Of a stretch of DNA of 64,000 bases, positions 1 through 64,000 are shown piece after piece. The translations under genes and the position numbers were made by a program. The notes beneath the pieces are model-generated. The model was given only the letters and a program-made list of their open reading frames with translations. It did no database searches and had not been told where the DNA came from. Position 1 is the first letter of the stretch, and the number at the start of each line of letters is the position of its first letter. The stretch is taken from assembly GCF_000188155.2 (NCBI RefSeq), contig NZ_KE124774.1, positions 2,796,356 through 2,860,355 on the forward strand, in the 5' to 3' direction. Origin of the DNA: Methylocystis sp. ATCC 49242 (lineage in GTDB: Bacteria > Pseudomonadota > Alphaproteobacteria > Rhizobiales > Beijerinckiaceae).

Positions 1-98
1 CCCGAAAGCCGCAACATGTGCGCGACTTGTTGGCGATTTAGTGGCGGGGCGCGCTTTTCCTTAAGCCAAAAGCGGCCGGCGCGCGAATCGCGGCCGCA

Positions 99-611
99 TC
101 AAGGCCCCTCGGCCGGCGACTCCGGCGGGGCGAAAAGGCTCTCGTAAAGGAGAAGCGCCACTCCCGCCGTGATGAAAACGTCGGCGACGTTGAAAACGTA
201 ATTGGCCAGCGGGCCGACGGGCAGGGTCGTGTGGAGATAGAAAAAATCCGCGACCGCCCCGCGCGTGATCCGGTCCGTCGCGTTGCCGAGCGCGCCGCCG
301 ATGACGAGGCCGAGGGCCAGGGCCGTGAGCCGGTCCCGGGCCCTCGTGAGCCAGAAGGCCAGTCCGGCGACGATGACGCCCTGCGCCGCGAGGAGCGCCG
401 CCCTGGCTGAGTCCTCATGCGCGGGAAACAGCGAATAGGAGACGCCGTAATTCCAGGACAGCAGCACATCGAGAAAGGGCGCGACATTGATCGGTCCACG
501 CTCCGCAATGTCGAAGACGTTCAGCATCAAGTACTTGTGCGCCTGGTCGAGCGCGAGCGCGGCGAGCGCGGCGGCGAGGCCGAGGGCGCGAGGGGTCGGT
601 CGGGGGGACAA
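99..611 (-). CDS. lspA: Lipoprotein signal peptidase (signal peptidase II)
   Basis: Inner-membrane aspartyl protease that removes the signal peptide from prolipoproteins after lipidation. The 170-aa length and hydrophobic segments fit LspA. The N-terminal ALDQAHKYLML segment matches the family's first conserved block. The two catalytic-Asp blocks are visible as GNATDRITRGAVADFF (near residue 110) and FNVADVFITAG (near residue 140). No ATG lies near the N-terminus; the start is a TTG preceded by GAGG about 9 nt upstream. It stands alone here, pointing toward the window edge, with nothing recognisable in the 98 bases downstream. Confidence 0.9.
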   Translation of the reverse strand: MSPRPTPRALGLAAALAALALDQAHKYLMLNVFDIAERGPINVAPFLDVLLSWNYGVSYSLFPAHEDSARAALLAAQGVIVAGLAFWLTRARDRLTALALGLVIGGALGNATDRITRGAVADFFYLHTTLPVGPLANYVFNVADVFITAGVALLLYESLFAPPESPAEGP

Positions 612-710
612 GCGGGACGTCCTCAGAAGCGGAGCGGCGAAAAAGCCTCATCCCGCTTACTAGGCCGGGTCGGCCCGAGGGGCAACCGCGGCGAACGCCC
701 ACGATTCAGT

Positions 711-739
711 TTGCACAAGCGTTGCCTTTTGTATATGTA
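711..739 (+). promoter_or_regulatory. Possible sigma-70-type promoter of the secreted protease
   Basis: TTGCAC (711-716) and TATGTA (734-739) are separated by 17 bases in a locally AT-rich stretch before the protease gene. Inferred from spacing only. Confidence 0.35.
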
Positions 740-741
740 AA

Positions 742-776
742 CCTCCCTGTGGGGTTATGCGTTATAACTTGGAGGG
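742..776 (+). promoter_or_regulatory. Nested inverted repeats that could mask the ribosome binding site
   Basis: CCTCC (742-746) is complementary to GGAGG (771-775), which is the Shine-Dalgarno of the protease gene starting at 782. Inside this pair, GTTAT (754-758) is complementary to ATAAC (764-768). Folded, the 5' leader would hide the ribosome binding site. Confidence 0.35.
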
Positions 777-781
777 GCAAA

Positions 782-1948
782 ATGTCATTTTTTAAGACGC
801 CGGGCGTCGGATCCCGGCTGTTTCAGGCTTCCGCCGCTGTATTTGCGACGACGCTTCTGGCGTCGGGCGCCTTTGCGCAGGCTGCGCCGCCTCTGACGGC
901 GCCGGGCGGGGACGCCAGGTCGACGGAAAACTACTGGACCGCGGACCGCATCAGGAACGCAAAGCCGATCGAACTCGTCCCCGGGCCGGGACACCGGCTG
1001 CAGCCGATCGACTCGACCGCTGCCGCGGCGGGCCCGTCGCAGACGGGCGCGGGAGCGCCTCCGACGACCGAGGACTCCAGCGCCATCGCGCGCCGGCTGC
1101 ATCCGCCGATGCCTTTGACGGGCGCCGCGCCGGATGATGCTGGGACCAGCCGCAACACGAGCTCCTATGGCGCGCATTTCACGACGAGCCGGGTGTTCCC
1201 CGACGCCGCCACGACGACCTACCCCTACGTGACGACGGGTCGCCTCGCATTCCGTAATCCGCGGACCGGACGCAACTCGGTCTGTTCGGCGTCGGTGCTG
1301 CGGCCGCGCGTTCTCGTGACGGCGGGCCACTGCGTCTATCACGCGGGACCGACCAGCGACGACCCGAGCACCAACAAATACTTCTACAGCAATTGGGTGT
1401 TCATCCCCGCCTATAACAACGGCGCCGCGCCGAAAGGCACGTGGACGCCGGCCTGGGTGATCGTCTCCGGCTACTGGTCCGGCGGCAATGGTTCGGTGCC
1501 CAACCAGCAGGACGTCGCCATGATGGAAATGCGCGACAACACCGCGGGCCAGAAGATTTCGGCGTTCACCGGCTATCTCGGCTATTCGACGGGCGGCCTG
1601 TCGCCGAACCATCTGACGATCATCGGCTATCCCTGCAATCTGGACAATTGCGCGAAGATGCAGAACACGACCGCCGAAAGCTTCGCCAATGGAGGCAGCA
1701 ACACGGTCACTTACGGTTCCGCGCAGCGCGGCGGCACGAGCGGCGGCCCCTGGATTCAGGATTTCGGCGTCGCTGGAGCCGGCTCTCCCTCCGGAACGGC
1801 GAGGAACTGGCTGAAGTCGGTCTCCTCCTACGGCCCGGTCGCCACCGAGCCGAAATATCTGGGCGGTTCGATCCTGATGTCGAGCGGAACGTCGAGCTTC
1901 ATCGACCTTCTGAACAAGTCCTGCGCGCATCGGGCTGGAAACTGCTGA
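782..1948 (+). CDS. Secreted trypsin-like (V8/S1B-type) serine protease
   Basis: A 388-aa exported endopeptidase. A Sec signal peptide ends near residue 33 (GAFAQ). A low-complexity propeptide-like stretch (about 35-150) precedes the protease domain. The triad is visible as H183 in LVTAGHCVYH, D244 in QQDVAMMEM and S320 in RGGTSGGPW. Cys pairs at 168/184 and 285/290 could form disulfides. The start is set by a strong GGAGGGG ribosome binding site ending 6 nt before ATG 782; an in-frame ATG at 722 lacks one and would spoil the signal peptide. The domain resembles the glutamyl-endopeptidase-like COG3591 group. Substrate unknown. Single-gene unit closed by a terminator. Confidence 0.85.
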   Translation: MSFFKTPGVGSRLFQASAAVFATTLLASGAFAQAAPPLTAPGGDARSTENYWTADRIRNAKPIELVPGPGHRLQPIDSTAAAAGPSQTGAGAPPTTEDSSAIARRLHPPMPLTGAAPDDAGTSRNTSSYGAHFTTSRVFPDAATTTYPYVTTGRLAFRNPRTGRNSVCSASVLRPRVLVTAGHCVYHAGPTSDDPSTNKYFYSNWVFIPAYNNGAAPKGTWTPAWVIVSGYWSGGNGSVPNQQDVAMMEMRDNTAGQKISAFTGYLGYSTGGLSPNHLTIIGYPCNLDNCAKMQNTTAESFANGGSNTVTYGSAQRGGTSGGPWIQDFGVAGAGSPSGTARNWLKSVSSYGPVATEPKYLGGSILMSSGTSSFIDLLNKSCAHRAGNC

Positions 1949-1977
1949 GTTTTCGCCTCACCTGACTTTGTAAAACG

Positions 1978-2017
1978 CCCCCGTCCGGAGACATCCGGAC
2001 GGGGCGACTTTTTTTAT
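1978..2017 (+). terminator. Rho-independent terminator after the protease gene
   Basis: A perfect stem CCCCGTCCGGA / TCCGGACGGGG with loop GACA is followed within a few bases by a run of seven T. Confidence 0.85.
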
Positions 2018-2092
2018 GGTTTCCCTCTCTCGATCTGAGGTCGCCGCGGCGATGAAATCGCGGCAAAAGGCGATCTCCCCTTCTGTCTAATC

Positions 2093-2121
2093 TTGACTTT
2101 GCGTTGGCGGCGGAATATGTC
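2093..2121 (+). promoter_or_regulatory. groESL promoter candidate
   Basis: TTGACT (2093-2098) and TATGTC (2116-2121) with a 17-base spacer lie just upstream of the CIRCE operator. A heat-shock-sigma reading of the same segment is possible. Confidence 0.45.
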
Positions 2122-2131
2122 CAGCCTGCTG

Positions 2132-2158
2132 TTGTCACTCGTCTTTAGAGAGTGCCAA
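2132..2158 (+). promoter_or_regulatory. CIRCE operator (HrcA binding site) of groESL
   Basis: TTGTCACTC - 9 bases - GAGTGCCAA. The arms are inverted repeats with one mismatch and match the CIRCE consensus TTAGCACTC-N9-GAGTGCTAA in sequence and spacing. Known role: the HrcA repressor binds CIRCE to keep groESL low until heat stress. Confidence 0.9.
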
Positions 2159-2226
2159 CAGCTTTCGCTTATCTCTTGCGACGGGCGGCCGAGGCCGCTC
2201 GAAGCGCAGAAAAGGAAGAATTGGCA

Positions 2227-2514
2227 ATGGCGTTTCGTCCCCTGCACGACCGGGTCGTGGTCAAGCGTCTCGAAGGCGAGGAAAAGACCAAGGGCGGCAT
2301 CATCATCCCCGACACCGCCAAGGAAAAGCCGCAGGAAGGCAAAGTGATTTCCGTGGGCCCCGGCGCCCGCGACGAGAGCGGCAAGCTGGTTCCGCTCGAT
2401 GTGAAGGCCGGCGATCGCGTGCTGTTCGGCAAATGGTCCGGCACCGAGGTCAAGATCGACGGCGAAGACCTGCTCATCATGAAGGAAAGCGACATCCTGG
2501 GCATCGTCGACTGA
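2227..2514 (+). CDS. groES: Co-chaperonin GroES (Hsp10)
   Basis: A 95-aa cytosolic co-chaperonin that caps the GroEL ring during ATP-driven protein folding. The family start [14 protein letters not shown] is present. The mobile loop [16 protein letters not shown] and the C-terminal block [14 protein letters not shown] are intact. The correct start is ATG 2227 with an AAGGAAG ribosome binding site; upstream in-frame codons overlap the control region. First gene of groES-groEL, 47 bases before groEL, under the CIRCE operator. Confidence 0.97.
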
Positions 2515-2561
2515 CCCGACCCCGCCCTTCCCGCTTTCAAATCATCTCCAGGAGTTTCTAA

Positions 2562-4202
<1,641 letters not shown>

Positions 4203-4232
4203 GTCCACCGCTTCAGCGACTGTTCAACACGG

Positions 4233-4266
4233 AAAGCCCCGGGGAGACCCGGGGCTTTCTTCGTTT
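4233..4266 (+). terminator. Rho-independent terminator after groEL
   Basis: Stem AAAGCCCCGGG / CCCGGGGCTTT with loop GAGA, followed by TCTTCGTTT. Confidence 0.85.
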
Positions 4267-4362
4267 CACGCGATTCATTCACTGGTAATTGTACAGCTCT
4301 AGTTTTCATTCGCCGCGAAAACGCGGCCCCATTGAAACAATGAATTTGTGGAGCGGATCATC

Positions 4363-5298
4363 ATGCGGCGGCGTTTTCCCGTTTTTGTCGCGAGTCTTCT
4401 GCTGGCGCCCGGTCTTGCGGGGCCGGTTCACGCGGCCTCAAATCTCGTTGCGGTGTCTGCGCGCGGCGTCGACGCCGCTGGCTGCGGAAGCGTCGCGTGC
4501 CCCTGCCGCACGCTGCAATATGCGCATAATCTCGTCGCGCCCGGCGGCCAGCTCGACGTGATGGAAAGCGGCGAATATGGCGCGCTCACCATCACCAAAT
4601 CGGTCAATGTCGTCTATGCGGGAACGGGCGTCGCCCTCGTGCAGCCGACGGGCGCGGGCAAGAACGGGGTGCAGGTCTTTGCCGGCGCCGCCGATGTCGT
4701 GCGGCTGCGCGGCCTCACCATAGAGGGCGGCGGCGGCGGCCTCAATGGCGTCGTGTTCCGCTCCGGCGCCCGACTCGAGATCGCAGACTCCGCCATACGC
4801 AACTTCACGAGCAACGGCGTCACGCTCGCCGGCGCCAACAGCCGTTTCTCGGTCATCGACACCGTCATCTCCGACAACGCCGGTTTTGGCCTGCGCGCCG
4901 TTCCCGCCGCGACGAATGCAAAGGGCGAAATGGACGGCGTGCAGCTTCTCGAAAATGCAATGGGCGGCGCCCTTCTGGAGAATACGTCCTCGGCGCTCAC
5001 CGAGGTCGTGGTCACGAAAAGCGTCGCCATGGGCAATCGCGCGGTCAGTCCCGGCGCGGGCTTTCGCGTCGCCGGCGCCGGCGCGCGTCTGACGCTGCGC
5101 GAGACCACGTCGAAGGACAACAGGATCGGCGTTTCGGCCAACAATGGCGGCGTTCTTCGTGTTTCCGGTTCAACGCTCGTCGGCAACGATTTGGCGGCCG
5201 AGAAGCAGGGCGGCGTGATCGAAAGTTTCGGCGACAATGTCGTCAGGGCCAACGCCAACGACTCGCTCGCCACGCTGACGCCCGTGAGCAATCACTGA
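4363..5298 (+). CDS. Secreted right-handed beta-helix (pectate-lyase-like) protein, copy 1
   Basis: A 311-aa exported protein. The signal peptide ends near GPVHAASN. Next comes a Cys-containing block (AGCGSVACPCRTLQ), then repeating short beta-strand units such as VVRLRGLTIEGG, LEIADSAIRN and LRVSGSTLVGN, typical of parallel beta-helix folds of the pectate lyase/NosD type. ATG 4363 is preferred over an upstream GTG at 4348 because GGAG lies 10 nt before it. No catalytic residues can be assigned, so enzyme, adhesin or surface scaffold remain open. It lies 30 bases before a paralogue and is probably cotranscribed with it. Confidence 0.7.
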   Translation: MRRRFPVFVASLLLAPGLAGPVHAASNLVAVSARGVDAAGCGSVACPCRTLQYAHNLVAPGGQLDVMESGEYGALTITKSVNVVYAGTGVALVQPTGAGKNGVQVFAGAADVVRLRGLTIEGGGGGLNGVVFRSGARLEIADSAIRNFTSNGVTLAGANSRFSVIDTVISDNAGFGLRAVPAATNAKGEMDGVQLLENAMGGALLENTSSALTEVVVTKSVAMGNRAVSPGAGFRVAGAGARLTLRETTSKDNRIGVSANNGGVLRVSGSTLVGNDLAAEKQGGVIESFGDNVVRANANDSLATLTPVSNH

Positions 5299-5328
5299 AA
5301 TTTCACCAGATTTTTTTGGAGTCACAGC

Positions 5329-6252
5329 ATGCTCACGCGATATTCATGCGCCATCGCAGGCGCGCTCGGCCTCTTCGCATCGTCGGCTCTTGCCGCCCCG
5401 ATCCTGATCTTCGTCTCGACGCGCGGCACGGACACGACCGGCTGCGGGACCATTTCCGCTCCCTGCCGCAGTCTGCAGGTCGCGCAAGACGCCGTCGCAA
5501 CGGGCGGCTACATCAGCATCCTTGACCCTGGCGACTACGCCCCTGTCGCTTTCACCAAGTCGGTCAATGTCGTGAACGAGAGCCGCGGCGCTGCGGTGGT
5601 GCGCGCCAACGCGCCGTACACCAGCGCGATCGGCGTCATCGCCAATGCTCTCGCCATCGTGCGCCTGCGCGGGCTCACGATCGAGGGAAGCGGGCCGAAC
5701 ACCTGGGGACTGACCCTCAACTCGGGCAAACGGCTGGAACTCGCCGACAGCGTCGTGCGAAACGCCGGTAACGACGGGGTGTTCATGAATAACCGCAACA
5801 ATCCGACCTTCGTGTTTTCCAGTACGACCATCGCCAACAACGGCGGATTTGGGGTCCACGCCGCCGTGTCGGGCGGCTATGCGAGCGACCTGCGGCTGGT
5901 CGATAATTCGCTGGGCGCGATGTGGTTGGGGGGCGCGTCCTACACCAGCTTCAACGCAGTCGTCATCGAAAACAGCTCCGCGACGAACGCTCCGGGCGGC
6001 TCCGCCGACGGCCGCGCCGGATTTGCCGCCCAGGGCGCCGTTCTGGTCTTGAGAGGTGCCACGCTGCGCGGCTTTCCATTCGGCGTCATCGCCAACTCCG
6101 CTATCATTCGTCTGAGCCGCTCGACGCTGACGGGCAACGCCGTCGCCGCGAAGACGCCGGGCGCGCCGATGATCGAGAGTTCCGGCGACAATGTCATTCG
6201 GGGCAATACGGACGACGCGCTGGGCGCGTTCACGGCCGCGCCGCTTCACTGA
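5329..6252 (+). CDS. Secreted right-handed beta-helix protein, copy 2 (paralogue)
   Basis: A 307-aa exported protein, clearly homologous over its whole length to the preceding one. Both share the signal peptide, the CGxxxxPCR-LQ block, the TKSVNVV segment, IVRLRGLTIEG in the middle and the ending E-S-x-GDNV-R-N. Strand units RLELADSVVRN and IIRLSRSTLTGN again point to a parallel beta-helix. No catalytic motif is recognisable. The divergence suggests an old tandem duplication. A TTTGGAG ribosome binding site precedes ATG 5329. A terminator follows about 60 bases downstream. Confidence 0.7.
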   Translation: MLTRYSCAIAGALGLFASSALAAPILIFVSTRGTDTTGCGTISAPCRSLQVAQDAVATGGYISILDPGDYAPVAFTKSVNVVNESRGAAVVRANAPYTSAIGVIANALAIVRLRGLTIEGSGPNTWGLTLNSGKRLELADSVVRNAGNDGVFMNNRNNPTFVFSSTTIANNGGFGVHAAVSGGYASDLRLVDNSLGAMWLGGASYTSFNAVVIENSSATNAPGGSADGRAGFAAQGAVLVLRGATLRGFPFGVIANSAIIRLSRSTLTGNAVAAKTPGAPMIESSGDNVIRGNTDDALGAFTAAPLH

Positions 6253-6315
6253 CGCCCGCATGCGTTGATGTTCGGGGGAATAATTTTCTTCGCGCCCGCG
6301 AAAGATCCATCCATG

Positions 6316-6342
6316 GGCTCCGCTTCCGGCGGGGCCTTTTTT
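6316..6342 (+). terminator. Terminator after the beta-helix pair
   Basis: GGCTCCGC / GCGGGGCC stem (one G-T wobble) with a short loop, followed by six T. Confidence 0.7.
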
Positions 6343-6490
6343 CATGCGTCGCGGCCATTCGGCGCCTTTGTGCGGGAGCGACGAAAGCGCGCGGGCTCGG
6401 GACGTTGCGGTACGGATCGCGCTCGGTTAGCATTCGGTTACGCGCGGCGCTTCCGTTCGCGCGGCAACCTGAGAATCGGGAGTGGTTTCG

Positions 6491-6634
6491 ATGGCGAGCA
6501 ATCGCGGCGCCGGCGCGGACGCGGACTGGGCCGAACATGAAAAGACCTACAACGGCTTCCTCTGGCTCCTGAAGTTCTCAGCGGCGGCCTCAGCGATAAC
6601 GCTGCTCGCGCTCTACTTCTTCCTCGCGCGCTGA
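6491..6634 (+). CDS. Small aa3-type cytochrome c oxidase subunit IV-like membrane protein
   Basis: A 47-aa ORF: a polar N-terminus with ADWAEHEKTYNGFLWL and one transmembrane helix ending LYFFLAR. This matches the small bacterial aa3-oxidase subunit IV family (known as COX4_pro_2), whose members typically have a W-x-x-H-x-x-T-Y-x-x-F segment before a single helix. In many alphaproteobacteria the gene sits just before pntA, as here. ATG 6491 is preceded by GGGAG about 10 nt upstream. Recognition is from the motif and neighbourhood, not a search. Confidence 0.75.
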   Translation: MASNRGAGADADWAEHEKTYNGFLWLLKFSAAASAITLLALYFFLAR

Positions 6635-6642
6635 CCGCGCAA

Positions 6643-6670
6643 AGCCCCTCACGCCAAGCCGTCAGGGGCT
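6643..6670 (+). other. Short hairpin between the COX IV-like gene and pntAA
   Basis: AGCCCCT (6643-6649) and AGGGGCT (6664-6670) form a 7-bp stem with a 14-base loop. No T run follows, so it may be a processing or partial stop signal rather than a terminator. Confidence 0.3.
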
Positions 6671-6710
6671 CCCATGACGGCGACGGTTTTCAACGCAACC
6701 GGAGTTCGTC

Positions 6711-7844
6711 ATGCGCATAGCCGTATTGGCTGAAACGGATAAAGCCGAGCCGCGCGTCGCGGCGACCCCTGAAACCGTCAAGAAATTCGTCAGTATGGGA
6801 GCGGAGGTCGCCGTCGAGGCCGGCGCCGGCGCCGCTTCCGGCTTCTCCGACGCGGATTATGCGGCGGCCGGCGCCATGATTGGCCCCGACGCCGCAACCA
6901 CGCTCGCGGGCGCCGACGTTGCGCTGCGCGTGCGCCGCCCCTCGGCCGCAGAGCTCGCCGGCGCGAGGCAGAATCTCGCCGTCATCGCGATCATGGACCC
7001 CTTCGGCAACGAGGCGGCGCTCGCCGAACTCGCGAAGACCGGGGCCATCGCCTTCGCCATGGAGTTCATGCCGCGCATCACCCGCGCGCAATCCATGGAC
7101 GTGCTCTCCTCCCAGGCCAATCTCGCCGGCTATCGCGCGGTGATCGACGGGGCGGCGGAATATGGCCGCTCCTTCCCGATGATGATGACGGCGGCGGGCA
7201 CCGTGCCGGCGGCGAAGGTCTTCATCATGGGCGTCGGCGTCGCGGGCCTGCAGGCGATCGCCACGGCGCGCCGCATGGGGGCGATCGTCACGGCGACCGA
7301 CGTGCGCCCGGCCACGAAAGAGCAGGTCGAATCGCTCGGCGCGAAATTCCTCGCCGTCGAGAACGAGGAGTTCCAGCAGGCGCAGACCGCGGGTGGCTAC
7401 GCCAAGGAAATGTCGAAGGAATATCAGGCCGCGCAGGCTGAGCTCGTCGCCTCCCACATCGCCAAGCAGGACGTGGTCATCACGACGGCGCTCATCCCGG
7501 GCCGTCCGGCCCCCAGGCTCATATCGGCGGAGATGGTGCGATCCATGCGGCCGGGCTCGGTCATCATGGATCTTGCGGCGGAGCGCGGCGGCAACTGCGA
7601 ATTGACGCGGCCGGGCGAAACCGTCGTCGAGAATGGCGTGAAGATCGTCGGCGCCGCCAATCTGGCGTGCAGCATGGCGCCCATCGCCTCGAACCTCTAC
7701 GCCAAGAATCTGCTCGCCTTCGTGGAGACCATGATCTCGAAGGAGACGAAGCAGCTCGCGATCAACTGGGAAGACGAGCTGGTGAAGGCGACCGCGCTCA
7801 CGCGCGACGGCGCCGTCATCGATCCGCGATTCAAACAGGCCTGA
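6711..7844 (+). CDS. pntAA: NAD(P) transhydrogenase subunit alpha, part 1 (NAD-binding domain I)
   Basis: A 377-aa soluble NAD(H)-binding subunit of the proton-translocating transhydrogenase, which makes NADPH from NADH using the proton motive force. The start [23 protein letters not shown] is typical. The Rossmann segment [22 protein letters not shown] and the block [16 protein letters not shown] are visible. Splitting of PntA into PntAA and PntAB, as seen here, is usual in alphaproteobacteria. A GGAG site lies before ATG 6711. First pnt gene; pntAB follows after 37 bases. In serine-cycle methanotrophs this enzyme would help supply NADPH (inference). Confidence 0.95.
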
Positions 7845-7881
7845 GCCGACCCGAAATCCATCCAGCAAAGGGCGTCAAGCG

Positions 7882-8331
7882 ATGACCGATTCCACGCAGC
7901 AATTGCTCGAAAAGGCGCGGGCCGCGGCGGAGGCCGCCCGTCAGTTGGCCGACCAGGCCCAGCATTATTCCGACCAGATCGCCCAGACGGCGGCGGCGGT
8001 GACGTCGCATGGGCTCGGCGGCGGCGCGATCGATCCGGTCGTTTTCCGCCTCGCGATCTTCGCGCTCGCGGTTTTCGTCGGCTATTACGTCGTCTGGTCG
8101 GTGACGCCGGCGCTTCATACGCCGCTGATGTCGGTCACGAACGCCATCTCCTCCGTCATCGTGGTCGGCGCGCTGCTCTCCGTCGGCGTCGAGCCCGCGA
8201 GCGTCAGCGACACGGGCGCCGGCTGGGCGCGATGGTTCGGCTTCATCGCGCTCACGCTCGCCTGCGTGAACATATTCGGCGGCTTCCTCGTCACCGAGCG
8301 CATGCTCGCCATGTACAAGAAGAAGGGCTGA
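7882..8331 (+). CDS. pntAB: NAD(P) transhydrogenase subunit alpha, part 2 (membrane)
   Basis: A 149-aa membrane subunit. A polar, Ala/Gln-rich N-terminus of about 50 residues is followed by hydrophobic helices starting at [22 protein letters not shown], with the conserved block [20 protein letters not shown] and the C-terminal segment [19 protein letters not shown] typical of PntA C-terminal membrane domains. It contributes to the proton channel of the transhydrogenase. The N-terminal extension is somewhat longer than in many homologues. pntB starts 4 bases after its stop. Confidence 0.93.
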
Positions 8332-8335
8332 CGCC

Positions 8336-9733
8336 ATGAGCGCCAATATCTCGGCCCTTCTCTATCTCGTCGCCGGTGTGCTGTTCATCCTCGCGCTGCG
8401 CGGTCTTTCCTCTCCCTCCACTTCCCGCGATGGCAATCGCTACGGCATGATCGGCATGGCGGTCGCCGTGGCGACGACGCTTCTGCTGCATCTGCCTCCG
8501 CTCGCGGGTCTGGTCCTCATCGTCATCGGCGCGGCCGCGGGCGGAGGCGTCGGCGCCTATGTCGCGCAGCGCATCCCCATGACAGCGATGCCGGAGCTCG
8601 TGGCCTTCTTCCATTCGCTCGTCGGCCTCGCCGCCGTGCTGGTGGCGGGCAGCGCCTTCTTCGCGCCGCACGCCTTCGGCATCGGCGCGCCGGGCCAGAT
8701 CGAAGGCGGCAGCCTCTTCGAAATGTCGCTCGGCGCCGCGATCGGCGCGATCACCTTCACGGGTTCGATCATCGCCTTTCTCAAGCTCTCCGAGCGCATG
8801 AGCGGCAAGCCGATCCTTCTGCCCGAGCGTCACACGATCAATATCATGCTCGGCGTCGCGCTCGTCGGGCTGATCGCCCTGTTCTGCGGGACGGAGAGCG
8901 GGATCTGGCTATTTCTGCTGATCCTCGTCTCTTTCGTGCTGGGCGTCACGCTCATCATCCCGATCGGCGGCGCCGACATGCCGGTCGTCGTGTCGATGCT
9001 CAACTCCTATTCGGGCTGGGCTGCGGCGGGCATCGGCTTCACGCTGGGCAATCTCGCGCTGATCATCACCGGCGCGCTGGTCGGCTCCTCGGGCGCGATC
9101 CTCTCGTATATCATGTGCAAGGGGATGAACCGCAGCTTCATCTCCGTCATCCTCGGCGGTTTCGGCGGCGAGGTGGCGGCGGCCTCTGGCGCAAAGGAGA
9201 CGCGCAACGTCAAGCAGGGCTCGGCGGACGACGCCGCCTACATCATGCAGAACGCCGGCAAGATCATCATCGTGCCCGGATACGGCATGGCGGTGGCGCA
9301 GGCGCAGCACGCACTGCGCGAGATGGCCGATCTTCTCAAGAAAGAGGGCGTGGAGATCAGCTACGCGATCCATCCGGTCGCGGGCCGCATGCCCGGCCAC
9401 ATGAACGTGCTGCTCGCCGAAGCCAATGTGCCTTACGACGAGGTCTTCGAACTCGAGGACATCAACTCGGAGTTCGGACAGGCGGACGTCGCCTTCGTCA
9501 TCGGCGCCAATGACGTGACCAATCCGGCGGCGAAGACAGACCCGTCGTCGGCGATCTATGGCATGCCGATCCTCGACGTCGAGAAGGCGAAGACCGTTCT
9601 TTTCCTCAAGCGCGGCATGGGCTCTGGCTATGCGGGCGTCGAAAACGAACTGTTCTTCCGCCCCAATACGATGATGCTCTTCGGCGACGCCAAGAAGACC
9701 GTCGAGTCGATCGTCAAGGCGCTGACGCACTGA
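8336..9733 (+). CDS. pntB: NAD(P) transhydrogenase subunit beta
   Basis: A 465-aa subunit with about eight transmembrane helices in the first 270 residues and the NADP(H)-binding domain III at the C-terminus. Diagnostic blocks: ILGGFGGE, GYGMAVAQAQHALREMADLLKK cut by the usual IIIVPG lead, HPVAGRMPGHMNVLLAEA and FVIGANDVTNPAAK. Together with PntAA and PntAB it forms the complete enzyme. It is the last gene of the operon and is followed by a strong terminator. Confidence 0.96.
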   Translation: MSANISALLYLVAGVLFILALRGLSSPSTSRDGNRYGMIGMAVAVATTLLLHLPPLAGLVLIVIGAAAGGGVGAYVAQRIPMTAMPELVAFFHSLVGLAAVLVAGSAFFAPHAFGIGAPGQIEGGSLFEMSLGAAIGAITFTGSIIAFLKLSERMSGKPILLPERHTINIMLGVALVGLIALFCGTESGIWLFLLILVSFVLGVTLIIPIGGADMPVVVSMLNSYSGWAAAGIGFTLGNLALIITGALVGSSGAILSYIMCKGMNRSFISVILGGFGGEVAAASGAKETRNVKQGSADDAAYIMQNAGKIIIVPGYGMAVAQAQHALREMADLLKKEGVEISYAIHPVAGRMPGHMNVLLAEANVPYDEVFELEDINSEFGQADVAFVIGANDVTNPAAKTDPSSAIYGMPILDVEKAKTVLFLKRGMGSGYAGVENELFFRPNTMMLFGDAKKTVESIVKALTH

Positions 9734-9765
9734 CCGGTCGAAACCGTCGCGAACACGAAAAAGGG

Positions 9766-9796
9766 AAGGCCCGGGATTTCTCCCGGGCCTTTTTTG
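9766..9796 (+). terminator. Terminator after pntB (also convergent with the TonB receptor)
   Basis: Stem AAGGCCCGGGA / TCCCGGGCCTT with loop TTTC and a T run; the reverse strand has a matching A/T context, so it may serve both converging units. Confidence 0.85.
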
Positions 9797-9813
9797 TCGC
9801 TCGATTTCGTCGA

Positions 9814-12432
9814 TCAATCGATCGTGAAGGCCGCCGGCTGAAACCAGCTGGCGACGTCGGGCCATCCGCTCTCATTGCCGGTGTAGAAGACGCCCGGCGA
9901 GCCGTGCTTGTCCGTCCCGAATTCATACTTGCCGGCCAGGTAGAACGTCCGCTGCGGGAAGGGATGGAACAGGAAGTATTTGTAGTTGCCGATATTGTCG
10001 ACGCCGAAGTCGAAAGAGAAGCGATCATTGTATTTGTAGTGGATCTTGGTGTCGACGACGAAGAAGGGATCGAAGGACTGGTAGATCCCGTAGGCGCGGT
10101 CGTTATTGGCCATGGTGCGCCACATGCGGCCCTGGTAGCGGGCTGCGAGCGTAAATGCCCAATGATCGTCCGGCCGGTAGGTCAGCGCCAGCGTTCCGCG
10201 CCAGTCGGGCACGTTCGGCACGGTCTTGCCCGCGACCGACGTGCACCACGGGAATTCGAAATTCGCAGGATTTGGCGCCCAGGTCGGATTGGAAATGATC
10301 CGTGCGTTGAGCCAGGTGGCGCTGCCGAGCACTTCGAGGCCCTTGAAGATCACATTGTCCTTCTGCAACGCCACCTCGACCCCGCTGTTGCGGATTCGCT
10401 GGACATTGGTCGGCGACTGGACGAGTTGCACCGTTCCGGGAATGAAGCTCTGCTGATTGATGATCGCGTCGCGGACTTCCTCGTCGAAGAAGGTCACGCG
10501 CGCGGAGCCGTCCGGGCCGACCTTGCGCTCGATGGCGATCTCCTTGGTGAGCGCGACCTCGGGCCGCAAATTCGGATTCGGGTTGGCGGCAACGCCGCTC
10601 GCAGCGATCGTCGCGAGGCTATAGAGCTCCCTCGCCGTCGGGAAGCGATTGGCCATGCCAATCGAGCCCGTGATCGTCCAGTAATTATCCGGCGTATATT
10701 GCAGCGATCCTTTCGGCGAGAAGCGCGTGCTCGCGCGGTTGGGCTGATAGATGGGCATCCATCCGGTTGGATTGCCCGTAAAGCCCGTGCCGAAGTTGTT
10801 GACGCCTGCGGCCTGGTTGTAGCCGTCCGTGGCTGCCCAGTGTTCGGCGCGCAGACCGGTCGTGAATTTCAGATCCGGATATATGTTGAAGGCGTCCTGG
10901 AGCCAGAGCGCCTGCGTCCGCGTCGTGCCCTGCGCGATGGAAACCGCGCCGCCAAGGCTCGAGGCCTGGCCGGCTGTCCAGTTCGTCGTCAGCCAGACTG
11001 GATTGTTGAGGTGGAACTGGTCGCCATGGAGACCGAAGCTGATGTCGTGGCCCTTCAATATCCCTTCCGGCGGGCGCACGACGCCTTTGAGATCCAGAAG
11101 CGTCCAGTAAGTGCCTGTGAAGACCGTGTCGCGGCCCGTCTGCGTGTAACCGCCGAGCGGGATGGCGGCCGACCAGGGAGAAATCTGATTGGATTGCAGA
11201 TAGGAGAAGTTCGAGGCCGACAGTTCGAAGTCGAAGACGCCGCCGCTGTTCGACCTGATCGCCGCAGCGTTGGTCAGCATCTTCTCCTGAACCCGGTAGT
11301 AGCCCTGGGTCGCGAAGGTCTGCAGCGTGCTGTTGCTGAGCGACGGCGGCGTGCTTGACGCCTGAGCGCCGAAATAGGGTCCATAGCCCGAGACGAGATA
11401 GTTTTCCGGATAGGACGTCCCGTCGTTCGACCAGAATCCGAGCGTATACGTGCCGCGAATCGTCGAGCTGAAGTCATAGGCGAACTTCAGCTTGCCGTTG
11501 ACCTGATCATTGGCGAGATTGCCCGCCGAGCCGATGACGTTCGCCGGCCCCATGCCATAGACGTTCGTCGCGAAATAGGCGCCCGGATAGGCGTAAAGAT
11601 TATTGACCGTGACATAGGTGAGCGGCTGCTGCGACCCGCGCTGCCAATTGCCGGAGATCGTCCAGGAGAAGTCGTTGATCCTGTCGCCGGCGAAGACGCT
11701 CATGACATTGTTCACGAGACCCTTCGACGTTCCCCACAGCGAGAAATCCTGGACTGACAACGTCTCCTTCGCGGTGACTTCCAGCTTCTCCGGCATGCGG
11801 GTCGTGATCTTGAGCACGCCGCCCATCGAGTTGCCGGGATATTGCGCCGAGTAGGGGCCGTAGAGGAAGTCGACGCGTTCGATTTCTTCCGGCGCGACAA
11901 GGCCCCAGCGCGGAGCGCCGATGGTGTTGTCGTTGCCGATGAGCGCCGTCAGCAAAAGGTCGTCGGCGTAGACGAGGCTGCGCGCCGAGGAGCTCACGCC
12001 CCAGGTGCGGGTCTGGAGAACTGCCTGGGTGTCGCCGTTGTTGCGTTTGCGCACGAAGAGCGACGGCATGTATTTCACCGCGTCTTCCGTGTCGACGATG
12101 TTGATGGTGCGCTCGATCTGCTTGCGCGTGACGCTCGCGACCGTGTTCGGAAGCTGCCATTTCTCGACGAACGCCGGCCTGCCGTCCGGCAAGGTCGGCG
12201 ACCATCTCGAAAGGACGGGGGAGGGTTCAGCCGCGGGCGCCGGCGTGGCGCCGCGCGCGCCCTGCGAAGGAGCGCCTGCTCGCCGTTGGGTCGACGCCCG
12301 CGGGGCGCCGGCGCCCACGTCGATCGTCGGCAGAGACTGCTGGGCCGCGGCGGAGCCGACGCCCCATTCCGGGAGAACAATGAACGCGAGCGCGCAGACG
12401 GAGACGCCGCGCAAGAGATGCTGACGGTGCAT
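9814..12432 (-). CDS. TonB-dependent outer-membrane receptor
   Basis: An 872-aa outer-membrane transporter. The signal peptide ends near GSAAAQQ and is followed by LPTIDVGA, a TonB-box-like segment. The plug domain (about 90-230) shows NIVDTEDAVKYMPSLFVR, PEEIERVDFLYGPYSAQYPGNSMGG and LKITTR. The rest is a beta-barrel, with the FYLAGKYEFG strand near the end and then an unusual tail of about 30 residues, so the protein does not end in the usual aromatic residue. The upstream DUF2946-like gene and the divergent exbB-exbD-tonB set point to a dedicated uptake system. Copper is the best substrate guess from DUF2946; lanthanide or another chelate is an alternative. Confidence 0.88.
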   Translation of the reverse strand: MHRQHLLRGVSVCALAFIVLPEWGVGSAAAQQSLPTIDVGAGAPRASTQRRAGAPSQGARGATPAPAAEPSPVLSRWSPTLPDGRPAFVEKWQLPNTVASVTRKQIERTINIVDTEDAVKYMPSLFVRKRNNGDTQAVLQTRTWGVSSSARSLVYADDLLLTALIGNDNTIGAPRWGLVAPEEIERVDFLYGPYSAQYPGNSMGGVLKITTRMPEKLEVTAKETLSVQDFSLWGTSKGLVNNVMSVFAGDRINDFSWTISGNWQRGSQQPLTYVTVNNLYAYPGAYFATNVYGMGPANVIGSAGNLANDQVNGKLKFAYDFSSTIRGTYTLGFWSNDGTSYPENYLVSGYGPYFGAQASSTPPSLSNSTLQTFATQGYYRVQEKMLTNAAAIRSNSGGVFDFELSASNFSYLQSNQISPWSAAIPLGGYTQTGRDTVFTGTYWTLLDLKGVVRPPEGILKGHDISFGLHGDQFHLNNPVWLTTNWTAGQASSLGGAVSIAQGTTRTQALWLQDAFNIYPDLKFTTGLRAEHWAATDGYNQAAGVNNFGTGFTGNPTGWMPIYQPNRASTRFSPKGSLQYTPDNYWTITGSIGMANRFPTARELYSLATIAASGVAANPNPNLRPEVALTKEIAIERKVGPDGSARVTFFDEEVRDAIINQQSFIPGTVQLVQSPTNVQRIRNSGVEVALQKDNVIFKGLEVLGSATWLNARIISNPTWAPNPANFEFPWCTSVAGKTVPNVPDWRGTLALTYRPDDHWAFTLAARYQGRMWRTMANNDRAYGIYQSFDPFFVVDTKIHYKYNDRFSFDFGVDNIGNYKYFLFHPFPQRTFYLAGKYEFGTDKHGSPGVFYTGNESGWPDVASWFQPAAFTID

Positions 12433-12514
12433 GATTTCGGTTTCCCTACCCTACGCCGAAAAGGCGGCGCTTCTGATCGCGGCCCGAGACGCCGCCGGTT
12501 CGTTGCTGCGAGGA

Positions 12515-12901
12515 TCAGACGCGGGCAGGCGGCGCACGGGCGGGAGCGTTGCGATTGAGGGAGAATCCGATGACGGGCGCCGCGCTCTCCGCAATGGTGA
12601 TCCGCCCGAATATCCGGACCATGCGCACGGGCGCGGCCGCCGTTTCGACCGGCGCGTCTCCGACCCCGAGCTGGCAAAGCGCGCAGGACGCATGATCATG
12701 TGCCGGCGGCGCCGTGTCGCCGCCGTTGAGGCGCCCGGCCGACGAATCTGCGGTCGGCCCGGCGACAATCGAGTGGATCTCGCACCGGATCGCGTCCGCG
12801 AAGACGCCGCCGGTCGTCGCCAGACCGCCGGCAAAAGGCGCGCCAAGCTGCGTCAGAAGAGCGACGCAAATGAGGAACGTTGCGAACAGATGTCGACGCA
12901 T
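12515..12901 (-). CDS. DUF2946-like secreted Cys/His protein
   Basis: A 128-aa protein with an N-terminal hydrophobic signal segment (about residues 4-30), a mid-protein HDHASCALCQLG motif (Cys-x-x-Cys preceded by His) and a C-terminus ending RAPPARV. The H-x-C-x-x-C motif and the RAPP ending are features I associate with DUF2946 proteins, often encoded beside copper-related TonB receptors. It would act in the periplasm or inner membrane, perhaps holding a metal. The TonB receptor follows after 82 bases on the same strand, so the two are likely cotranscribed. Confidence 0.6.
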   Translation of the reverse strand: MRRHLFATFLICVALLTQLGAPFAGGLATTGGVFADAIRCEIHSIVAGPTADSSAGRLNGGDTAPPAHDHASCALCQLGVGDAPVETAAAPVRMVRIFGRITIAESAAPVIGFSLNRNAPARAPPARV

Positions 12902-13011
12902 GAGCGGTGCGACGGGCCCTTCCGACTCAGCGCGCGCCCGAACGTGCAGGTCCCCGGGACCCGGGGGCCTTCCGTCGAATGGCGGGGCGTAGGAATTTCG
13001 AAAAAACGCGT

Positions 13012-13023
13012 GTTAACGTTAAC
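13012..13023. promoter_or_regulatory. 12-bp palindrome, candidate operator in the divergent TonB locus promoter region
   Basis: GTTAACGTTAAC is a perfect palindrome with a central CG, lying between the two divergently transcribed DUF2946-like genes. About 10 bases on, TTGATTGTCAA (13027-13037) is a second small inverted repeat. The form resembles LacI/other dimer operators, but the regulator is unknown. Confidence 0.4.
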
Positions 13024-13111
13024 GGCTTGATTGTCAACAATGTCGCCAGACGTGAGACAGTCCAAGGCCGTTCGCGTTGTCAGTGCTTAAAAAATCCGTT
13101 AAGAGACATTT

Positions 13112-13531
13112 ATGTCACAGGGGCGCGACATCAGCGACAGACTACGCGCGGCCATCGCGGTCGTAGCAATATGGTCGCTCATGTTCAGCGTTGTGACATC
13201 GGGCGCGGTCAACGCCAGCGCGGCGACCTTCGTCCTCAAAAACAACGCCGCCGCCAGCGTCGGCCTTTTTGCGTGCTTCAAGCGTCACATGACGCATCAC
13301 GCCGACGCGGCGGGCGAAGCGGCTCCCGAAAAACGCACATCAACAGATCGCCATTGTCCGGACTGTTGCCTCGCGGCGCACGCGGGCGCGGCCGTGTTGC
13401 CCGAGCGGCTGGCGACAGTCGTGCGGCCCGCGCCGGCGGCGGCGCCCGTCGCCTATCGCGTCGCGACGTCGCGCGAGCCCAAGAGCGTTCCGCCTCCCCG
13501 GGTCAACGGCGCGCGCGCGCCGCCCGCCTAA
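13112..13531 (+). CDS. Second DUF2946-like secreted Cys/His protein
   Basis: A 139-aa protein with an N-terminal membrane/signal segment (IAVVAIWSLMFSVVTSGAV), a His-rich stretch (KRHMTHH), the Cys cluster DRHCPDCCLAAH near residue 85 and a C-terminus ending GARAPPA, like the divergent gene. It heads the rightward TonB locus, 155 bases before exbB. The HCPDCC motif is a plausible metal-binding site. Family assignment is by motif likeness only. ATG 13112 has a weak AAGAGA ribosome binding site. Confidence 0.55.
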   Translation: MSQGRDISDRLRAAIAVVAIWSLMFSVVTSGAVNASAATFVLKNNAAASVGLFACFKRHMTHHADAAGEAAPEKRTSTDRHCPDCCLAAHAGAAVLPERLATVVRPAPAAAPVAYRVATSREPKSVPPPRVNGARAPPA

Positions 13532-13686
13532 CTTGGAAACTTTCCGATCGGCTCGCCGAAGCATTGGCCCACGTGCTGCATGCTTTAAGATGGCCGGTCA
13601 GGGACGCCCATTGCGTCCGGATCACGACAAAATCAACAGCAGACGTCCGCCTTCGCCGGATAGTGCGCGCGCGTCGTCGAGAATGA

Positions 13687-14340
13687 GTGAGTTCAATGGA
13701 TCATACGTCGCTATCCCCTCTCAGCATGTTTCTCAACGCGGGTCCGGTCGGCAAGATCGTTATGGCGATGCTCCTGCTCGCCTCGGTCTGGACCTGGGTC
13801 CTGATCGTCGAGGGCGTGGTCGCCGTGATGCGCATCAGCAAGGCGGCGGCTTCGGCGCGATCGGGCGGCCCGGTCGGCGTCCTTGCGCCCGTCGAGGCGG
13901 CCGGTCGCGAAGCCTTCGCCCTCGATCTGCCGGACGAGACCATCGGCGACAAGCGCGAGCGCATCGCCGAGCACATGAGCCGCACGGCGCGCGAATTTCT
14001 CACGAAGGCCGAAGGCGGCCTGCCCAATCTCGCGGTGATCTCCTCGGTTGCGCCCTTCGTCGGCCTGTTCGGCACGGTGTGGGGCATCATGACCAGCTTC
14101 GCGGGCATCGCGCAGTCGCAGGACACGAGCCTCGCGGTCGTCGCGCCGGGCATCGCCGAGGCGCTCGCCGCCACAGCCTACGGTCTCGCCGCGGCCATCC
14201 CGGCGTCGGTCGCCTATAACCGTATCGGCTCGGCCTTCGCCCGCCTCGGCCAGCAGGTCGCGCATTACATCGAGGACGAGGCGCTGCGCATGACCAGCGC
14301 TCCCAACGCCCGCGCCCGTCAGCAGAAGGAGGCCGCATAA
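13687..14340 (+). CDS. exbB: TonB energy-transduction protein ExbB (MotA/TolQ/ExbB family)
   Basis: A 217-aa inner-membrane proton channel subunit that, with ExbD, energises TonB. Three transmembrane helices are visible: about 22-45, about 115-140 (SVAPFVGLFGTVWGIMTSF, the most conserved block) and about 158-180 (GIAEALAATAYGLAAAIPASVAYN). The GTG at 13687 opens the frame; ATG 13696, three codons later, is an equally good start. The stop overlaps the exbD start (TAATG), indicating translational coupling. Confidence 0.92.
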   Translation: MSSMDHTSLSPLSMFLNAGPVGKIVMAMLLLASVWTWVLIVEGVVAVMRISKAAASARSGGPVGVLAPVEAAGREAFALDLPDETIGDKRERIAEHMSRTAREFLTKAEGGLPNLAVISSVAPFVGLFGTVWGIMTSFAGIAQSQDTSLAVVAPGIAEALAATAYGLAAAIPASVAYNRIGSAFARLGQQVAHYIEDEALRMTSAPNARARQQKEAA

Positions 14341-14846
14341 TGGCGCTCCCCAGCCGCTTCAAGAACAACAACGATCTCTACCAGCCGCTGGCCGACATCA
14401 ATGTGACGCCGCTCGTCGACGTCATGCTGGTGCTGCTCGTCATCTTCATGGTGACCGCGCCGCTGCTCGCCAAGGGCGTCAAGGTGAACCTGCCGCAGGC
14501 GAGCTCCGCGCAGCCCATGAACCACAAGGATCCGATCGTCGTGACGGTCGGCAAGGACGGCGCGGTCTCGCTCGGCTCGGACGCGGTTTCCGAGGAGGCG
14601 CTGATCGACGGCATCCGCGCCATGATGGGCGACGACCAGAGCCGCATCGTGCATGTGCGCGGCGACACCGAGGCGGTCTATGGCCAGGTCGTCGCGGTGA
14701 TGGACAAGCTCGCGAACAATGGCATCACCCATATCGCGATCATGACCCATTCGCGCAGCAAGACCGGCCCGGCCACGAAGACCGGGGCGCCCGCGTCAGG
14801 CGCTCCTGCTGCGAGCACGCCGGCGGCGGGGGGAGCGGCTAAATGA
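14340..14846 (+). CDS. exbD: TonB system transport protein ExbD
   Basis: A 168-aa protein anchored by one N-terminal helix with a periplasmic domain. The motif ADINVTPLVDVMLVLLVIFMV carries the essential membrane Asp (D27, equivalent to E. coli ExbD D25). The tail of about 25 residues is Ala/Pro/Thr-rich, longer than in typical ExbD. ATGA overlap with tonB shows tight coupling in the operon. Confidence 0.92.
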   Translation: MALPSRFKNNNDLYQPLADINVTPLVDVMLVLLVIFMVTAPLLAKGVKVNLPQASSAQPMNHKDPIVVTVGKDGAVSLGSDAVSEEALIDGIRAMMGDDQSRIVHVRGDTEAVYGQVVAVMDKLANNGITHIAIMTHSRSKTGPATKTGAPASGAPAASTPAAGGAAK

Positions 14847-15556
14847 CAGACGTCGCGCTTATGCCGGACATGCTCGGCGAAGGTCAGGAGCCTCCCGGAA
14901 CGCCGCGCGTACAGCCTCCGTGGCTGCGGCCGGTCGCGATTATCGCGATCGTTCTGGCGCATGTCGCCGTCTTCGTCGGCTTCATGTATGCGGGGGCGCC
15001 GAAGATTACCTCGCTCGACTCGATCAGCATGGATCTCGTCCCCGAGGGCGACTTCTTCGAGCAGCAGGAAGTCAGCGAGGCCGAGGACACCCCTCCCCCC
15101 GTGGCGGTGGAGGAGCCAGAACTCGCCCTGCCGCCCCCGATGGTGATGTCGCCCGACGCGCCGCCGCTCCCGGCGAAGAAGGAAGACGCCGAGAAGGTCG
15201 AGAAGAAGCGGGAAGAGCGCAAGGAAGTCGAACACGCCCAGGAACGCCGCGAGGCGCAGGCGCGGCGTCGCTATGGCGCGCCCGAGGGCCACGCGGCGGG
15301 ATCGGGCGCCTCGCAGGCGACCTGCCTCGCCCATGTCGCGGCGGCGTTGCGCCGGCATACGCCGGGCGCGACGAGTCTCGGCCCGGGCCACGCCAGCGTG
15401 ACCTTCCACATCAATGCGGGCGGCGGCATCTCGGGGATATCCGCCTCGGGCTCGAGCCCGGCGCATGCGGCGCTCGCGCGGCGCATCGTCTCCTCGTCGC
15501 GCGGACCGAGCAGTTGCGCCTCGGCATTCGTGAGCCAAGGCTTCACCTTCCACTGA
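14843..15556 (+). CDS. tonB: Energy transducer TonB
   Basis: A 237-aa protein: a cytoplasmic N-terminus, one membrane anchor (about 30-50, VAIIAIVLAHVAVFVGFMY), a Pro/Glu-rich then Lys/Glu-rich periplasmic linker (about 75-140) and a TonB_C-like domain (about 155-237) with ASVTFHINAGGGISGISASGSS. It would span the periplasm to contact the receptor encoded divergently. The anchor and linker place it as TonB; the C-terminal domain is divergent. Confidence 0.85.
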   Translation: MTDVALMPDMLGEGQEPPGTPRVQPPWLRPVAIIAIVLAHVAVFVGFMYAGAPKITSLDSISMDLVPEGDFFEQQEVSEAEDTPPPVAVEEPELALPPPMVMSPDAPPLPAKKEDAEKVEKKREERKEVEHAQERREAQARRRYGAPEGHAAGSGASQATCLAHVAAALRRHTPGATSLGPGHASVTFHINAGGGISGISASGSSPAHAALARRIVSSSRGPSSCASAFVSQGFTFH

Positions 15557-15629
15557 CAAGAACCGGCGGACGCAATTCGCGTCCGCCGCATCCGGCCCTC
15601 GATCCGGCCGAAACCGGAAATCGCCCAGC

Positions 15630-16121
15630 ATGAAGATTTCGCCCCGAACCGGTCTCGCTTTCGCCTGCTCGATCGCAGCTTTGGGCGCCGCTCACGCCGA
15701 AACCGCGAAACCGGCAGCGCCTCCTGCGCCGCCCGCGGCCACGACGGCGTCGCCCCCCGCCGCCCCCGCCAAGCCCGCCACCGCCACCGCCACCGCCAAA
15801 CCCGCGCCCGCAAGCACAGCGCCCGCGGCTGCGGCGAAGCCGGCGTCCCCCGCCCCGGCGGGCGCCATGTCCGAAAGCAAATATCTGAGCCTGCTCTACG
15901 CCGAAATCGCCCGGAACACGCCGCAGGACAACGCCTCCGGGCCGGGCGAGGTGAAGGCGAGCTTCATCGTCGGCGCCTCGGGCAAGGTCGAGAAAGTCAC
16001 CATCGACAAGACATCGAGCCCGGCTCACGCCGAGATCGTCAAGAAAATCCTGGCCGGCGTCCAGACGCCGCCGCCGCCCGGCGGCTCGATGGACGTGGGG
16101 CAGGTCTTCCGGTTCCGCTAG
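15630..16121 (+). CDS. Periplasmic Ala/Pro-rich protein with a TonB C-terminal-like domain
   Basis: A 163-aa protein with a signal peptide (ending near AHAETA), a low-complexity Ala/Pro/Thr/Lys linker (about 25-85) and a short C-terminal domain, YLSLLYAEIARNTP through GEVKASFIVGASGKVEKVTI and HAEIVKKILAGVQTPPPP. This reads like TonB_C without the membrane anchor. It follows tonB after 73 bases and could be a periplasmic helper or a second receptor-binding module. An anchorless TonB-C protein beside a complete TonB is unusual. Confidence 0.6.
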   Translation: MKISPRTGLAFACSIAALGAAHAETAKPAAPPAPPAATTASPPAAPAKPATATATAKPAPASTAPAAAAKPASPAPAGAMSESKYLSLLYAEIARNTPQDNASGPGEVKASFIVGASGKVEKVTIDKTSSPAHAEIVKKILAGVQTPPPPGGSMDVGQVFRFR

Positions 16122-16125
16122 CGCC

Positions 16126-16449
16126 ATGAAGACGCTCGCCGCCAGCCTCTGTCTGATCGGCGCCCTCGCGGCGCCCGCGAGCGCCTTCGAGTGGGACGAC
16201 GGACGCGGCGCCTTTCCGTTCCGTCCGGTCACGACCCGGAATTACGAGGCGGCGAAAGACCTCGAACACATGCGCCGCTTCGAAAAGGACGGCGGACGCC
16301 GCGTGGAGACGCTCAATAGCGTCTCCGCGCCGCGCCCGGCCGCCGCGCAAATCCTTCGCCCCCCAAGGCCCGCCCGCTCCGGAGCCCGCGCGAAGCCTCC
16401 ACCGCCTGGCCCCGAGGGCGACGGGTTGAGCTTTTTCGGCCTCGAATGA
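16126..16449 (+). CDS. Small secreted protein of unknown function in the TonB locus
   Basis: A 107-aa protein with a clear signal peptide (MKTLAASLCLIGALAAPASA) and a Pro/Arg-rich mature part with no recognised domain. It starts 4 bases after the preceding stop and is in the same transcription unit. Not recognised. Confidence 0.6.
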   Translation: MKTLAASLCLIGALAAPASAFEWDDGRGAFPFRPVTTRNYEAAKDLEHMRRFEKDGGRRVETLNSVSAPRPAAAQILRPPRPARSGARAKPPPPGPEGDGLSFFGLE

Positions 16450-16536
16450 ACATGTGGCGGAGCGACCCGCCCTTTTCGCAAAAGGAATTCACCGGCGAAG
16501 GCGCCAGCCCGCGTCGCCGCATCGAAAGGCGCAGAG

Positions 16537-17868
16537 ATGAGTAAAGCCCGTCCCGTCAAGTTTCGCGCCGGCCTCGCCGCCGCATTCGCCTTCGGCCTGA
16601 CGACGGCCGCGCTCGCCGAGAACGCTCCGGCGGCGCCGGCGGAAGGCGCAAAGGCCCCGTCGGCCGCGTCCCCGTCTCCCGCGCCCGACGCGGGAGCGAA
16701 GGCGCCGATGAGCCATCACGCCGCGCCCGCCTGCGCCGATCCGCGCCCGGATTGCGCCATGACGGTTAATCCCGCCTTCGACCGCAAGGGCAGGCTCTGG
16801 GTCGCCTTCGCGGTCGGCAAATCCGTCTACGCCGCGTCTTCCGGCGACAATGGCAAGACCTTCTCGGCGCCGATCACGATCGCAACCATCGGCGACGGCG
16901 TGATCGACTCGCATGGCGACTCGCGCCCGAAGATCGTCGCGCTGAATGACGGCGGGCTCCTCGCCAGCTACACGACGCGCCCGGACAAGGTGATGATCGG
17001 CACGATCTTCACCGCCCGCTCCACCGACGGCGGCAAGACCTTCTCGGCGCCGCAGCCGATGCTCACCGAGGGCGGCCAGCGTTTCGAGACCTTCGTCGTC
17101 ACACCCAAGGGCCGCATCTACGCCGGCTGGCTCGACAAGACCCATGCGCTGAAGGCCAAGGCCGAGGGCAAGGAATTCGCCGGCAGCGGCGTCGCCTTCG
17201 GCTGGTCGGACGACGGCGGCGCGACCTTCAACGGCAAGTCGATCCTGATGGACCACGCCTGCGAATGCTGTCGCATGGCCTCCGCGCTCGACAGGGACGG
17301 ACTGCCGGTCTTCGCCTGGCGGCAGGTCTTCGACGACGGCGTGCGCGACCATTACGCCGCGAAGCTCTCCGCCGACGGCGCGACGCTCGCGGGCGGGCGC
17401 GTATCCGACGACAATTGGGCGATCAACAGCTGCCCGCATCACGGGCCCGGTCTCGCGATCGACGCGAATGGCGTCTGGCACGTCGCCTGGTTCACCAAGG
17501 GCAAGAACCGTCAGGGCCTTTTCTATGCGCATAGCGCCGACGGCGGCAAAAGCTTCTCCGAGCCCGAGAAGCTCGGCGACGACGCGCGCGCGCCGTCGCA
17601 TCCGACGCTGCTCGCGGTGAAGGGCCGGCTCTACCGCGTCTGGAAGGAGTTCGACGGAACAACGACGACCATACCGATGCAAATCTCGCGCGACGGCGGC
17701 AAGAGCTGGAGCGCGCCGCGCGTCATCGCGCAGACGGCCGACGCGTCGGATCATCCCGAACTCGTCGCGAACAAGGGCGCCGCCTATCTGTCCTGGGTCA
17801 CGAACAAGGAGGGCTATCGCCTCCTGCCCCTGCCGCGCGACGAAAAGAGCGCGGCGGCGCTGCGGTGA
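16537..17868 (+). CDS. Exported BNR/Asp-box beta-propeller (sialidase-like) with Cys motifs
   Basis: A 443-aa protein with a signal peptide ending near ALAEN and an Ala/Pro linker. Five Asp-box repeats (S-x-D-x-G-x-[TS]-[FW]) lie near residues 101, 162, 224, 333 and 384, which defines a sialidase-type six-bladed propeller. Unlike ordinary sialidases it carries a CECCR motif (242-246) and SCPHHG (298-303), which look like metal or redox sites; no sialidase arginine triad can be assigned. It lies between the TonB operon and a TlpA-like thioredoxin, whose GTG/ATG start overlaps its stop. Probably a periplasmic metal-handling or metalloprotein-maturation protein rather than a glycosidase (inference). 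Confidence 0.7.
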   Translation: MSKARPVKFRAGLAAAFAFGLTTAALAENAPAAPAEGAKAPSAASPSPAPDAGAKAPMSHHAAPACADPRPDCAMTVNPAFDRKGRLWVAFAVGKSVYAASSGDNGKTFSAPITIATIGDGVIDSHGDSRPKIVALNDGGLLASYTTRPDKVMIGTIFTARSTDGGKTFSAPQPMLTEGGQRFETFVVTPKGRIYAGWLDKTHALKAKAEGKEFAGSGVAFGWSDDGGATFNGKSILMDHACECCRMASALDRDGLPVFAWRQVFDDGVRDHYAAKLSADGATLAGGRVSDDNWAINSCPHHGPGLAIDANGVWHVAWFTKGKNRQGLFYAHSADGGKSFSEPEKLGDDARAPSHPTLLAVKGRLYRVWKEFDGTTTTIPMQISRDGGKSWSAPRVIAQTADASDHPELVANKGAAYLSWVTNKEGYRLLPLPRDEKSAAALR

Positions 17869-18365
17869 TCGCAATGACCCGACGACCGATGCGTCTCGCC
17901 GCCCTGGCGCTTTCCTTCACCCTCGTCGCCAGCGGGGCCTTAGCGCTCGACTTCCAGCCCTACGGGCGCGGAGCCTTCGCGGAGCTCGTGAAGGCGCATG
18001 CGGGCCGGCCGATGATGGTGCATTTCTGGTCCGTGACCTGCCCGCCCTGTCTTGCGGAGCTGCCGCAATGGGCCCGGATCATCGACGAGAAGAAGGGCGT
18101 CGACGTCGTCTTCGTGAACATCGACGATGATGAGGACCGTCCGCGCGCCGAAGCGCGCTTGGCGAAAGCGGGCCTCTCGAAGGCGACGCATTACGGCTTC
18201 GCCGACGGTTTCGTCGAGAAGCTCTATTTCGAGGTCGACAAGATGTGGCGCGGCGAACTGCCCTTCACCGCGCTCGTCGCACCCGATGGCGGCGTGACGA
18301 CGGTGACGGGGGCGGTCGACGATCCGCTGGTGACGGCCTGGCTGGCGAAGAACGCGGGAAAGTAA
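17865..18365 (+). CDS. Periplasmic TlpA/ResA-like thioredoxin
   Basis: A 166-aa thioredoxin-fold protein with an N-terminal signal segment and the active site CPPC (C59, C62) in FWSVTCPPCLAELPQW. The later block ELPFTALVAPDGG holds the cis-Pro. Function: thiol-disulfide exchange in the periplasm. Its start overlaps the stop of the BNR protein, and that protein's CECC motif is a natural redox client (inference). GTG 17865 or ATG 17874 could be the start. Confidence 0.8.
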   Translation: MIAMTRRPMRLAALALSFTLVASGALALDFQPYGRGAFAELVKAHAGRPMMVHFWSVTCPPCLAELPQWARIIDEKKGVDVVFVNIDDDEDRPRAEARLAKAGLSKATHYGFADGFVEKLYFEVDKMWRGELPFTALVAPDGGVTTVTGAVDDPLVTAWLAKNAGK

Positions 18366-18372
18366 AATCCTT

Positions 18373-18957
18373 CTACCGGGTCGCGCCCGGCTTCCACAGC
18401 ACGTCGCCCTTCTCGCGGTTGACGTAGCGCGAGGCGACGAAGAGGAAGTCCGACAGGCGGTTGACATAAGCGAGCGCGGTCGGAGAGAGGTCCTCGCCCT
18501 CCGTCTCGCCCAGTGTCACCATCACGCGCTCGGCGCGCCGGCAGATGGTGCGCGCGAGATGCAGATAGGCCGCCGCCGCCGTGCCGCCCGGCAGCACGAA
18601 GGATCGCAGCGGCGCGAGGCCGGCGTTCAGCTCGTCGATCTCCTTCTCCAGCCGCTCCACCTGCGAGGGCAGGATCGAAAGCCGCATCGCGGGATCGATC
18701 GGATTGGCGGGATCATGCGGTGTCGCGAGCTCCGCGCCGAGGTCGAAGAGATCGTTTTGTATGCGCTCCAGCATCCGGTCGAGCGCCGCGTCGCGCGCCT
18801 CGATCGCAAGACGCGCGACGCCGATCGCGGCGTTGGTTTCGTCTATGTCGCCATAGGCCGTGACGCGAATGTCGTCCTTGCGCCGGCGCGCGCCCGTCGC
18901 GAGCGAGGTCGCGCCCTTGTCGCCGCCACGCGTGTAGATCCTGTCGAGCTTGACCAT
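18373..18957 (-). CDS. Cob(I)yrinic acid a,c-diamide / cobalamin adenosyltransferase, PduO type
   Basis: A 194-aa enzyme that transfers the adenosyl group of ATP to cob(I)alamin, giving coenzyme B12. Family blocks: KLDRIYTRGGDKGATSLATGARRRKDD at the N-terminus (the ATP-binding T-R-x-G-D-x-G-x-T), YGDIDETNAAIG, LPGGTAAAAYLHLARTICRRAER and NRLSDFLFVASR. Likely needed for methylmalonyl-CoA/ethylmalonyl-CoA mutases of C1 metabolism. It ends 3 bases after a small membrane protein gene on the same strand. Confidence 0.93.
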   Translation of the reverse strand: MVKLDRIYTRGGDKGATSLATGARRRKDDIRVTAYGDIDETNAAIGVARLAIEARDAALDRMLERIQNDLFDLGAELATPHDPANPIDPAMRLSILPSQVERLEKEIDELNAGLAPLRSFVLPGGTAAAAYLHLARTICRRAERVMVTLGETEGEDLSPTALAYVNRLSDFLFVASRYVNREKGDVLWKPGATR

Positions 18958-18960
18958 TCG

Positions 18961-19149
18961 TCAGCGTCCCCGCGCATAGAGCACCGCGAGCACGAGCGCG
19001 AGCGCCAGAAATTGAAGGCCGACGCGCCAGCGCATGAGTTTCTGCGAGCGGCCCGGCGCGCCGCCGAGAAACATGTTGACGAAGCCTGCAATCAGCACGA
19101 GGCCGACCGCGCCAACGGCGACGGCGACGAGAATGTTGGAAATAGCCAT
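18961..19149 (-). CDS. Small twin-transmembrane (HIG1-domain-like) protein
   Basis: A 62-aa protein with two hydrophobic helices (about 5-28 and 42-58) joined by a basic loop GRSQKLMRWRVGLQ. This layout matches small HIG1/twin-transmembrane proteins that in alphaproteobacteria commonly precede the PduO-type adenosyltransferase gene. It sits 3 bases upstream of that gene on the same strand, so they are probably one unit. Role unknown; HIG1 relatives associate with cytochrome oxidase. Confidence 0.65.
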   Translation of the reverse strand: MAISNILVAVAVGAVGLVLIAGFVNMFLGGAPGRSQKLMRWRVGLQFLALALVLAVLYARGR

Positions 19150-19209
19150 GGCGCTCCCCGCGGATTTCTCCTCAGGGAGTAGTGAAGCGCGCAGACGAGG
19201 GCAAGACGT

Positions 19210-21654
19210 TTATCGCCGCAGGAGGCGCTGGAGATAATCCAGCTCCTCCGCCGGGCGTTCGGGCTGGCCGAGGCGCCGGCGCAGCTCCTCCTGCACGCGA
19301 TGGGCTCGCTGCGCCGGCGGCAGGCCCAGCGGATCGTATTTTTCGCGAGACGCGTTCTTGCCCTGGGACGAGCGGCCGAGCGGGTCGCGTCCCTTGCCGC
19401 CGCGCGTGCGGGAGCGGCCGGCGCCCTGCTGGCCTTCCTCGCCCTCCTCGCCCCGCATCTGTTGCGCGAGCTTGTCGGCTCCCTTGCGCAGCGCCTGCAC
19501 GGCGCGCCCCTGCGCGTCCACCGCCTTGCCGCGTCCCTCGCCCTGGGGCCCGAGCGCTTCTTCGGCCTCTTTCATCGCCTTGCGGGCTTCGTCGAGTTCC
19601 TCGTCCGCCTCGCCGCCGTCGGCGCCGAGCGCGTCCTGCTGACGTTCGAGCCTTTCGCGCAGGCTCTTCTGGCGATTGCGCTCCCCACCGGCATCGTCGC
19701 TCCGCTGTTGACCTTTCGCGCCGCGGCCCGGCCGATCCTCGTCCTCGTCCTCGTCGTCCGGATTTTTCATTCCCTGAAAAGTGTCGTCGCGCAGCTGCTG
19801 CTCCTCGCGCGAGAGCTGATCGAGTTCCTTCAACGCCTTCGACATTTCGCGGTTGCGCTGGCTCTGACGCGCGCCCTCCTGCGCTGTCTGCACATTCTCC
19901 ATGATGTCCTGAAGCTCGTCGAGGAGCCTTTGCGCCTCCTCCATGTCGCCGGACTTCATGGCCTTCTCGATGTCGTCGAGCATGGACTGCAGATCTTCGG
20001 GCGTGACGCTGTTTCCGTCACTGGCGCTTTCGCGCGGCTGCTGTCCCGGCGTGGGCCGCGCGCCGAGTTGCTCGAGGAATTTGTCGAGCGCCGCGCGCAG
20101 CTCCTGCGAGCGCTTCGCGATCTCCTCCTCGCTGTCGCCGCGCTGCATGGCCTCGCGCAGCGCCTTTTCGGCGGCGCGCAGATCGCGCTCCGCTTGCGAG
20201 GAGTCGCCGTCCTCTATGCTCAGCGCCATCGCCCACAGCATGTCGGCGACGCCGCGCAAATCGTCGTCGCTGCGCCGGCCCTCCAGACCGCGGCGCGCGG
20301 CGCGCAGGCCGAGATGAACGGCGGCGGGCGTGTCGAAGGCCTCGGGGGCGAGCGAAAGCGCCTCCAGCGCCGCGCGCACATTGGCGCGCGCATCCGGGTC
20401 GAGCGCCAGATTGCGCCGCTGTTCGACGAGCGCGCGGGCGAGCGGCTTGGTGAAGCGGCGCTGCGGCAGGATCACCTCCACCGGATCGGACGCGCCCTCA
20501 TTGCCGGCGGCGTCCTTCGCGACGAGGTGCATGGCGACTTTCGCGCCGGCGTAGGGGCTGTCGGCGAGATCGATCGTCGCCTTGCCTTCGCCGAGCGCGC
20601 CGGGTCCGGCGGGCGGCGGCAGCGCCATGCGCGGCGGCTCATAGAGCGCGCGGCGCTTCGCCTTTCGGCTGAAGACCGCCTCGACGCCCGCGACGCCGTA
20701 ATCGTCCTCGGCGCGATAGGCGAGCGTCATGGAGCCGCGCACATTGTTGCGTGGCTTGTCGGAGAGAGAAATTGTCGGCGGTCTGTCGGGAATGACGGCG
20801 ACGTCGAATGTGCGGCCGTCGGGAAGCGCGAGGCGCGCGTCGTCCGTGAGACTGTAGCTGCGCTCCTTCGCGGCGGGGGGGTCAGCGGGCTCGACGGGCG
20901 CAAGGCCGCCCTCCATGGTCACGCTCGTGTCCGTCGGGCGCAGGCGCAGAAGCGAATTCGCCGGCGCTTCGATCACGCCGCTCTCCTGCGCAAGCACGAT
21001 CGGCGGACGGCCGGTGTAGGCCGGCGGTTCGAACCACGCGTCGATGCGCTGCGAAGCGCCAAGAAGATTCACCGCCCGCCAGTCGAAGGCCGCGGCGAGC
21101 CGGGCGCGTTTCTCGTCCCCGGCCACGAAGGCCGCCGCAATCGCCGCGACAAGCGCGAAGGCGCGCAGCGCATAGGGGTCGCGCTCCGGCACGCGCGGCG
21201 ACGGCGGGGCGACGGGGGTGCTGGCGAGCGCCGCCTCCAGCCGCTTGCGATGCAGCGACCAGAGCGCCGCGGTCGCGGGATCGGCGTCCTTCGCGGCAAG
21301 CGTGTCGTCGAGGGAGGCGGCGGGCCGCAGGGCCGCGTCGGCGCCCGCGTCGAGGCGGTGGAGCGCGGCGCGCCGGCGGGGCCAGCCCCGCGCAAATTCG
21401 CGCGCGAGGAGGAAAAACGCCGCGAAGCCGAAAAGCGCGACCCCGGCCACGCGAGCCTCGACAGAAACCGCGCGCCAAAGGCCGATCCAGGACAGGGCGA
21501 GGAAAAAGAGGCCGAGCGTCGCGAGCGCCGCCCCGAGACGCCATACCCGCTCCGCGAGGATCGCGGCGGCCGAACGTCTCAGCATCGTCTCCAGCTGGAG
21601 CGAATTCGCGCCCGTTTCGTCTTCCGGCGTGTCGGCGTCCTGCTTCTCGGTCAT
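19210..21654 (-). CDS. TIGR02302/DUF4175 family membrane protein
   Basis: An 814-aa alphaproteobacterial protein of unknown function. Two or three hydrophobic segments near the N-terminus (VWRLGAALATLGLFFLALSWIGLW and VAGVALFGFAAFFLLA, then about 165-180), a central region with beta-rich segments, and a long C-terminal part rich in Glu/Gln/Arg with coiled-coil character (QSMLDDIEKAMKSGD, EEEQQLRDD). The C-terminal GMKNPDDEDEDED to LPPAQRAHRVQEELRRRLGQPERPAEELDYLQRLL block is typical of the family. ATG 21654 has GGAGAG just upstream; an upstream TTG at 21699 is less likely. Confidence 0.82.
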   Translation of the reverse strand: MTEKQDADTPEDETGANSLQLETMLRRSAAAILAERVWRLGAALATLGLFFLALSWIGLWRAVSVEARVAGVALFGFAAFFLLAREFARGWPRRRAALHRLDAGADAALRPAASLDDTLAAKDADPATAALWSLHRKRLEAALASTPVAPPSPRVPERDPYALRAFALVAAIAAAFVAGDEKRARLAAAFDWRAVNLLGASQRIDAWFEPPAYTGRPPIVLAQESGVIEAPANSLLRLRPTDTSVTMEGGLAPVEPADPPAAKERSYSLTDDARLALPDGRTFDVAVIPDRPPTISLSDKPRNNVRGSMTLAYRAEDDYGVAGVEAVFSRKAKRRALYEPPRMALPPPAGPGALGEGKATIDLADSPYAGAKVAMHLVAKDAAGNEGASDPVEVILPQRRFTKPLARALVEQRRNLALDPDARANVRAALEALSLAPEAFDTPAAVHLGLRAARRGLEGRRSDDDLRGVADMLWAMALSIEDGDSSQAERDLRAAEKALREAMQRGDSEEEIAKRSQELRAALDKFLEQLGARPTPGQQPRESASDGNSVTPEDLQSMLDDIEKAMKSGDMEEAQRLLDELQDIMENVQTAQEGARQSQRNREMSKALKELDQLSREEQQLRDDTFQGMKNPDDEDEDEDRPGRGAKGQQRSDDAGGERNRQKSLRERLERQQDALGADGGEADEELDEARKAMKEAEEALGPQGEGRGKAVDAQGRAVQALRKGADKLAQQMRGEEGEEGQQGAGRSRTRGGKGRDPLGRSSQGKNASREKYDPLGLPPAQRAHRVQEELRRRLGQPERPAEELDYLQRLLRR

Positions 21655-21744
21655 TCTCTCTCCGGCCGCGAGTTTCGCCCCTCTAGATGGCGTTTCCAAG
21701 GAGATTGGACAAACCCTCGGCGATGACGGTTAACATGGCCGGCC

Positions 21745-22251
21745 ATGACCCGCGCGAAAAAACCCGCCCCCGACGTCGTCTCCGGGCCTTCCACCGACCT
21801 CGCCGCCCTGCCGGCGCCGGTCACGGCGATCCGCGAGAAAATTCTCGCCGCGCTGGAGAAGAACGACGTGGAGGCGCTGCGCGTCCCGATCGACTGGAAC
21901 GAGGTGCGTCCGCTTTTCGCGAAAAGCGGGACATTCAAGGCCGGAACGGACCCGATCGAGATCTTGAAGGCGCTGTCGTTCGACGGGAGGGGGCGGGAGA
22001 TTTTGGCGATCCTCCGCGCCGTGCTGGCGCAGCCCTTTGTGAAGGTCGCGCGCGGGCCCGTCACGCTCTATGAATGGCCCGCCTTCGCGCGCCATCCCGC
22101 GCCGGCGGCGACGAATGACGAGGCGCGGGCGAGGTGGCGATGCGTGCGCTTCGCCGATCTGGCGCGCTCCAACGCCGAGGGGAAGCCGCGCCCCATGCGG
22201 CTCGGGATCGCGGCGGACGGCGTCTGGCATTATTTCTGGAGCGAGGACTGA
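21745..22251 (+). CDS. Conserved hypothetical protein
   Basis: A 168-aa soluble protein, no signal peptide or membrane segment. Features: LPAPVTAIREKILAALEKNDVEALRVPIDWNEVRP (cut here to describe: a helix-rich N-terminal half) and a C-terminal WRCVRFADLARSN...GIAADGVWHYFW block, which resembles a small stress- or cell-wall-associated alphaproteobacterial family I cannot name. It is divergent from the TIGR02302 gene and convergent with dihydroorotase. Confidence 0.6.
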   Translation: MTRAKKPAPDVVSGPSTDLAALPAPVTAIREKILAALEKNDVEALRVPIDWNEVRPLFAKSGTFKAGTDPIEILKALSFDGRGREILAILRAVLAQPFVKVARGPVTLYEWPAFARHPAPAATNDEARARWRCVRFADLARSNAEGKPRPMRLGIAADGVWHYFWSED

Positions 22252-22260
22252 CGCGCCGCC

Positions 22261-23580
22261 TCACAACGCCGCGTGAAACCGTATCGGCGCCCCGGTCGAC
22301 GGCGTCACGAGATCGCCCTCCCACATCACCTTCGCGCCGCGCACGAACGTCCCGACCGGCCAGCCGACGACCTCCTTGCCGTCATAGGGCGTCCAGCCGA
22401 CGCGCGAGGCGATCCATGAATTGCGGATCGTCTCCCTGCGCTTCATGTCGACGATCGTGAGATCCGCGTCGTAACCCACCGCGACGCGGCCCTTGGCGGC
22501 CATTCCGAAGAGGCGGGCGGGGCCGGCGCTGGTGAGATCGACGAAACGCTGGAGCGTCAGCCGGCCGGCGTTCACATGGTCGAGCAGCAACGGCACGAGC
22601 GTCTGCACGCCCGTCATGCCCGAAGGGCTCTCGGGATAGGGCTTCGCCTTTTCCTCCAGCGTATGCGGCGCATGGTCGGAGCCGATGACGTCCACGACGC
22701 CCTGCCGGAGTCCGCGCCAAAGGCCCTCGCGATGGCGCGCGTCGCGCACCGGCGGGTTCATCTGCGCAAGCGCGCCGATGCGCTGATATTCGCTCGAATC
22801 CATCGTCAGATGATGCGGCGTGACCTCGACGCTGGCGAGATCCTTGTGGTCCGCGAGCAGCGCGATTTCCTCTTCCGTGGTCACATGCAGCACATGGATC
22901 AGCGCGCGCTTCTCGCGAGCGATCCTGAGCAGGCGCCGCGTCGAGCGCAGCGCGGTCTCCTCGTCGCGCCAGACCGGATGCGACGAGACGTCGCCGGGAA
23001 CGCGCAGCGGCTTTCTCTCGTTCAGACGATCCTCGTCCTCGCTGTGGAAGGCGGCGCGCCGCCGCGTATGGGCCAGAACCTCCGCGATCCCCGCGTCGTC
23101 GGCGATGAGCAGCGAGCCCGTCGAGGAGCCCATGAACACCTTGATCCCCGCGGCGCCCGGCAGGCGCTCGAGCTCGCCGACGTGTTTCGCATTGTCATGC
23201 GTGCCGCCGACCCAGAAGGCGAAGTCGCAATGCATGCGCCCGCTCCCGCGCGCGACCTTGTCGGCGAGCGCCTCGGGGGTGCTCGTCAGCGGATTGGTGT
23301 TGGGCATTTCGAAAACGCCCGTCACCCCGCCCAGGACGGCGCTGCGCGAACCCGATTCGAGGTCTTCCTTTTGAGCGGCGCCCGGTTCGCGGAAATGCAC
23401 CTGCGAGTCGACCACACCGGGCAGGACGTGCAGGCCGCGGCAATCGACGCGCTCTCCGGCCGAGGCGCGCGAGAGGTCGCCGATCTGTGCGATCCTGCCG
23501 TCGCGTATCCCTACGTCGCGCAGGCCCTCCCCGTCCTGGTTGACGAGCGTGCCCCCGGAGAGGATGACGTCGAAATTCAT
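22261..23580 (-). CDS. pyrC: Dihydroorotase (class I, amidohydrolase family)
   Basis: A 439-aa cytosolic zinc amidohydrolase of pyrimidine synthesis (carbamoyl-aspartate to dihydroorotate). Metal ligands appear in VVDSQVHFREPG (H-x-R), a probable carbamylated Lys in AAGIKVFMGSSTGSL, histidines in AAFHSEDE and LIHVLHVTT, and the catalytic Asp in VIGSDHAPHTLEEK. The typical class I pattern and FEMPNTNP block support dihydroorotase; an allantoinase/hydantoinase relative is the main alternative. Monocistronic between converging neighbours. Confidence 0.85.
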   Translation of the reverse strand: MNFDVILSGGTLVNQDGEGLRDVGIRDGRIAQIGDLSRASAGERVDCRGLHVLPGVVDSQVHFREPGAAQKEDLESGSRSAVLGGVTGVFEMPNTNPLTSTPEALADKVARGSGRMHCDFAFWVGGTHDNAKHVGELERLPGAAGIKVFMGSSTGSLLIADDAGIAEVLAHTRRRAAFHSEDEDRLNERKPLRVPGDVSSHPVWRDEETALRSTRRLLRIAREKRALIHVLHVTTEEEIALLADHKDLASVEVTPHHLTMDSSEYQRIGALAQMNPPVRDARHREGLWRGLRQGVVDVIGSDHAPHTLEEKAKPYPESPSGMTGVQTLVPLLLDHVNAGRLTLQRFVDLTSAGPARLFGMAAKGRVAVGYDADLTIVDMKRRETIRNSWIASRVGWTPYDGKEVVGWPVGTFVRGAKVMWEGDLVTPSTGAPIRFHAAL

Positions 23581-23671
23581 GGATGGCGCCTCGCTTGCAG
23601 TGTCATGCTCCAGATAAGCAGTTGACGCTCATGCGCCAAGGGCGCGCGCGACACAAGGAAAACTCGACACA

Positions 23672-24493
23672 ATGACGACAGCGATCCTGCTCGCGGACCG
23701 CGGCGTAATCGAAGTCGCCGGCGCAGACGCCGGCAAATTCCTGCACAATCTCGTGACGAACGACATTGCGTCGCTGGAGCGGGGCGAGGCGCGCTTCGCT
23801 GCGCTTTTGACGCCGCAGGGCAAAATCCTTTTCGATTTTCTGGTCTTCGCGACCGGCGAGGGGCGATATCTCCTCGATTGTCCGCTTTCGCTCGCTGCGG
23901 ACCTCGAAAAGCGGCTGAACATGTACAAGCTGCGCTCGAAACTGACAGTCGAGAACCGCAGCGCCGAGCTCGAGGCTGGCGCCTTTCCTGACGCGACAGA
24001 GGCCCCGAAGGTCGAGGCTCTGGCGCTCGCCAGCGATCCCCGCGCGGCGCTGGGGTGGCGCGCGATTGCCGAGAAAGGAAAGATCGTAGCGCTCGGCGAG
24101 CGGGGGGAATATGACGCGCGCCGCATCCGCGCCGGCGTGCCGTTGGGCGGCGTGGACTTCACTTATAACGACGCCTTCCCGCATGAGGCCGACATGGACC
24201 TTCTCGCCGGGCTCGACTTCAAGAAGGGTTGTTATGTCGGGCAGGAGGTCGTCTCGCGCATGAAACATCGCGGCCTCGTGCGCAAGCGCGTGACGCCCTA
24301 TCGCGCGAAAGGCGATGCGCCCGCGCCGGGCGAGACGATCCGCGCCGGCGAGATCGAGATCGGCGTGACGGGCTCACGCGCGGGCGACGAAGGGCTGGCG
24401 CTGATCCGGCTCGACCGGCTCGCCGACGCGAAGGAAAAAGGCGACGCGCCGATGGCCGGCGGCGTCGCTCTGGAGTTCGTCGAAAAGAACTAG
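23672..24493 (+). CDS. ygfZ: YgfZ/GcvT-domain folate-binding protein
   Basis: A 273-aa protein of the GcvT-like folate-binding fold involved in maintaining some iron-sulfur enzymes. The diagnostic K-G-C-Y-x-G-Q-E motif is present in LDFKKGCYVGQEVVSRMKHRG, and the N-terminal FLHNLVTNDI and TPQGKILFDFLV blocks match. ATG 23672 follows AAGGAAAAC. It diverges from dihydroorotase. Confidence 0.88.
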   Translation: MTTAILLADRGVIEVAGADAGKFLHNLVTNDIASLERGEARFAALLTPQGKILFDFLVFATGEGRYLLDCPLSLAADLEKRLNMYKLRSKLTVENRSAELEAGAFPDATEAPKVEALALASDPRAALGWRAIAEKGKIVALGERGEYDARRIRAGVPLGGVDFTYNDAFPHEADMDLLAGLDFKKGCYVGQEVVSRMKHRGLVRKRVTPYRAKGDAPAPGETIRAGEIEIGVTGSRAGDEGLALIRLDRLADAKEKGDAPMAGGVALEFVEKN

Positions 24494-24563
24494 ACGGAAC
24501 GGAGCAGCCGCCCGCCGACCCCGGGGATCGACAGGCGGCCTCAGCTCGACGACTCAAGATCTG

Positions 24564-24592
24564 CGGGAGCAGCCTCTGGCGCGGCGCTCCCG
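24564..24592 (-). terminator. Hairpin downstream of pmoC
   Basis: CGGGAGC / GCTCCCG form a 7-bp stem just beyond the pmoC stop on the leftward strand. There is no good T run, so terminator function is uncertain. Confidence 0.35.
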
Positions 24593-24596
24593 AAAA

Positions 24597-25367
24597 TCAC
24601 TCGGTCAGGAGCGCGACGCCCTCCTTGCCGAGCAAACGATGCACGTTCAACAGGAGCTGCAGAACAACGCCGAACACGCCCAGCGCCATCCAGCCGAAGA
24701 ACACGAAGCCCCAATGCAGCGGCGCGACGAAGAGTTCTTCCATGAACCAGAAGGTGTGGCCCCATTCGTTCAGCCCCACATTCGGGATGATCATGAAGGG
24801 GCCGATCGAGACGATGAGATAGGCGAGCGAGTATCCCCTGGAGAAATAGGGAATCCGCGTCTTCGCGTGGAAGAAGCAACCCACCGCCAGGATCGAGTAG
24901 ATCGGGTAGCTCATGTAGAATTCGATGATGTGCGAGGGCGTGAAGTCCGTGTCGCGGATCACCGTCATGTGCCAGGTGCCGTCCTGCTCGGTGAAGAAGG
25001 ACGCGCCCCAATAGATCGCCGCGGCGTAGACCACCAGCCACTTCACATTATCGACGATCGAGCGCATCTCCTGCCGCGGCGTGACCGTCGACATGTCGCG
25101 CACGCGCGTCTTCCAGAGATAGCCGGCGAGTGCGAGGCCGCTGACGAGCTCCAGCGGGATCTCGGTCCACAGGATCGACATCCAATACGTCTGGAACTCC
25201 GGCGCAAAGGAGTCGAGACCGGCCCGCCAGCCATAGATCTGCTCGTAGATGCGCACGATCAGATAGAAGCTGTTGAGAAGCGCCAGCCCGATCCACAGGC
25301 CCCTCAGGTCGACAATGGGCTTTTCGGCGGCGACGGCGCCTGAAGCTGTTTGCATTGACAGGCTCAT
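24597..25367 (-). CDS. pmoC: Particulate methane monooxygenase subunit C (stand-alone copy)
   Basis: A 256-aa integral membrane subunit of the copper enzyme that oxidises methane to methanol. The family blocks FYLIVRIYEQIYGW, FQTYWMSILWTEIPLE and NVGLNEWGHTFWFMEELF are strongly conserved. The PmoC metal ligands are all present: D129 and H133 in EQDGTWH, and H146 in FTPSH. ATG 25367 is set by GGAGG 8 nt upstream; a longer frame starting at 25463 has no site. No pmoA or pmoB lies on either side: the neighbours are ygfZ and a divergent GlxA regulator. Known type II methanotrophs have such extra lone pmoC genes beside full pmoCAB operons. AmoC is a less likely reading given the methylotrophy context. 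Confidence 0.95.
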   Translation of the reverse strand: MSLSMQTASGAVAAEKPIVDLRGLWIGLALLNSFYLIVRIYEQIYGWRAGLDSFAPEFQTYWMSILWTEIPLELVSGLALAGYLWKTRVRDMSTVTPRQEMRSIVDNVKWLVVYAAAIYWGASFFTEQDGTWHMTVIRDTDFTPSHIIEFYMSYPIYSILAVGCFFHAKTRIPYFSRGYSLAYLIVSIGPFMIIPNVGLNEWGHTFWFMEELFVAPLHWGFVFFGWMALGVFGVVLQLLLNVHRLLGKEGVALLTE

Positions 25368-25439
25368 TTTTCTTCCTCCGTTTCGGCCGGCAAACGCTCG
25401 GCGTTTCCGGCAAAGCGAAGGATATGGAGTTGGGCGGGC

Positions 25440-25494
25440 TTGCCAGCGTGGCGGATTTGCCATTATCGTGACAAAGTCTGACAGCGAATTTGCC
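25440..25494. promoter_or_regulatory. Direct TTGCC repeats in the pmoC-regulator intergenic region
   Basis: TTGCCA at 25440-25445, TTGCCA at 25457-25462 and TTGCC at 25490-25494 occur on the + strand between the divergent pmoC and GlxA-type regulator genes, at offsets of 17 and 33 bases. Direct repeats are the usual form of AraC-type binding sites. Inference from spacing only. Confidence 0.3.
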
Positions 25495-25528
25495 GCTGAA
25501 CAGGCGTTTTCTGCCAGCGGGAGCGCAA

Positions 25529-26515
25529 ATGGACATCGTCATTCTCGGCTATGCGGATTGTCTGGGTCAGGGCTTCATCGGCGCGGCCGATCTGCTCCTG
25601 ATGAGCCGGCGCATGCTGAAGTCGACGGATCGGCCCGAGCCCTATCGCGTCGTGACGGCAAGCTATGACGGCAAGCCCATTCGCGACGGCTTCGGCCGCA
25701 CCCATCCGGTGGACGCTTCCTTCGCGGCGCTCGACTCATGCGCGGCGATTATCGTCCCGCCTTTCCTCTGCAGCTGCGACGATCCCATGCCGCCCACCGC
25801 AGACCTCAATGCAGCGGCCGGCTGGCTGCGCCGCCAGCACGCAATGGGCGCCATCGTGGCGGGATCATGCAACGGCGTCTTCCTTTTGGGCGAAGCCGGA
25901 CTGCTCGACGGCCGACGCTGCACGACGACATGGTGGCGCCACGACGATCTGCGCGCCCGATATCCGCGCGCCGACATCGCTCGCGGCGCCTCCCTCATGG
26001 AGGACAGGCGCGTCGTCACGGCCGGAGGCCCCCTGTCGTGGATCGATCTGTCGTTGCGCGTGATCCGCGAACTCTGCGGCGCGGAAGCGGCGAAGAAAGC
26101 GGCGGACTTCACCGTGGTCGACACGGCGCCCTCAACCCAGACGATCTACGTTCCGCCGGGTCATCTCACCGCCTCAAATCCTTTCGTGCTGGAGGCGGAG
26201 CACATCGTGCGGAAGGCGGGAAAGGCCCTGGTGACGTCGCCCATGCTTGCGCAGGCGCTCAACGTCTCCGAGCGCACGCTGCATCGACGCCTGAAGGAAG
26301 CTACAGGCGAAACGCCGAAATCTTTCATCGACCGCGTGCGTTTCGAGGCGACGCGCATGCTGCTCGAAACGACGCAGAGTTCGGTGAAACAGCTGGCTTC
26401 GGCCTCCGGCTATACGGACGAAACAAGTTTCCGCCGCGCCTTTCGCCGCTACGCCGGCATGACGCCGGGCGCTTATCGCACTTGGTCGCTGGCGCGGCGC
26501 GGCGCGAAGTCGTGA
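25529..26515 (+). CDS. GlxA family transcriptional regulator (DJ-1/PfpI-like + AraC HTH), copy 1
   Basis: A 328-aa regulator. The N-terminal amidotransferase-like DJ-1/PfpI domain (about 1-190) contains the nucleophile-elbow-like GSCNGVFLLGEAGLLDGRRCTTTWW. The C-terminal AraC HTH (about 225-325) shows MLAQALNVSERTLHRRLKEATGETPKSFI cut by VRFEATRMLLETT and GYTDETSFRRAFRRYAGMTPGAYR. ATG 25529 follows GGGAG; an upstream frame start at 25490 is less likely. It is divergent from pmoC and shares its promoter region, so it is the natural candidate to control it. Ligand unknown. Confidence 0.85.
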   Translation: MDIVILGYADCLGQGFIGAADLLLMSRRMLKSTDRPEPYRVVTASYDGKPIRDGFGRTHPVDASFAALDSCAAIIVPPFLCSCDDPMPPTADLNAAAGWLRRQHAMGAIVAGSCNGVFLLGEAGLLDGRRCTTTWWRHDDLRARYPRADIARGASLMEDRRVVTAGGPLSWIDLSLRVIRELCGAEAAKKAADFTVVDTAPSTQTIYVPPGHLTASNPFVLEAEHIVRKAGKALVTSPMLAQALNVSERTLHRRLKEATGETPKSFIDRVRFEATRMLLETTQSSVKQLASASGYTDETSFRRAFRRYAGMTPGAYRTWSLARRGAKS

Positions 26516-26554
26516 CGGAGGCGACGCCAATCGGCGCCGCCCCGCGCGCCTTCG

Positions 26555-28351
26555 TCACACCGCCAGCGTCAGGCCCTCTGGCGCCGAGGCTCTCACCGGC
26601 GCCTTGGCGGGTTGGCGCCCCTTGAAGACGAAATTGCGACGCGCGGCGTGATAGGCCGGGTCCGGCCCGAAAAAATTGACGCCCATATGCGAAAGCTCCT
26701 CGCAGCGATAGGCGGCGAGCGGCCGGGTCCTTTCGTCCGACAGGCGGCGTTCGTGCTTGTCGCGCAGGAGAGACCAGAAATCGGCGCGACGCGCGATCTC
26801 TTCGGCGCGGGCCGTCACGCCGCGCTCGAACGCCTCCGCGTCGCCGCCGAGAACGTCGTCGACAAAGCCGATGGTCTTCGCCTCCGCGGTCCCCATCGGC
26901 CTGCATGCTTCCGTCAGCTCGAGCGCTTTTTCCCCGCCGACGCGCCTGGGCAGCACATAGGTCCAGTATTCGGAGCCGTATAGGCCGCCCATGCTTTTGT
27001 AGTGGGGATTGAGCACGACGCCGTCACGCGCAAAAACATGATCGGCGGCGAGCGCGAGGATCGCCCCGCCCGCTCCCGCATTGCCGCGCACTCCGGCGAC
27101 AACGACATGCGACATCGTATTGAGGATTTCGTGAACGAGATCGTCGATGGCGTTGATGTTGCGCCAGGACTCCAGCGCCGGATCGTCCGCCGCCTCGATC
27201 ACATTGAGATGGATGCCGTTCGAAAAGTAATCCTTGCCGCCATGGAGCGCGATCACTTTCGTCGGCCGGCTTCGCGCGAAGAGAAACGCGTCGCGCAGGC
27301 GATAGCATTGCTGCGTGCTCATCGCGCCATTGTAGAATTCGAAATAGATATGGCCGACGCCGTTTCGCTCGACATAACGAATTTCGCGGAAGGTGCGGTG
27401 GTCGATCTCGGCGACGACCGGCAGCACCGCCTCGGGCGTCCCGCGCAGCAGGGGGCCGAGAACCTGCGTCGCCGGCAGCTTGATTCCCGAAATCAGGCAG
27501 AACTCGGCGTCGCACATGGCGCAGCCGGCTCCCGAGGCGACGAGGCTGCAGGCGCCCTTTTGCGCATTGGCGTCGTCTTTCGCCTTGAGATGGGTGATCC
27601 AGACCGCGCCATCGACGGTCGCGCGGCAGATGGCGCCGTCGCGTTTGGCCAGAATGGCGCCCGGCGCGCCCTTGAGACGGTCCTCATGATGCGCGCCATA
27701 GAGAAAGAAGGGCAGGCCGAACATCTTGTCCAGCACGCCCGGCGCGCTGTCCGCCGCGCGGGTCTTGCGTACGACTTCGTCGCTCGTGTCGCGCGTCCAG
27801 TCGATCGCGCGATCCTTCTGCATCATCGTCGGACGCAGACGGCCGCGCACGCCCGGACGCGAATAATCGAGCGGCGGCGGCCGGAATGCGCGCGACTGGA
27901 ATTTTTCGACCGCCTCCATTACGCCGCGCACGGCGGCGTCCGTCACCTCGTTGCGATAGAGACTGCCCTTGGCGTCCGCGACAGCCGGCAGGGGAAATTC
28001 ATGGCTCGCCCATATGGGCCCGGCGTCCATCTCGGCCGCCGCCTGCAGCACCGTCACGCCCCAGCTCTTCTCGCCGGTCATGATCGCCCAGTCCAGCGAG
28101 GACGGCCCGCGATCGCCCATGATTCCGGGATGCACGATGAGGCAGACATGTTTTGTCCATACCGCCTCGGGAACCGCGGCTTTCAGCATGGGCGCGATGA
28201 TGAGGTCAGGATTGTTCGTCGCGACCGCCGAGAGCATGGCGGCTTCACTCGTGGCGAGCGTGACCGCCACCTCGTGTCCGCGGTCGGTCAATTCGATGAG
28301 CAGGCGCTGGCTGAGACTGTTGTGCGCCGTGGTGAGAAAAAGAATTTTCAT
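26555..28351 (-). CDS. hoxX: HoxX-like [NiFe]-hydrogenase maturation protein (CO ligand synthesis)
   Basis: A 598-aa two-domain protein. The N-terminal formyl-H4F-binding formyltransferase-like domain (about 1-270) carries HNSLSQRLLIEL and the hallmark HPGIMGDRGPSSLDWAI. The C-terminal enoyl-CoA hydratase-like domain (about 300-560) has VIALHGGKDYFSNGIHLNVIE and AGAGGAILALAAD. Known role: HoxX converts formyl-H4F through formyl-CoA into CO, a ligand of the [NiFe] site under aerobic conditions. No hydrogenase or hyp gene is in the window. ATG 28351 follows a GGGGGTG site. It begins 14 bases after the stop of a GlxA-type regulator on the same strand. Confidence 0.85.
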   Translation of the reverse strand: MKILFLTTAHNSLSQRLLIELTDRGHEVAVTLATSEAAMLSAVATNNPDLIIAPMLKAAVPEAVWTKHVCLIVHPGIMGDRGPSSLDWAIMTGEKSWGVTVLQAAAEMDAGPIWASHEFPLPAVADAKGSLYRNEVTDAAVRGVMEAVEKFQSRAFRPPPLDYSRPGVRGRLRPTMMQKDRAIDWTRDTSDEVVRKTRAADSAPGVLDKMFGLPFFLYGAHHEDRLKGAPGAILAKRDGAICRATVDGAVWITHLKAKDDANAQKGACSLVASGAGCAMCDAEFCLISGIKLPATQVLGPLLRGTPEAVLPVVAEIDHRTFREIRYVERNGVGHIYFEFYNGAMSTQQCYRLRDAFLFARSRPTKVIALHGGKDYFSNGIHLNVIEAADDPALESWRNINAIDDLVHEILNTMSHVVVAGVRGNAGAGGAILALAADHVFARDGVVLNPHYKSMGGLYGSEYWTYVLPRRVGGEKALELTEACRPMGTAEAKTIGFVDDVLGGDAEAFERGVTARAEEIARRADFWSLLRDKHERRLSDERTRPLAAYRCEELSHMGVNFFGPDPAYHAARRNFVFKGRQPAKAPVRASAPEGLTLAV

Positions 28352-28365
28352 ATGCACCCCCATTT

Positions 28366-29421
28366 TTACTTGAGAAAAGTCGACTGGAATCTCTCCCGAT
28401 ATTCATGCGGACCGACATTCAGGCGCCGCTGGAATGAGCGGCGCATCCGGTCCAGCGCGCCGAAGCCGCAAGCCTCGGCGATCGCCTGCAAGGACATGTT
28501 CGTCTGTTCGAGCCTGCAGCGGGCCGCCTCGACGCGCGCATGCTCCACGAATTTCGCCGGCGTCACGCCGGTCTCCTCCAGAAAGCGGCGCGCGAAATTG
28601 CGCGGGCTCATCGACAGCTGTGCGGCGAGGCGCTCCACCGTCAGCTTTTCGCTGGAATTGCCGAGAATCCAGGACTTCAGTTCTCCAATGTCCCGGCAAC
28701 CGGTCGACTCGGCCTGCAGGAAAGGGCTGAACTGGGTCTGGCCGCCCGGTCGGCGCAAAAAGACCACCATGATTCCCGCAACGACGCGCGGCGCCTCCCG
28801 CCCGAGATCCTCCTCGATCAGCGCCAGAGCGAGGTCGATACCCGCCGTAATGCCGCCGGAGGTATAGACGCCGCCGTCGCGGACGAAGATGCGGTTGGGC
28901 TCGACGCAGAGCGACGGATAGGCTGCGGCCAGGCGGTCGCAGAACGCCCAGTGCGTGGTGACCCGCCGGTTGTTCAGGAGGCCGGCGCAGGCGAGCAGGA
29001 ACGACCCCGTGCAGATCGAGGCCATGCGCCGCACGCGGCTGGACATCGCCCCGATCCAGTCGATCAGCCTTTCGTCGCCGCAGGCCGCGACCATACCTTC
29101 GCCGCCGGCGACGATGAGCGTGTCGAGGCTGTCGATCCCGGCGCAGCCATGCGCCGCCATGATCTCCATCCCGCATTTGCTGCGGACAAGGCCGGGCGTC
29201 GCCGCGATGACGAGCGTTTCATATCCCGGTTCGCTCGCCCGTCCCGCCATCCGCAATACGCGATCCGCGTAGAAGAAGGCGTCGAGCGGGCCGCAGAGAT
29301 CGAGGATTTCGAAGTCGGGATAAATCAGGAAGCCGATTTTTCGCACACGCGATACATCTCGCAGGGGCTCGACTTCCTGATCGAAAATATTGGGATCGAA
29401 ATATAGCTTCTCACGCGACAT
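28366..29421 (-). CDS. GlxA family transcriptional regulator, copy 2
   Basis: A 351-aa regulator with an N-terminal DJ-1/PfpI-like domain (about 25-210; ICTGSFLLACAGLLNNRRVTTHW nucleophile-elbow block) and a C-terminal AraC HTH (about 250-345; LAAQLSMSPRNFARRFLEETGVTPAKF and FQRRLNVGPHEYRERF). ATG 29421 is chosen because the frame upstream begins only at a TTG (29484); neither start has a strong ribosome binding site. It directly precedes hoxX (14-base gap), so regulator and hoxX are likely one unit. The two GlxA copies in this region are distant paralogues. Confidence 0.82.
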   Translation of the reverse strand: MSREKLYFDPNIFDQEVEPLRDVSRVRKIGFLIYPDFEILDLCGPLDAFFYADRVLRMAGRASEPGYETLVIAATPGLVRSKCGMEIMAAHGCAGIDSLDTLIVAGGEGMVAACGDERLIDWIGAMSSRVRRMASICTGSFLLACAGLLNNRRVTTHWAFCDRLAAAYPSLCVEPNRIFVRDGGVYTSGGITAGIDLALALIEEDLGREAPRVVAGIMVVFLRRPGGQTQFSPFLQAESTGCRDIGELKSWILGNSSEKLTVERLAAQLSMSPRNFARRFLEETGVTPAKFVEHARVEAARCRLEQTNMSLQAIAEACGFGALDRMRRSFQRRLNVGPHEYRERFQSTFLK

Positions 29422-29616
29422 ATTTAATATAATTTCGCCATTCTCGAATGGCTGCAATGACAAAAATCCGATAGAATCGGCCAAGACGAGGGCAGCACTC
29501 TCGAAGCTGAGAAATTCAGGGGTCAGCTTATTGTTTTTGTTTTTCTAAAACTGGAAGCGGGTCGGACGGCTCGATAATTCGGCTTTCGCCAGCGTAAAAC
29601 CGCCGACGATCGACAA

Positions 29617-29793
29617 TTATCGGGACAGACTGGCGATTTTTTCGAATTTGGGATGAATCGCGTCGAGAGCGACATCCACGCCGCGGATAATCGCGACATT
29701 CGCCAGAAGAAGGACGGCCACGCAAACCGTTGTGATGATCACGTCGGACAGGAATATCCGCTTCTCGCCGCCGCTTGTAGAATGATCGCCCAT
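29617..29793 (-). CDS. Small single-pass membrane protein (58 aa)
   Basis: A 58-aa ORF starting MGDHSTSGGEKRIFLSD, with one hydrophobic helix (about 18-38, VIITTVCVAVLLLANVAIIRG) and a polar tail ending KIASLSR. ATG 29793 has GGGAG 8 nt upstream. The polar-helix-polar layout and the ribosome binding site support a real gene. No family recognised. It lies between the GlxA regulator and the divergent mch. Confidence 0.5.
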   Translation of the reverse strand: MGDHSTSGGEKRIFLSDVIITTVCVAVLLLANVAIIRGVDVALDAIHPKFEKIASLSR

Positions 29794-29947
29794 CGCCGAA
29801 GCTCCCGAATATGTCGCCGCCCTAAATCCGTTTGATGAAACTTATTTGACGGCCGTTAAGACCGTATGTGCTCCAACGCACGAGGGAGCGCTTTCGTTTC
29901 ATCACAAAGCCCGATAAGTTCCGCCGCGACCTGATCGGACCATTGGA

Positions 29948-29966
29948 TTTACCATAAGCCGGTAAA
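29948..29966. promoter_or_regulatory. Inverted repeat upstream of mch
   Basis: TTTACC - 7 bases - GGTAAA, perfect 6-bp arms, 49 bases before the mch start. Possible operator; the regulator is unknown. Confidence 0.35.
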
Positions 29967-30014
29967 GACCACGTACGGTAGAGCCACAGACAGACCAAAA
30001 GGAAGGGCCACAAG

Positions 30015-30995
30015 GTGAGCGGAAGCCAGAACACGAGCGGCCGGGTGACGGCGAGCGTCAATTCTCTCGCGGGCGAGATCGTCGACCGTCTGGTCGCCGG
30101 CGCGGAGCGCTACCGCGTTTCCGTCTCTCGGGGCGGGCTCGGCGAATTGCTGATCGACGCGGGCTCCAAGGTCGCGGGCGGAATAGACGCCGGCCTCCTC
30201 CTCACCGAAATCTGCATGGGCGGCCTCGGGAAGGTCACGCTCTCCCACGCGCCGGGCGCCGCCAAATGGCCGTTCTGGCTGACGGTGGGCAGCAATGATC
30301 CGGTCGTCGCCTGCCTCGCCAGCCAATATGCCGGCTGGAGCCTGAGCCACGAGAAATTCTTCGCGCTGGGCTCCGGTCCCGGCCGCGCGCAGGCGCGGGT
30401 CGAGAAGCTCTTCGAAGAGCTCTCCTATCAGGACAAGGCCGACCGCGTGACCATCGTCCTCGAAAGCGGCTCGCCGCCGCCGAAGGAGGTCGTCGAAAAG
30501 GTCGCGTCGAAGTCGGGCGTTTCGCCGGACAAGGTCGCCTTCATCTATGCGCCGACCCAGTCGCTCGCCGGCAGCGTGCAGGTTGTCGGCCGCGTGCTGG
30601 AAGTCGCGCTGCACAAGGCGCATGAGCTGCATTTCCCGCTCGACAACATCGTCGACGGAGTCGCCACGGCGCCGCTGTCGCCCCCTCATCCGGATTTCGT
30701 GCAGGCCATGGGCCGCACCAATGACGCGATCATCTACGCCGGCCGCGCCCATCTCTTCGTGAAGGGTCCGGCGGCTGCGGCGAAGGAACTCGCCGAAAAG
30801 CTGCCCAGCCACAATTCGCGTGACTACGGCCGCCCCTTCGCGGAAATCTTCAAGGCCTACAAGGGCGACTTTTACCAGATCGACGGCAGCCTGTTCTCGC
30901 CGGCCGAGGCGCTGGTGACGGCGGTCGAAACCGGCGAAACCTTCCGCGGCGGCGAGATCAATGTGGCGCTGCTCGACAAGTCGTTCGGGGGTTGA
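30015..30995 (+). CDS. mch: Methenyl-tetrahydromethanopterin cyclohydrolase
   Basis: A 326-aa cytosolic enzyme that interconverts methenyl-H4MPT and formyl-H4MPT in formaldehyde oxidation. Family blocks: [35 protein letters not shown] split by [29 protein letters not shown], and a C-terminal [27 protein letters not shown] 30015 follows AAGGAAGG. It heads the H4MPT cluster mch-orf5-orf7-fae-fae2, which is typical of methylotrophic alphaproteobacteria. Confidence 0.95.
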
Positions 30996-31055
30996 GCCTC
31001 GAATCTCTGTCCGCCAACGCGGGGAGAGTTTCAGCGTGAAGGGTCCGGGAATTTA

Positions 31056-32018
31056 GTGGCGTCGTCAAACGTGCTGGATCAACCCCGAACCCCTCGCGCG
31101 GCCGTTCTGCCGACAGGCGGAAAAAGGCGTCCCCGCGTCGCGGTCTTCACCGACAAGCTCGACTGGCATGTCGAGCATACGCTCGCGGCCTTTCGCGCGC
31201 TCGGCGCGACGCCGATTGCGGTGCGCCTCGCGGCCTGCAGGATCGACACGACGCGAACCTTCGGCCTTGCGATCCCGGGCTTTCACGCGCTTCCCGACCT
31301 CGCGATCGTGCGCGCCATCGGCGACGGGTCGCTGGAGGCGATCACCATGCGGCTCGGCGTGCTGCATGCGCTGGAGGCGCTGGGCGTCCCCCTGATCAAC
31401 AGCGCGCGCGCGATCGAGCGCTGCACCGACAAGAGCATGGCGAGCTTCCTGCTTGCCCGCGCCGGCGTCCCGAGCCCCGAGACCTTCGCCACGCAGACGC
31501 TGGCGCAGGCGCGCGCCATCGCGCGGCGCGAATGCGCGCATGGCCCGCTCGTGATGAAGCCGCTTTTCGGGGCGCAGGGCTGGGGCCTGCGCCTCATCGA
31601 GAAGGAAAGCGATCTTCCCTCGCTCGAAGAGGCGCGCGGCGTCTTCTATCTGCAACGCTTCGTCGGCCCCTCGCGGCCGCCCTACGAGGACATGCGCATC
31701 CTCCTTTCCGGGGGAAAAATCATCGGCGCCATGCGGCGTCGCTCGAGCCACTGGATCACGAATGTGCGGCAGGGCGCGAAACCCGTCGCTGTCGAACCGA
31801 CACCGGAGGAGCGCGACATGGCGCTCGCCGCCGCCGCGGCTCTGGGCGTCGATTTCGCCGGGGTCGATCTCATCACGGCGGCGGACGGCGCGGCGATGGC
31901 GCTGGAGGTCAACAGCATGGCGGGCTGGAGCGGGCTGCAGCGTGTGACGCCCTTCTCCATCGCCGAACGCATCGCCGCCGACGCGCTGGAAAAACTGGCG
32001 GCGGCGAAACGTGACTGA
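31056..32018 (+). CDS. ATP-grasp protein of the H4MPT gene cluster (Orf5)
   Basis: A 320-aa RimK-like ATP-grasp ligase. Features: an N-terminal pre-ATP-grasp region (RVAVFTDKLDWHVEHTLAAFRALG), then VPLINSARAIERCTDKSMASFLLARAG, GPLVMKPLFGAQGWGL (ATP-binding Lys) and FAGVDLITAADGAAMALEVNSMAGW (Mg-binding). In methylotroph genomes orf5 lies next to mch and is thought to act in H4MPT cofactor synthesis, perhaps adding a side-chain amino acid (known association; reaction not proven). It overlaps orf7 by 8 bases. Confidence 0.85.
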   Translation: MASSNVLDQPRTPRAAVLPTGGKRRPRVAVFTDKLDWHVEHTLAAFRALGATPIAVRLAACRIDTTRTFGLAIPGFHALPDLAIVRAIGDGSLEAITMRLGVLHALEALGVPLINSARAIERCTDKSMASFLLARAGVPSPETFATQTLAQARAIARRECAHGPLVMKPLFGAQGWGLRLIEKESDLPSLEEARGVFYLQRFVGPSRPPYEDMRILLSGGKIIGAMRRRSSHWITNVRQGAKPVAVEPTPEERDMALAAAAALGVDFAGVDLITAADGAAMALEVNSMAGWSGLQRVTPFSIAERIAADALEKLAAAKRD

Positions 32019-32883
32019 GGCGGCCGTCGCGCCCGGGACGGTCGCCCGCGCCTTCATCGCCGCCTGCGAGGCGGAGCTCGCCGCGCCCAAGCCCGGAAAT
32101 GTCCATGTCTTCGCGGACGGGCATGGCATGGCGGCGCAGGATTTCATCGACAGCGCGAAGGCCGCCGCGCCCGAAATCGCAGCGCAAGGCGCGAACGTCG
32201 GAAAGCGCATCCTCGGCGCCATGCAGGCGACATGGACGGCGGTGGGTCAGAACACCAATCTCGGCATCGTGCTGCTTTGCGCGCCCCTCGCCCATGCCGC
32301 GCTCACCGCCGAAACCGGCGACCTGCGCCGCGAGACGTCGCGCGTTCTCGCGCGACTCGACCGCGCCGACGCCGACGCGGCCTTTCGCGCGATCAGCCTC
32401 GCGCAGCCGGCCGGACTCGGCTCGGCGCCCGCGCACGACGTCGCCGAGCCCGCGCAAACGACATTGCTGGAAGCCATGCGGGCGGCGTCGGACCGCGACC
32501 GCATCGCCTTCCAATATGCGAGCGGCTTCGTCGATATTTTCGGGATGGGCGCGGAGACGCTCATCCGCGCCCGCGCCGCCGGCCATGACGCGCCGCGCGC
32601 GACGCTCGAGGTTTACATGGCTTTCCTCGGCGCCTTTCCCGATAGCCACATCGCCCGCAAATACGGTCTCGAAACAGCGCAAGCCGTGCGTGATGAGGCG
32701 CGCCGGGCCGCTTTGCAAATTGGCGCCGCGACGCGCGAAGAGGCCTTTGCAATTGCGCTGGACCTCGACCGTTCGCTCAAGGAACGGCGGCTCAATCCGG
32801 GCACGAGCGCGGACATGACAGTGGCTGTTCTTTTCGCCGATTATCTCGCGGCCATCTTGGCAAGCGCTCGCAAAAATGGTTGA
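32011..32883 (+). CDS. CitG/MdcB-like triphosphoribosyl-dephospho-CoA synthase family protein (Orf7)
   Basis: A 290-aa protein. The N-terminal [23 protein letters not shown] and [32 protein letters not shown] (described in two parts) match the CitG family glycine/asparagine-rich blocks; the C-terminal [19 protein letters not shown] also fits. In methylotrophs this is orf7 of the H4MPT cluster, presumed to supply the phosphoribosyl-derived part of the cofactor (inference from association with H4MPT). GTG start, overlapping orf5. Confidence 0.85.
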
Positions 32884-33017
32884 GTCCGCGCCGCGCGGGG
32901 TGGTCTCGCGGCTATCTGGCCAACCGGTCGGGCTTTTCGCCCGATGTCGAAAACAAAGATAGGGCGCTCGCGGCGCTCGGCGCGCGGGCGCGTCAGGGAT
33001 TTGGAAAGGGAACGCAC

Positions 33018-33527
33018 ATGGCAGTTATCAACAAGATGCTGGTCGGCGAGTCGCTGGTTGGCGAAGGCAATGAAGTCGCGCACATCGACCTGATCATGGG
33101 ACCGCGCGGTTCGGCCGCCGAGCTCGCTTTCGCGAACGCTCTCGTCAACAACAAGGACGGCTTCACGACGCTTCTCGCGGTCGTCGCTCCGAACCTGCTC
33201 TGCAAGCCCAACACGATCCTGTTCAACAAGGTCACCATCAAGGGCGCCAAGCAGGCCGTCCAGATGTTCGGCCCGGCTCAGCACGGCGTCGCCAAGGCCG
33301 TCGCCGACTCGGTCGCCGAGGGCGTGATCCCGGTGGCCGAAGCCGACGACCTGTTCATCTCGGTCGGCGTGTTCATTCACTGGGACGCTTCGGACGACAA
33401 GAAGATCCAGGACTACAACTATCAGGCCACGAAGGAAGCCATCGCCCGCGCCGTTCGCGGCGAGCCGAAGGCCGCCGAAGTCGTCGCCAAGCGCAACGAG
33501 GCCAAGCACCCCTTCGCGCCGAACTGA
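33018..33527 (+). CDS. fae: Formaldehyde-activating enzyme
   Basis: A 169-aa enzyme that speeds condensation of formaldehyde with H4MPT to methylene-H4MPT, the entry step of formaldehyde oxidation. The family blocks [20 protein letters not shown] (with the catalytic His), [37 protein letters not shown] and [17 protein letters not shown] are intact. ATG 33018 follows GGGAACG. Length is standard. Located between orf7 and a second fae copy. Confidence 0.97.
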
Positions 33528-33554
33528 GAACCGCGCATTCCTGCGTAAATTTCG

Positions 33555-33578
33555 GGGAGCCGCTCGCTGCGGCTCCTC
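33555..33578 (+). terminator. Stem-loop between fae and fae2
   Basis: GGAGCCGC / GCGGCTCC with loop TCGCT directly after fae. No long T run, so it may be a weak stop or an mRNA-stabilising end. Confidence 0.5.
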
Positions 33579-33712
33579 GTTCATGATGCGGATGGATAAT
33601 CGACGCTGCGGCAATGTCCGGGCGTCGAGGCGAAAAAAGTTTTGGCATTCCGCGCGTGCGCTGGACAACAGGACGCCGCTGGGACGCGAACAGCACGGGA
33701 AGGGATGGAAAT

Positions 33713-34282
33713 ATGGCTTCGTTCTTTGAGAAGATTCTAGGCGCGCTGTTTCCGAAGCCATCGAGCGGCTTCGTTTCGTCGAGCGCAAAGATGGGCGTCG
33801 GCGAGTCGCTCGTCGGCGAGGGCAATGAGGTCGCCCACATCGACCTCATCATGGGTCCGCGCGGTTCGGCTGCGGAAAAGGCCTTCGCCAACGGGCTCGT
33901 CAACAACAAGGACGGCTTCACCACGCTGCTCGCGGTGATCGCGCCGAACCTGCTCGTCAAGCCCTACACCATGATGTTCAACAAGGTGACGATCAAGAAC
34001 GCCAAGCAGGCCGTGCAGATGTTCGGCCCGGCGCAGCATGGCGTCGCCAAGGCCGTCGCCGACTCGGTCGCCGAGGGCGTGATCCCGCTCGACAAGGCCG
34101 AAGATCTCTTCATCTGCGTCGGCGTCTTTATCCATTGGGACGCCAACGACGACCAGAAGATTCAGGACTTCAACTATCAGGCCACGAAGGAAGCCATCGC
34201 TCGCGCGATGAAGGGCGACCCGACCGCGCAGAGCGTTCTGTCCGCCCGCGTGACGGCGAAGCATCCTTTCGCCGCCAACTGA
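33713..34282 (+). CDS. Formaldehyde-activating enzyme paralogue with N-terminal extension
   Basis: A 189-aa Fae-like protein, nearly identical in its core to the neighbouring fae (same [46 protein letters not shown] and FIHWDAND blocks). It differs in carrying about 26 extra N-terminal residues, [20 protein letters not shown] then VSSSAK, before the MGVGES start of the core. ATG 33713 has a purine-rich GGGATGGAAAT site; an internal ATG at 33791 has no clear site. The extension could direct partner binding. It is the last cluster gene before a strong terminator. Confidence 0.92.
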
Positions 34283-34301
34283 TTTCAGCCTCGTCTCGCG
34301 T

Positions 34302-35036
34302 TCAAAAAGGGAGCCTTCGCGGCTCCCTTTCTTTTTGCGGCTCAGCGAGCCGCGCAATATCGTCTCGCGTCAGATTGCCGTCGTGCAGGGCTGTGGCGAC
34401 AAGCGCGCCGCTCGCGCCCATCTGTTTCAGCGCCACGAGATCGTCGACGCCTCTCGCTCCGCCCGCAGCGTAAACGCGCCGGCCTTTTGCGCGCGAAACA
34501 AATCGGCCCAGGCGCGTCATATCCGGCCCGAGACCGGCGCCGATGCGAGCTAAAGTCATGACGATGACGCGCGATGGCCAAAATTCCGTATTCACGAGCA
34601 GCTCCGCATCTCCAAGAAAATCTTCGCCCAGAAAATCGAGCGACAGAATCATGCGTTCGTCGTCGCGCAGGCGGCGCATCTCCTCCGGCTTTTCGAAACT
34701 TTCGCTGCCGACGATGACATCGACGTCGCGAAGCCGCAGCCAGCGCTCGACGTCGCAAGCGGTCCGAACGCCGGCGTCGACCCAGAGGCGCAACGCGGGA
34801 AAAGCGGCGCGGATCGCTTCGATCGCCGCGCGTGCGTCGCCGCGCCTTTCGATTGCGTCGAGATCGGCGATATAGAGTGCGTCGAAATCGTGGATCCTCA
34901 GCAATCCGTCGACGACATCTATGGGCGCGCTTGATTTTGCGAGCGGCGTGACGATGGGCGCATATTCGGCGCGCCGCCCCGCGACGGCGCGGACCACTTC
35001 GCTGTTTCGAATATCGATGACGGGAACGACATGCAT
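34302..35036 (-). CDS. HisA/HisF-like TIM-barrel protein (TIGR00734 type)
   Basis: A 244-aa protein starting MHVVPVIDIRNSEVVRAVAG, like HisA, with DALYIADLDAIERRGD, LRLWVDAGVRTACDVERW and VYAAGGARGVDDLVALKQMGASGALVATALHDG. Methylotrophs and methanogens carry this HisA-related family beside H4MPT genes. It may act in H4MPT or methanofuran synthesis (association known, reaction unproven). It is convergent with fae2, and its last codons overlap the shared terminator. Confidence 0.82.
   Translation of the reverse strand: MHVVPVIDIRNSEVVRAVAGRRAEYAPIVTPLAKSSAPIDVVDGLLRIHDFDALYIADLDAIERRGDARAAIEAIRAAFPALRLWVDAGVRTACDVERWLRLRDVDVIVGSESFEKPEEMRRLRDDERMILSLDFLGEDFLGDAELLVNTEFWPSRVIVMTLARIGAGLGPDMTRLGRFVSRAKGRRVYAAGGARGVDDLVALKQMGASGALVATALHDGNLTRDDIARLAEPQKEREPRRLPF
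34304..34336. terminator. Bidirectional terminator between fae2 and the HisA-like gene
   Basis: Perfect 10-bp stem AAAGGGAGCC / GGCTCCCTTT with loop TTCGC. It is flanked by AAAAA on the left and CTTTTT on the right, so it can work for both convergent transcripts. Confidence 0.85.
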
Positions 35037-35087
35037 GGGGCATTATACGCGGGACGCTTCGTCGGGCGGAGAAAGGTTGAAGGAAGC

Positions 35088-35708
35088 ATGAATATTTCGC
35101 GCATTCTCGCGGCGGCGCTCGCTTTGACCGTTGGCGGCGCCGCATTCGCGCAAACCTCCGCCCCGCAAAGCGACTGGCCATGCAAACAGGTGCGCGTGCC
35201 AGAGATCGCGCTCGGCGGCGTGTGGACCGGGCCGTCGATCGAGAAGGAACGCAGAGACTGGCGGGGAGACGCGGCGGTCGCCGATCTCGTCACGCGTATC
35301 GCGCCCCGGCGCACGCCGCTCGAGGAAGCGGAAAGGCTCATCGGCGATTTCGCGAAAGGCGCCGGCGAGTCGCGCAAGGCGCGGCTGACGCTGCTTTTCG
35401 CCGGCGTCTATGAGCGCATGAACGACGAACGTCGCGACGTCGTCAACGGTCTCGACCGCTTCGGCCGCCGCCTGAAGGACATGGCGGAGAAGGCCCGCGA
35501 GGAGACGCAAACGATGCGCGAAGTCCAGGACCGCAAGCCGCAGGACCCGGAGGCGATCAGGAAGGCGAGCGAGGCGCTGCAATGGCGCCTGCGCATGTTT
35601 GAAGAACAGCGCAAGATGGTCGCATTCGTTTGCGAAAGCCCCGCGCTGATCGAACAGCGCTTCGGCGCGCTGGCCCGCGCGATCATGGCGGCGATGGAAA
35701 CGAGGTAG
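35088..35708 (+). CDS. Periplasmic protein of unknown function beside the H4MPT/xox region
   Basis: A 206-aa protein with a signal peptide (MNISRILAAALALTVGGAAFAQ) and a helical mature part with many charged residues (KDMAEKAREETQTMREVQDRK). Two Cys (near CKQVRV and AFVCESP) could pair. ATG 35088 follows GAAGGAAGC. Divergent from the HisA-like gene, convergent with the CXXCW protein. Not recognised; its placement suggests a link to methylotrophy. Confidence 0.65.
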   Translation: MNISRILAAALALTVGGAAFAQTSAPQSDWPCKQVRVPEIALGGVWTGPSIEKERRDWRGDAAVADLVTRIAPRRTPLEEAERLIGDFAKGAGESRKARLTLLFAGVYERMNDERRDVVNGLDRFGRRLKDMAEKAREETQTMREVQDRKPQDPEAIRKASEALQWRLRMFEEQRKMVAFVCESPALIEQRFGALARAIMAAMETR

Positions 35709-35793
35709 AGCCATATTCGGCGAGCCTGCCGCGGATTCGCGTCCTGTCTCCCCCTTCGCAGCTGTGCCCGCGAACTTTTTTCCTGAATGGGCC

Positions 35794-36345
35794 CTACTCG
35801 CGCGGCTCGGGCTTGCGCTCCTCGAGCGGATGCTTTTGGGCCGCCCAGCCGTCGGTTCCCTGCGGGTACCAGAAGACATTGGCGTAGCCGAGAGACATGG
35901 CGCGCTTCGCCGCGTTCCAGGACATCCAGCAGTTTTCGAGGCAGTAGAAGACGAGCGGTTTGGCCTTGTCGCTGGCGGTGGCGCGCGCGAGTCCTTTTTC
36001 CAGATAGCGCTGCGTGGCTTCCGCGAGCTCGCCGTAGCCCGTGTCCGGAAGCCAGACGCTGCCCGGGATGTCGAAGCGCGGCTGCTCGCGCCATACTGCG
36101 CTTTTGGGGAGGCCCTCCGGTTTTGGCGCATGCGGCAGCGCGTCGATGAAGACGGCCGCCTTCGCCTTCCACATGTCGAAGGCTTTCGCCGTGTCGATCA
36201 CCGTCGCGCCTGTGAGCGTCGCGGGAACCGGCGCGCGATAGGCGTCGAGACGATAGCCTTCCGGCTCGCGCGGGCGCGGCGGCGCCTCGCCGCGCGCGTT
36301 GGTCGCGGCGAGGCAAATTGCAAGAAACAAGAAGGCGCGGGTCAC
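35794..36345 (-). CDS. PQQ-dependent catabolism-associated CXXCW motif protein (rhodanese-like)
   Basis: A 183-aa periplasmic protein with a signal segment (FLFLAICLAATNARGEAPP) and a rhodanese-like fold. The diagnostic motif is CLENCW in KPLVFYCLENCWMSWNAAKRA, matching the family that accompanies PQQ-dependent dehydrogenases. GTG 36345 overlaps the xoxJ stop (GTGA), so the two are coupled. The long frame upstream to 36909 is an antisense-free extension within xoxJ and is not used. The function is presumed to be support of quinoprotein maturation or electron transfer. Confidence 0.85.
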   Translation of the reverse strand: MTRAFLFLAICLAATNARGEAPPRPREPEGYRLDAYRAPVPATLTGATVIDTAKAFDMWKAKAAVFIDALPHAPKPEGLPKSAVWREQPRFDIPGSVWLPDTGYGELAEATQRYLEKGLARATASDKAKPLVFYCLENCWMSWNAAKRAMSLGYANVFWYPQGTDGWAAQKHPLEERKPEPRE

Positions 36346-37238
36346 TGCGACCTTGCGAGGGGCTGGCCCGTTTCGTCGAGCAGCGGGACGCCATAATCGC
36401 TGAGGATCTTCTCCAGAGCGCCCTTGTTCTGCGCGATGAAGGCGTTGAGATCGCGCTTCCAGTTCTGGTCGGAATGGCGCACGCCGAACGCGATCCGGAA
36501 GGCCATGCGCGTTCCGGGGGTCTCCGCCAGCGGCGCCACATTGAGCTTCGCGCTCGACTTCTTCGCGTAGAAGCCGGCGATTGGCCCCCAGAGGAGCGCA
36601 ACGTCGATGTCGCCGGTCTCGAGGTCGTGGATCATCGCGGCGCTCGAGGATTCGACGCGGGTGTCCACCATGAGCGGATATGGTTTGACCGAACCCATCA
36701 GGCCGTTCCGGGCGAGAATGTTCCCCGGCGGCGTGTTGGCGACGAGGCCGATGCGGTGCGGTTTCTCCTTCAGCCGAGGATCGTCGAGAGCGGTCATGCC
36801 GTCGAGGTCCGATCCGGCGCGCGTCACGATGGCGTAGGTCGTGCGGTAATAGGGATTGGTCGGCTGTACGAGGTCGTTGCCCTGCGGCATGCCGAGGATG
36901 ACGTCGCACAGATGCGCGTTGAGCGTGTTTCGCACGAATCCTGTGGCGCCCGGGTAGAAGGAATAGGCGAGCTCCTTGCCGAGCTTCTGCGCCAGATATT
37001 CCGCGATCTTGTTTTCGAAGCCTTCGCCCTTTTCATTCGAGAAGGGTAGATTGTTCGGGTCGGCGCAGACCCGCAGCACTTTCGGATCGATAAGTTCTAT
37101 TCCGCCCGAATTGTCGGACCCCTTTGCGCCGAAATCCGGTCCCATATGCTGGGCGAAGCCGGTCGCCGCCGCGAGGCTGAAGGCGATCACGAGCGCCGGC
37201 TTGCGCCAGCGCTGCTTCAAACTTTTTTGCCGCTTCAC
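36342..37238 (-). CDS. xoxJ: Quinoprotein dehydrogenase-associated periplasmic solute-binding-like protein XoxJ
   Basis: A 298-aa protein with a signal peptide (ATGFAQH) and an SBP_bac_3-like fold: LRVCADPNNLPFSNEKGEGFENKIAEYLA (given in part), AYSFYPGATGFVRNTLNAHLCDVILGMP and GDIDVALLWGPIAGFYA. This is the MoxJ/XoxJ family that is encoded with PQQ methanol dehydrogenases. XoxJ is thought to help assemble or activate XoxF (known for the family). It lies downstream of xoxF-xoxG and overlaps the CXXCW gene. Confidence 0.9.
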   Translation of the reverse strand: MKRQKSLKQRWRKPALVIAFSLAAATGFAQHMGPDFGAKGSDNSGGIELIDPKVLRVCADPNNLPFSNEKGEGFENKIAEYLAQKLGKELAYSFYPGATGFVRNTLNAHLCDVILGMPQGNDLVQPTNPYYRTTYAIVTRAGSDLDGMTALDDPRLKEKPHRIGLVANTPPGNILARNGLMGSVKPYPLMVDTRVESSSAAMIHDLETGDIDVALLWGPIAGFYAKKSSAKLNVAPLAETPGTRMAFRIAFGVRHSDQNWKRDLNAFIAQNKGALEKILSDYGVPLLDETGQPLARSQ

Positions 37239-37329
37239 GCAATTCTACTCCTGACCTGCCGGGGGCCTTTCGGCGCCGCGGGCCAACCAAGCTTCTCCCA
37301 GATAATCTCGCTTTGTGGTTTTGACCACG

Positions 37330-37370
37330 GAAAAAACAAAAGGTCCGGAAGCCGCGGCGGCTCCGGACCA
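37330..37370 (-). terminator. Terminator between xoxG and xoxJ
   Basis: Leftward: GGTCCGGA / TCCGGACC arms (37342-37349 and 37362-37369) are followed by TTTTGTTTTTT. A good terminator placed inside the xox gene set, it would lower xoxJ relative to xoxF and xoxG. Confidence 0.75.
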
Positions 37371-37409
37371 ATTGTTCAGGCATGCTCCCGAAAGAGAACG
37401 CCGGGCGGC

Positions 37410-37919
37410 TTACTTATTGCCCATGCACTCGGCCTCGGCCTTCTTGAAGGCCTCGGGCGCCGGCTCCTTTTTCTCCGGGCGACCGGGCTGGACGGCGCCA
37501 GTCGAGAGCGCGCGGAGATAGACGTAAAGGTCGTCGATGTAGCAGGAAGCGTTCTTGTTGTCGGAGAAGGCCGGCATGACGCTGTTGCCGTTCTGACGGC
37601 CGCCGATCACGATGCCGGCGAATTCCGCATAGTCGAAGCGCTTCACCGACTCCTTCAACGCCGGCGCGTAAGTCGAGCCGCCGCCGTTCGGGCCGTGGCA
37701 GACGTGGCATTCGGCGTGATAGCGGCGATAGCCGGAGAAAGTGTACCAGTCCACCGTGCCGTCGGCGCCGACGTTGTAGGTGGGGTCGCCTTTCGCGTCG
37801 TAATATTTGCCGTCGACGGATTTGACGGCCTTGGGATCTCCGGGCGCCTCGGCCATGGCGGAGGTTCCCACAAACATCATGACGCCCAGGGCCAGCGCCC
37901 CGGCAAGCGACGATTTCAT
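37410..37919 (-). CDS. xoxG: Cytochrome c (electron acceptor of XoxF), XoxG
   Basis: A 169-aa periplasmic c-type cytochrome. A signal peptide ends near AMAEAP. The haem site is CHVCH (71-75), and NSVMPAF holds the likely axial Met. The segment DGTVDWYTFSGYRRYHAECHVC resembles cytochrome cL. Located next to xoxF, it would take electrons from PQQ. ATG 37919 follows GGGAGAG; a longer frame from 37973 is less likely. Confidence 0.9.
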   Translation of the reverse strand: MKSSLAGALALGVMMFVGTSAMAEAPGDPKAVKSVDGKYYDAKGDPTYNVGADGTVDWYTFSGYRRYHAECHVCHGPNGGGSTYAPALKESVKRFDYAEFAGIVIGGRQNGNSVMPAFSDNKNASCYIDDLYVYLRALSTGAVQPGRPEKKEPAPEAFKKAEAECMGNK

Positions 37920-37958
37920 CACACTCTCCCTGATCGGTTCTCTAACCTTGGAAACAGC

Positions 37959-37998
37959 GGCGCTCGGCGACACCCGACGGAGGGGTGCGCCGAGCGCC
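37959..37998 (-). other. Large hairpin in the xoxF-xoxG intergenic region
   Basis: GGCGCTCGGCG (37959-37969) and CGCCGAGCGCC (37988-37998) are perfectly complementary over 11 bp, with ACACCC/GGGGT extending the stem inward. It lacks a T run. It lies right after the xoxF stop, where such stems often protect an abundant upstream mRNA. Confidence 0.65.
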
Positions 37999-38026
37999 AG
38001 ATTTGCTTATGCGCCAAGCGTCTCGC

Positions 38027-39841
38027 TTAGTTCGGCAGAGCGAAGACGGTCAGCACGCCGCCGAGGGCGGTGTAGTTGGCGAGCGAGGCGTAGTTGCCCA
38101 CCGCGCCGAGACCTTCATTGCTCTTCGACAGACCAGCCGCAAGGCCGATGCCGGCCCAGCCGCCAACGCCCGAGAGGACCGCGACATACTGCTTGCCGCC
38201 TGACTCATAGGTGATGACGTTGCCGATGATTCCCGACGGAGTCTTGTACTTGTAAAGCTCCTTGCCGGTCTTCGTGTCGACGGCCTTCAGATAGCCCTCG
38301 AGCGTGCCGTAGAAGGTCACGCCGCCGTCGGTCGACACCGCGCCCGACCACACCGAGAACTGCTCCTTGTTCGACCAGACGATCTTGCCGACCTTGGCGT
38401 CCCAGGCGATGAAGTTGCCGGTGTTGTTGGTGCCGTCGCCGAGCACCTTGCCCGCCGGATACATTTCCAGCGTCGCGCCGACGTAGGGCTGACCCGCGGT
38501 GTAGGACACGCGGAACGGCTCGTAGTCCATGCAGACGTGGTTCGTCGGCACCAGGAACAGACCCGTCGCCGGGTCATAGGAGACCGGCTGCTGGTCCTTC
38601 ACGCCCAACGCCGCCGGGCACACGCCCTGGGTGTTGGTGTCCTCGCCATTCTGCTCGGTCGAATATTTCGACACGACCAGCGGACGGCCATAGGTCTTGG
38701 AGTTCTTGTCCATGTCGACCTTGGTCGCCCAGTTCACGGCCGGGTCGAACTTCTCGGCGACGAGCAGCTCGCCCGTCACCCGGTCCAGCGTGTAGCCGAA
38801 GCCGTTGCGGTCGAAGTGGACGAGCGTCTTGCGGGTCGTTCCGCCGATGTTCTGGTCGGCGAGAACCATCTCGTTGATGCCGTCATAGTCCCACTCGTCG
38901 TGGGGGGTCATCTGGTAGACCCACTTGGCCTTGCCCGTGTCGAGGTCGCGCGCCCAGATGGTCATGGACCAGCGGTTGTCGCCCGGACGCTGCTTCGGGT
39001 TCCAGGTCGAGGGGTTGCCCGAGCCGTAATAGACGAGGTTCAGTTCCGGATCATAGCTGTACCAGCCCCAGGTGGTGCCGCCGCCGATCTGCCACTGGTC
39101 ACCCTGCCAGGTCGAGATGCCCGAGTCCTTGCCGACCGGCTTGCCGAGATGGGTGGTCTTCTCCGGGTCCATCAGCGTGTCGCTGTCGGGGCCCATGGAG
39201 TAGCCGCGCCAGGCCAGCTTGCCGTCCTTGATGTCGTAAGCGGTGATGTGGCCGCGCACGCCGAACTCGCCGCCGGCGATGCCCACGAACACCTTGTCCT
39301 TGAAGACGTGCGGAGCGGCGGTGGAGGTCTGGCCCTTCGCCGGGTCGCCGTTCTTCACCGACCAGACCAGCTTGCCGGTCTTGGCGTCGAGCGCGACAAG
39401 CGTCGTGTCCGCCTGGGCCAGGAAGATCTTGCCGTCGCCATAGGCGAGGCCGCGGTTCACCGTGTCGCAGCACATGACCGGAACGACGGACGGATCCTGC
39501 TTCGGCTCATACTTCCAGAGGATCTTGTGATCCGGATCCTTCAGGTCGAGCGCGTAAACATTGTTCGGGAACGGCGTGTGGAGATACATCACGTCGCCGA
39601 CGACGAGCGGGGCGCCTTCGTGGCCACGCAGCACGCCGGTCGAAAACTGCCACGCCGGAGCAAGCTTGCCGACGTTCTCAGCCGTGATCTGCTTGAGAGC
39701 CGAATGGCGCAGATTCGCGTAGTCGCCAGTCGGCGAGACCCACTGCTTCGGGTCCTTCTGAAGCGCCAGCAACTCGTCGGCCTTCGCCGCGCCAGTCAGC
39801 GCGAGAACGGCCACCGAAGTCGACAACAACAGCTTATGCAT
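38027..39841 (-). CDS. xoxF: Lanthanide-dependent methanol dehydrogenase XoxF
   Basis: A 604-aa periplasmic PQQ enzyme oxidising methanol. The signal peptide ends near GAAKADE. Beta-propeller WG/W-motif repeats run through the protein (for example [15 protein letters not shown]). The adjacent Cys pair C124-C125 ([10 protein letters not shown]) forms the vicinal disulfide over PQQ. Catalytic D318 and the extra D320 in PHDEWDYDG mark XoxF; calcium MxaF has Ala at the second place. Predicted Ln ligands E192 (GGEFG) and N276 (GSGNPSTW) are present. AGGAGG precedes ATG 39841. It heads xoxF-xoxG, with xoxJ and the CXXCW gene downstream. Confidence 0.97.
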
Positions 39842-40119
39842 GAGCTTTTCCTCCTGACGACGCCGAGGCGCGCCTTATTGTTGCGCCGCCGCCGACGTCG
39901 CGCCTCTCAGGGCGCCTCGACATTGGGAAGGCGTTTTCCGTTTCATGTCCCGCGCCGTTCGGTCAAAAAATCCGCCCGACGTCGAGAAGCTTCCAGTTCC
40001 CGTCCGGAAGGCATCTTTTAACTCGGAAACGGCGGGATAATATGTTGGGAGCGGTTGAATCGCAATCGCAAAAAACGCAGGCGTCAGCGTTTGCCGACAT
40101 GCCGCCAAGGCAACGCATA

Positions 40120-41073
40120 ATGCTAAATAAAATCAATATATTACATCGCGCGGCGGCATGTGCCGCGCTCCTTCTTTCGCTCGTTCCCGGGCCATCGCCC
40201 CTGCTCGCGCAGCCGTCCTTCACGCTGACGGAGCTCGCTCCGGGAGTCTTTGCGCATCAGGGAGAAACATCCCTGATGACCCGGGAAAATTTCGGGGGCA
40301 TCGCCAATCTCGGCGCCGTCGTCGGCGACGACTCGGTCGCGGTGATCGACACGGGAGGCAGCCTGATTCAGGGCAAGGCCTTTCTCGCCGCGCTGCGCGA
40401 GAAGACGCAAAAGCCGGTTCGCTACGTCATCAACACCCACGCCCATCCCGATCACGTCTTCGGCAACGGCGCCTTCGAGGGGCCGGGCACGGTCTTCGTC
40501 GGCCACAAGAACCTGCCGCGCGCGCTCGCGGCGCGGGGCGCGCATTATCTCGCCTCCTTCCGCGAGGCGATGGGCGACGCGCTGGACGGCGTCACGATCA
40601 TCTCACCGACGATGCTCGTATCCGATTCGTCAACGCTCGATCTCGGCGGACGTTCGCTCGTCCTGCAGGCTTGGCGAACCGCGCATACCGACAGCGATCT
40701 CACTGTGCTGGACCCGGCGAGCGGAACGCTTTTCGCCGGCGATCTGCTTTTCCTGCAACATGTGCCGGTGGTGGACGGCAGCCTTCTGGGCTTCCTCGAC
40801 GTCGCGGAAAAGCTTTCGACGATCAAGGCCGAGCGCGTCGTGCCGGGCCACGGCCCCCTCGTCGCGCCCTGGCCGAAGGCGCTCGACGACGAGCGCAATT
40901 ATCTGACCCGTCTGACCGCCGATCTGCGCGCGGCGATAAAGAAGGGCGAGAGCGTCACCGACGCGACCAAGGCGGCTGGCGCCTCGGAGCAGGGCAAATG
41001 GCGGCTGTTCGAGAATTACCACGCCCGCAACGCCACCGCCGGCTTCGCTGAACTCGAATGGGAGACGCCATGA
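40120..41073 (+). CDS. Quinoprotein relay system zinc metallohydrolase (MBL fold)
   Basis: A 317-aa exported metallo-beta-lactamase-fold protein. Signal peptide up to PLLAQP, then the Zn motif NTHAHPDHVFGNGAF (HxHxDH), DPASGTLFAGDLLF and VVPGHGPL. Such SoxH-like metallohydrolases recur beside PQQ dehydrogenases, with the SoxYZ-like carrier that follows. ATG 40120 (AAGGC upstream) gives the best signal peptide; ATG 40099 is possible. Divergent from xoxF. Confidence 0.88.
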   Translation: MLNKINILHRAAACAALLLSLVPGPSPLLAQPSFTLTELAPGVFAHQGETSLMTRENFGGIANLGAVVGDDSVAVIDTGGSLIQGKAFLAALREKTQKPVRYVINTHAHPDHVFGNGAFEGPGTVFVGHKNLPRALAARGAHYLASFREAMGDALDGVTIISPTMLVSDSSTLDLGGRSLVLQAWRTAHTDSDLTVLDPASGTLFAGDLLFLQHVPVVDGSLLGFLDVAEKLSTIKAERVVPGHGPLVAPWPKALDDERNYLTRLTADLRAAIKKGESVTDATKAAGASEQGKWRLFENYHARNATAGFAELEWETP

Positions 41074-41153
41074 GCGGCCGCTGCATGACTTTGTCTCATC
41101 CGTCGGGCGCGAATTGAGCTAATCTCCCGCAAAAGACCCGTCAGGAGGAACCC

Positions 41154-41948
41154 ATGTCGAAATGCTTTCGCGCCTCAGGGCTTCTCGCCGCGTTTTTCGC
41201 CGCGACGCTCGCCTCGCCCGCGCGCGCCGAAACCGCGCCGGACCCATGGCCGGGGCTCGTGACGGATATTTTTCAGGGCCGCGCGATGGCCGAGCGCGAC
41301 GGAGTCATTGCGCTCGAGGCGCCGGTGCGCGCCGAGGACGCGGCGATCGTGCCGATGACCCTGCGCTTCCCCGAGCCTGCGCGGGTAAAAACCGCAACGC
41401 TCGTCATCGATCAGAACCCGATGCCCATGGCCGCGGCCTTCACGGTCGGAGAAAAAGCGGGCGTGAGCTTCATCAGCACGCGCGTCCGGGTGAATTCCTA
41501 CACCAATGTCCATGCGGTGGCGGAGACGCGGGACGGCAAGCTGCATTCCGAAGTGAAATTCGTGAAGGCGGCCGGCGGCTGCTCGGCGCCGGCGGTCAAG
41601 GACCAGGACGAGGCCAACGCCAATCTCGGCAAGATGAAATATCGCGAGTTCAGGAGCGCGGAGGCGGGCAGGCGCGAGGCGCAGATCATGATTCGCCACC
41701 CGAACAATTCGGGTCTGCAGATGGATCAGATGACGCATCTCTACATACCCGCCCACTATATCGACCGGGTCGAAGTGCGGCAGGGCGACGAACTCGTCTT
41801 TTCGATGGAAGGGGGGATTTCGCTGTCGGAAGACCCGAACTTCCGCTTCACCTATGCGCCCAATGGCGCGAAGACGATGTCAGTCGTCGCGCATGACAAC
41901 AAGGGAAACGAGTTCAAGGCCGAATGGCCGGTCTCCGACGCCTCGTAA
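41154..41948 (+). CDS. Quinoprotein dehydrogenase-associated SoxYZ-like carrier
   Basis: A 264-aa exported protein fusing a SoxY-like domain (about 30-150, ending with the carrier Cys in AAGGCSAPAVKD) and a SoxZ-like domain (about 170-260; REAQIMIRHPNNSGLQMDQ and HYIDRVEVRQGDELVFSMEGGISLSEDP). In Sox systems a substrate is bound to the SoxY Cys; here, in a PQQ-linked relay, the bound group is unknown. AGGAGG precedes ATG 41154. It ends at a bidirectional terminator. Confidence 0.9.
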   Translation: MSKCFRASGLLAAFFAATLASPARAETAPDPWPGLVTDIFQGRAMAERDGVIALEAPVRAEDAAIVPMTLRFPEPARVKTATLVIDQNPMPMAAAFTVGEKAGVSFISTRVRVNSYTNVHAVAETRDGKLHSEVKFVKAAGGCSAPAVKDQDEANANLGKMKYREFRSAEAGRREAQIMIRHPNNSGLQMDQMTHLYIPAHYIDRVEVRQGDELVFSMEGGISLSEDPNFRFTYAPNGAKTMSVVAHDNKGNEFKAEWPVSDAS

Positions 41949-41975
41949 GGCGGTCGCCGCAGGACATGAACAGAC

Positions 41976-42005
41976 AAAAGGGGAGCGCCGCGCCGCTCCC
42001 CTTTT
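41976..42005. terminator. Bidirectional terminator after the SoxYZ-like gene
   Basis: Perfect 12-bp stem AAAAGGGGAGCG / CGCTCCCCTTTT with loop CCGCGC; U-tracts are available on both strands. Confidence 0.85.
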
Positions 42006-42009
42006 CGTG

Positions 42010-42147
42010 TCACGAACCCCAGATCGTCAACGCCGCGCAGAAGGCGAGCGGGAACGTCGCCAGGGCGCAGATCGCCAGAACACACGCAACTTTCTGGAAC
42101 TCGGGCGCGTCGTCGCGCGCCTCCCGCCTCTCGGTCACAAACGCCAT
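42010..42147 (-). CDS. Small single-pass membrane ORF (45 aa)
   Basis: A 45-aa ORF with a charged N-terminus (MAFVTERREARDDAPEFQK) and one hydrophobic helix (VACVLAICALATFPLAFCAA) ending TIWGS. GGAG lies 9 nt before ATG 42147. The stop is just beyond the shared terminator with the SoxYZ-like gene, so a converging small transcript makes sense. No family recognised. Confidence 0.4.
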   Translation of the reverse strand: MAFVTERREARDDAPEFQKVACVLAICALATFPLAFCAALTIWGS

Positions 42148-42302
42148 CTCACCCACTCCGTCGCCACAACGCCACCATTCGGCGCGCCCGAAAACGGTCG
42201 CTCCATTTGATTAACGCGCGAGGGAGCGGATTCGTTGCAATTTTATCGGTCAACCGGGACGAATATGTCGAGCTTGTGACATGATGATCAATCGGTGAAG
42301 AC

Positions 42303-44231
42303 TTACCGCGCTGCAGCGACGAGCGGCGCCGGGCGACCGCGAACCGGCTGGGGCGCCGCGGGCGCGGCCCTTTCGCTGAACAGCTCCGCGAGCTTTTCCG
42401 TCATGGCGCCGCCGAGTTCCTCCGCGTCCACGATCGTCACCGCGCGGCGGTAATAGCGCGTGACGTCGTGTCCGATGCCGATGGCGATCAGCTCCACCGG
42501 AGACTTGGTCTCGATGTCGTGGATGATCTGGCGCAGATGACGCTCCAGATAATTCCCCGGATTGACCGAGAGCGTCGAATCGTCGACCGGCGCGCCGTCG
42601 GAAATCATCATCAATATCCGGCGCTGCTCGGTGCGCGCGAGCAGGCGCCGATGCGCCCAGTCCAGCGCCTCGCCGTCGATGTTTTCCTTCAGGAGCCCCT
42701 CGCGCATCATCAGTCCGAGGTTGCGCCGCGCGCGCCGCCAGGGCGCGTCGGCCGCCTTGTAGATGATGTGGCGGATGTCGTTCAGGCGGCCCGGGTTCGG
42801 CTTCTTTCCTTCATTTATCCAGAGTTCGCGCGACTGCCCGCCCTTCCAGGCGCGAGTCGTGAAGCCGAGGATCTCGACCTTCACGCCACAGCGCTCCAGC
42901 GTGCGCGCCAGAATGTCGGCGCAGGTGGCGGCGACGGTGATCGGGCGTCCGCGCATCGAGCCGGAATTGTCGAGGAGCAGCGTGACCACCGTGTCGCGGA
43001 AGTCCATGTCCTTCTCGCGCTTGAAGGACAGCGGCTGCTGCGGATCGATGATGACGCGGGTGAGGCGCGCGGGATCGAGCATGCCCTCCTCGAGATCGAA
43101 CTCCCAGCTGCGGCTCTGCTGCGCCATCAGGCGGCGCTGGAGCCGGTTCGCGAGCCGGCCGACGACGGAAGAGAGATGCAGGAGCTGCTTGTCGAGATAG
43201 GCGCGCAGCCGATCCAGCTCCTCGAGATCGCAAAGTTCCTCGGCGCGCACGATCTCGTCGAAGCGCGTGGTGTAGGCGTGGTAGTCCGCGCCGGAGCGTT
43301 CGGCGGCGGTCGTCGACGGGCGGCGCGCGTCGGGCGCCTCCTCCATGTCGCCGGCGTCGGAATCCTCCTCCGTCTCGCCATAGGGCGCCTCGGCCGATAC
43401 GCTTTCGCCCTCCTGCTCCGAGTCCTCGGCGGCGAGCGCCGTCTCCATCTCGGCCTTGCTCTTGGCCGTGTCGTCTTCCTGGTCCTGATTCTCGGTCTCG
43501 TCCGGGTTCTGGGGCTGCTCCTCGCTTTCGTCCTCGGCCTCCGTTTCCTCGGGCGCCTCGCCGCTCGCCATGTCGAGATGGGAGAGAAGCTCGCGAACGA
43601 TCTGCGCGAAATGACGCTGGTCCTCGACCGCGCCGACGAGCCGGTCCAGATCGGCGCCGGCGCGCTCCTCGATGACGTCGCGCCAGAACTCGACGATCTT
43701 CGCGCCATGAGGCGGCGGCGCGAGGCCAGTGAGCCGCTGGCGGGCCATGAGCGCCAGCGCGTCCTCGAGCGGCGCGTCCTCGCGGCTCCTGATCTGGTCG
43801 GAATGGCCGCGCTGGTAGCGGTCGTCGAGCATCGCCGCGATATTGGCGGCGACGCCGTCCATGCGCCGGGCGCCGATCGACTCGACGCGGGCCTGCTCCA
43901 TGGCGTCGAAGGCGGCGCGCGCCTCCGCGGTATCGGGAACGTAACGGCGGTGCACCGCATCGTCGTGACATGCGAGTCGCAGGGCGATCGAGTCGGCCTG
44001 GCCGCGCAAAATGGCGGCGTCCTTCGGCGAGAGCTTGCGCGGAGGCTCCGTCAACCGCGCCTTGGCGCCGTCCTCTCCCGTGACGAGCGACGGCCGCTCG
44101 GGCGCGAAGATCACGTCGAGCGCGGGAGTTTTCGCCATGGCGCGCATGGCGCCGGAGACGGCGCGCTTGAAGGGCTCCTGCGGGGCTTCCTTGGGAGAGG
44201 CGGGACGGCGGTTTGTCGGCGCGGGGGGCAT
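42303..44231 (-). CDS. cobT: Cobaltochelatase subunit CobT
   Basis: A 642-aa subunit of the aerobic cobalt chelatase (CobNST) of B12 synthesis. Order: an N-terminal helical domain, a central acidic stretch ([20 protein letters not shown] and following, about 215-320), then a C-terminal von Willebrand A domain with the MIDAS motif DNSGSMRG and [13 protein letters not shown] 44231 is chosen: the 102 residues upstream in frame are unlike the family. cobS is not adjacent. Divergent from copC. Confidence 0.92.
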
Positions 44232-44454
44232 TCCGCAGTATATGCGCAACCGCGCGCGCCGCCGCAAGTCGGGCTTTGCCGGGAAAGCTCGGGGCCGCGC
44301 CGCCCCATACGCCTCCCCATGCGCCTCCCATGCGTCGCCCCGCCGCATGACGGCGCCCCTCGCCGGCCCCGACAGGCATTGATCAGGGCCGCCAAAAGGG
44401 GATAACTCGAAGTTCCTCGCGGCCCGATTCCCGGGATGGCCTTCGAACCCCGCC

Positions 44455-44811
44455 ATGATGTCCAAACGGCTGACCTTCGTTGCGCTTTTTTCCGCCGTTT
44501 CGTGCGGGGCGGCCGATGCGCACGCTGTGATTGTCAACGCGACGCCGAGCCCCGGTCAGCAGGTTTCCGGAACCGAAATCGCGATTGAAATCCGCTTCAA
44601 CAGCAGGATCGACGCCACCCGCTCGAATCTGAAGCTGACGACGCCCGAGGGCGCGAGCGTGTCCCTGCCGCTGATCGGCGACGCCGCGGCGGACAGGCTG
44701 AAGGCGCAGGCGCGCGGCCTCGCCCCCGGCGCCTATCGGCTCCACTGGCAGACTCTCAGCCCCGACGGCCATATCACTCAGGGAGACATTCCCTTCAGCG
44801 TGGGCCGCTGA
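44455..44811 (+). CDS. copC: Periplasmic copper-binding protein CopC
   Basis: A 118-aa protein; after signal cleavage at ADAH the mature chain begins [12 protein letters not shown], giving the N-terminal His of the CopC Cu(II) site. The second site block [16 protein letters not shown] is at the C-terminus (D and H ligands). The fold and length fit CopC. copD follows after 3 bases. In methanotrophs CopCD is linked to copper import for pMMO. Confidence 0.93.
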
Positions 44812-44814
44812 GGA

Positions 44815-46410
44815 ATGCAGCTCTTCATCGAGATATACGGCTTTCTCGGCGTCGTGCTGCGCGGCTTCATCCTCGCCGCGCAATCGCTGACCGTCGGCGG
44901 ACTGGCGTTTCTCGTCCTGCTTTCCTGGCCCCTCGCGCCGCGGCTCGGCGACGCCGGGGAGAGAATTTCGACCCGCGCCCTGCGTCTGATCTCGTGGAGC
45001 GCCGGCGCGCTCGCCGCGGCGGAGGCGGTTGCGGCCGTCTCGCTCGCCGTCATGCTGGCCGGCACGCTGGAGATTTCCTTCCCGGAGGCGATCAGCGCCC
45101 GCGCGGCCATCGCCGATCTGATCGCTGCGGCGATCGCCCTGTCCATCGCCCTCGTCGCGCGCAACGGCGGCCCCGCGTTACGCTTCCTCGCGCCCGCGCT
45201 CGGCGCGCTGCTCCTCGTCGTGCAGGCCGTCTCGACGCATGCGACGAGCCAGCTCGAGGGCGCGGTCTCCCTTGCGGCGGCGGAATTGCTGCACATGTCC
45301 AGCGCCGCGGTCTGGATCGGCGGCATTCCTTTTTTCCTCATCGCGCTGACGGAAACGAACGGCGCCCCGACGCAGCCGATCGTCGGACGCCGCTTCTCGC
45401 TCATCTCCATCGGCGCCGTTGCGGCGCTGCTTTCGGGGGGCGTCTTCCTGGCCCTCGATTATGTCGATGCGCCGCCGGCGCTTTACGGCACGTCCTACGG
45501 CCTCATGCTCGGCGCCAAGATCGTGCTGCTCATGGGCCTGCTCTTTCTCGGCGGCATGAATTTTCTCGCCGTGCGCGGCGCGGCGCCCATGCTGCGCACC
45601 CGCCGCTTCGCCGAGACGGAGATCGGCGTCGGACTGACGGTCCTGTTCTGCGCCGCCTCGCTCGCCTCGCTGCCGCCGGCGCGCGACATCATCGAGCGCG
45701 CGAGTCTGCCGGAGATCGTCGAGCGTCTGGAGCCCCGCTGGCCGGTGCGTCTGGAAAGCCCGGATCACTCGGCCCTGTCCGTCTCGCAGGAGGCCATGGC
45801 CGCCGAAACCGCCTCCGCGGCGGCGCAATCGCGCTGGGCGGCGGACATCGCCTGGTCCGAATACAACCACCATTGGGCGGGGCTCTTCGTCCTCGCGATG
45901 GGCGCGATGGCGCTGATGGAGCGCGGCCGGCGCCTCGCGCCTTTCGCCCGCCACTGGCCGCTGATGTTCCTCGGCCTCGCGGCCTTCCTGTTCCTGCGCG
46001 CGGACGAAGCCGTCTGGCCGTTGGGCAAACTCGGCGTGATCGAGAGCCTGCGCGATCCGGAAATCGCGCAGCATCGCCTGCTGACGCTGTTGATCGTCGC
46101 CTTCGGGATCTTCGAGTGGCGCGTGCGGCTCGGCCGCGTGAAGGCGGGATGGGCGGCCTATGTTTTCCCGCTCTCCACGGCCGTCGCGGCGGGCTTCCTG
46201 CTGACCCACTCCCATGCGCTGACCAATGTGAAGGAAGAGACGCTGCTCGAAATCACCCACACGCCGCTCGCCCTCGTCGGCGTCGCGGCGGGATGGTCGC
46301 GCTGGCTGGAGCTGCGGCTCGACGGGCGGGCGGCCCGCATCGCGGGCTTCGTCTGGCCCATCGCCTTCATTCTGGCGGGGCTGATGCTGCTCTTCTACCG
46401 CGAGGCCTGA
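44815..46410 (+). CDS. copD: Copper transport protein CopD family
   Basis: A 531-aa inner-membrane protein with about 12-14 hydrophobic helices. Conserved stretches include TTxATSQLEGAV-like HATSQLEGAVS, ELLHMSSAAVWIGGIPFF and YNHHWAGLFVLAMG, with membrane His and Met residues fitting copper handling; TLLEITHTPLALVGVAAGW ends the protein. It is coupled to copC (3-base gap) and would import copper delivered by CopC (inference from family). ATG 44815. Confidence 0.9.
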   Translation: MQLFIEIYGFLGVVLRGFILAAQSLTVGGLAFLVLLSWPLAPRLGDAGERISTRALRLISWSAGALAAAEAVAAVSLAVMLAGTLEISFPEAISARAAIADLIAAAIALSIALVARNGGPALRFLAPALGALLLVVQAVSTHATSQLEGAVSLAAAELLHMSSAAVWIGGIPFFLIALTETNGAPTQPIVGRRFSLISIGAVAALLSGGVFLALDYVDAPPALYGTSYGLMLGAKIVLLMGLLFLGGMNFLAVRGAAPMLRTRRFAETEIGVGLTVLFCAASLASLPPARDIIERASLPEIVERLEPRWPVRLESPDHSALSVSQEAMAAETASAAAQSRWAADIAWSEYNHHWAGLFVLAMGAMALMERGRRLAPFARHWPLMFLGLAAFLFLRADEAVWPLGKLGVIESLRDPEIAQHRLLTLLIVAFGIFEWRVRLGRVKAGWAAYVFPLSTAVAAGFLLTHSHALTNVKEETLLEITHTPLALVGVAAGWSRWLELRLDGRAARIAGFVWPIAFILAGLMLLFYREA

Positions 46411-46411
46411 G

Positions 46412-46639
46412 TCAGACCTTCCGCTCGGCCTTGCTGAAATTCGAGAGATCGCCGGACGCCGCCGCCGCGCGCCGCCACGATCTGGCGATGGCGGGATATT
46501 TGATCTCCCTGCAGATGCGGGCGACCTGCTGCGAGAGCTTCTCGCTCTTGCAGGCGGGGCAGGCGGGCGTGTCCGACGAACGAACGAGAAGTTCGAACTG
46601 AGAATTGCAGTCTTCGCAGACATAGGCGTAAAGCGGCAT
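46412..46639 (-). CDS. FmdB-family zinc-ribbon regulatory protein
   Basis: A 75-aa protein starting MPLYAYVCEDCNSQFELLV with a zinc ribbon C-x-x-C...C-x-x-C (CEDC, CPAC), as in the FmdB family. The C-terminal half is basic (RSWRRAAAASGD). ATG 46639 follows GAGGAG. It converges with copD. The role of FmdB-type proteins is uncertain, often linked to C1 enzymes (formamidase/methylamine). Confidence 0.82.
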   Translation of the reverse strand: MPLYAYVCEDCNSQFELLVRSSDTPACPACKSEKLSQQVARICREIKYPAIARSWRRAAAASGDLSNFSKAERKV

Positions 46640-46766
46640 CGGCTCCTCGCGACAGGCGCATTGGCGTTCCGCTCCTTGCGAGAGCAAATTCCGTTCCTGA
46701 ACTTTTGCCGCCCTGTGGCGCTTTACAGCTCAATGGATTGACCCGTTAAAGGGTCCAGAAATCGTC

Positions 46767-47270
46767 ATGTCGGGAATCGGACATCAGACCATGACCGCCC
46801 CTTTCGCGCCCGAGCTTTCCGTCACCCGCTGGTTCAATACGCCCGCGCCCGTCACCCTCGCCTCGCTGCGGGGCCGGGTCGTGCTGCTGCACGCCTTCCA
46901 GATGCTGTGCCCCGGCTGCGTGGCGCATGGCACGCCGCAGGCGCAGAAGGCGCACAGCCTCTTTCGCAACACCGACCTCGCGGTGATCGGCCTGCACACC
47001 GTCTTCGAGCATCACGCGGCGATGACGCCCGTCTCGCTCGAAGCCTTCATCCACGAATATCGCCTCACCTTCCCGATCGGCGTCGATGCGCCCGGCGAGG
47101 ACGGGCCGATCCCCGTCACCATGCGCCGCTACGAGATGCGCGGCACGCCGACGTCGATCGTCATCGGCCGCGACGGGCGCATCCGCCATCATGGCTTCGG
47201 GCAGGAGGACGACATGGCGCTGGGCGCGCTTCTCGGCTCCCTGATCTCCGAGGTGCCGCCGGAAACATGA
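46767..47270 (+). CDS. Redoxin / TlpA-like peroxiredoxin-family protein
   Basis: A 167-aa thioredoxin-fold protein with the active site CPGC in FQMLCPGCVAHGTPQ, the later cis-Pro block MRGTPTSIVIGRDG and no clear signal peptide. It resembles AhpC/TSA-like redoxins. Its stop overlaps the MOSC gene (ATGA), so the two are coupled. ATG 46767 or 46791 may be the start. Confidence 0.8.
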   Translation: MSGIGHQTMTAPFAPELSVTRWFNTPAPVTLASLRGRVVLLHAFQMLCPGCVAHGTPQAQKAHSLFRNTDLAVIGLHTVFEHHAAMTPVSLEAFIHEYRLTFPIGVDAPGEDGPIPVTMRRYEMRGTPTSIVIGRDGRIRHHGFGQEDDMALGALLGSLISEVPPET

Positions 47271-47971
47271 CGCCCGCGCCCGTCCGCCCGCTGGTTCTCA
47301 CGGGGCCGATCGCGCCTTTGGGCGAGGAAGGAGCGTCGAGCGCAATCGACAAGCGGCCCGCGCCCGCGCCGTGGCGAATTGGCGCGACGGGGTTGGAGGG
47401 CGACGCGCAGGCGGACCGCAAATATCACGGCGGGCCGGAGAAGGCGCTGCATCATTACGCCTTCGAGCATTACGCCGACTGGGCGAAAGAGATCGGCGAC
47501 GCGCAGGCGCTCGAAGCGGCGGGCGCCTTCGGCGAAAATCTCTCGACGACCGGCTGGACCGAAGCAAATGTCTGCGTCGGCGACATCGTGCGTTTCGGAA
47601 GCGCGCTGCTGCAGGTGAGCCAGGGACGCCAGCCCTGTTTCAAGCTCAACATCCGATTCCATTGCCCGGACATGGCGGCGCGCGTGCAAAAGACCGGCCG
47701 CACCGGCTGGTATTACCGCGTGCTTGAAACCGGCGTCGCGGAAGAAGGCGACCTTTTGCGCCTCGTCGACAGGCCCCGGCCCCACTGGCCGCTCGAACGC
47801 CTCACGCGCCTGCTTTACCGCGACACGAGGGACCGCGAGGGACTGACCGCCATGGCGGCGCTGCCGGAGCTCGCCCAGAACTGGCGCGACCTCGCGCGAA
47901 GGCGGCTGGAGAGCGGGAAGGTGGAGGACTGGGACCGGCGGCTTTTTGGGGAGCGGTGGCTCGTTAACTAG
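47267..47971 (+). CDS. MOSC-domain (YiiM-like) protein
   Basis: A 234-aa protein: GLEGDAQADRKYHGGPEKALHHYAFEHY, a MOSC N-terminal block; GAFGENLSTTGW; and SQGRQPCFKLNIRFHCPDMA with the conserved Cys. This matches the YiiM subgroup, which detoxifies N-hydroxylated bases or handles molybdenum cofactor. It overlaps the redoxin gene. Annotated from its own ATG 47267; the longer frame from 46907 is the redoxin in another frame. Confidence 0.85.
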   Translation: MTPAPVRPLVLTGPIAPLGEEGASSAIDKRPAPAPWRIGATGLEGDAQADRKYHGGPEKALHHYAFEHYADWAKEIGDAQALEAAGAFGENLSTTGWTEANVCVGDIVRFGSALLQVSQGRQPCFKLNIRFHCPDMAARVQKTGRTGWYYRVLETGVAEEGDLLRLVDRPRPHWPLERLTRLLYRDTRDREGLTAMAALPELAQNWRDLARRRLESGKVEDWDRRLFGERWLVN

Positions 47972-48331
47972 CCCACCGACGGTATGCTCACGCGGCGGCG
48001 AAAGCGAGACTTACGACCTGGCTTAGTTTCCCTGCCTGATGACGGTCAATGTTGCGAACTTTACGGCTTTTCAAGCGTCTGAATTTTTGGCATTTCCTCT
48101 ATTAGATTCTCTTTACCAGATCGGCTGGGATTGAAATTGCCATGGGTATTCGGTTAGCGCCATCACCAGTTTCGTTCATACATGAAACTAAGCTGCCCGC
48201 GTCTGATGCGGCGGCGGCGGCGTTTCTTTCATTTATGCCAGATTACTTCAAGGATAAAGTGTATCTGTTGCATGGGATTCGACGAAAGGTTGCTACAAAA
48301 TTTTCTATTGAGAGTCCGTCCCAGAAGTTAG

Positions 48332-49167
48332 TCAACAATTGCAGAGCTTTCGTAGCATGAGCCGAATCGACGCGAAACGCAGGAACACGAGCGCTGTGAT
48401 ATTGAGGTTTTCCCAATCCTTGGCCAGTCTTCTACAGCGGTTTAGCCAGGCGATTGATCTTTCGACGATCCAGCGCATGGGCAATTTCACGAAGCCCTTC
48501 GCCTGATCGGATCGTTTTATAATCTCGATTTTGAGACACGGTAGGATTTTGCCCGTTGCGTCGGCGAAGATCGGTCCCTGATAGGCGCTGTCAGCCAACA
48601 GCTTTTCAAGAAAGGGAAACCGCCCATGCAACGTCGAAAGCAGCAAGACGCCGCCGTCTCGGTCCTGAATGTCGGCGCCGTGAACGACGGCGCCCATCAA
48701 CAAACCTTGCGTATCGACGAGTACGTGGCGTTTCTTGCCTTTGATCTTTTTGCCGGCGTCATAGCCATGCGGATCAATGCGCGCCCCCCTTTTTCCGCGC
48801 TCTTCACGCTCTGACTATCGATGATCGCCGCGGTGGGGCTCGCCTCTCGTTCCGCTCGTTCGCGACACATGACGTAGAGCGCGTCGTGCATGCGATCCAG
48901 AACGCCGCACCAGGCCCAATCGCAAAAATAACGATACACTGTGCTCTTCGGGGGAAAATCCTTGGGAATGTACCGCCATTGGCATCCCGTGCTCAGCACA
49001 TACATGATGGCGTTGAACACCGCCCGCATGTCCACTTCACGCTTGCGCCCGCCACGCTTGGCCGGAGGAATAAGCGGCGCCACATGCCCCCACTCCTCGT
49101 CCGTCACATCACTCGGATAACGTAACCTGTCGCGATTGTATTTCGCCCGGTTTGCCTTCGTCCACAT
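48332..49167 (-). CDS. IS5-family transposase, two overlapping frames joined by -1 frameshift
   Basis: Frame one (start ATG 49167) encodes MWTKANRAKYNRDRLRYPSD, then the DDE first Asp in IIDSQSVKSAEKGG. At AAAAAGGGGGG the product moves -1 into frame two: ARIDPHGYDAGKKIKGKK, the second Asp in DSAYQGP and the Glu in ERSIAWLNRCRRLAKDWEN. The joined product is 278 aa; frame one alone ends early as IRMAMTPAKRSKAR... The -1 shift fits the codon arithmetic exactly. Alternatively a simple mutation or sequencing error in the homopolymer. Confidence 0.8.
48784..48794 (-). other. Slippery sequence for -1 frameshift in the transposase
   Basis: On the transcribed strand: AAAAAGGGGGG at the end of frame one, where the two transposase frames meet. 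IS427-type elements use such A/G runs for programmed frameshifting. Confidence 0.55.
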
Positions 49168-49619
49168 CGACGGCCTCCTACGAATCAGACCGCCTCCCAT
49201 CCATCACAACAGATTCATTCGATTCAACATCTTTCAGGACGGACACTTAGATGGAAAAATATTCTCGCCTTACGAGACATCGCGGATGGTGCATCTCATG
49301 TACACCTTAAATTTGATGGCTACATTTTTATTCGATTTCTATAATAGAAACGACAAAGCGAAGCAGTTTTTAGATGATTACGCTGAAAATTTTGATAACA
49401 AGGATGAATTAGTCAATAAGTTTGAACATGGAGCATTATTATTTAATCGGATGAAGTTTGCCAAGGGGTCGTCATGGCTGACGAAGTCCAACTCTTTTTC
49501 GCTCTTCCTTGTCATCGTAAGGAATATTAACGCTATTGAATCGCTTGGACCAAAGCAAACAAAAGAAAGGCTGATTGCTTTTGAAGCAAATTTGCCGAAG
49601 GATTACGAGATCGCAGCTA

Positions 49620-49639
49620 GAGGGTGTTATGCACCTTGG
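49620..49639 (+). repeat. Left terminal inverted repeat of IS element 2
   Basis: GAGGGTGTTATGCACCTTGG; matches the right end with two mismatches. Confidence 0.85.
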
Positions 49640-50439
49640 ATCATGAAATCTGCTGCGCGCTTGAGCATGAGACATGCGAAGGCGACGACGTGGAGTCCTG
49701 CGAGGGTCTGAGCATAGCGCTCGTAGTCTTTGACGAGCCGCCTGCATCGCGTCGCCCAGGCGAATGAACGCTCGACCACCCAGCGCTTGGGCAGCAACAC
49801 GAAGCCCTTCTTCGCTTCGGCAAGTTTGACGACGCACAGTTCGGCGCCTTGCGCCTTCGCCGCCTCGGACGCCTTTTCGCCGGTGTAGCCCTGATCGACA
49901 TAAACGAGTTCGACGCTTTCGCCTGTCACATCCTGCACGGCTGCGATGAGCTTGCCGACCTCGGCGCGGTCATCGACATTCGCCGGCGTGACATGCAACG
50001 CCAGCAAATGGCCCAATGTGTCGACTGCCATGTGCAGCTTCGAGCCGCGCTTTCGCTTCGCGCCGTCATAGCCCGCTCGTGGGCCGCTCTCAGGGGTCGA
50101 GCGCAAGGTGCGGCTGTCGATGATCGCCGCCGTCGGCTCCGCCGCCCGCCCGGAAGCGACGCGCAACTGGGCGCGCAGATCCTGCGCAAGCGCCTCGAAC
50201 ACGCCCGCCGACAGCCAGCGCTGCGATTGCTGATACACGGCGAACCATGGCGGCAGATCGTTGGGCATGGCGCGCCAGGCGATGCCGTAGCGCAGCACGT
50301 AACGCAGGCCGTTGAACAGCTCGCGCAGCGAATGTTGACGCTGCGGCGCGCCTTCGTCCATGAGCGTCAGATAAGGCGCAACCAGCGACCATTCTTCGTC
50401 GCTGACGTCAGACGGATAAGGTTTGCGAATCGGAGACAT
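49627..50439 (-). CDS. IS5-family transposase (intact, 270 aa)
   Basis: An intact DDE transposase. MSPIRKPYPSDVSDEEWSLVAPYL is the usual DUF4096-like start. The triad lies in IIDSRTLRST (Asp), LVYVDQGYTGE (Asp) and VVERSFAWATRCRRLVKDYER (Glu). The stop falls inside the left terminal repeat. It is unrelated in close sequence to the transposase of the neighbouring element, so the two insertions are separate events. Confidence 0.93.
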   Translation of the reverse strand: MSPIRKPYPSDVSDEEWSLVAPYLTLMDEGAPQRQHSLRELFNGLRYVLRYGIAWRAMPNDLPPWFAVYQQSQRWLSAGVFEALAQDLRAQLRVASGRAAEPTAAIIDSRTLRSTPESGPRAGYDGAKRKRGSKLHMAVDTLGHLLALHVTPANVDDRAEVGKLIAAVQDVTGESVELVYVDQGYTGEKASEAAKAQGAELCVVKLAEAKKGFVLLPKRWVVERSFAWATRCRRLVKDYERYAQTLAGLHVVAFACLMLKRAADFMIQGA

Positions 50440-50464
50440 CCGATTCTACTAAGACAATCAATCA

Positions 50465-50484
50465 CCAAAGTACATAACACCCTC
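50465..50484 (-). repeat. Right terminal inverted repeat of IS element 2
   Basis: Reverse complement reads GAGGGTGTTATGTACTTTGG, 18 of 20 positions as at the left end. Confidence 0.85.
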
Positions 50485-50598
50485 TAAGGAAGGGGTTAAC
50501 AATCGTAAGGAGCGTGAGACGCGCAACGCATGGATTTTACATGCTGTCCTCGATCATCCTCCACCAATTATGCAGGTATGAGAGAGCACGCGCCCGGA

Positions 50599-52101
50599 TC
50601 AATCCTCCGACAATCTCGTCTTCCCCGGCCCGTGCGGCGCCTCGGCCAGCGCTTCGAGATGCGGCTCCTTGCGGGCGCGGCGCAGGGCGGCCTCCAGATA
50701 GATCGTGAAGGCGTCGATGTCTTCCTCATGGGTGCGGTGATTGATGATCGCCGCGCGGATCGCCGGGACGCCGTCGAGGATGGTGAGCGAGGGGGCCGCC
50801 TCGCCGCGCTCGTGCAGCTCCATCACGATCTCGCGGGCGAGCGAGCCGTCGTCGTCGCCCGTCACGCCGAAGCAGACGATGTTGAGCGACACCGGCGCGC
50901 GCATGAAGAAATTACCGCTTCCCTCGATCCACGCCTCCAGCCGCTTCGCCATGCGGCAGGTCTGCTCGATGCATTGGCCGAGCTTTTTCGCGCCGAAGGT
51001 CTCGATCGTCATCCACGCCTTCAGAGCGCGAAAACCCCGCGAGAGATCGGGGCCGAGGTCGCAGGGCCAGGTCTCGCCCGCCGCGAGCCCGCGCGGGGCG
51101 CGCGTGAGATAGGCGGCGTTGGCGGCGAAAGCCCGCTTGTGGGCTTTGGGGTCGCGCACCAGAAAAAAGCCCGCGTCATAAGGGGCGTGCAGCCATTTGT
51201 GGAAGTCGAAGGCGATGCTGTCGGCGCGCTCCAGCCCCTTTACGAGAGGTTTGAGCGCCGGCGACAGGGCGGCCAGCGCCCCGAAGGCGCCGTCGACATG
51301 GAACCACATGTCTTCGGTGTGCGCGACGTCGGCGAGGCGGTCGAGCGGGTCGATCGCGCCCGTATCGACCGTCCCCGCCGTGCCGACGATGAGGAAGGGC
51401 CGGAATCCCGCCGCCCGGTCGGCGGCGATGGCGTGGCGCAGATAGCTGATCTTCATCGCCCGGCGCTCGTCGGAGGGGATGAGCCGCAGATGACGCGCGC
51501 CCAGCCCGGCGAGCTCCATCGCCTGCCGCACGCAATTGTGCGCCTCGCGCGAGGCGTAGGCGATGAGCTGGCCGCTCTGCGCGCACAGCCCGTTCAATCG
51601 CACGTCGCTCTCGCCATAGGCCTGATCGCGCGCGACGAGCAGCGAGAGGAAATTCGCCATGGACGTGCCGGTGACGAAAATGCCCGACGCGTCCTGCGGA
51701 AAGCCGAAGGCCTGCGCCATCCATTTCGCGATCTGGCGCTCGACGTCGATGGCGATGTGATTGCGCCCGCCGCAATTGGAGTTCAGGCCGGCGGCGAGCA
51801 TTTCCGCGATCATGCCGACCGGCGTGCCGGCGCCCTGCACCCAGCCCATGAACATCGGATGGATGTTGCCGGTGGCGAAGGGCTTTATGTAGCGGTCGAA
51901 GTCCTTCAGCACATCCGCGAAATCGCGCTCCTCGACGGGAAGGTCGCGGTCGAAGCGCGCCTTCGCCTCCTCGGTCGGCGCCCGCCAGACCGGGCGCTCG
52001 CGCAAATCGCGCAGATAGTCGATCATCTCGTCGAGCGCGCGATGGCTCTTCGAGCGGAAATCTTCCCAGTCTTCGGGGTCGAGATCGACCGGCTGCGTCA
52101 T
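50599..52101 (-). CDS. PLP-dependent group II (aromatic-L-amino-acid type) decarboxylase
   Basis: A 500-aa enzyme of the pyridoxal-dependent decarboxylase family. The PLP Lys lies in DFHKWLHAPYDAGFF. Other blocks: GNIHPMFMGWVQGAGTPVGM, TGTSMANFLSLLVARD, FLIVGTAGTVDTGAIDPLD and MWFHVDGAFGALA. The actual substrate (tyrosine, tryptophan or other) cannot be told from this. Single gene, starting just right of the IS-disrupted gene and pointing toward it. Confidence 0.85.
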   Translation of the reverse strand: MTQPVDLDPEDWEDFRSKSHRALDEMIDYLRDLRERPVWRAPTEEAKARFDRDLPVEERDFADVLKDFDRYIKPFATGNIHPMFMGWVQGAGTPVGMIAEMLAAGLNSNCGGRNHIAIDVERQIAKWMAQAFGFPQDASGIFVTGTSMANFLSLLVARDQAYGESDVRLNGLCAQSGQLIAYASREAHNCVRQAMELAGLGARHLRLIPSDERRAMKISYLRHAIAADRAAGFRPFLIVGTAGTVDTGAIDPLDRLADVAHTEDMWFHVDGAFGALAALSPALKPLVKGLERADSIAFDFHKWLHAPYDAGFFLVRDPKAHKRAFAANAAYLTRAPRGLAAGETWPCDLGPDLSRGFRALKAWMTIETFGAKKLGQCIEQTCRMAKRLEAWIEGSGNFFMRAPVSLNIVCFGVTGDDDGSLAREIVMELHERGEAAPSLTILDGVPAIRAAIINHRTHEEDIDAFTIYLEAALRRARKEPHLEALAEAPHGPGKTRLSED

Positions 52102-52221
52102 GATCTTAAAGGCTCGCGCGCCGGCGGTTCACGGGAAGGCGCAATCCGGTTGCGGTCGATCGTCGTTGACGATCCATCTTGACAGCAAATAGCCGGTAAT
52201 GCCCGCCGGGCGCAACCGCCC

Positions 52222-52914
52222 TTATTTTTCGAGGTTTACGACGACCGAACCGACGCCCTCGATCACGCCCTCCGCCCGGTCCCCCGGCTGGAGCGCGCCG
52301 ACGCCGACCGGCGTGCCGGTGAAGATCAGGTCTCCCGCCGCAAGCGCCACGAAGCGCGACAGCTCCGCGATGATCCCGGGAACGCCCAGGATCATGTCCG
52401 AAAGATCGCCCTGCTGGCGCGGCGCGCCGTCGACGGAGAGCGTGATGCGCCCGCGCGCGGGATGGCCGATCCTGGCGGCGGGCTGGATGACCCCCATCGG
52501 CGCGGAATTGTCGAAGCCCTTGGACATGTCCCACGGGCGGCCGGCGTTGCGCGCCTCCGTCTGAAGGTCGCGGCGGGTGAGGTCGATGCCGGCGGCGTAG
52601 CCATAGACGCAGTCGAGCGCCCGCTCGACTGGAATATCGGAACCGCCGGACTGGAGCGCCACGACGAGTTCGATCTCGTGGTGAAGATTGCGCGTCAGGC
52701 TCGGGAAGGGAATCGTCGCCCCGTCGGCCACGACGGCGTCCGCCGGCTTGGTGAAGAAGAAGGGCGGTTCGGCTCCCGGCTCCTTGCCCATCTCGCGCGC
52801 GTGCTCCGCATAATTGAGCGCAACGCAGAAGATGCGGCGGACCGGGAAAAGGCCGCCGCCGGCGACGGCGACGCTTGGGGGCGGCGGCGGGGGAATGACG
52901 AAATTCTCGGACAT
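52222..52914 (-). CDS. Fumarylacetoacetate hydrolase (FAH) family protein
   Basis: A 230-aa protein: FCVALNYAEHAREMG, PPFFFTKPADAVVADGATIPFP, the metal-ligand block HHEIELVVAL, GYAAGIDLTRRDLQ, KGFDNSAPMG and DLIFTGTPVGVGALQPGD. These are the FAH-fold signature (metal Glu/Asp ligands). Typical for 2-keto-pent-4-enoate/acylpyruvate hydrolases; the exact substrate is unresolved. ATG 52914; the frame to 52944 adds ten residues without support. Divergent from the histidine kinase. Confidence 0.85.
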   Translation of the reverse strand: MSENFVIPPPPPPSVAVAGGGLFPVRRIFCVALNYAEHAREMGKEPGAEPPFFFTKPADAVVADGATIPFPSLTRNLHHEIELVVALQSGGSDIPVERALDCVYGYAAGIDLTRRDLQTEARNAGRPWDMSKGFDNSAPMGVIQPAARIGHPARGRITLSVDGAPRQQGDLSDMILGVPGIIAELSRFVALAAGDLIFTGTPVGVGALQPGDRAEGVIEGVGSVVVNLEK

Positions 52915-52985
52915 CCGGGGCTCCACGAAACCTTCAAGCTTCAATTTTCCGCCAACTTATAGAGCGATTTGCGAAAAATCGCGCT

Positions 52986-54062
52986 ATGTTGCCCGTTATG
53001 GACAAGTCCAAGGCGGAAAAGGATGTTTTTGCCGACGCGCTAGCGCGCGGGCAACTGGGCGTCGCGCTCGTGGACGACGGGCTGACAGTCGCGCGCCGTC
53101 TGGGGCGCCTCAGCGCGTGGCTGCCGGACGAAGGAGAGAAAGCCTGCAGCGCCCCGCTGCTGTTGCATATGGAGGAAAGCCTCGCCGCGCTGAAGGAGAG
53201 AGGCGGCGAGATCGTCCTGCCGTCCATGCGCGCGGCGCCCGAAGCGCCGCGCGTGACGATCTCCATCGCCTGGGACGCCGCCGCGCGGGGTTTCGTCGTC
53301 GTCACCGCGCCCGACCACGGCGGCGACCAGATCGACCGCCTGCTGGCCTCGGAGCGGCGCGAGAAGCAGTTGCTTCAGCAGCAGGCGGACGCCGCCGCCG
53401 CAAGGCTGCGGGTGGAGCGCGAGAAGGCGCAGGAGGAGGCCCAGGCGGCGGCGATCGCCAATGAGCGGCTGCGGATCGCCCACGACCTGCACGACACGCT
53501 CGTGCGCTCCATGGTGACGCTCATCACACAGTCGCGGCTCATCGCCAGGAAGACCAATGACGCGGAGGCGAGGGTGGCGCTCGCCATGCTCGACGTGCAG
53601 GCGCGCGAGGGCCTTCAGGAGGCGCGCGAGGCGATCGCGCGCACGCGCGAGGAGCGGCGCGACCTGTATGATCTGCGCCGTATCGTCGACGGCTTCTCGG
53701 AACGCATGGGCGATATTGCGGTGACGGTTGAATTCGGTTTTCCCAGCGCCGAACTGCCGCGCGAGACCGAGCAGCTCTTCGCGGCCGTGCTGCGCGAGGC
53801 GCTGCGCAACATCGAGTTGCACGCCGGCGCAAGGCGCGTCCGCGTCGCACTGGCGAAGGACGCCGGCGTGACGCGGCTTCTGGTGGAGGACGACGGGACC
53901 GGTTTCGATCCGTCGGCGCCGACGCCGGGTCATTTCGGGGTGACGGGGATGCGCGAACGCGCAAGGCTCGGAGGCGCGACGCTCGTCCTGGACAGCGCGC
54001 CGGGGAAAGGGACGCGGGTGACGCTGTCCGCGCCCGCGGCGGACGCCGCCCCGGACAACTGA
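52986..54062 (+). CDS. NarL-type sensor histidine kinase, cytosolic, orphan
   Basis: A 358-aa kinase without membrane segments. It has a degenerate PAS-like N-terminus (about 15-110, DALARGQLGVALVDDGLTV), a coiled-coil (about 120-160), the HisKA_3 phosphoacceptor H166 in ERLRIAHDLHDTLVRS and an HATPase domain (VLREALRNIELHAGARRVRV, DDGTGFDP, GHFGVTGMRERARLGGATL). No response regulator gene is adjacent, which is unusual for this kinase type. ATG 52986 or 52998. Confidence 0.85.
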   Translation: MLPVMDKSKAEKDVFADALARGQLGVALVDDGLTVARRLGRLSAWLPDEGEKACSAPLLLHMEESLAALKERGGEIVLPSMRAAPEAPRVTISIAWDAAARGFVVVTAPDHGGDQIDRLLASERREKQLLQQQADAAAARLRVEREKAQEEAQAAAIANERLRIAHDLHDTLVRSMVTLITQSRLIARKTNDAEARVALAMLDVQAREGLQEAREAIARTREERRDLYDLRRIVDGFSERMGDIAVTVEFGFPSAELPRETEQLFAAVLREALRNIELHAGARRVRVALAKDAGVTRLLVEDDGTGFDPSAPTPGHFGVTGMRERARLGGATLVLDSAPGKGTRVTLSAPAADAAPDN

Positions 54063-54080
54063 GACGCCCTCGCCGGCGTC

Positions 54081-55042
54081 TCAGGCGAACGCCGCCGGAT
54101 CGAAGCTGCGATAGGTGGAGCAGAATTCGCAGGTGACGCCGATGCGGCCGTCGTCGCCGACCATGTCGGCGCGCTCCTGCTGCGTGAAGCTCCTGAGCAG
54201 CTTCTCGATGCGCTCGGTCGAGCAGCGGCAGAATTCCTCCAGCGCGCGTTCGGCGAAGACCTTCACGCCGCGCTCGTGGAACAGGCGGTAGAGCAAGCGC
54301 TCGCCCGACAGGCCGGGGTCGATCAGCTCATGGTCCTCGATCGTCGCCGCAAGGGCCTGACCTTCCGTCCAGGCGTCGTCCTCATCGGCTTCGTCGAGAA
54401 CGCCCGCGCCCTCCGGCGCGTCGCCCGGCGACAGGTCGCGCGCCCTTGCGCCGCCCGAGGGCAGATATTGCAGCAGCAGGCCGCCCGCCCGCCAGCTGCG
54501 GCCCTGCGGCGTCACGACCTCGCCGACGGCGAGGCGCACATAGGAGGGGATCTGCTCGGACTGGCGGAAATACATATGCGCCGCCTCCGCGAGGCTCTCG
54601 CCCTCGAGCGGCACGACGCCCTGATAGCGCGCGGCGTCCTCCTCGCGCTCGATGGTGAGGGCGAGATGGCCGCGCCCCAGGAGCGCCGACGGCGCCGGGT
54701 CGGTCATCTCCTCGACGCGCGCGAGATCGAAACGCGCGAAGCCGCGCAGCTTGCCCGGCGCGTCGTAATCCACGACCAGCATGTCGACGGGGCCGTCGCT
54801 GCGCGTCTGCAACTGGAATCGCCCGTGCGACTCGAGGATCGAGCCGAGCAGCGTCGCAAGCGCGATCGCTTCGCCGAGCAGGCGCGCGACCTGCGGCGGG
54901 TAATCGTAGTGCGAGAGAATGGAGTCGACGGTCGGCCCCAGCCGCACGAGGCGCCCGCGCAGGTCGAGCGGCTCCACTGCGAAAGGGAGCACGCGATCGT
55001 CCTGCGCCTCGAAAGAGACCGGCCTGCTCGGCGCCTCGGCCA

Positions 55043-55043
<1 letters not shown>
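54081..55043 (-). CDS. hslO: Redox-regulated chaperone Hsp33
   Basis: A 320-aa cytosolic holdase activated by oxidative stress. The C-terminal zinc-binding Cys set is CRCS and CEFC (FCRCSTERIEKLL and GVTCEFCSTYRSF). Other blocks: LLGEAIALATLLGSILESHGRF, MLVVDYDAPGKLRGFARFD and EQIPSYVRLAVGE. ATG 55043 overlaps the argF stop (ATGA), so hslO is the last gene of argD-argF-hslO, an order common in alphaproteobacteria. Confidence 0.95.
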
Positions 55044-55986
<943 letters not shown>

Positions 55987-55987
<1 letters not shown>

Positions 55988-57183
55988 CAGGCCGCTCCCA
56001 GTTTCGCCGCCGGAGCCGCAAGCCGCGCGCAGGCGGCGAAGAGACGCCGGACGGCCTCGGCGATATCGCTCTCGTCGATGATGAGCGGCGGCAGCAGTCG
56101 CACGACATTGTCGCCGGCGAGCACGGTGAGCAACCCTTCCGCGCGCGCGGCGGCGGCGAAGTCGCCATTGGGGACGCGCGTCTTGAGGCCGAACATGAGC
56201 CCTTCGCCGCGCACTTCCCCGATGATCGCAGGATAGCGGTCCTCGAGCTCCGCGAGACGCTGGCGCAGCAAGGCGCCGAGCCGCGCGACGCGGAGCATGA
56301 AGCCGTCTTCCAGCACCACGTCGAGCACGGCGGAGCCGACAGCCGTCGCCAGCGGATTGCCGCCGAAAGTCGAACCATGCGTGCCGGCCGTCATCCCTTT
56401 CGCCGCCTCGCGCGTCGCAAGGCAGGCGCCGATAGGGAATCCGCCGCCGAGCCCCTTGGCGAGCGCGACGACGTCGGGCGTGACGCCGGCATGTTCGCAG
56501 GCGAGGAATTTCCCCGTGCGGCCGACGCCGCATTGCACTTCGTCGAGCACGAGCAGCAGGCCGCGCGCGTCGCACAGCTTGCGAATGTCGGAGAGGAAAG
56601 CCGGCGGGAAGACGCGCAGTCCGCCCTCGCCCTGAATGGGCTCCAGCAGCACGCCCGCCGTTTCATCCGTGATGGCCTTCTCGACCGCGTCGAGATCGGC
56701 GAAGGGAACCTGATCGAAACCCTCGACCGGCGGGCCGAAGCCCTCGAGATATTTCGGATTGCCGCCGGCGGCGATGGTCGCGAGCGTGCGGCCGTGGAAG
56801 GCGCCCTCGAAAGTGATCAGACGATAGCGTTCCGGCTGGCCGTTCGCGGCATGATATTTACGCGCGGTCTTGATCGCGGCTTCGACCGCCTCGGCGCCGG
56901 AGTTGGTGAAGAAGACGATGTCGGCGAAAGTCGCCTCGGCGAGGCGCCGGGCGAGACGCTCGGCCTGCGGGATGCGAAACAGATTGGAGACATGCCAGGG
57001 CTGTTCGGCTGCGGCCTTCAGCGTCGCGACGAGATGCGGATGCTCGTGACCCAGCGACAGGACGGCGACGCCCGACGCGAAGTCCAGATAGCGGTCGCCG
57101 TTCTCGGCGACGAGCCAGGCGCCTTCGCCGCGCGCGAAAGAGATGTCGGCCCGCGCATAGGTCGGATAAAGCGCAGAATTCAA
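55987..57183 (-). CDS. argD: Acetylornithine aminotransferase
   Basis: A 398-aa PLP enzyme converting N-acetylglutamate semialdehyde to acetylornithine. PLP Lys is in [19 protein letters not shown], with [33 protein letters not shown] and [16 protein letters not shown]. The likely start is TTG 57183 giving the family N-terminus [11 protein letters not shown], because GGAG lies 8 nt before it. A longer frame (57213, also TTG) is less supported. First gene of argD-argF-hslO. Confidence 0.93.
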
Positions 57184-57239
57184 AACCGTGCTCCAGTGCT
57201 CAGGCGACCGCAACGCCGTGCGGGGCTGAAAAACAAAGC

Positions 57240-57259
57240 GCCGCCCTTTTCAGGGCGGC
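57240..57259 (-). promoter_or_regulatory. Terminator-like hairpin in the argD leader
   Basis: Leftward it reads GCCGCCCT GAAA AGGGCGGC, followed by GCTTTGTTTTT, which is a terminator shape, about 57 bases before the argD start. It may be a leader attenuator, or the end of a short upstream transcript. Confidence 0.5.
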
Positions 57260-57384
57260 ATTTTGAGCCCTTGATTTTATGCGCCCGCGCCTCTGCGGTC
57301 AAATCTCGGGCCTCGAATGCCGACGCGGCGGTCCTATGGCGCGGGCGAGGAATCGGTTTGCAGGCGTTCCGTGACCTTCGAACT

Positions 57385-57595
57385 GAGTCTTGAGAGCAAC
57401 ACCCTTGCACAAAGCTTGCAGAAAGCCTGTTGAGAACGCCGCCTTTCGCTTGCCAGCGACTCCCGCCCGTGATTCAACTGGGTCAGTAACGTTTCCTGCC
57501 GGCGCTGGCTGCATGTCGCGCCCGGCGTTTCTCGAGTTTCGATCCGCGTCAAGTCGCCGCTGGCGCCCTCCAGCGCAGCGGGCGGTGAAGGATTC
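57385..57595 (+). promoter_or_regulatory. GANTC (CcrM) site cluster upstream of gcrA
   Basis: GAGTC at 57385, GACTC at 57458, GATTC at 57471 and GATTC at 57591. By the local base composition under one such site would be expected in 211 bases. GcrA is known to act at CcrM-methylated GANTC sites, so feedback on its own gene is possible. Confidence 0.5.
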
Positions 57596-57632
57596 TAAAT
57601 CCGCGCTCGAACCGACCGAGTGGAGGACAGAT

Positions 57633-58160
57633 ATGTCTTGGACCGATGAACGCGTCGAGCTGTTGCGTAAACTTTGGAGCGACGGACTCAGCGCGAGCCA
57701 GGTCGCAGCCGAACTTGGACCCGGCATCACGCGCAACGCGGTGATCGGAAAGATCCATCGTCTGGGTCTCGCGGAGCGCGCCAAGACCGCCGCCGCGCCG
57801 CGACCGCGCGCCGCAAAGGCGCAGCGTCAGGCGGCGCCGCAGCCGCGCGCAGCCGGCCATGTCGTGCATGGCAATGTGGCGCTCGCCTTCGCGCCGCAGG
57901 CGATGGTCGTCGCCCGCGCGCAGCCGCAGGAGGAAGAAGTCGTGATCCCGATGTCGGAGCGCGTGACGCTGATGGACCTGCGGGAGTCGATGTGCCGCTG
58001 GCCGATGGGCGATCCGACGACGCCGGAATTCCGCTTCTGCGGCGGCAAGTCGCCGATCGGCGGCGGCCCCTATTGCGCCTATCACGCGCGCGTCGCCTAT
58101 CAGCCCGCGCAGGATCGCCGCCGCGCCCGCGACCAGCTGCGCGCGCCGCGCTACGCCTGA
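57633..58160 (+). CDS. gcrA: Cell cycle regulator GcrA
   Basis: A 175-aa alphaproteobacterial regulator. The N-terminal HTH is SWTDERVELLRKLWSDGLSA then SQVAAELGPGITRNAVIGKIHRLGL (the family signature). A basic/Pro-rich linker and a C-terminal zinc-like block (MCRWPMGDP, FCGGKSPIGGGPYCAYHARVAYQP) follow. Known role: it binds sigma-70 and methylated GANTC promoters to drive cell-cycle genes. ATG 57633 follows GGAGG; the longer frame to 57390 runs into the control region. Confidence 0.95.
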   Translation: MSWTDERVELLRKLWSDGLSASQVAAELGPGITRNAVIGKIHRLGLAERAKTAAAPRPRAAKAQRQAAPQPRAAGHVVHGNVALAFAPQAMVVARAQPQEEEVVIPMSERVTLMDLRESMCRWPMGDPTTPEFRFCGGKSPIGGGPYCAYHARVAYQPAQDRRRARDQLRAPRYA

Positions 58161-58170
58161 CAAAATGAAA

Positions 58171-58192
58171 GGCCGCGACTTCAGTCGCGGCC
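58171..58192. terminator. Shared terminator hairpin between gcrA and phoB
   Basis: GGCCGCGAC TTCA GTCGCGGCC, a perfect 9-bp stem between convergent genes, overlapping the last codons of phoB. A T-poor tail makes it weaker on the + side. Confidence 0.65.
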
Positions 58193-58924
58193 GAATGTTT
58201 CGTCGAAGGAATAGCCGGCGCCGCGCACCGTGCGGATCGGATCCTTCTCCCGCCCGCGGATCAACGCCTTGCGCAGACGGCCGACATGGACGTCGACAGT
58301 GCGCTCGTCGATTTCCGCCGACATGCCCCAGACGCTGTCGAGAAGTTGCGCGCGCGTGAAGACGCGGCCCGGCTTCTCCATGAAATATTCCAGCAACCGA
58401 TATTCCGTGGGGCCGAGATGAATCTCTCGGCCCGACCGGCGCACGCGATGCGTGTCGCGGTCGAGATCAATGTCGCCCAGCCTCAACTTCGAGGCGACGC
58501 GCTCCGGGCGCGCGCGACGCAGCAGCGCGCGCACGCGCGCCATCAGCTCCGGCGTCGAGAAGGGCTTCACCACGTAATCGTCGGCGCCGACGGAAAGACC
58601 GCGCACGCGTTCGCTTTCCTCGCCGCGCGCCGTCAGCATGATGATCGGCATGTCGCGGCAGGCCTCGCGCGCGCGCAGGCGTCTGCAAATTTCGAGACCC
58701 GAGACGCCCGGCAGCATCCAGTCGAGAATGACGAGGTCGGGCGGCGTTTCCGCGATGCGCAGCTCCGCCTCGTCGCCATTGTCGACATGCTCGACCTGAT
58801 AGCCTTCGGCTTCGAGATTGTAAGTGAGAAGGAGCGCGAGCGACGCTTCGTCTTCGACAACCAGTATGCGCGGCGCGCGATCGCTCTTGCCCTCCCGCAT
58901 TACCGCGGGAATGCTGTCATTCAT
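58181..58924 (-). CDS. phoB: Phosphate regulon response regulator PhoB
   Basis: A 247-aa OmpR-class regulator. The receiver has VVEDE acidic residues and the phosphoacceptor D68 in LVILDWMLPGVSGLEICR; the conserved Thr/Lys are in IMLTARGEE and DDYVVKPFSTPEL. The C-terminal winged helix contains GPTEYRLLEYFMEKPGRVFTRAQLLDSVWG and RTVDVHVGRLRKAL. It is the last gene of the Pho set and overlaps phoU by 4 bases. Confidence 0.96.
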   Translation of the reverse strand: MNDSIPAVMREGKSDRAPRILVVEDEASLALLLTYNLEAEGYQVEHVDNGDEAELRIAETPPDLVILDWMLPGVSGLEICRRLRAREACRDMPIIMLTARGEESERVRGLSVGADDYVVKPFSTPELMARVRALLRRARPERVASKLRLGDIDLDRDTHRVRRSGREIHLGPTEYRLLEYFMEKPGRVFTRAQLLDSVWGMSAEIDERTVDVHVGRLRKALIRGREKDPIRTVRGAGYSFDETFGRD

Positions 58925-59640
58925 TGCGAAGCCTCTTCACTGTCTCCGCCGAACTGGGCGACGCGTATTTTCGGCCGCTCGGTCGGCATCGGCTCGCCGG
59001 TCACGAGATAGACGATCGTCTCGGAAATATTCGTCGTGTGGTCGCCGATGCGCTCGAGATTCTTCGAGCAGAACAGAAGATGCGTGCAGAAGGAGATGTT
59101 GCGCGGATCCTCCATCATGAAGGTGAGAAGATCGCGAAACACCGAATCCTCGAGCGCGTCGAGATCGGCGTCGGTCTCCCACACCGCCCGCGCGCGCTCG
59201 ACGTCGCGCAACGCATAAGCGTCGAGGACGTCCTTCAATTGCATCGACGCGATTTCATGCATCGACTTGAGGCCCACGAGGGCGCGCGGAAAGCGCGCTT
59301 CCGACGCGATCTTCAGCGTGCGCTTGGCGATGTTCTTGGCGAGGTCGCCGATCCGCTCGATGTCGCCCGCGATGCGGATCGCGGCGATGCATTCGCGCAG
59401 ATCCACCGCAAGAGGCTGGCGCCGCGCGATCGTCAGGACCGCGCTTTCCTCGATCTCGCGATGCAGCGCGTCGAGACGCGCGTCGCTCGCGACGACGCGA
59501 TGGGCGAGATCGACGTTGCAGGTCGACAGCGCCTCCATCGCTTCCGCGAGCATTTTCTCGGCGATGCCGCCCATCTCCGCGATGCGGCGTCCGAGCGCCT
59601 CGAGATCGCGGTCGTAGGATTTGACGATATGTTCGCTCAT
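58921..59640 (-). CDS. phoU: Phosphate transport system regulator PhoU
   Basis: A 239-aa all-helical protein made of two PhoU repeats: MGGIAEKMLAEAMEALSTCN with DIERIGDLAKNIAKR, and KSMHEIASMQLKDVLDAY with KNLERIGDHTTNISETI. The repeated E-R-I-G-D motif binds metal. It links the Pst transporter state to PhoR. ATG 59640 with AAGGA is preferred to 59649. Overlaps phoB (ATGA). Confidence 0.94.
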   Translation of the reverse strand: MSEHIVKSYDRDLEALGRRIAEMGGIAEKMLAEAMEALSTCNVDLAHRVVASDARLDALHREIEESAVLTIARRQPLAVDLRECIAAIRIAGDIERIGDLAKNIAKRTLKIASEARFPRALVGLKSMHEIASMQLKDVLDAYALRDVERARAVWETDADLDALEDSVFRDLLTFMMEDPRNISFCTHLLFCSKNLERIGDHTTNISETIVYLVTGEPMPTERPKIRVAQFGGDSEEASQ

Positions 59641-59662
59641 GGCGATCATTCCTTGATTCAGA

Positions 59663-60448
59663 TCAGCCGAAGCGGCCAGTGATGTAATCGAGGGTGCGCT
59701 TTTCTCTCGGCTTGTTGAAAACCTCGTCGGTGTCGCCGAATTCGACGAGCTCCCCGAGATACATGAAGGCCGTGTAGTCCGAGACGCGCACCGCCTGCTG
59801 CATGTTGTGCGTGACGATCGCGATGGTGTACTGATTGGCGAGTTCCTCGATCAGCTCCTCCACCTTCGCGGTCGAGATCGGATCGAGGGCCGAACAGGGT
59901 TCGTCGAAGAGGATGACCTCCGGCTGCACGGCGACGCTGCGCGCGATGCAAAGTCGCTGTTGCTGACCGCCCGAAAGGCCGAGCCCGCTGGTGTGCAGCT
60001 TGTCCTTCACCTCATCCCACAGCGCCGCGCCGCGCAGCGCCTCCTCGACGCGGGCATCCATGTCGCCGCGCGAAAGCTTCTCGTAAAGGCGGATGCCGAA
60101 GGCGATGTTCTCGTAAATCGACATAGGAAAGGGCGTCGGCTTCTGGAAGATCATGCCGACGCGCGAACGCAGCGCATTGATATCGACGGCGGGATCGAGA
60201 ATGTTCTCTCCGTCGAGTAGCACCTCGCCCTCGGCGCGCTGGCCGGGATAGAGGTCATACATGCGGTTCATGACCCGCAGCAGCGTGGACTTGCCGCAGC
60301 CCGACGGACCGATGAAGGCCGTCACCTTGTTGGCGTAGAGCGGCAGGCTGATGGATTTCAGCGCGCGGGACGAGCCGTAGAAGAAATCGAGGCTGCGCAC
60401 CGACACTTTGGCCGGCGGTTCCTTGGGAGCGTTGGCGGCGATGTTCAT
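59663..60448 (-). CDS. pstB: Phosphate ABC transporter ATP-binding protein PstB
   Basis: A 261-aa ATPase. Walker [10 protein letters not shown], signature [14 protein letters not shown] and Walker [14 protein letters not shown] are clear; the N-terminal [19 protein letters not shown] is typical PstB. It energises phosphate import through PstA/PstC. pstA ends directly before its start. Confidence 0.97.
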
Positions 60449-61288
60449 TCAGGATTTCCTCCGTCCGGCGCTGACCGCGCGGGCGATGACCGAAAGAGTC
60501 AGAACGGTGACGGTGATCAGCAGCGCGCCCGTCCAGGCGAGTTGCTGCCAGTCCTTGTAGGGCGAGAGCGCGAACTGGAAGATGACGACCGGCAGGCTCG
60601 CCATCGGCGCGGCGAGGTCCGAGCTCCAGAACTGATTGTTGAGGGCCGTGAAGAGCAGGGGCGCCGTCTCGCCGGAGACGCGCGCCACCGCGAGCAGCAC
60701 GCCGGTGACGAGGCCGGCCTTCGCCGCGCGATAGGCGACGCGAGAAATGATCAGCGCGCGCGGCGCGCCAAGCGCCGCCGCCGCCTCCCGCATCGAACCC
60801 GGCACGAGCAGCAACATGTCCTCGGTCGTGCGCAGCACAACCGGCACGACCAGGATGGCGAGCGCCACGGCCCCGGAAATTCCGGAGAAATGGCCGATCG
60901 GCGCAACGAGGATCGTATAGACGAAGAGTCCGATGACGATCGACGGCGCGCTGAGCAGAATGTCGTTGATGAAGCGCACGACCGTCACGAGCTTCGTGTG
61001 TCGGCCATATTCCGCCATATAGGTCCCCGCGAGCAGGCCCAGCGGCGCCCCGATGGCGACGCCGATGACGGTCATCACGAGGGAGCCGGCGATCGCGTTC
61101 AGCAGGCCGCCCTGGCTGCCCGGCGGCGGCGTCATCTGCGTGAAGACGGCGGGGGAGAGACCGCGCAGCCCTTCATAGAGAAGGGCCGCGAGAATCAGGA
61201 ACAGCCAGGCGAGGCCGAAGAGCGCGGCGCCCCAGGCGAGGCCGGTGGCGATCGAATTGCGTCGGCGGCGAGCGGCGTAGAGCGACAT
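60449..61288 (-). CDS. pstA: Phosphate ABC transporter permease PstA
   Basis: A 279-aa inner-membrane permease with about six helices and the EAA-like loop [33 protein letters not shown] and [21 protein letters not shown] are family blocks. ATG 61288 follows GAGGAG; the longer frame from 61303 is less likely. It lies between pstC and pstB. Confidence 0.95.
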
Positions 61289-61299
61289 GAATTGGCTCC

Positions 61300-62349
61300 T
61301 CAAGCCGATTTCTGCTCGATGCGCATCAGCATGTAGCGCGCGCAGGCGAGAACGATGAAGGTCAGGAAGAAGAGGATGAGGCCGAGCTGGATCAGCGCCG
61401 ACGTGTAGATGTCGCCCACAGCCTCCGTGAACTCATTGGCGATGGTCGCGGAAATCGTCGTGCCCGGCGCGAAGAGCGAGGGAGCGACCTTGTGCGCATT
61501 GCCGATGACGAAAGTGACGGCCATCGTTTCGCCGAGCGCGCGGCCGAGCCCGAGCATCACGCCGCCGATGACGCCGACGCGCGTGTAGGGCAGCACGACA
61601 TGGCGCATCATTTCCCATGTCGTGCAGCCGATGCCCGCGGCCGCCTCCTTCAGCAAGGGCGGCACTGTCTCGAACACGTCCCGGGAGATGGAAGCGATGA
61701 AGGGCAGCACCATGATGGCGAGAATGAAGCCCGCCGTCAGCATGCCGATGCCGTAGGGCGGACCCGCGAACAGCGTCGAGAGGACCGGCACATTCCCGAA
61801 AGCCGAAATCACCGCCGGCTGCACATGCGCCTGAATGAAGGGCGCGAAGATGAAGAGGCCCCAGATGCCATAGATGATCGAGGGAATGCCGGCCAGAAGC
61901 TCGATCGCGACGCCGATCGGGCGGCGCAGCGGATGGGGGCAGAGCTCGGTGAGAAAGGTCGCGATGCCGAGCCCCACCGGCACCGCGATGAGCATGGCGA
62001 TGAGCGAGGTGACGATCGTACCGTAGACCGCCGGCAGCGCGCCGAAATTATCCGTGACGGGATTCCAGGCCTGTGACGTCAGAAAGCCGAAGCCGAACGC
62101 CTTCATCGACGGCAGGGAGCCGTGAACGAGCGAGACGATCACGCCGCCGAGGATGATGAGAACGGCGATCGCCGCCGCGCGCGTCACCTGATGGAAGACG
62201 CGGTCGATGATCGCGATGCGCGCGAGCGACCGGCCGCGGTCCGCGACGGCCGGCTGCGAAACGCTTTGCTCCATTAGTGCATCCGACACGTCGCCCGCTC
62301 CATTCACTTCACGCCGGCTCGCTTCGCGCCGGCCTGGCTCGATCGTCAT
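61300..62349 (-). CDS. pstC: Phosphate ABC transporter permease PstC
   Basis: A 349-aa inner-membrane permease with an N-terminal cytosolic extension (about 60 residues) and about six helices. Family blocks: [47 protein letters not shown] (described in part) and the EAA loop [26 protein letters not shown] 62349 follows GGAG. It is 11 bases upstream of pstA. Confidence 0.95.
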
Positions 62350-62395
62350 TCGCAACTCCCGACGCCGGTCCGCGAGGACCGACGTCCCTTGATGA

Positions 62396-62420
62396 AAAGG
62401 CCGCCGTCTCCGCGGACGGC
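62396..62420 (-). terminator. Weak terminator between pstS and pstC
   Basis: Leftward: GCCGTC CGCGGA GACGGC, then GGCCTTTTC. A partial stop here would leave pstS more abundant than the membrane genes, a common arrangement in ABC importers. Confidence 0.5.
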
Positions 62421-62430
62421 GCCTGCCATA

Positions 62431-63474
62431 TTAGTGCGCCAGCGGCTTGCCGTCCGCGCCCTTCACAGTAGCCCAGCTCTTCCTGATGAGCTCGACCACC
62501 GGCTTCGGCATCGGAATATAGTCGAGCTCCTCGGCGGCCTTGCCGCCCTTGGCGAAGGCCCAGCCGAAAAACTTCAGCGCCTCGGCCGCGGCCGCCTCGT
62601 CCTTCGGCTCCTTCGGGAGCAGGATGAAGCTCGCCGCCGTGATCGGCCATGACTTGGCGCCGGGCTCGTTGGTCAGGATCTCGTAGAAACCGTCGGCATG
62701 CGACCAGTCGGCGCCGGCGGCGGCGGCCTGGAAGCTTTCCGTGGCTGGCGCGACGGCCTTGCCGTCCTTGTTGACCATCCTGGTGTAGGTCAGCTTGTTC
62801 TGCTTGGCGTAGGCGTATTCGACATAGCCGATCGCGCCCCTGGTGTTCGCCACATTGTTGGCGACGCCCTCATTGCCCTTGGCGCCGATGCCGACCGGCC
62901 ATTCCACGGCCGAGTTCTCGCCGACCTTGGTCTTCCAGTCCTCGGAGACCTTGGACAGATAGTTGGTGAAGTTGAAGGTGGTGCCGGAGCCGTCCGAGCG
63001 ATGCACGACGACGATCGGCGCGTTCGACAGTTTGGCCTTCGGATTGAGCTTCTTGATCGCGGCATCGTCCCAGGCGGTGATTTCGCCGAGGAAGATCCTG
63101 GCCAGCGTCGCGCCGTCGAGCGTCAGTTCGCCCGCCGCGACGCCGTCCAGATTGACCACCGGCACGATGCCGCCGATGATCTGCGGCCATTGCACGAGGC
63201 CCGCCGCCTCGAGATCGGGGGCCTTGAGCGGCTGGTCCGAGGCGCCGAAGGTCACCGTGCGCGCCTTGATCTGCTTGATGCCGCCGCCCGAGCCGATCGA
63301 CTGGTAGTTCATGCCGTTGCCGGTCTCTTTCTTGTACGTCTCGGCCCATTTGGCGTAGATCGGGTAGGGGAAGGTCGCGCCGGCGCCGGAAATGTCCAGG
63401 GCGACCGCCGCGCCCGCCGTCACGGCGAGCGCAAGCGCCGCGCCGGCGCCGCGTTTCAGCATGTTGAAAATCAT
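62431..63474 (-). CDS. pstS: Phosphate ABC transporter substrate-binding protein PstS
   Basis: A 347-aa periplasmic phosphate binder. Signal peptide up to VALDIS, then the mature start [16 protein letters not shown]. Phosphate-contacting blocks: [36 protein letters not shown] and [16 protein letters not shown] 63474 is preferred; [12 protein letters not shown] four codons later is possible. Controlled by the Pho box upstream. Confidence 0.96.
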
Positions 63475-63567
63475 CTGAGGTCTCTTTCTCAGTTCGAGAA
63501 CAAAACAGGGGGAGGCGCCCACGGCGCCGTCACAGGCAGTTCCTACCCGACCCACAAAAGGATTTTG

Positions 63568-63596
63568 TGACAGTTGGATAACAGTAATATGACAGA
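63568..63596 (-). promoter_or_regulatory. Triple Pho box upstream of pstS
   Basis: Leftward: CTGTCAT, CTGTTAT and CTGTCAC, three 7-base direct repeats exactly 11 bases apart (63590, 63579 and 63568 on the + strand). The consensus Pho box is two CTGTCAT-type repeats with this spacing; three give one and a half to two overlapping sites. It lies just after the phoR stop, about 94 bases before pstS. Confidence 0.9.
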
Positions 63597-63618
63597 CTTA
63601 TCGCTTGTATTTTAATGA

Positions 63619-64000
63619 CTATCGCGATTTTGCCGCGTCGGGATCGATCGCCGGCAGCGTCACCTTGAAGAGCGAGCCTTCGCCGAGCGCGGATTCGATC
63701 GCGAGCCGGCCCTGGTGGCGCAGCACGATATGCTTGACGATGGCGAGACCGAGCCCTGTGCCGCCCTTGGCGCGGCTCTTGCCGGCGTCCACGCGATAGA
63801 AGCGCTCGGTGAGACGCGGAATATGCTCCGGCGCCACGCCCGGCCCGTGGTCGCGCACGGAGAAGGTCGCGACCGCGTCCTTGCGCGTGAGCGAAATCTC
63901 GATCGGCTTCTCCCCGCCATTTTCGTTGCGGCCGTATTTGAGCGCATTCTCGATGAGATTCTCGATGATCCGTGCGAGTTCGTCGCGGTCGCCCGGAACG
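63619..64000 (-). CDS. phoR: Phosphate regulon sensor histidine kinase PhoR (C-terminal part, cut by the window)
   Basis: The visible 126 codons are the HATPase domain of a histidine kinase: N box NLIENALKYG, G1 box VRDHGPGVAPEHIPRL, F box TERFYRVDAGKSR and G2 box GGTGLGLAIVKHIVLRHQG. The gene runs off the right edge. Its place before pstSCAB-phoU-phoB, with the Pho box between them, names it PhoR. Confidence 0.9.
   Translation of the reverse strand, partial: VPGDRDELARIIENLIENALKYGRNENGGEKPIEISLTRKDAVATFSVRDHGPGVAPEHIPRLTERFYRVDAGKSRAKGGTGLGLAIVKHIVLRHQGRLAIESALGEGSLFKVTLPAIDPDAAKSR

Follow-up and report, generated by a model that had tools for sequence, protein, structure and literature searches.

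A GlxA-type regulator and HoxX may form a hydrogenase-independent module in methanotrophs

We propose that hoxX of Methylocystis sp. ATCC 49242 and glxA2, the regulator gene preceding it, form a self-regulated module of methanotrophs, in which the carbon monoxide (CO) made by HoxX probably has a purpose other than service to hydrogenase and would most likely act as a gas output, perhaps a signal. Sequence comparisons place this HoxX in a methanotroph lineage that is separate from the HoxX of hydrogenase maturation. The window, meaning the whole stretch of DNA analysed, is 64,000 nt long (assembly GCF_000188155.2, NZ_KE124774.1, positions 2,796,356-2,860,355, forward strand). The features considered here are the following:

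24597..25463, minus strand: orphan pmoC/amoC-type gene, a neighbour and not part of the core, found in the same four loci as GlxA1
25490..26515, plus strand: GlxA1, a different DJ-1-AraC regulator (Pfam), convergent with HoxX, a neighbour and not part of the core
26555..28351, minus strand: intact HoxX/HypX-type gene (Pfam, best solved structure, catalytic residues)
28366..29421, minus strand: GlxA2, DJ-1/PfpI-AraC regulator leading the glxA2-hoxX pair (Pfam, GlxA tree)
29455..29488, minus strand: conserved candidate operator, two direct half-sites (TTGGC.../TTGTC...) 21 bp apart (matrix)
29617..29793, minus strand: small ORF (58 aa) located between GlxA2 and mch and containing a single hydrophobic segment (sister loci)

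Architecture of the glxA2-hoxX pair

The 602-aa HoxX protein carries the Pfam domains Formyl_trans_N, Formyl_trans_C and ECH_1, and thus consists of a formyltransferase N-domain fused with an enoyl-CoA hydratase-type C-domain of the CoA-binding crotonase fold. Its best solved-structure match is HypX/HoxX 6j0p (E 2e-164), which comes from Aquifex aeolicus according to excerpts of PMC6802093. The likely start is the ATG at 28351, and a further ATG lies at 28363 in the same open frame. The catalytic residues H78, D84, D113, Y455 and E465 are retained (numbered in the 602-aa frame counted from ATG 28363); their counterparts in the same excerpts are His74, Asp80, Asp109, Tyr416 and Glu426 in Aquifex numbering. 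Among 174 HoxX rows, the catalytic Tyr and Glu were found in all and the His and both Asp in 170 each, the exceptions being three truncated rows plus one substitution per site (L245 or L221). Because these HypX residues are conserved, HoxX is predicted to transfer the formyl group of N10-formyl-tetrahydrofolate (formyl-H4F) to bound CoA and to release CO from the resulting formyl-CoA. It is the sole full-length copy in the genome; three other matches were weak and partial (20.1-21.1 bits).

GlxA2 comprises a DJ-1/PfpI domain followed by an AraC helix-turn-helix (HTH_18, Pfam). This composition and the catalytic-like Cys and Asp are shared with GlxA/FtrA-type DJ-1-AraC regulators, from which GlxA2 differs by its HoxX-tied subgroup (weak support, 77) and by a candidate operator of its own. 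Its best NCBIfam match is FtrA at 236.3 bits, below the 425-bit equivalog cut-off, which rules out that GlxA2 is FtrA itself. The Cys and Asp of isocyanide-hydratase-like DJ-1 domains are retained, but they are also common to the GlxA2 paralogs and are therefore no mark of a special ligand. In the GlxA tree, the 60 GlxA proteins adjacent to HoxX formed one group apart from nine paralog rows and five GlxA1, at the weak support given above; the tree gave long-branch warnings, and one of the paralog rows, L257 (3555), is likely to be a spurious frame. The stop of glxA2 is followed by 14 bases and the ATG at 28351, so that the spacing claimed in an earlier note on this DNA is borne out. The start given there for GlxA2, ATG 29421, is also kept as the best one, because the operator covers the alternative upstream TTG at 29484.

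GlxA1 occurs in four of the six other window-type loci (L126, L127, L128 and L130), and L125 and L129 gave no match to it. Genes for mch and of the H4MPT type adjoin the pair in window-type loci, and the 58-aa ORF is weakly conserved at the same position in sister loci. A promoter and terminator scan was uninformative, with two promoter-like sites versus 0.7 expected and two terminator-like sites versus 3.4 expected.

HoxX of methanotrophs forms a separate lineage

All 26 hydrogenase-side HoxX proteins fell on one side of a single branch and the window HoxX on the other (support 100/99). These 26 comprise 25 with hypD/hypE nearby and L073, counted as hydrogenase-side because its genome carries HypD and HupL. 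The same split was recovered with SH-aLRT 99 from 15 versus 24 rows when the labels were strict and a mixture model was used. The window HoxX grouped with the HoxX proteins that are paired with GlxA in methanotrophs of the alpha- and gammaproteobacteria.

The rows for the HoxX tree were reduced from 167 to 135 by removing duplicates and fragments (L128, L130, L196, L145, L147, L148, L247), rows shorter than 520 aa and near-identical rows. They were cut at 620 aa, which leaves most of the hemerythrin part described below outside the tree. Hand-picked subsets of the 135-row set served for the trees of 70 and 39 rows. Six rows classed as having neither GlxA nor hyp linkage lay within the hyp side of the 135-row tree, namely L073 and L050, L065, L069, L076 and L156; the contigs of the latter five end at most 1.1 kb upstream of hoxX.

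The maturation enzymes of A. aeolicus (6j0p) and Cupriavidus necator share with the window HoxX its two-domain architecture and its catalytic His, Asp, Asp, Tyr and Glu. The window type differs from them in lying outside the hyp-linked lineage, in being paired with GlxA, and in lacking hypD/hypE in its vicinity and, in some genomes, any detected hydrogenase.

Genomic environment of HoxX

Of the 174 HoxX rows, in which a few loci appear twice, 66 were GlxA-linked, 61 hyp-linked, none both and 47 neither. In methanotrophs, GlxA2 was found within about 3 kb and on the same strand as HoxX at 62 of 86 places (20/26 in alpha- and 42/60 in gammaproteobacteria) and was not adjacent at the other 24. 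Neither hypD nor hypE was found near HoxX at any of the 86 places, in flanks of 6-8 kb or up to the contig end. When the window's genus and g40 were taken together, a GlxA2 match of at least 49% identity was present in 19 of 20 genomes with HoxX versus 0 of 12 without. The pairing with GlxA is the most conserved feature of these places; fusions and other partners occur in gammaproteobacterial methanotrophs. In alphaproteobacterial loci outside the window-type block, GlxA is the sole widespread neighbour, and a DUF2189 membrane protein lies near HoxX in three alphaproteobacterial loci (confirmed by Pfam in L132).

Outside methanotrophs, the chosen neighbours of HoxX in Pseudomonas, Lysobacter and Pseudonocardia included no hydrogenase or CO gene; they were transporter, regulator and other enzyme genes. 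A class-wide sample of 385 genomes yielded one further genome with HoxX, in which the gene is hyp-linked.

At the C-terminus of HoxX, a hemerythrin domain absent from the maturation enzymes was found at 24 of 60 gammaproteobacterial places, with all seven ligand residues in 24/24 and Pfam confirmation in all six intact proteins scanned. A MHYT-PAS kinase lies beside HoxX at 9 of the 60 places, and FTHFS (formate-H4F ligase) is encoded downstream of HoxX at four (L195, L229, L230 and L231).

A candidate operator upstream of glxA2

The candidate operator directly upstream of GlxA2 scored 30.2 bits, compared with 6.6 bits for the next best site of the window and a maximum of 5.0 bits on five shuffled windows. 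It was present in 54 of 60 searched upstream stretches, the very ones on which the matrix had been trained, and in the remaining six it lay elsewhere upstream of the module. The 61 hyp-linked loci (1.04 Mb) contained one site of at least 10 bits, and the matrix scan found no site of at least 4 bits in the genome's own hydrogenase locus. A second operator precedes a flavin/2Fe-2S reductase and PNPOx-globin pair in L028, L190 and L202. Weak sites were also seen elsewhere in L134, L199, L214, L241, L244 and L245 (10.2-12.5 bits), and stronger additional sites in L140 and L237.

The hydrogenase of the genome and alternative roles of HoxX

Genome-wide profile matches to the [NiFe] large subunit (PF00374) and HypD all lay outside the window, in agreement with the earlier note, which had reported no hydrogenase there. 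The note had also called for a genome-wide search for [NiFe]-hydrogenase and hypABCDEF, and had anticipated an operon without its own hoxX. Such a locus was found about 225 kb away, at C6:2580-2598 kb, with hypA, B, F, C, D and E (the 962-aa hypF frame starts too early, hypB overlapping its first part in another frame). In this locus, hypE directly adjoins an NtrC-type (hoxA-like) gene, where same-family relatives have the order hypE-hoxX-hoxA.

Service in trans is a live rival in the window's genus: HoxX would give the CO ligand to this uptake hydrogenase, whose operon lost or never had hoxX. The gap after hypE, the intact catalytic residues and the single HoxX of the genome fit this explanation, as does co-occurrence. 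Strong HupL was found in 11 of 13 genomes of the genus with HoxX versus 3 of 12 without (p 0.005, uncorrected for kinship), and in all seven genomes with a window-type locus. In the gammaproteobacterial order, HypD was present in 51 of 56 genomes with HoxX versus 12 of 20 without, the latter drawn from 145 genomes lacking HoxX (p 0.004, likewise uncorrected). We nevertheless consider trans service the less likely explanation. In three genomes that carry the module, neither HypD nor a [NiFe] large subunit was found at E <= 1e-30; these are the single-contig G198 (99% complete), G211 (100%) and G238 (93%). Conversely, G215, G267 and G272 have strong HupL without any HoxX. In addition, the hydrogenase locus lacks the GlxA operator, and the window HoxX stands outside the hydrogenase lineage. 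The occurrence of the module in genomes without detected hydrogenase is the reason for proposing a hydrogenase-independent purpose of the CO. The earlier note had left the choice between a distant hydrogenase and another CO/formyl role; the hydrogenase lacking hoxX exists, while the phylogeny, the regulator, the operator and the genomes without detected hydrogenase favour the other role.

Less probable still is a one-carbon overflow valve, in which HoxX, like the formyl-H4F hydrolase PurU, would free tetrahydrofolate; CO would be a by-product, or the useful product would be formyl-CoA, and GlxA2 would sense C1 overload. DJ-1-AraC regulators with folate-linked amine ligands exist, and both the downstream FTHFS genes and the mch and H4MPT-type genes beside the pair would suit such a valve. 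However, the mch neighbourhood was seen only in window-type loci, the loss of carbon as CO would be costly where a hydrolase would do, and the hemerythrin, MHYT and globin partners are left unexplained.

A simple relocation of hoxX from the hyp operon of its own family is refuted by the sequences sampled: although the domain architecture is the same and other genera of this family do have hyp-linked HoxX (L150-L157), the requisite clade of window-type and hyp-linked HoxX was rejected (AU p 2.9e-6), and the two share 41-46% identity.

A possible CO circuit in methanotrophs

In the hydrogenase-independent module that we favour, GlxA2 would bind the direct-repeat operator ahead of its own gene and turn on glxA2-hoxX upon a small-molecule signal. 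The CO released by HoxX would then reach a haem, copper or di-iron protein and inform it of one-carbon/oxygen status; such a receiver is suggested by the hemerythrin fusion, the MHYT kinase and the globin in other methanotrophs. A more tentative extension is an endogenous CO circuit, in which GlxA2 might sense a C1 or reactive-carbon signal, HoxX make CO, and MHYT (copper), hemerythrin (di-iron) and globin (haem) read CO/O2, possibly with FTHFS feeding HoxX in some species. CO binding is not known for hemerythrin.

The MHYT domains of the gammaproteobacterial kinase resemble those of CoxC of Afipia carboxidovorans, for which excerpts of PMC11347149 describe CO sensing with copper. The kinase differs from CoxC in having a histidine kinase output and not LytTR. 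In the window's genome, neither MHYT nor form-I CO dehydrogenase had a match over the cut-off, so the proposed MHYT kind of CO receiver is missing there.

Endogenous CO production in an aerobic cell is a property of haem oxygenase-type enzymes; the CO proposed for HoxX would come from C1-folate and not from haem. Our literature search found no paper on HoxX in methanotrophs, on a HypX-hemerythrin fusion or on endogenous carbon monoxide of methanotrophs. In excerpts of PMC6802093, PMC12134894 and PMC2974642, HoxX/HypX appears only as a hydrogenase maturation enzyme, a label made misleading in methanotrophs by a lineage that has a regulator and an operator of its own and gas-binding partners, and that persists in some genomes where no hydrogenase was detected. 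If the CO circuit exists, the enzyme would be a gas-messenger synthase of common origin with the hydrogenase-maturation enzyme. The results suggest that methanotrophs may produce CO on purpose, apart from hydrogenase, and offer a clear, testable case for deliberate formation of CO out of the C1-folate pool by organisms in whose metabolism this pool is central, as is copper-oxygen chemistry.

Genomic environment of hoxX

The HoxX protein encoded in the window contains formyltransferase N- and C-terminal domains plus an enoyl-CoA hydratase domain, and matches the HypX structure 6j0p (E 2e-164). All five residues named as catalytic for HypX in PMC6802093 are present (H78, D84, D113, Y455 and E465). 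As the earlier note had stated, a GlxA-type regulator gene, GlxA2, ends 14 bases upstream of the likely hoxX start. The region comprises:

24597-25463, minus strand: orphan pmoC/amoC-type gene, beside the GlxA2-HoxX module
25490-26515, plus strand: GlxA1, a GlxA-type gene different from GlxA2, beyond HoxX
26555-28351, minus strand: HoxX; the open frame extends to an ATG at 28363
28366-29421, minus strand: GlxA2 (DJ-1/PfpI-AraC regulator)
29455-29488: operator, 30.2 bits, the only strong site in the window (next, 6.6 bits)
29617-29793, minus strand: 58-aa ORF lying between mch and GlxA2, with a single hydrophobic stretch

No pmoA or pmoB was seen adjoining the pmoC/amoC-type gene. This gene and GlxA1 are conserved together in four sister loci (L126, L127, L128 and L130) and were not found in two others (L125 and L129). 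The small ORF has counterparts at the same position in L126, L127 and L128 (~40-44% identity over 36-37 aa).

The genome (4.73 Mb, 6 contigs, rated 100% complete) encodes no other full-length HoxX. The distant hydrogenase envisaged in the earlier note does exist, ~225 kb from HoxX (C6:2580226-2598263). Its locus comprises hybE, a putative hupK-like gene, hypA, hypB, hypF, hypC, hypD, hypE and an NtrC-type, probably hoxA-like regulator. Also encoded there are both subunits, small and large, of two hydrogenases, along with cytochrome b, hupD and a further hypC. hoxX is absent from this locus, the regulator directly following hypE. In eight genomes from other genera of the family (L150-L157), whose HoxX is 41-46% identical to that of the window, the order is hypE-hoxX-hoxA wherever the contig shows the region.

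Distribution and phylogeny of HoxX

Scanning the contigs of 84,980 species yielded 135 HoxX relatives. Among the best 80, which were kept, the closest named relatives were Methylocystis, and 54 had hypD and/or hypE near hoxX. HoxX was detected at E <= 1e-60 in 28 of 298 genomes of the window's family (13 in its genus, 7 in the apparently Methylosinus-like genus g40 and 8 elsewhere). It was also found in 56 of 201 genomes of the order of a gammaproteobacterial methanotroph (the L019 genome). A class-wide sample of 385 genomes added one, with a hyp-linked HoxX.

We compared 26 alphaproteobacterial places (the window and 25 fetched ones; 20 genomes of its genus and g40) with 60 gammaproteobacterial places from 45 of the 56 genomes. 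No hyp gene was found near HoxX in the 25 further alphaproteobacterial places, and neither hypD nor hypE in any of the 86 (flanks of 6-8 kb, shorter at contig ends; at least 1.2 kb upstream available in 80). GlxA2 homologs lay within ~3 kb on the same strand in 20/26 and 42/60 places, respectively. Of the 174 HoxX rows in total, in which a few loci appear twice, 66 were GlxA-linked, 61 hyp-linked, 47 neither and none both.

The phylogeny repeated this division. One 53-row set of the 135-row tree holds all 47 hyp-linked rows, together with L073 and five rows with at most 1.1 kb of contig upstream of hoxX. In an unrooted 70-row IQ-TREE, a single branch (support 100/99) separates the hydrogenase side (26 rows including L073) from the window's HoxX. 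A 39-row unrooted tree with a mixture model and strict labels gave the same split (15 vs 24, SH-aLRT 99). A constraint grouping the family's five hyp-linked rows with the 14 rows of window and g40 type was rejected (AU p 2.9e-6).

Two genomes of the window's genus, G089 and G247, carry several HoxX copies (L139, L140, L141, L147 and L148): G247 has two full copies and two contig-end pieces, and one G089 copy lies on a 299-kb contig, possibly a plasmid. Such copies suggest that the module is mobile.

A conserved operator precedes GlxA

The window's genus and g40 supplied 32 genomes for a comparison of GlxA2. A match of at least 49% identity was found in 19 of the 20 with HoxX (all but G234) and in none of the 12 without, one of which (G114) has a 40% paralog. 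The 60 HoxX-adjacent GlxA proteins form one group apart from nine paralog rows and five GlxA1 (support 77, with long branches present). The solved structure nearest to the DJ-1 part of GlxA2 is isocyanide hydratase (E 3e-26), whose Cys is kept in 60/60 and Asp in 59/60 GlxA rows; the paralogs keep both too.

AraC-type regulators use direct half-sites. Upstream of GlxA we found a conserved site, about TTGGCMGAAAACGAGGGATNTTTGTCMTTG, whose two direct half-sites are spaced by 21 bp. It is present at 27.9-50.2 bits in 54/60 upstream stretches, a count that is partly circular because the matrix was trained on them, and scores at most 6.9 in 300 shuffles; in the other six loci (L129, L144, L190, L232, L241 and L243) it lies elsewhere upstream of the module. 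Independent support comes from L221 (46.6 bits) and L230 (34.8 bits), outside the training set, where the site directly precedes HoxX with no GlxA upstream. No site of at least 4 bits was found in the genome's hydrogenase locus, and the 61 hyp-linked loci (1.04 Mb) held one of at least 10 bits (15.4, L033). In L140, another operator-like site (28.6 bits) lies on the opposite strand, ~2.7 kb past the start of HoxX.

HoxX with and without hydrogenase

The window's genome yielded nothing above cut-off for MHYT, a putative CO receiver, or for form-I CO dehydrogenase, so HoxX may serve the distant hydrogenase in trans there. HupL, the [NiFe] large subunit, accompanies HoxX in the genus (11/13 HoxX-positive vs 3/12 HoxX-negative genomes, p 0.005, kinship uncorrected), as does HypD in the gammaproteobacterial order (51/56 vs 12/20, the latter sampled from 145; p 0.004, kinship uncorrected, completeness unrated). 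However, in a search of 54 genomes, three module-bearing ones had neither HypD nor a large subunit at E <= 1e-30: G198 (99% complete, one contig), G211 (100%) and G238 (93%). Since HypD was found in every one of the 25 genomes that this set includes from the window's genus, weak search power is unlikely to explain its absence from G198. Conversely, a strong HupL occurs without HoxX in G215, G267 and G272. The presence of the module appears not to depend on hydrogenase.

G231 has large subunits and lacks HypD; the L019 and L028 genomes have HypD and no large subunit at E <= 1e-30. Outside methanotrophs, neither protein was found in nine Pseudomonas, two Lysobacter, one Moritella and one Pseudonocardia with HoxX (completeness unrated); the cyanobacterium Microseira (L085) has both. 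Among ten HoxX loci of Pseudomonas, Lysobacter and Pseudonocardia (L083, L087, L091-L095, L024, L031 and L082), the eight genomes searched (all but L092 and L094) gave no HypD. Adjoining genes differ from locus to locus and include a FecR/TonB receptor, LysR, an ABC transporter and a luciferase-like monooxygenase.

Partners of HoxX and proposed function

In 24/60 gammaproteobacterial places (L205-L207, L209-L225, L242-L244 and L247), HoxX carries ~150 extra residues forming a bacteriohemerythrin-like domain. Pfam Hemerythrin exceeded the cut-off in all six intact fusions scanned (L205, L206, L210, L217, L218 and L243); the extra part of a shortened fusion (L226) had no Pfam match. All 24 keep the seven di-iron ligand positions of the hemerythrin pattern.

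In nine of the 60 places (L188, L190-L194, L199, L201 and L203), HoxX is followed by a receiver protein (Pfam-scanned in L192) and an MHYT-PAS histidine kinase; a protein related to this receiver is likewise encoded after a second HoxX in the window's genus (L146). According to PMC11347149, the MHYT regulator CoxC responds to CO and needs copper. CO sensing is proposed for MHYT, and shown for CoxC. A formate-H4F ligase gene follows HoxX in four of the 60 places. In L028, L190 and L202 a second operator precedes a flavin/2Fe-2S reductase and a PNPOx protein, which in L028 matches Bac_globin just over cut-off (21.8 vs 21.0 bits). Three g40 loci include a DUF2189 membrane protein in the module.

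At the sequence level, these comparisons establish a conserved GlxA-operator-HoxX unit, distinct from hydrogenase HoxX and occurring in some genomes without a detected hydrogenase. In this unit HoxX would produce CO, CO may act as the signal, and GlxA2 would be the activator.
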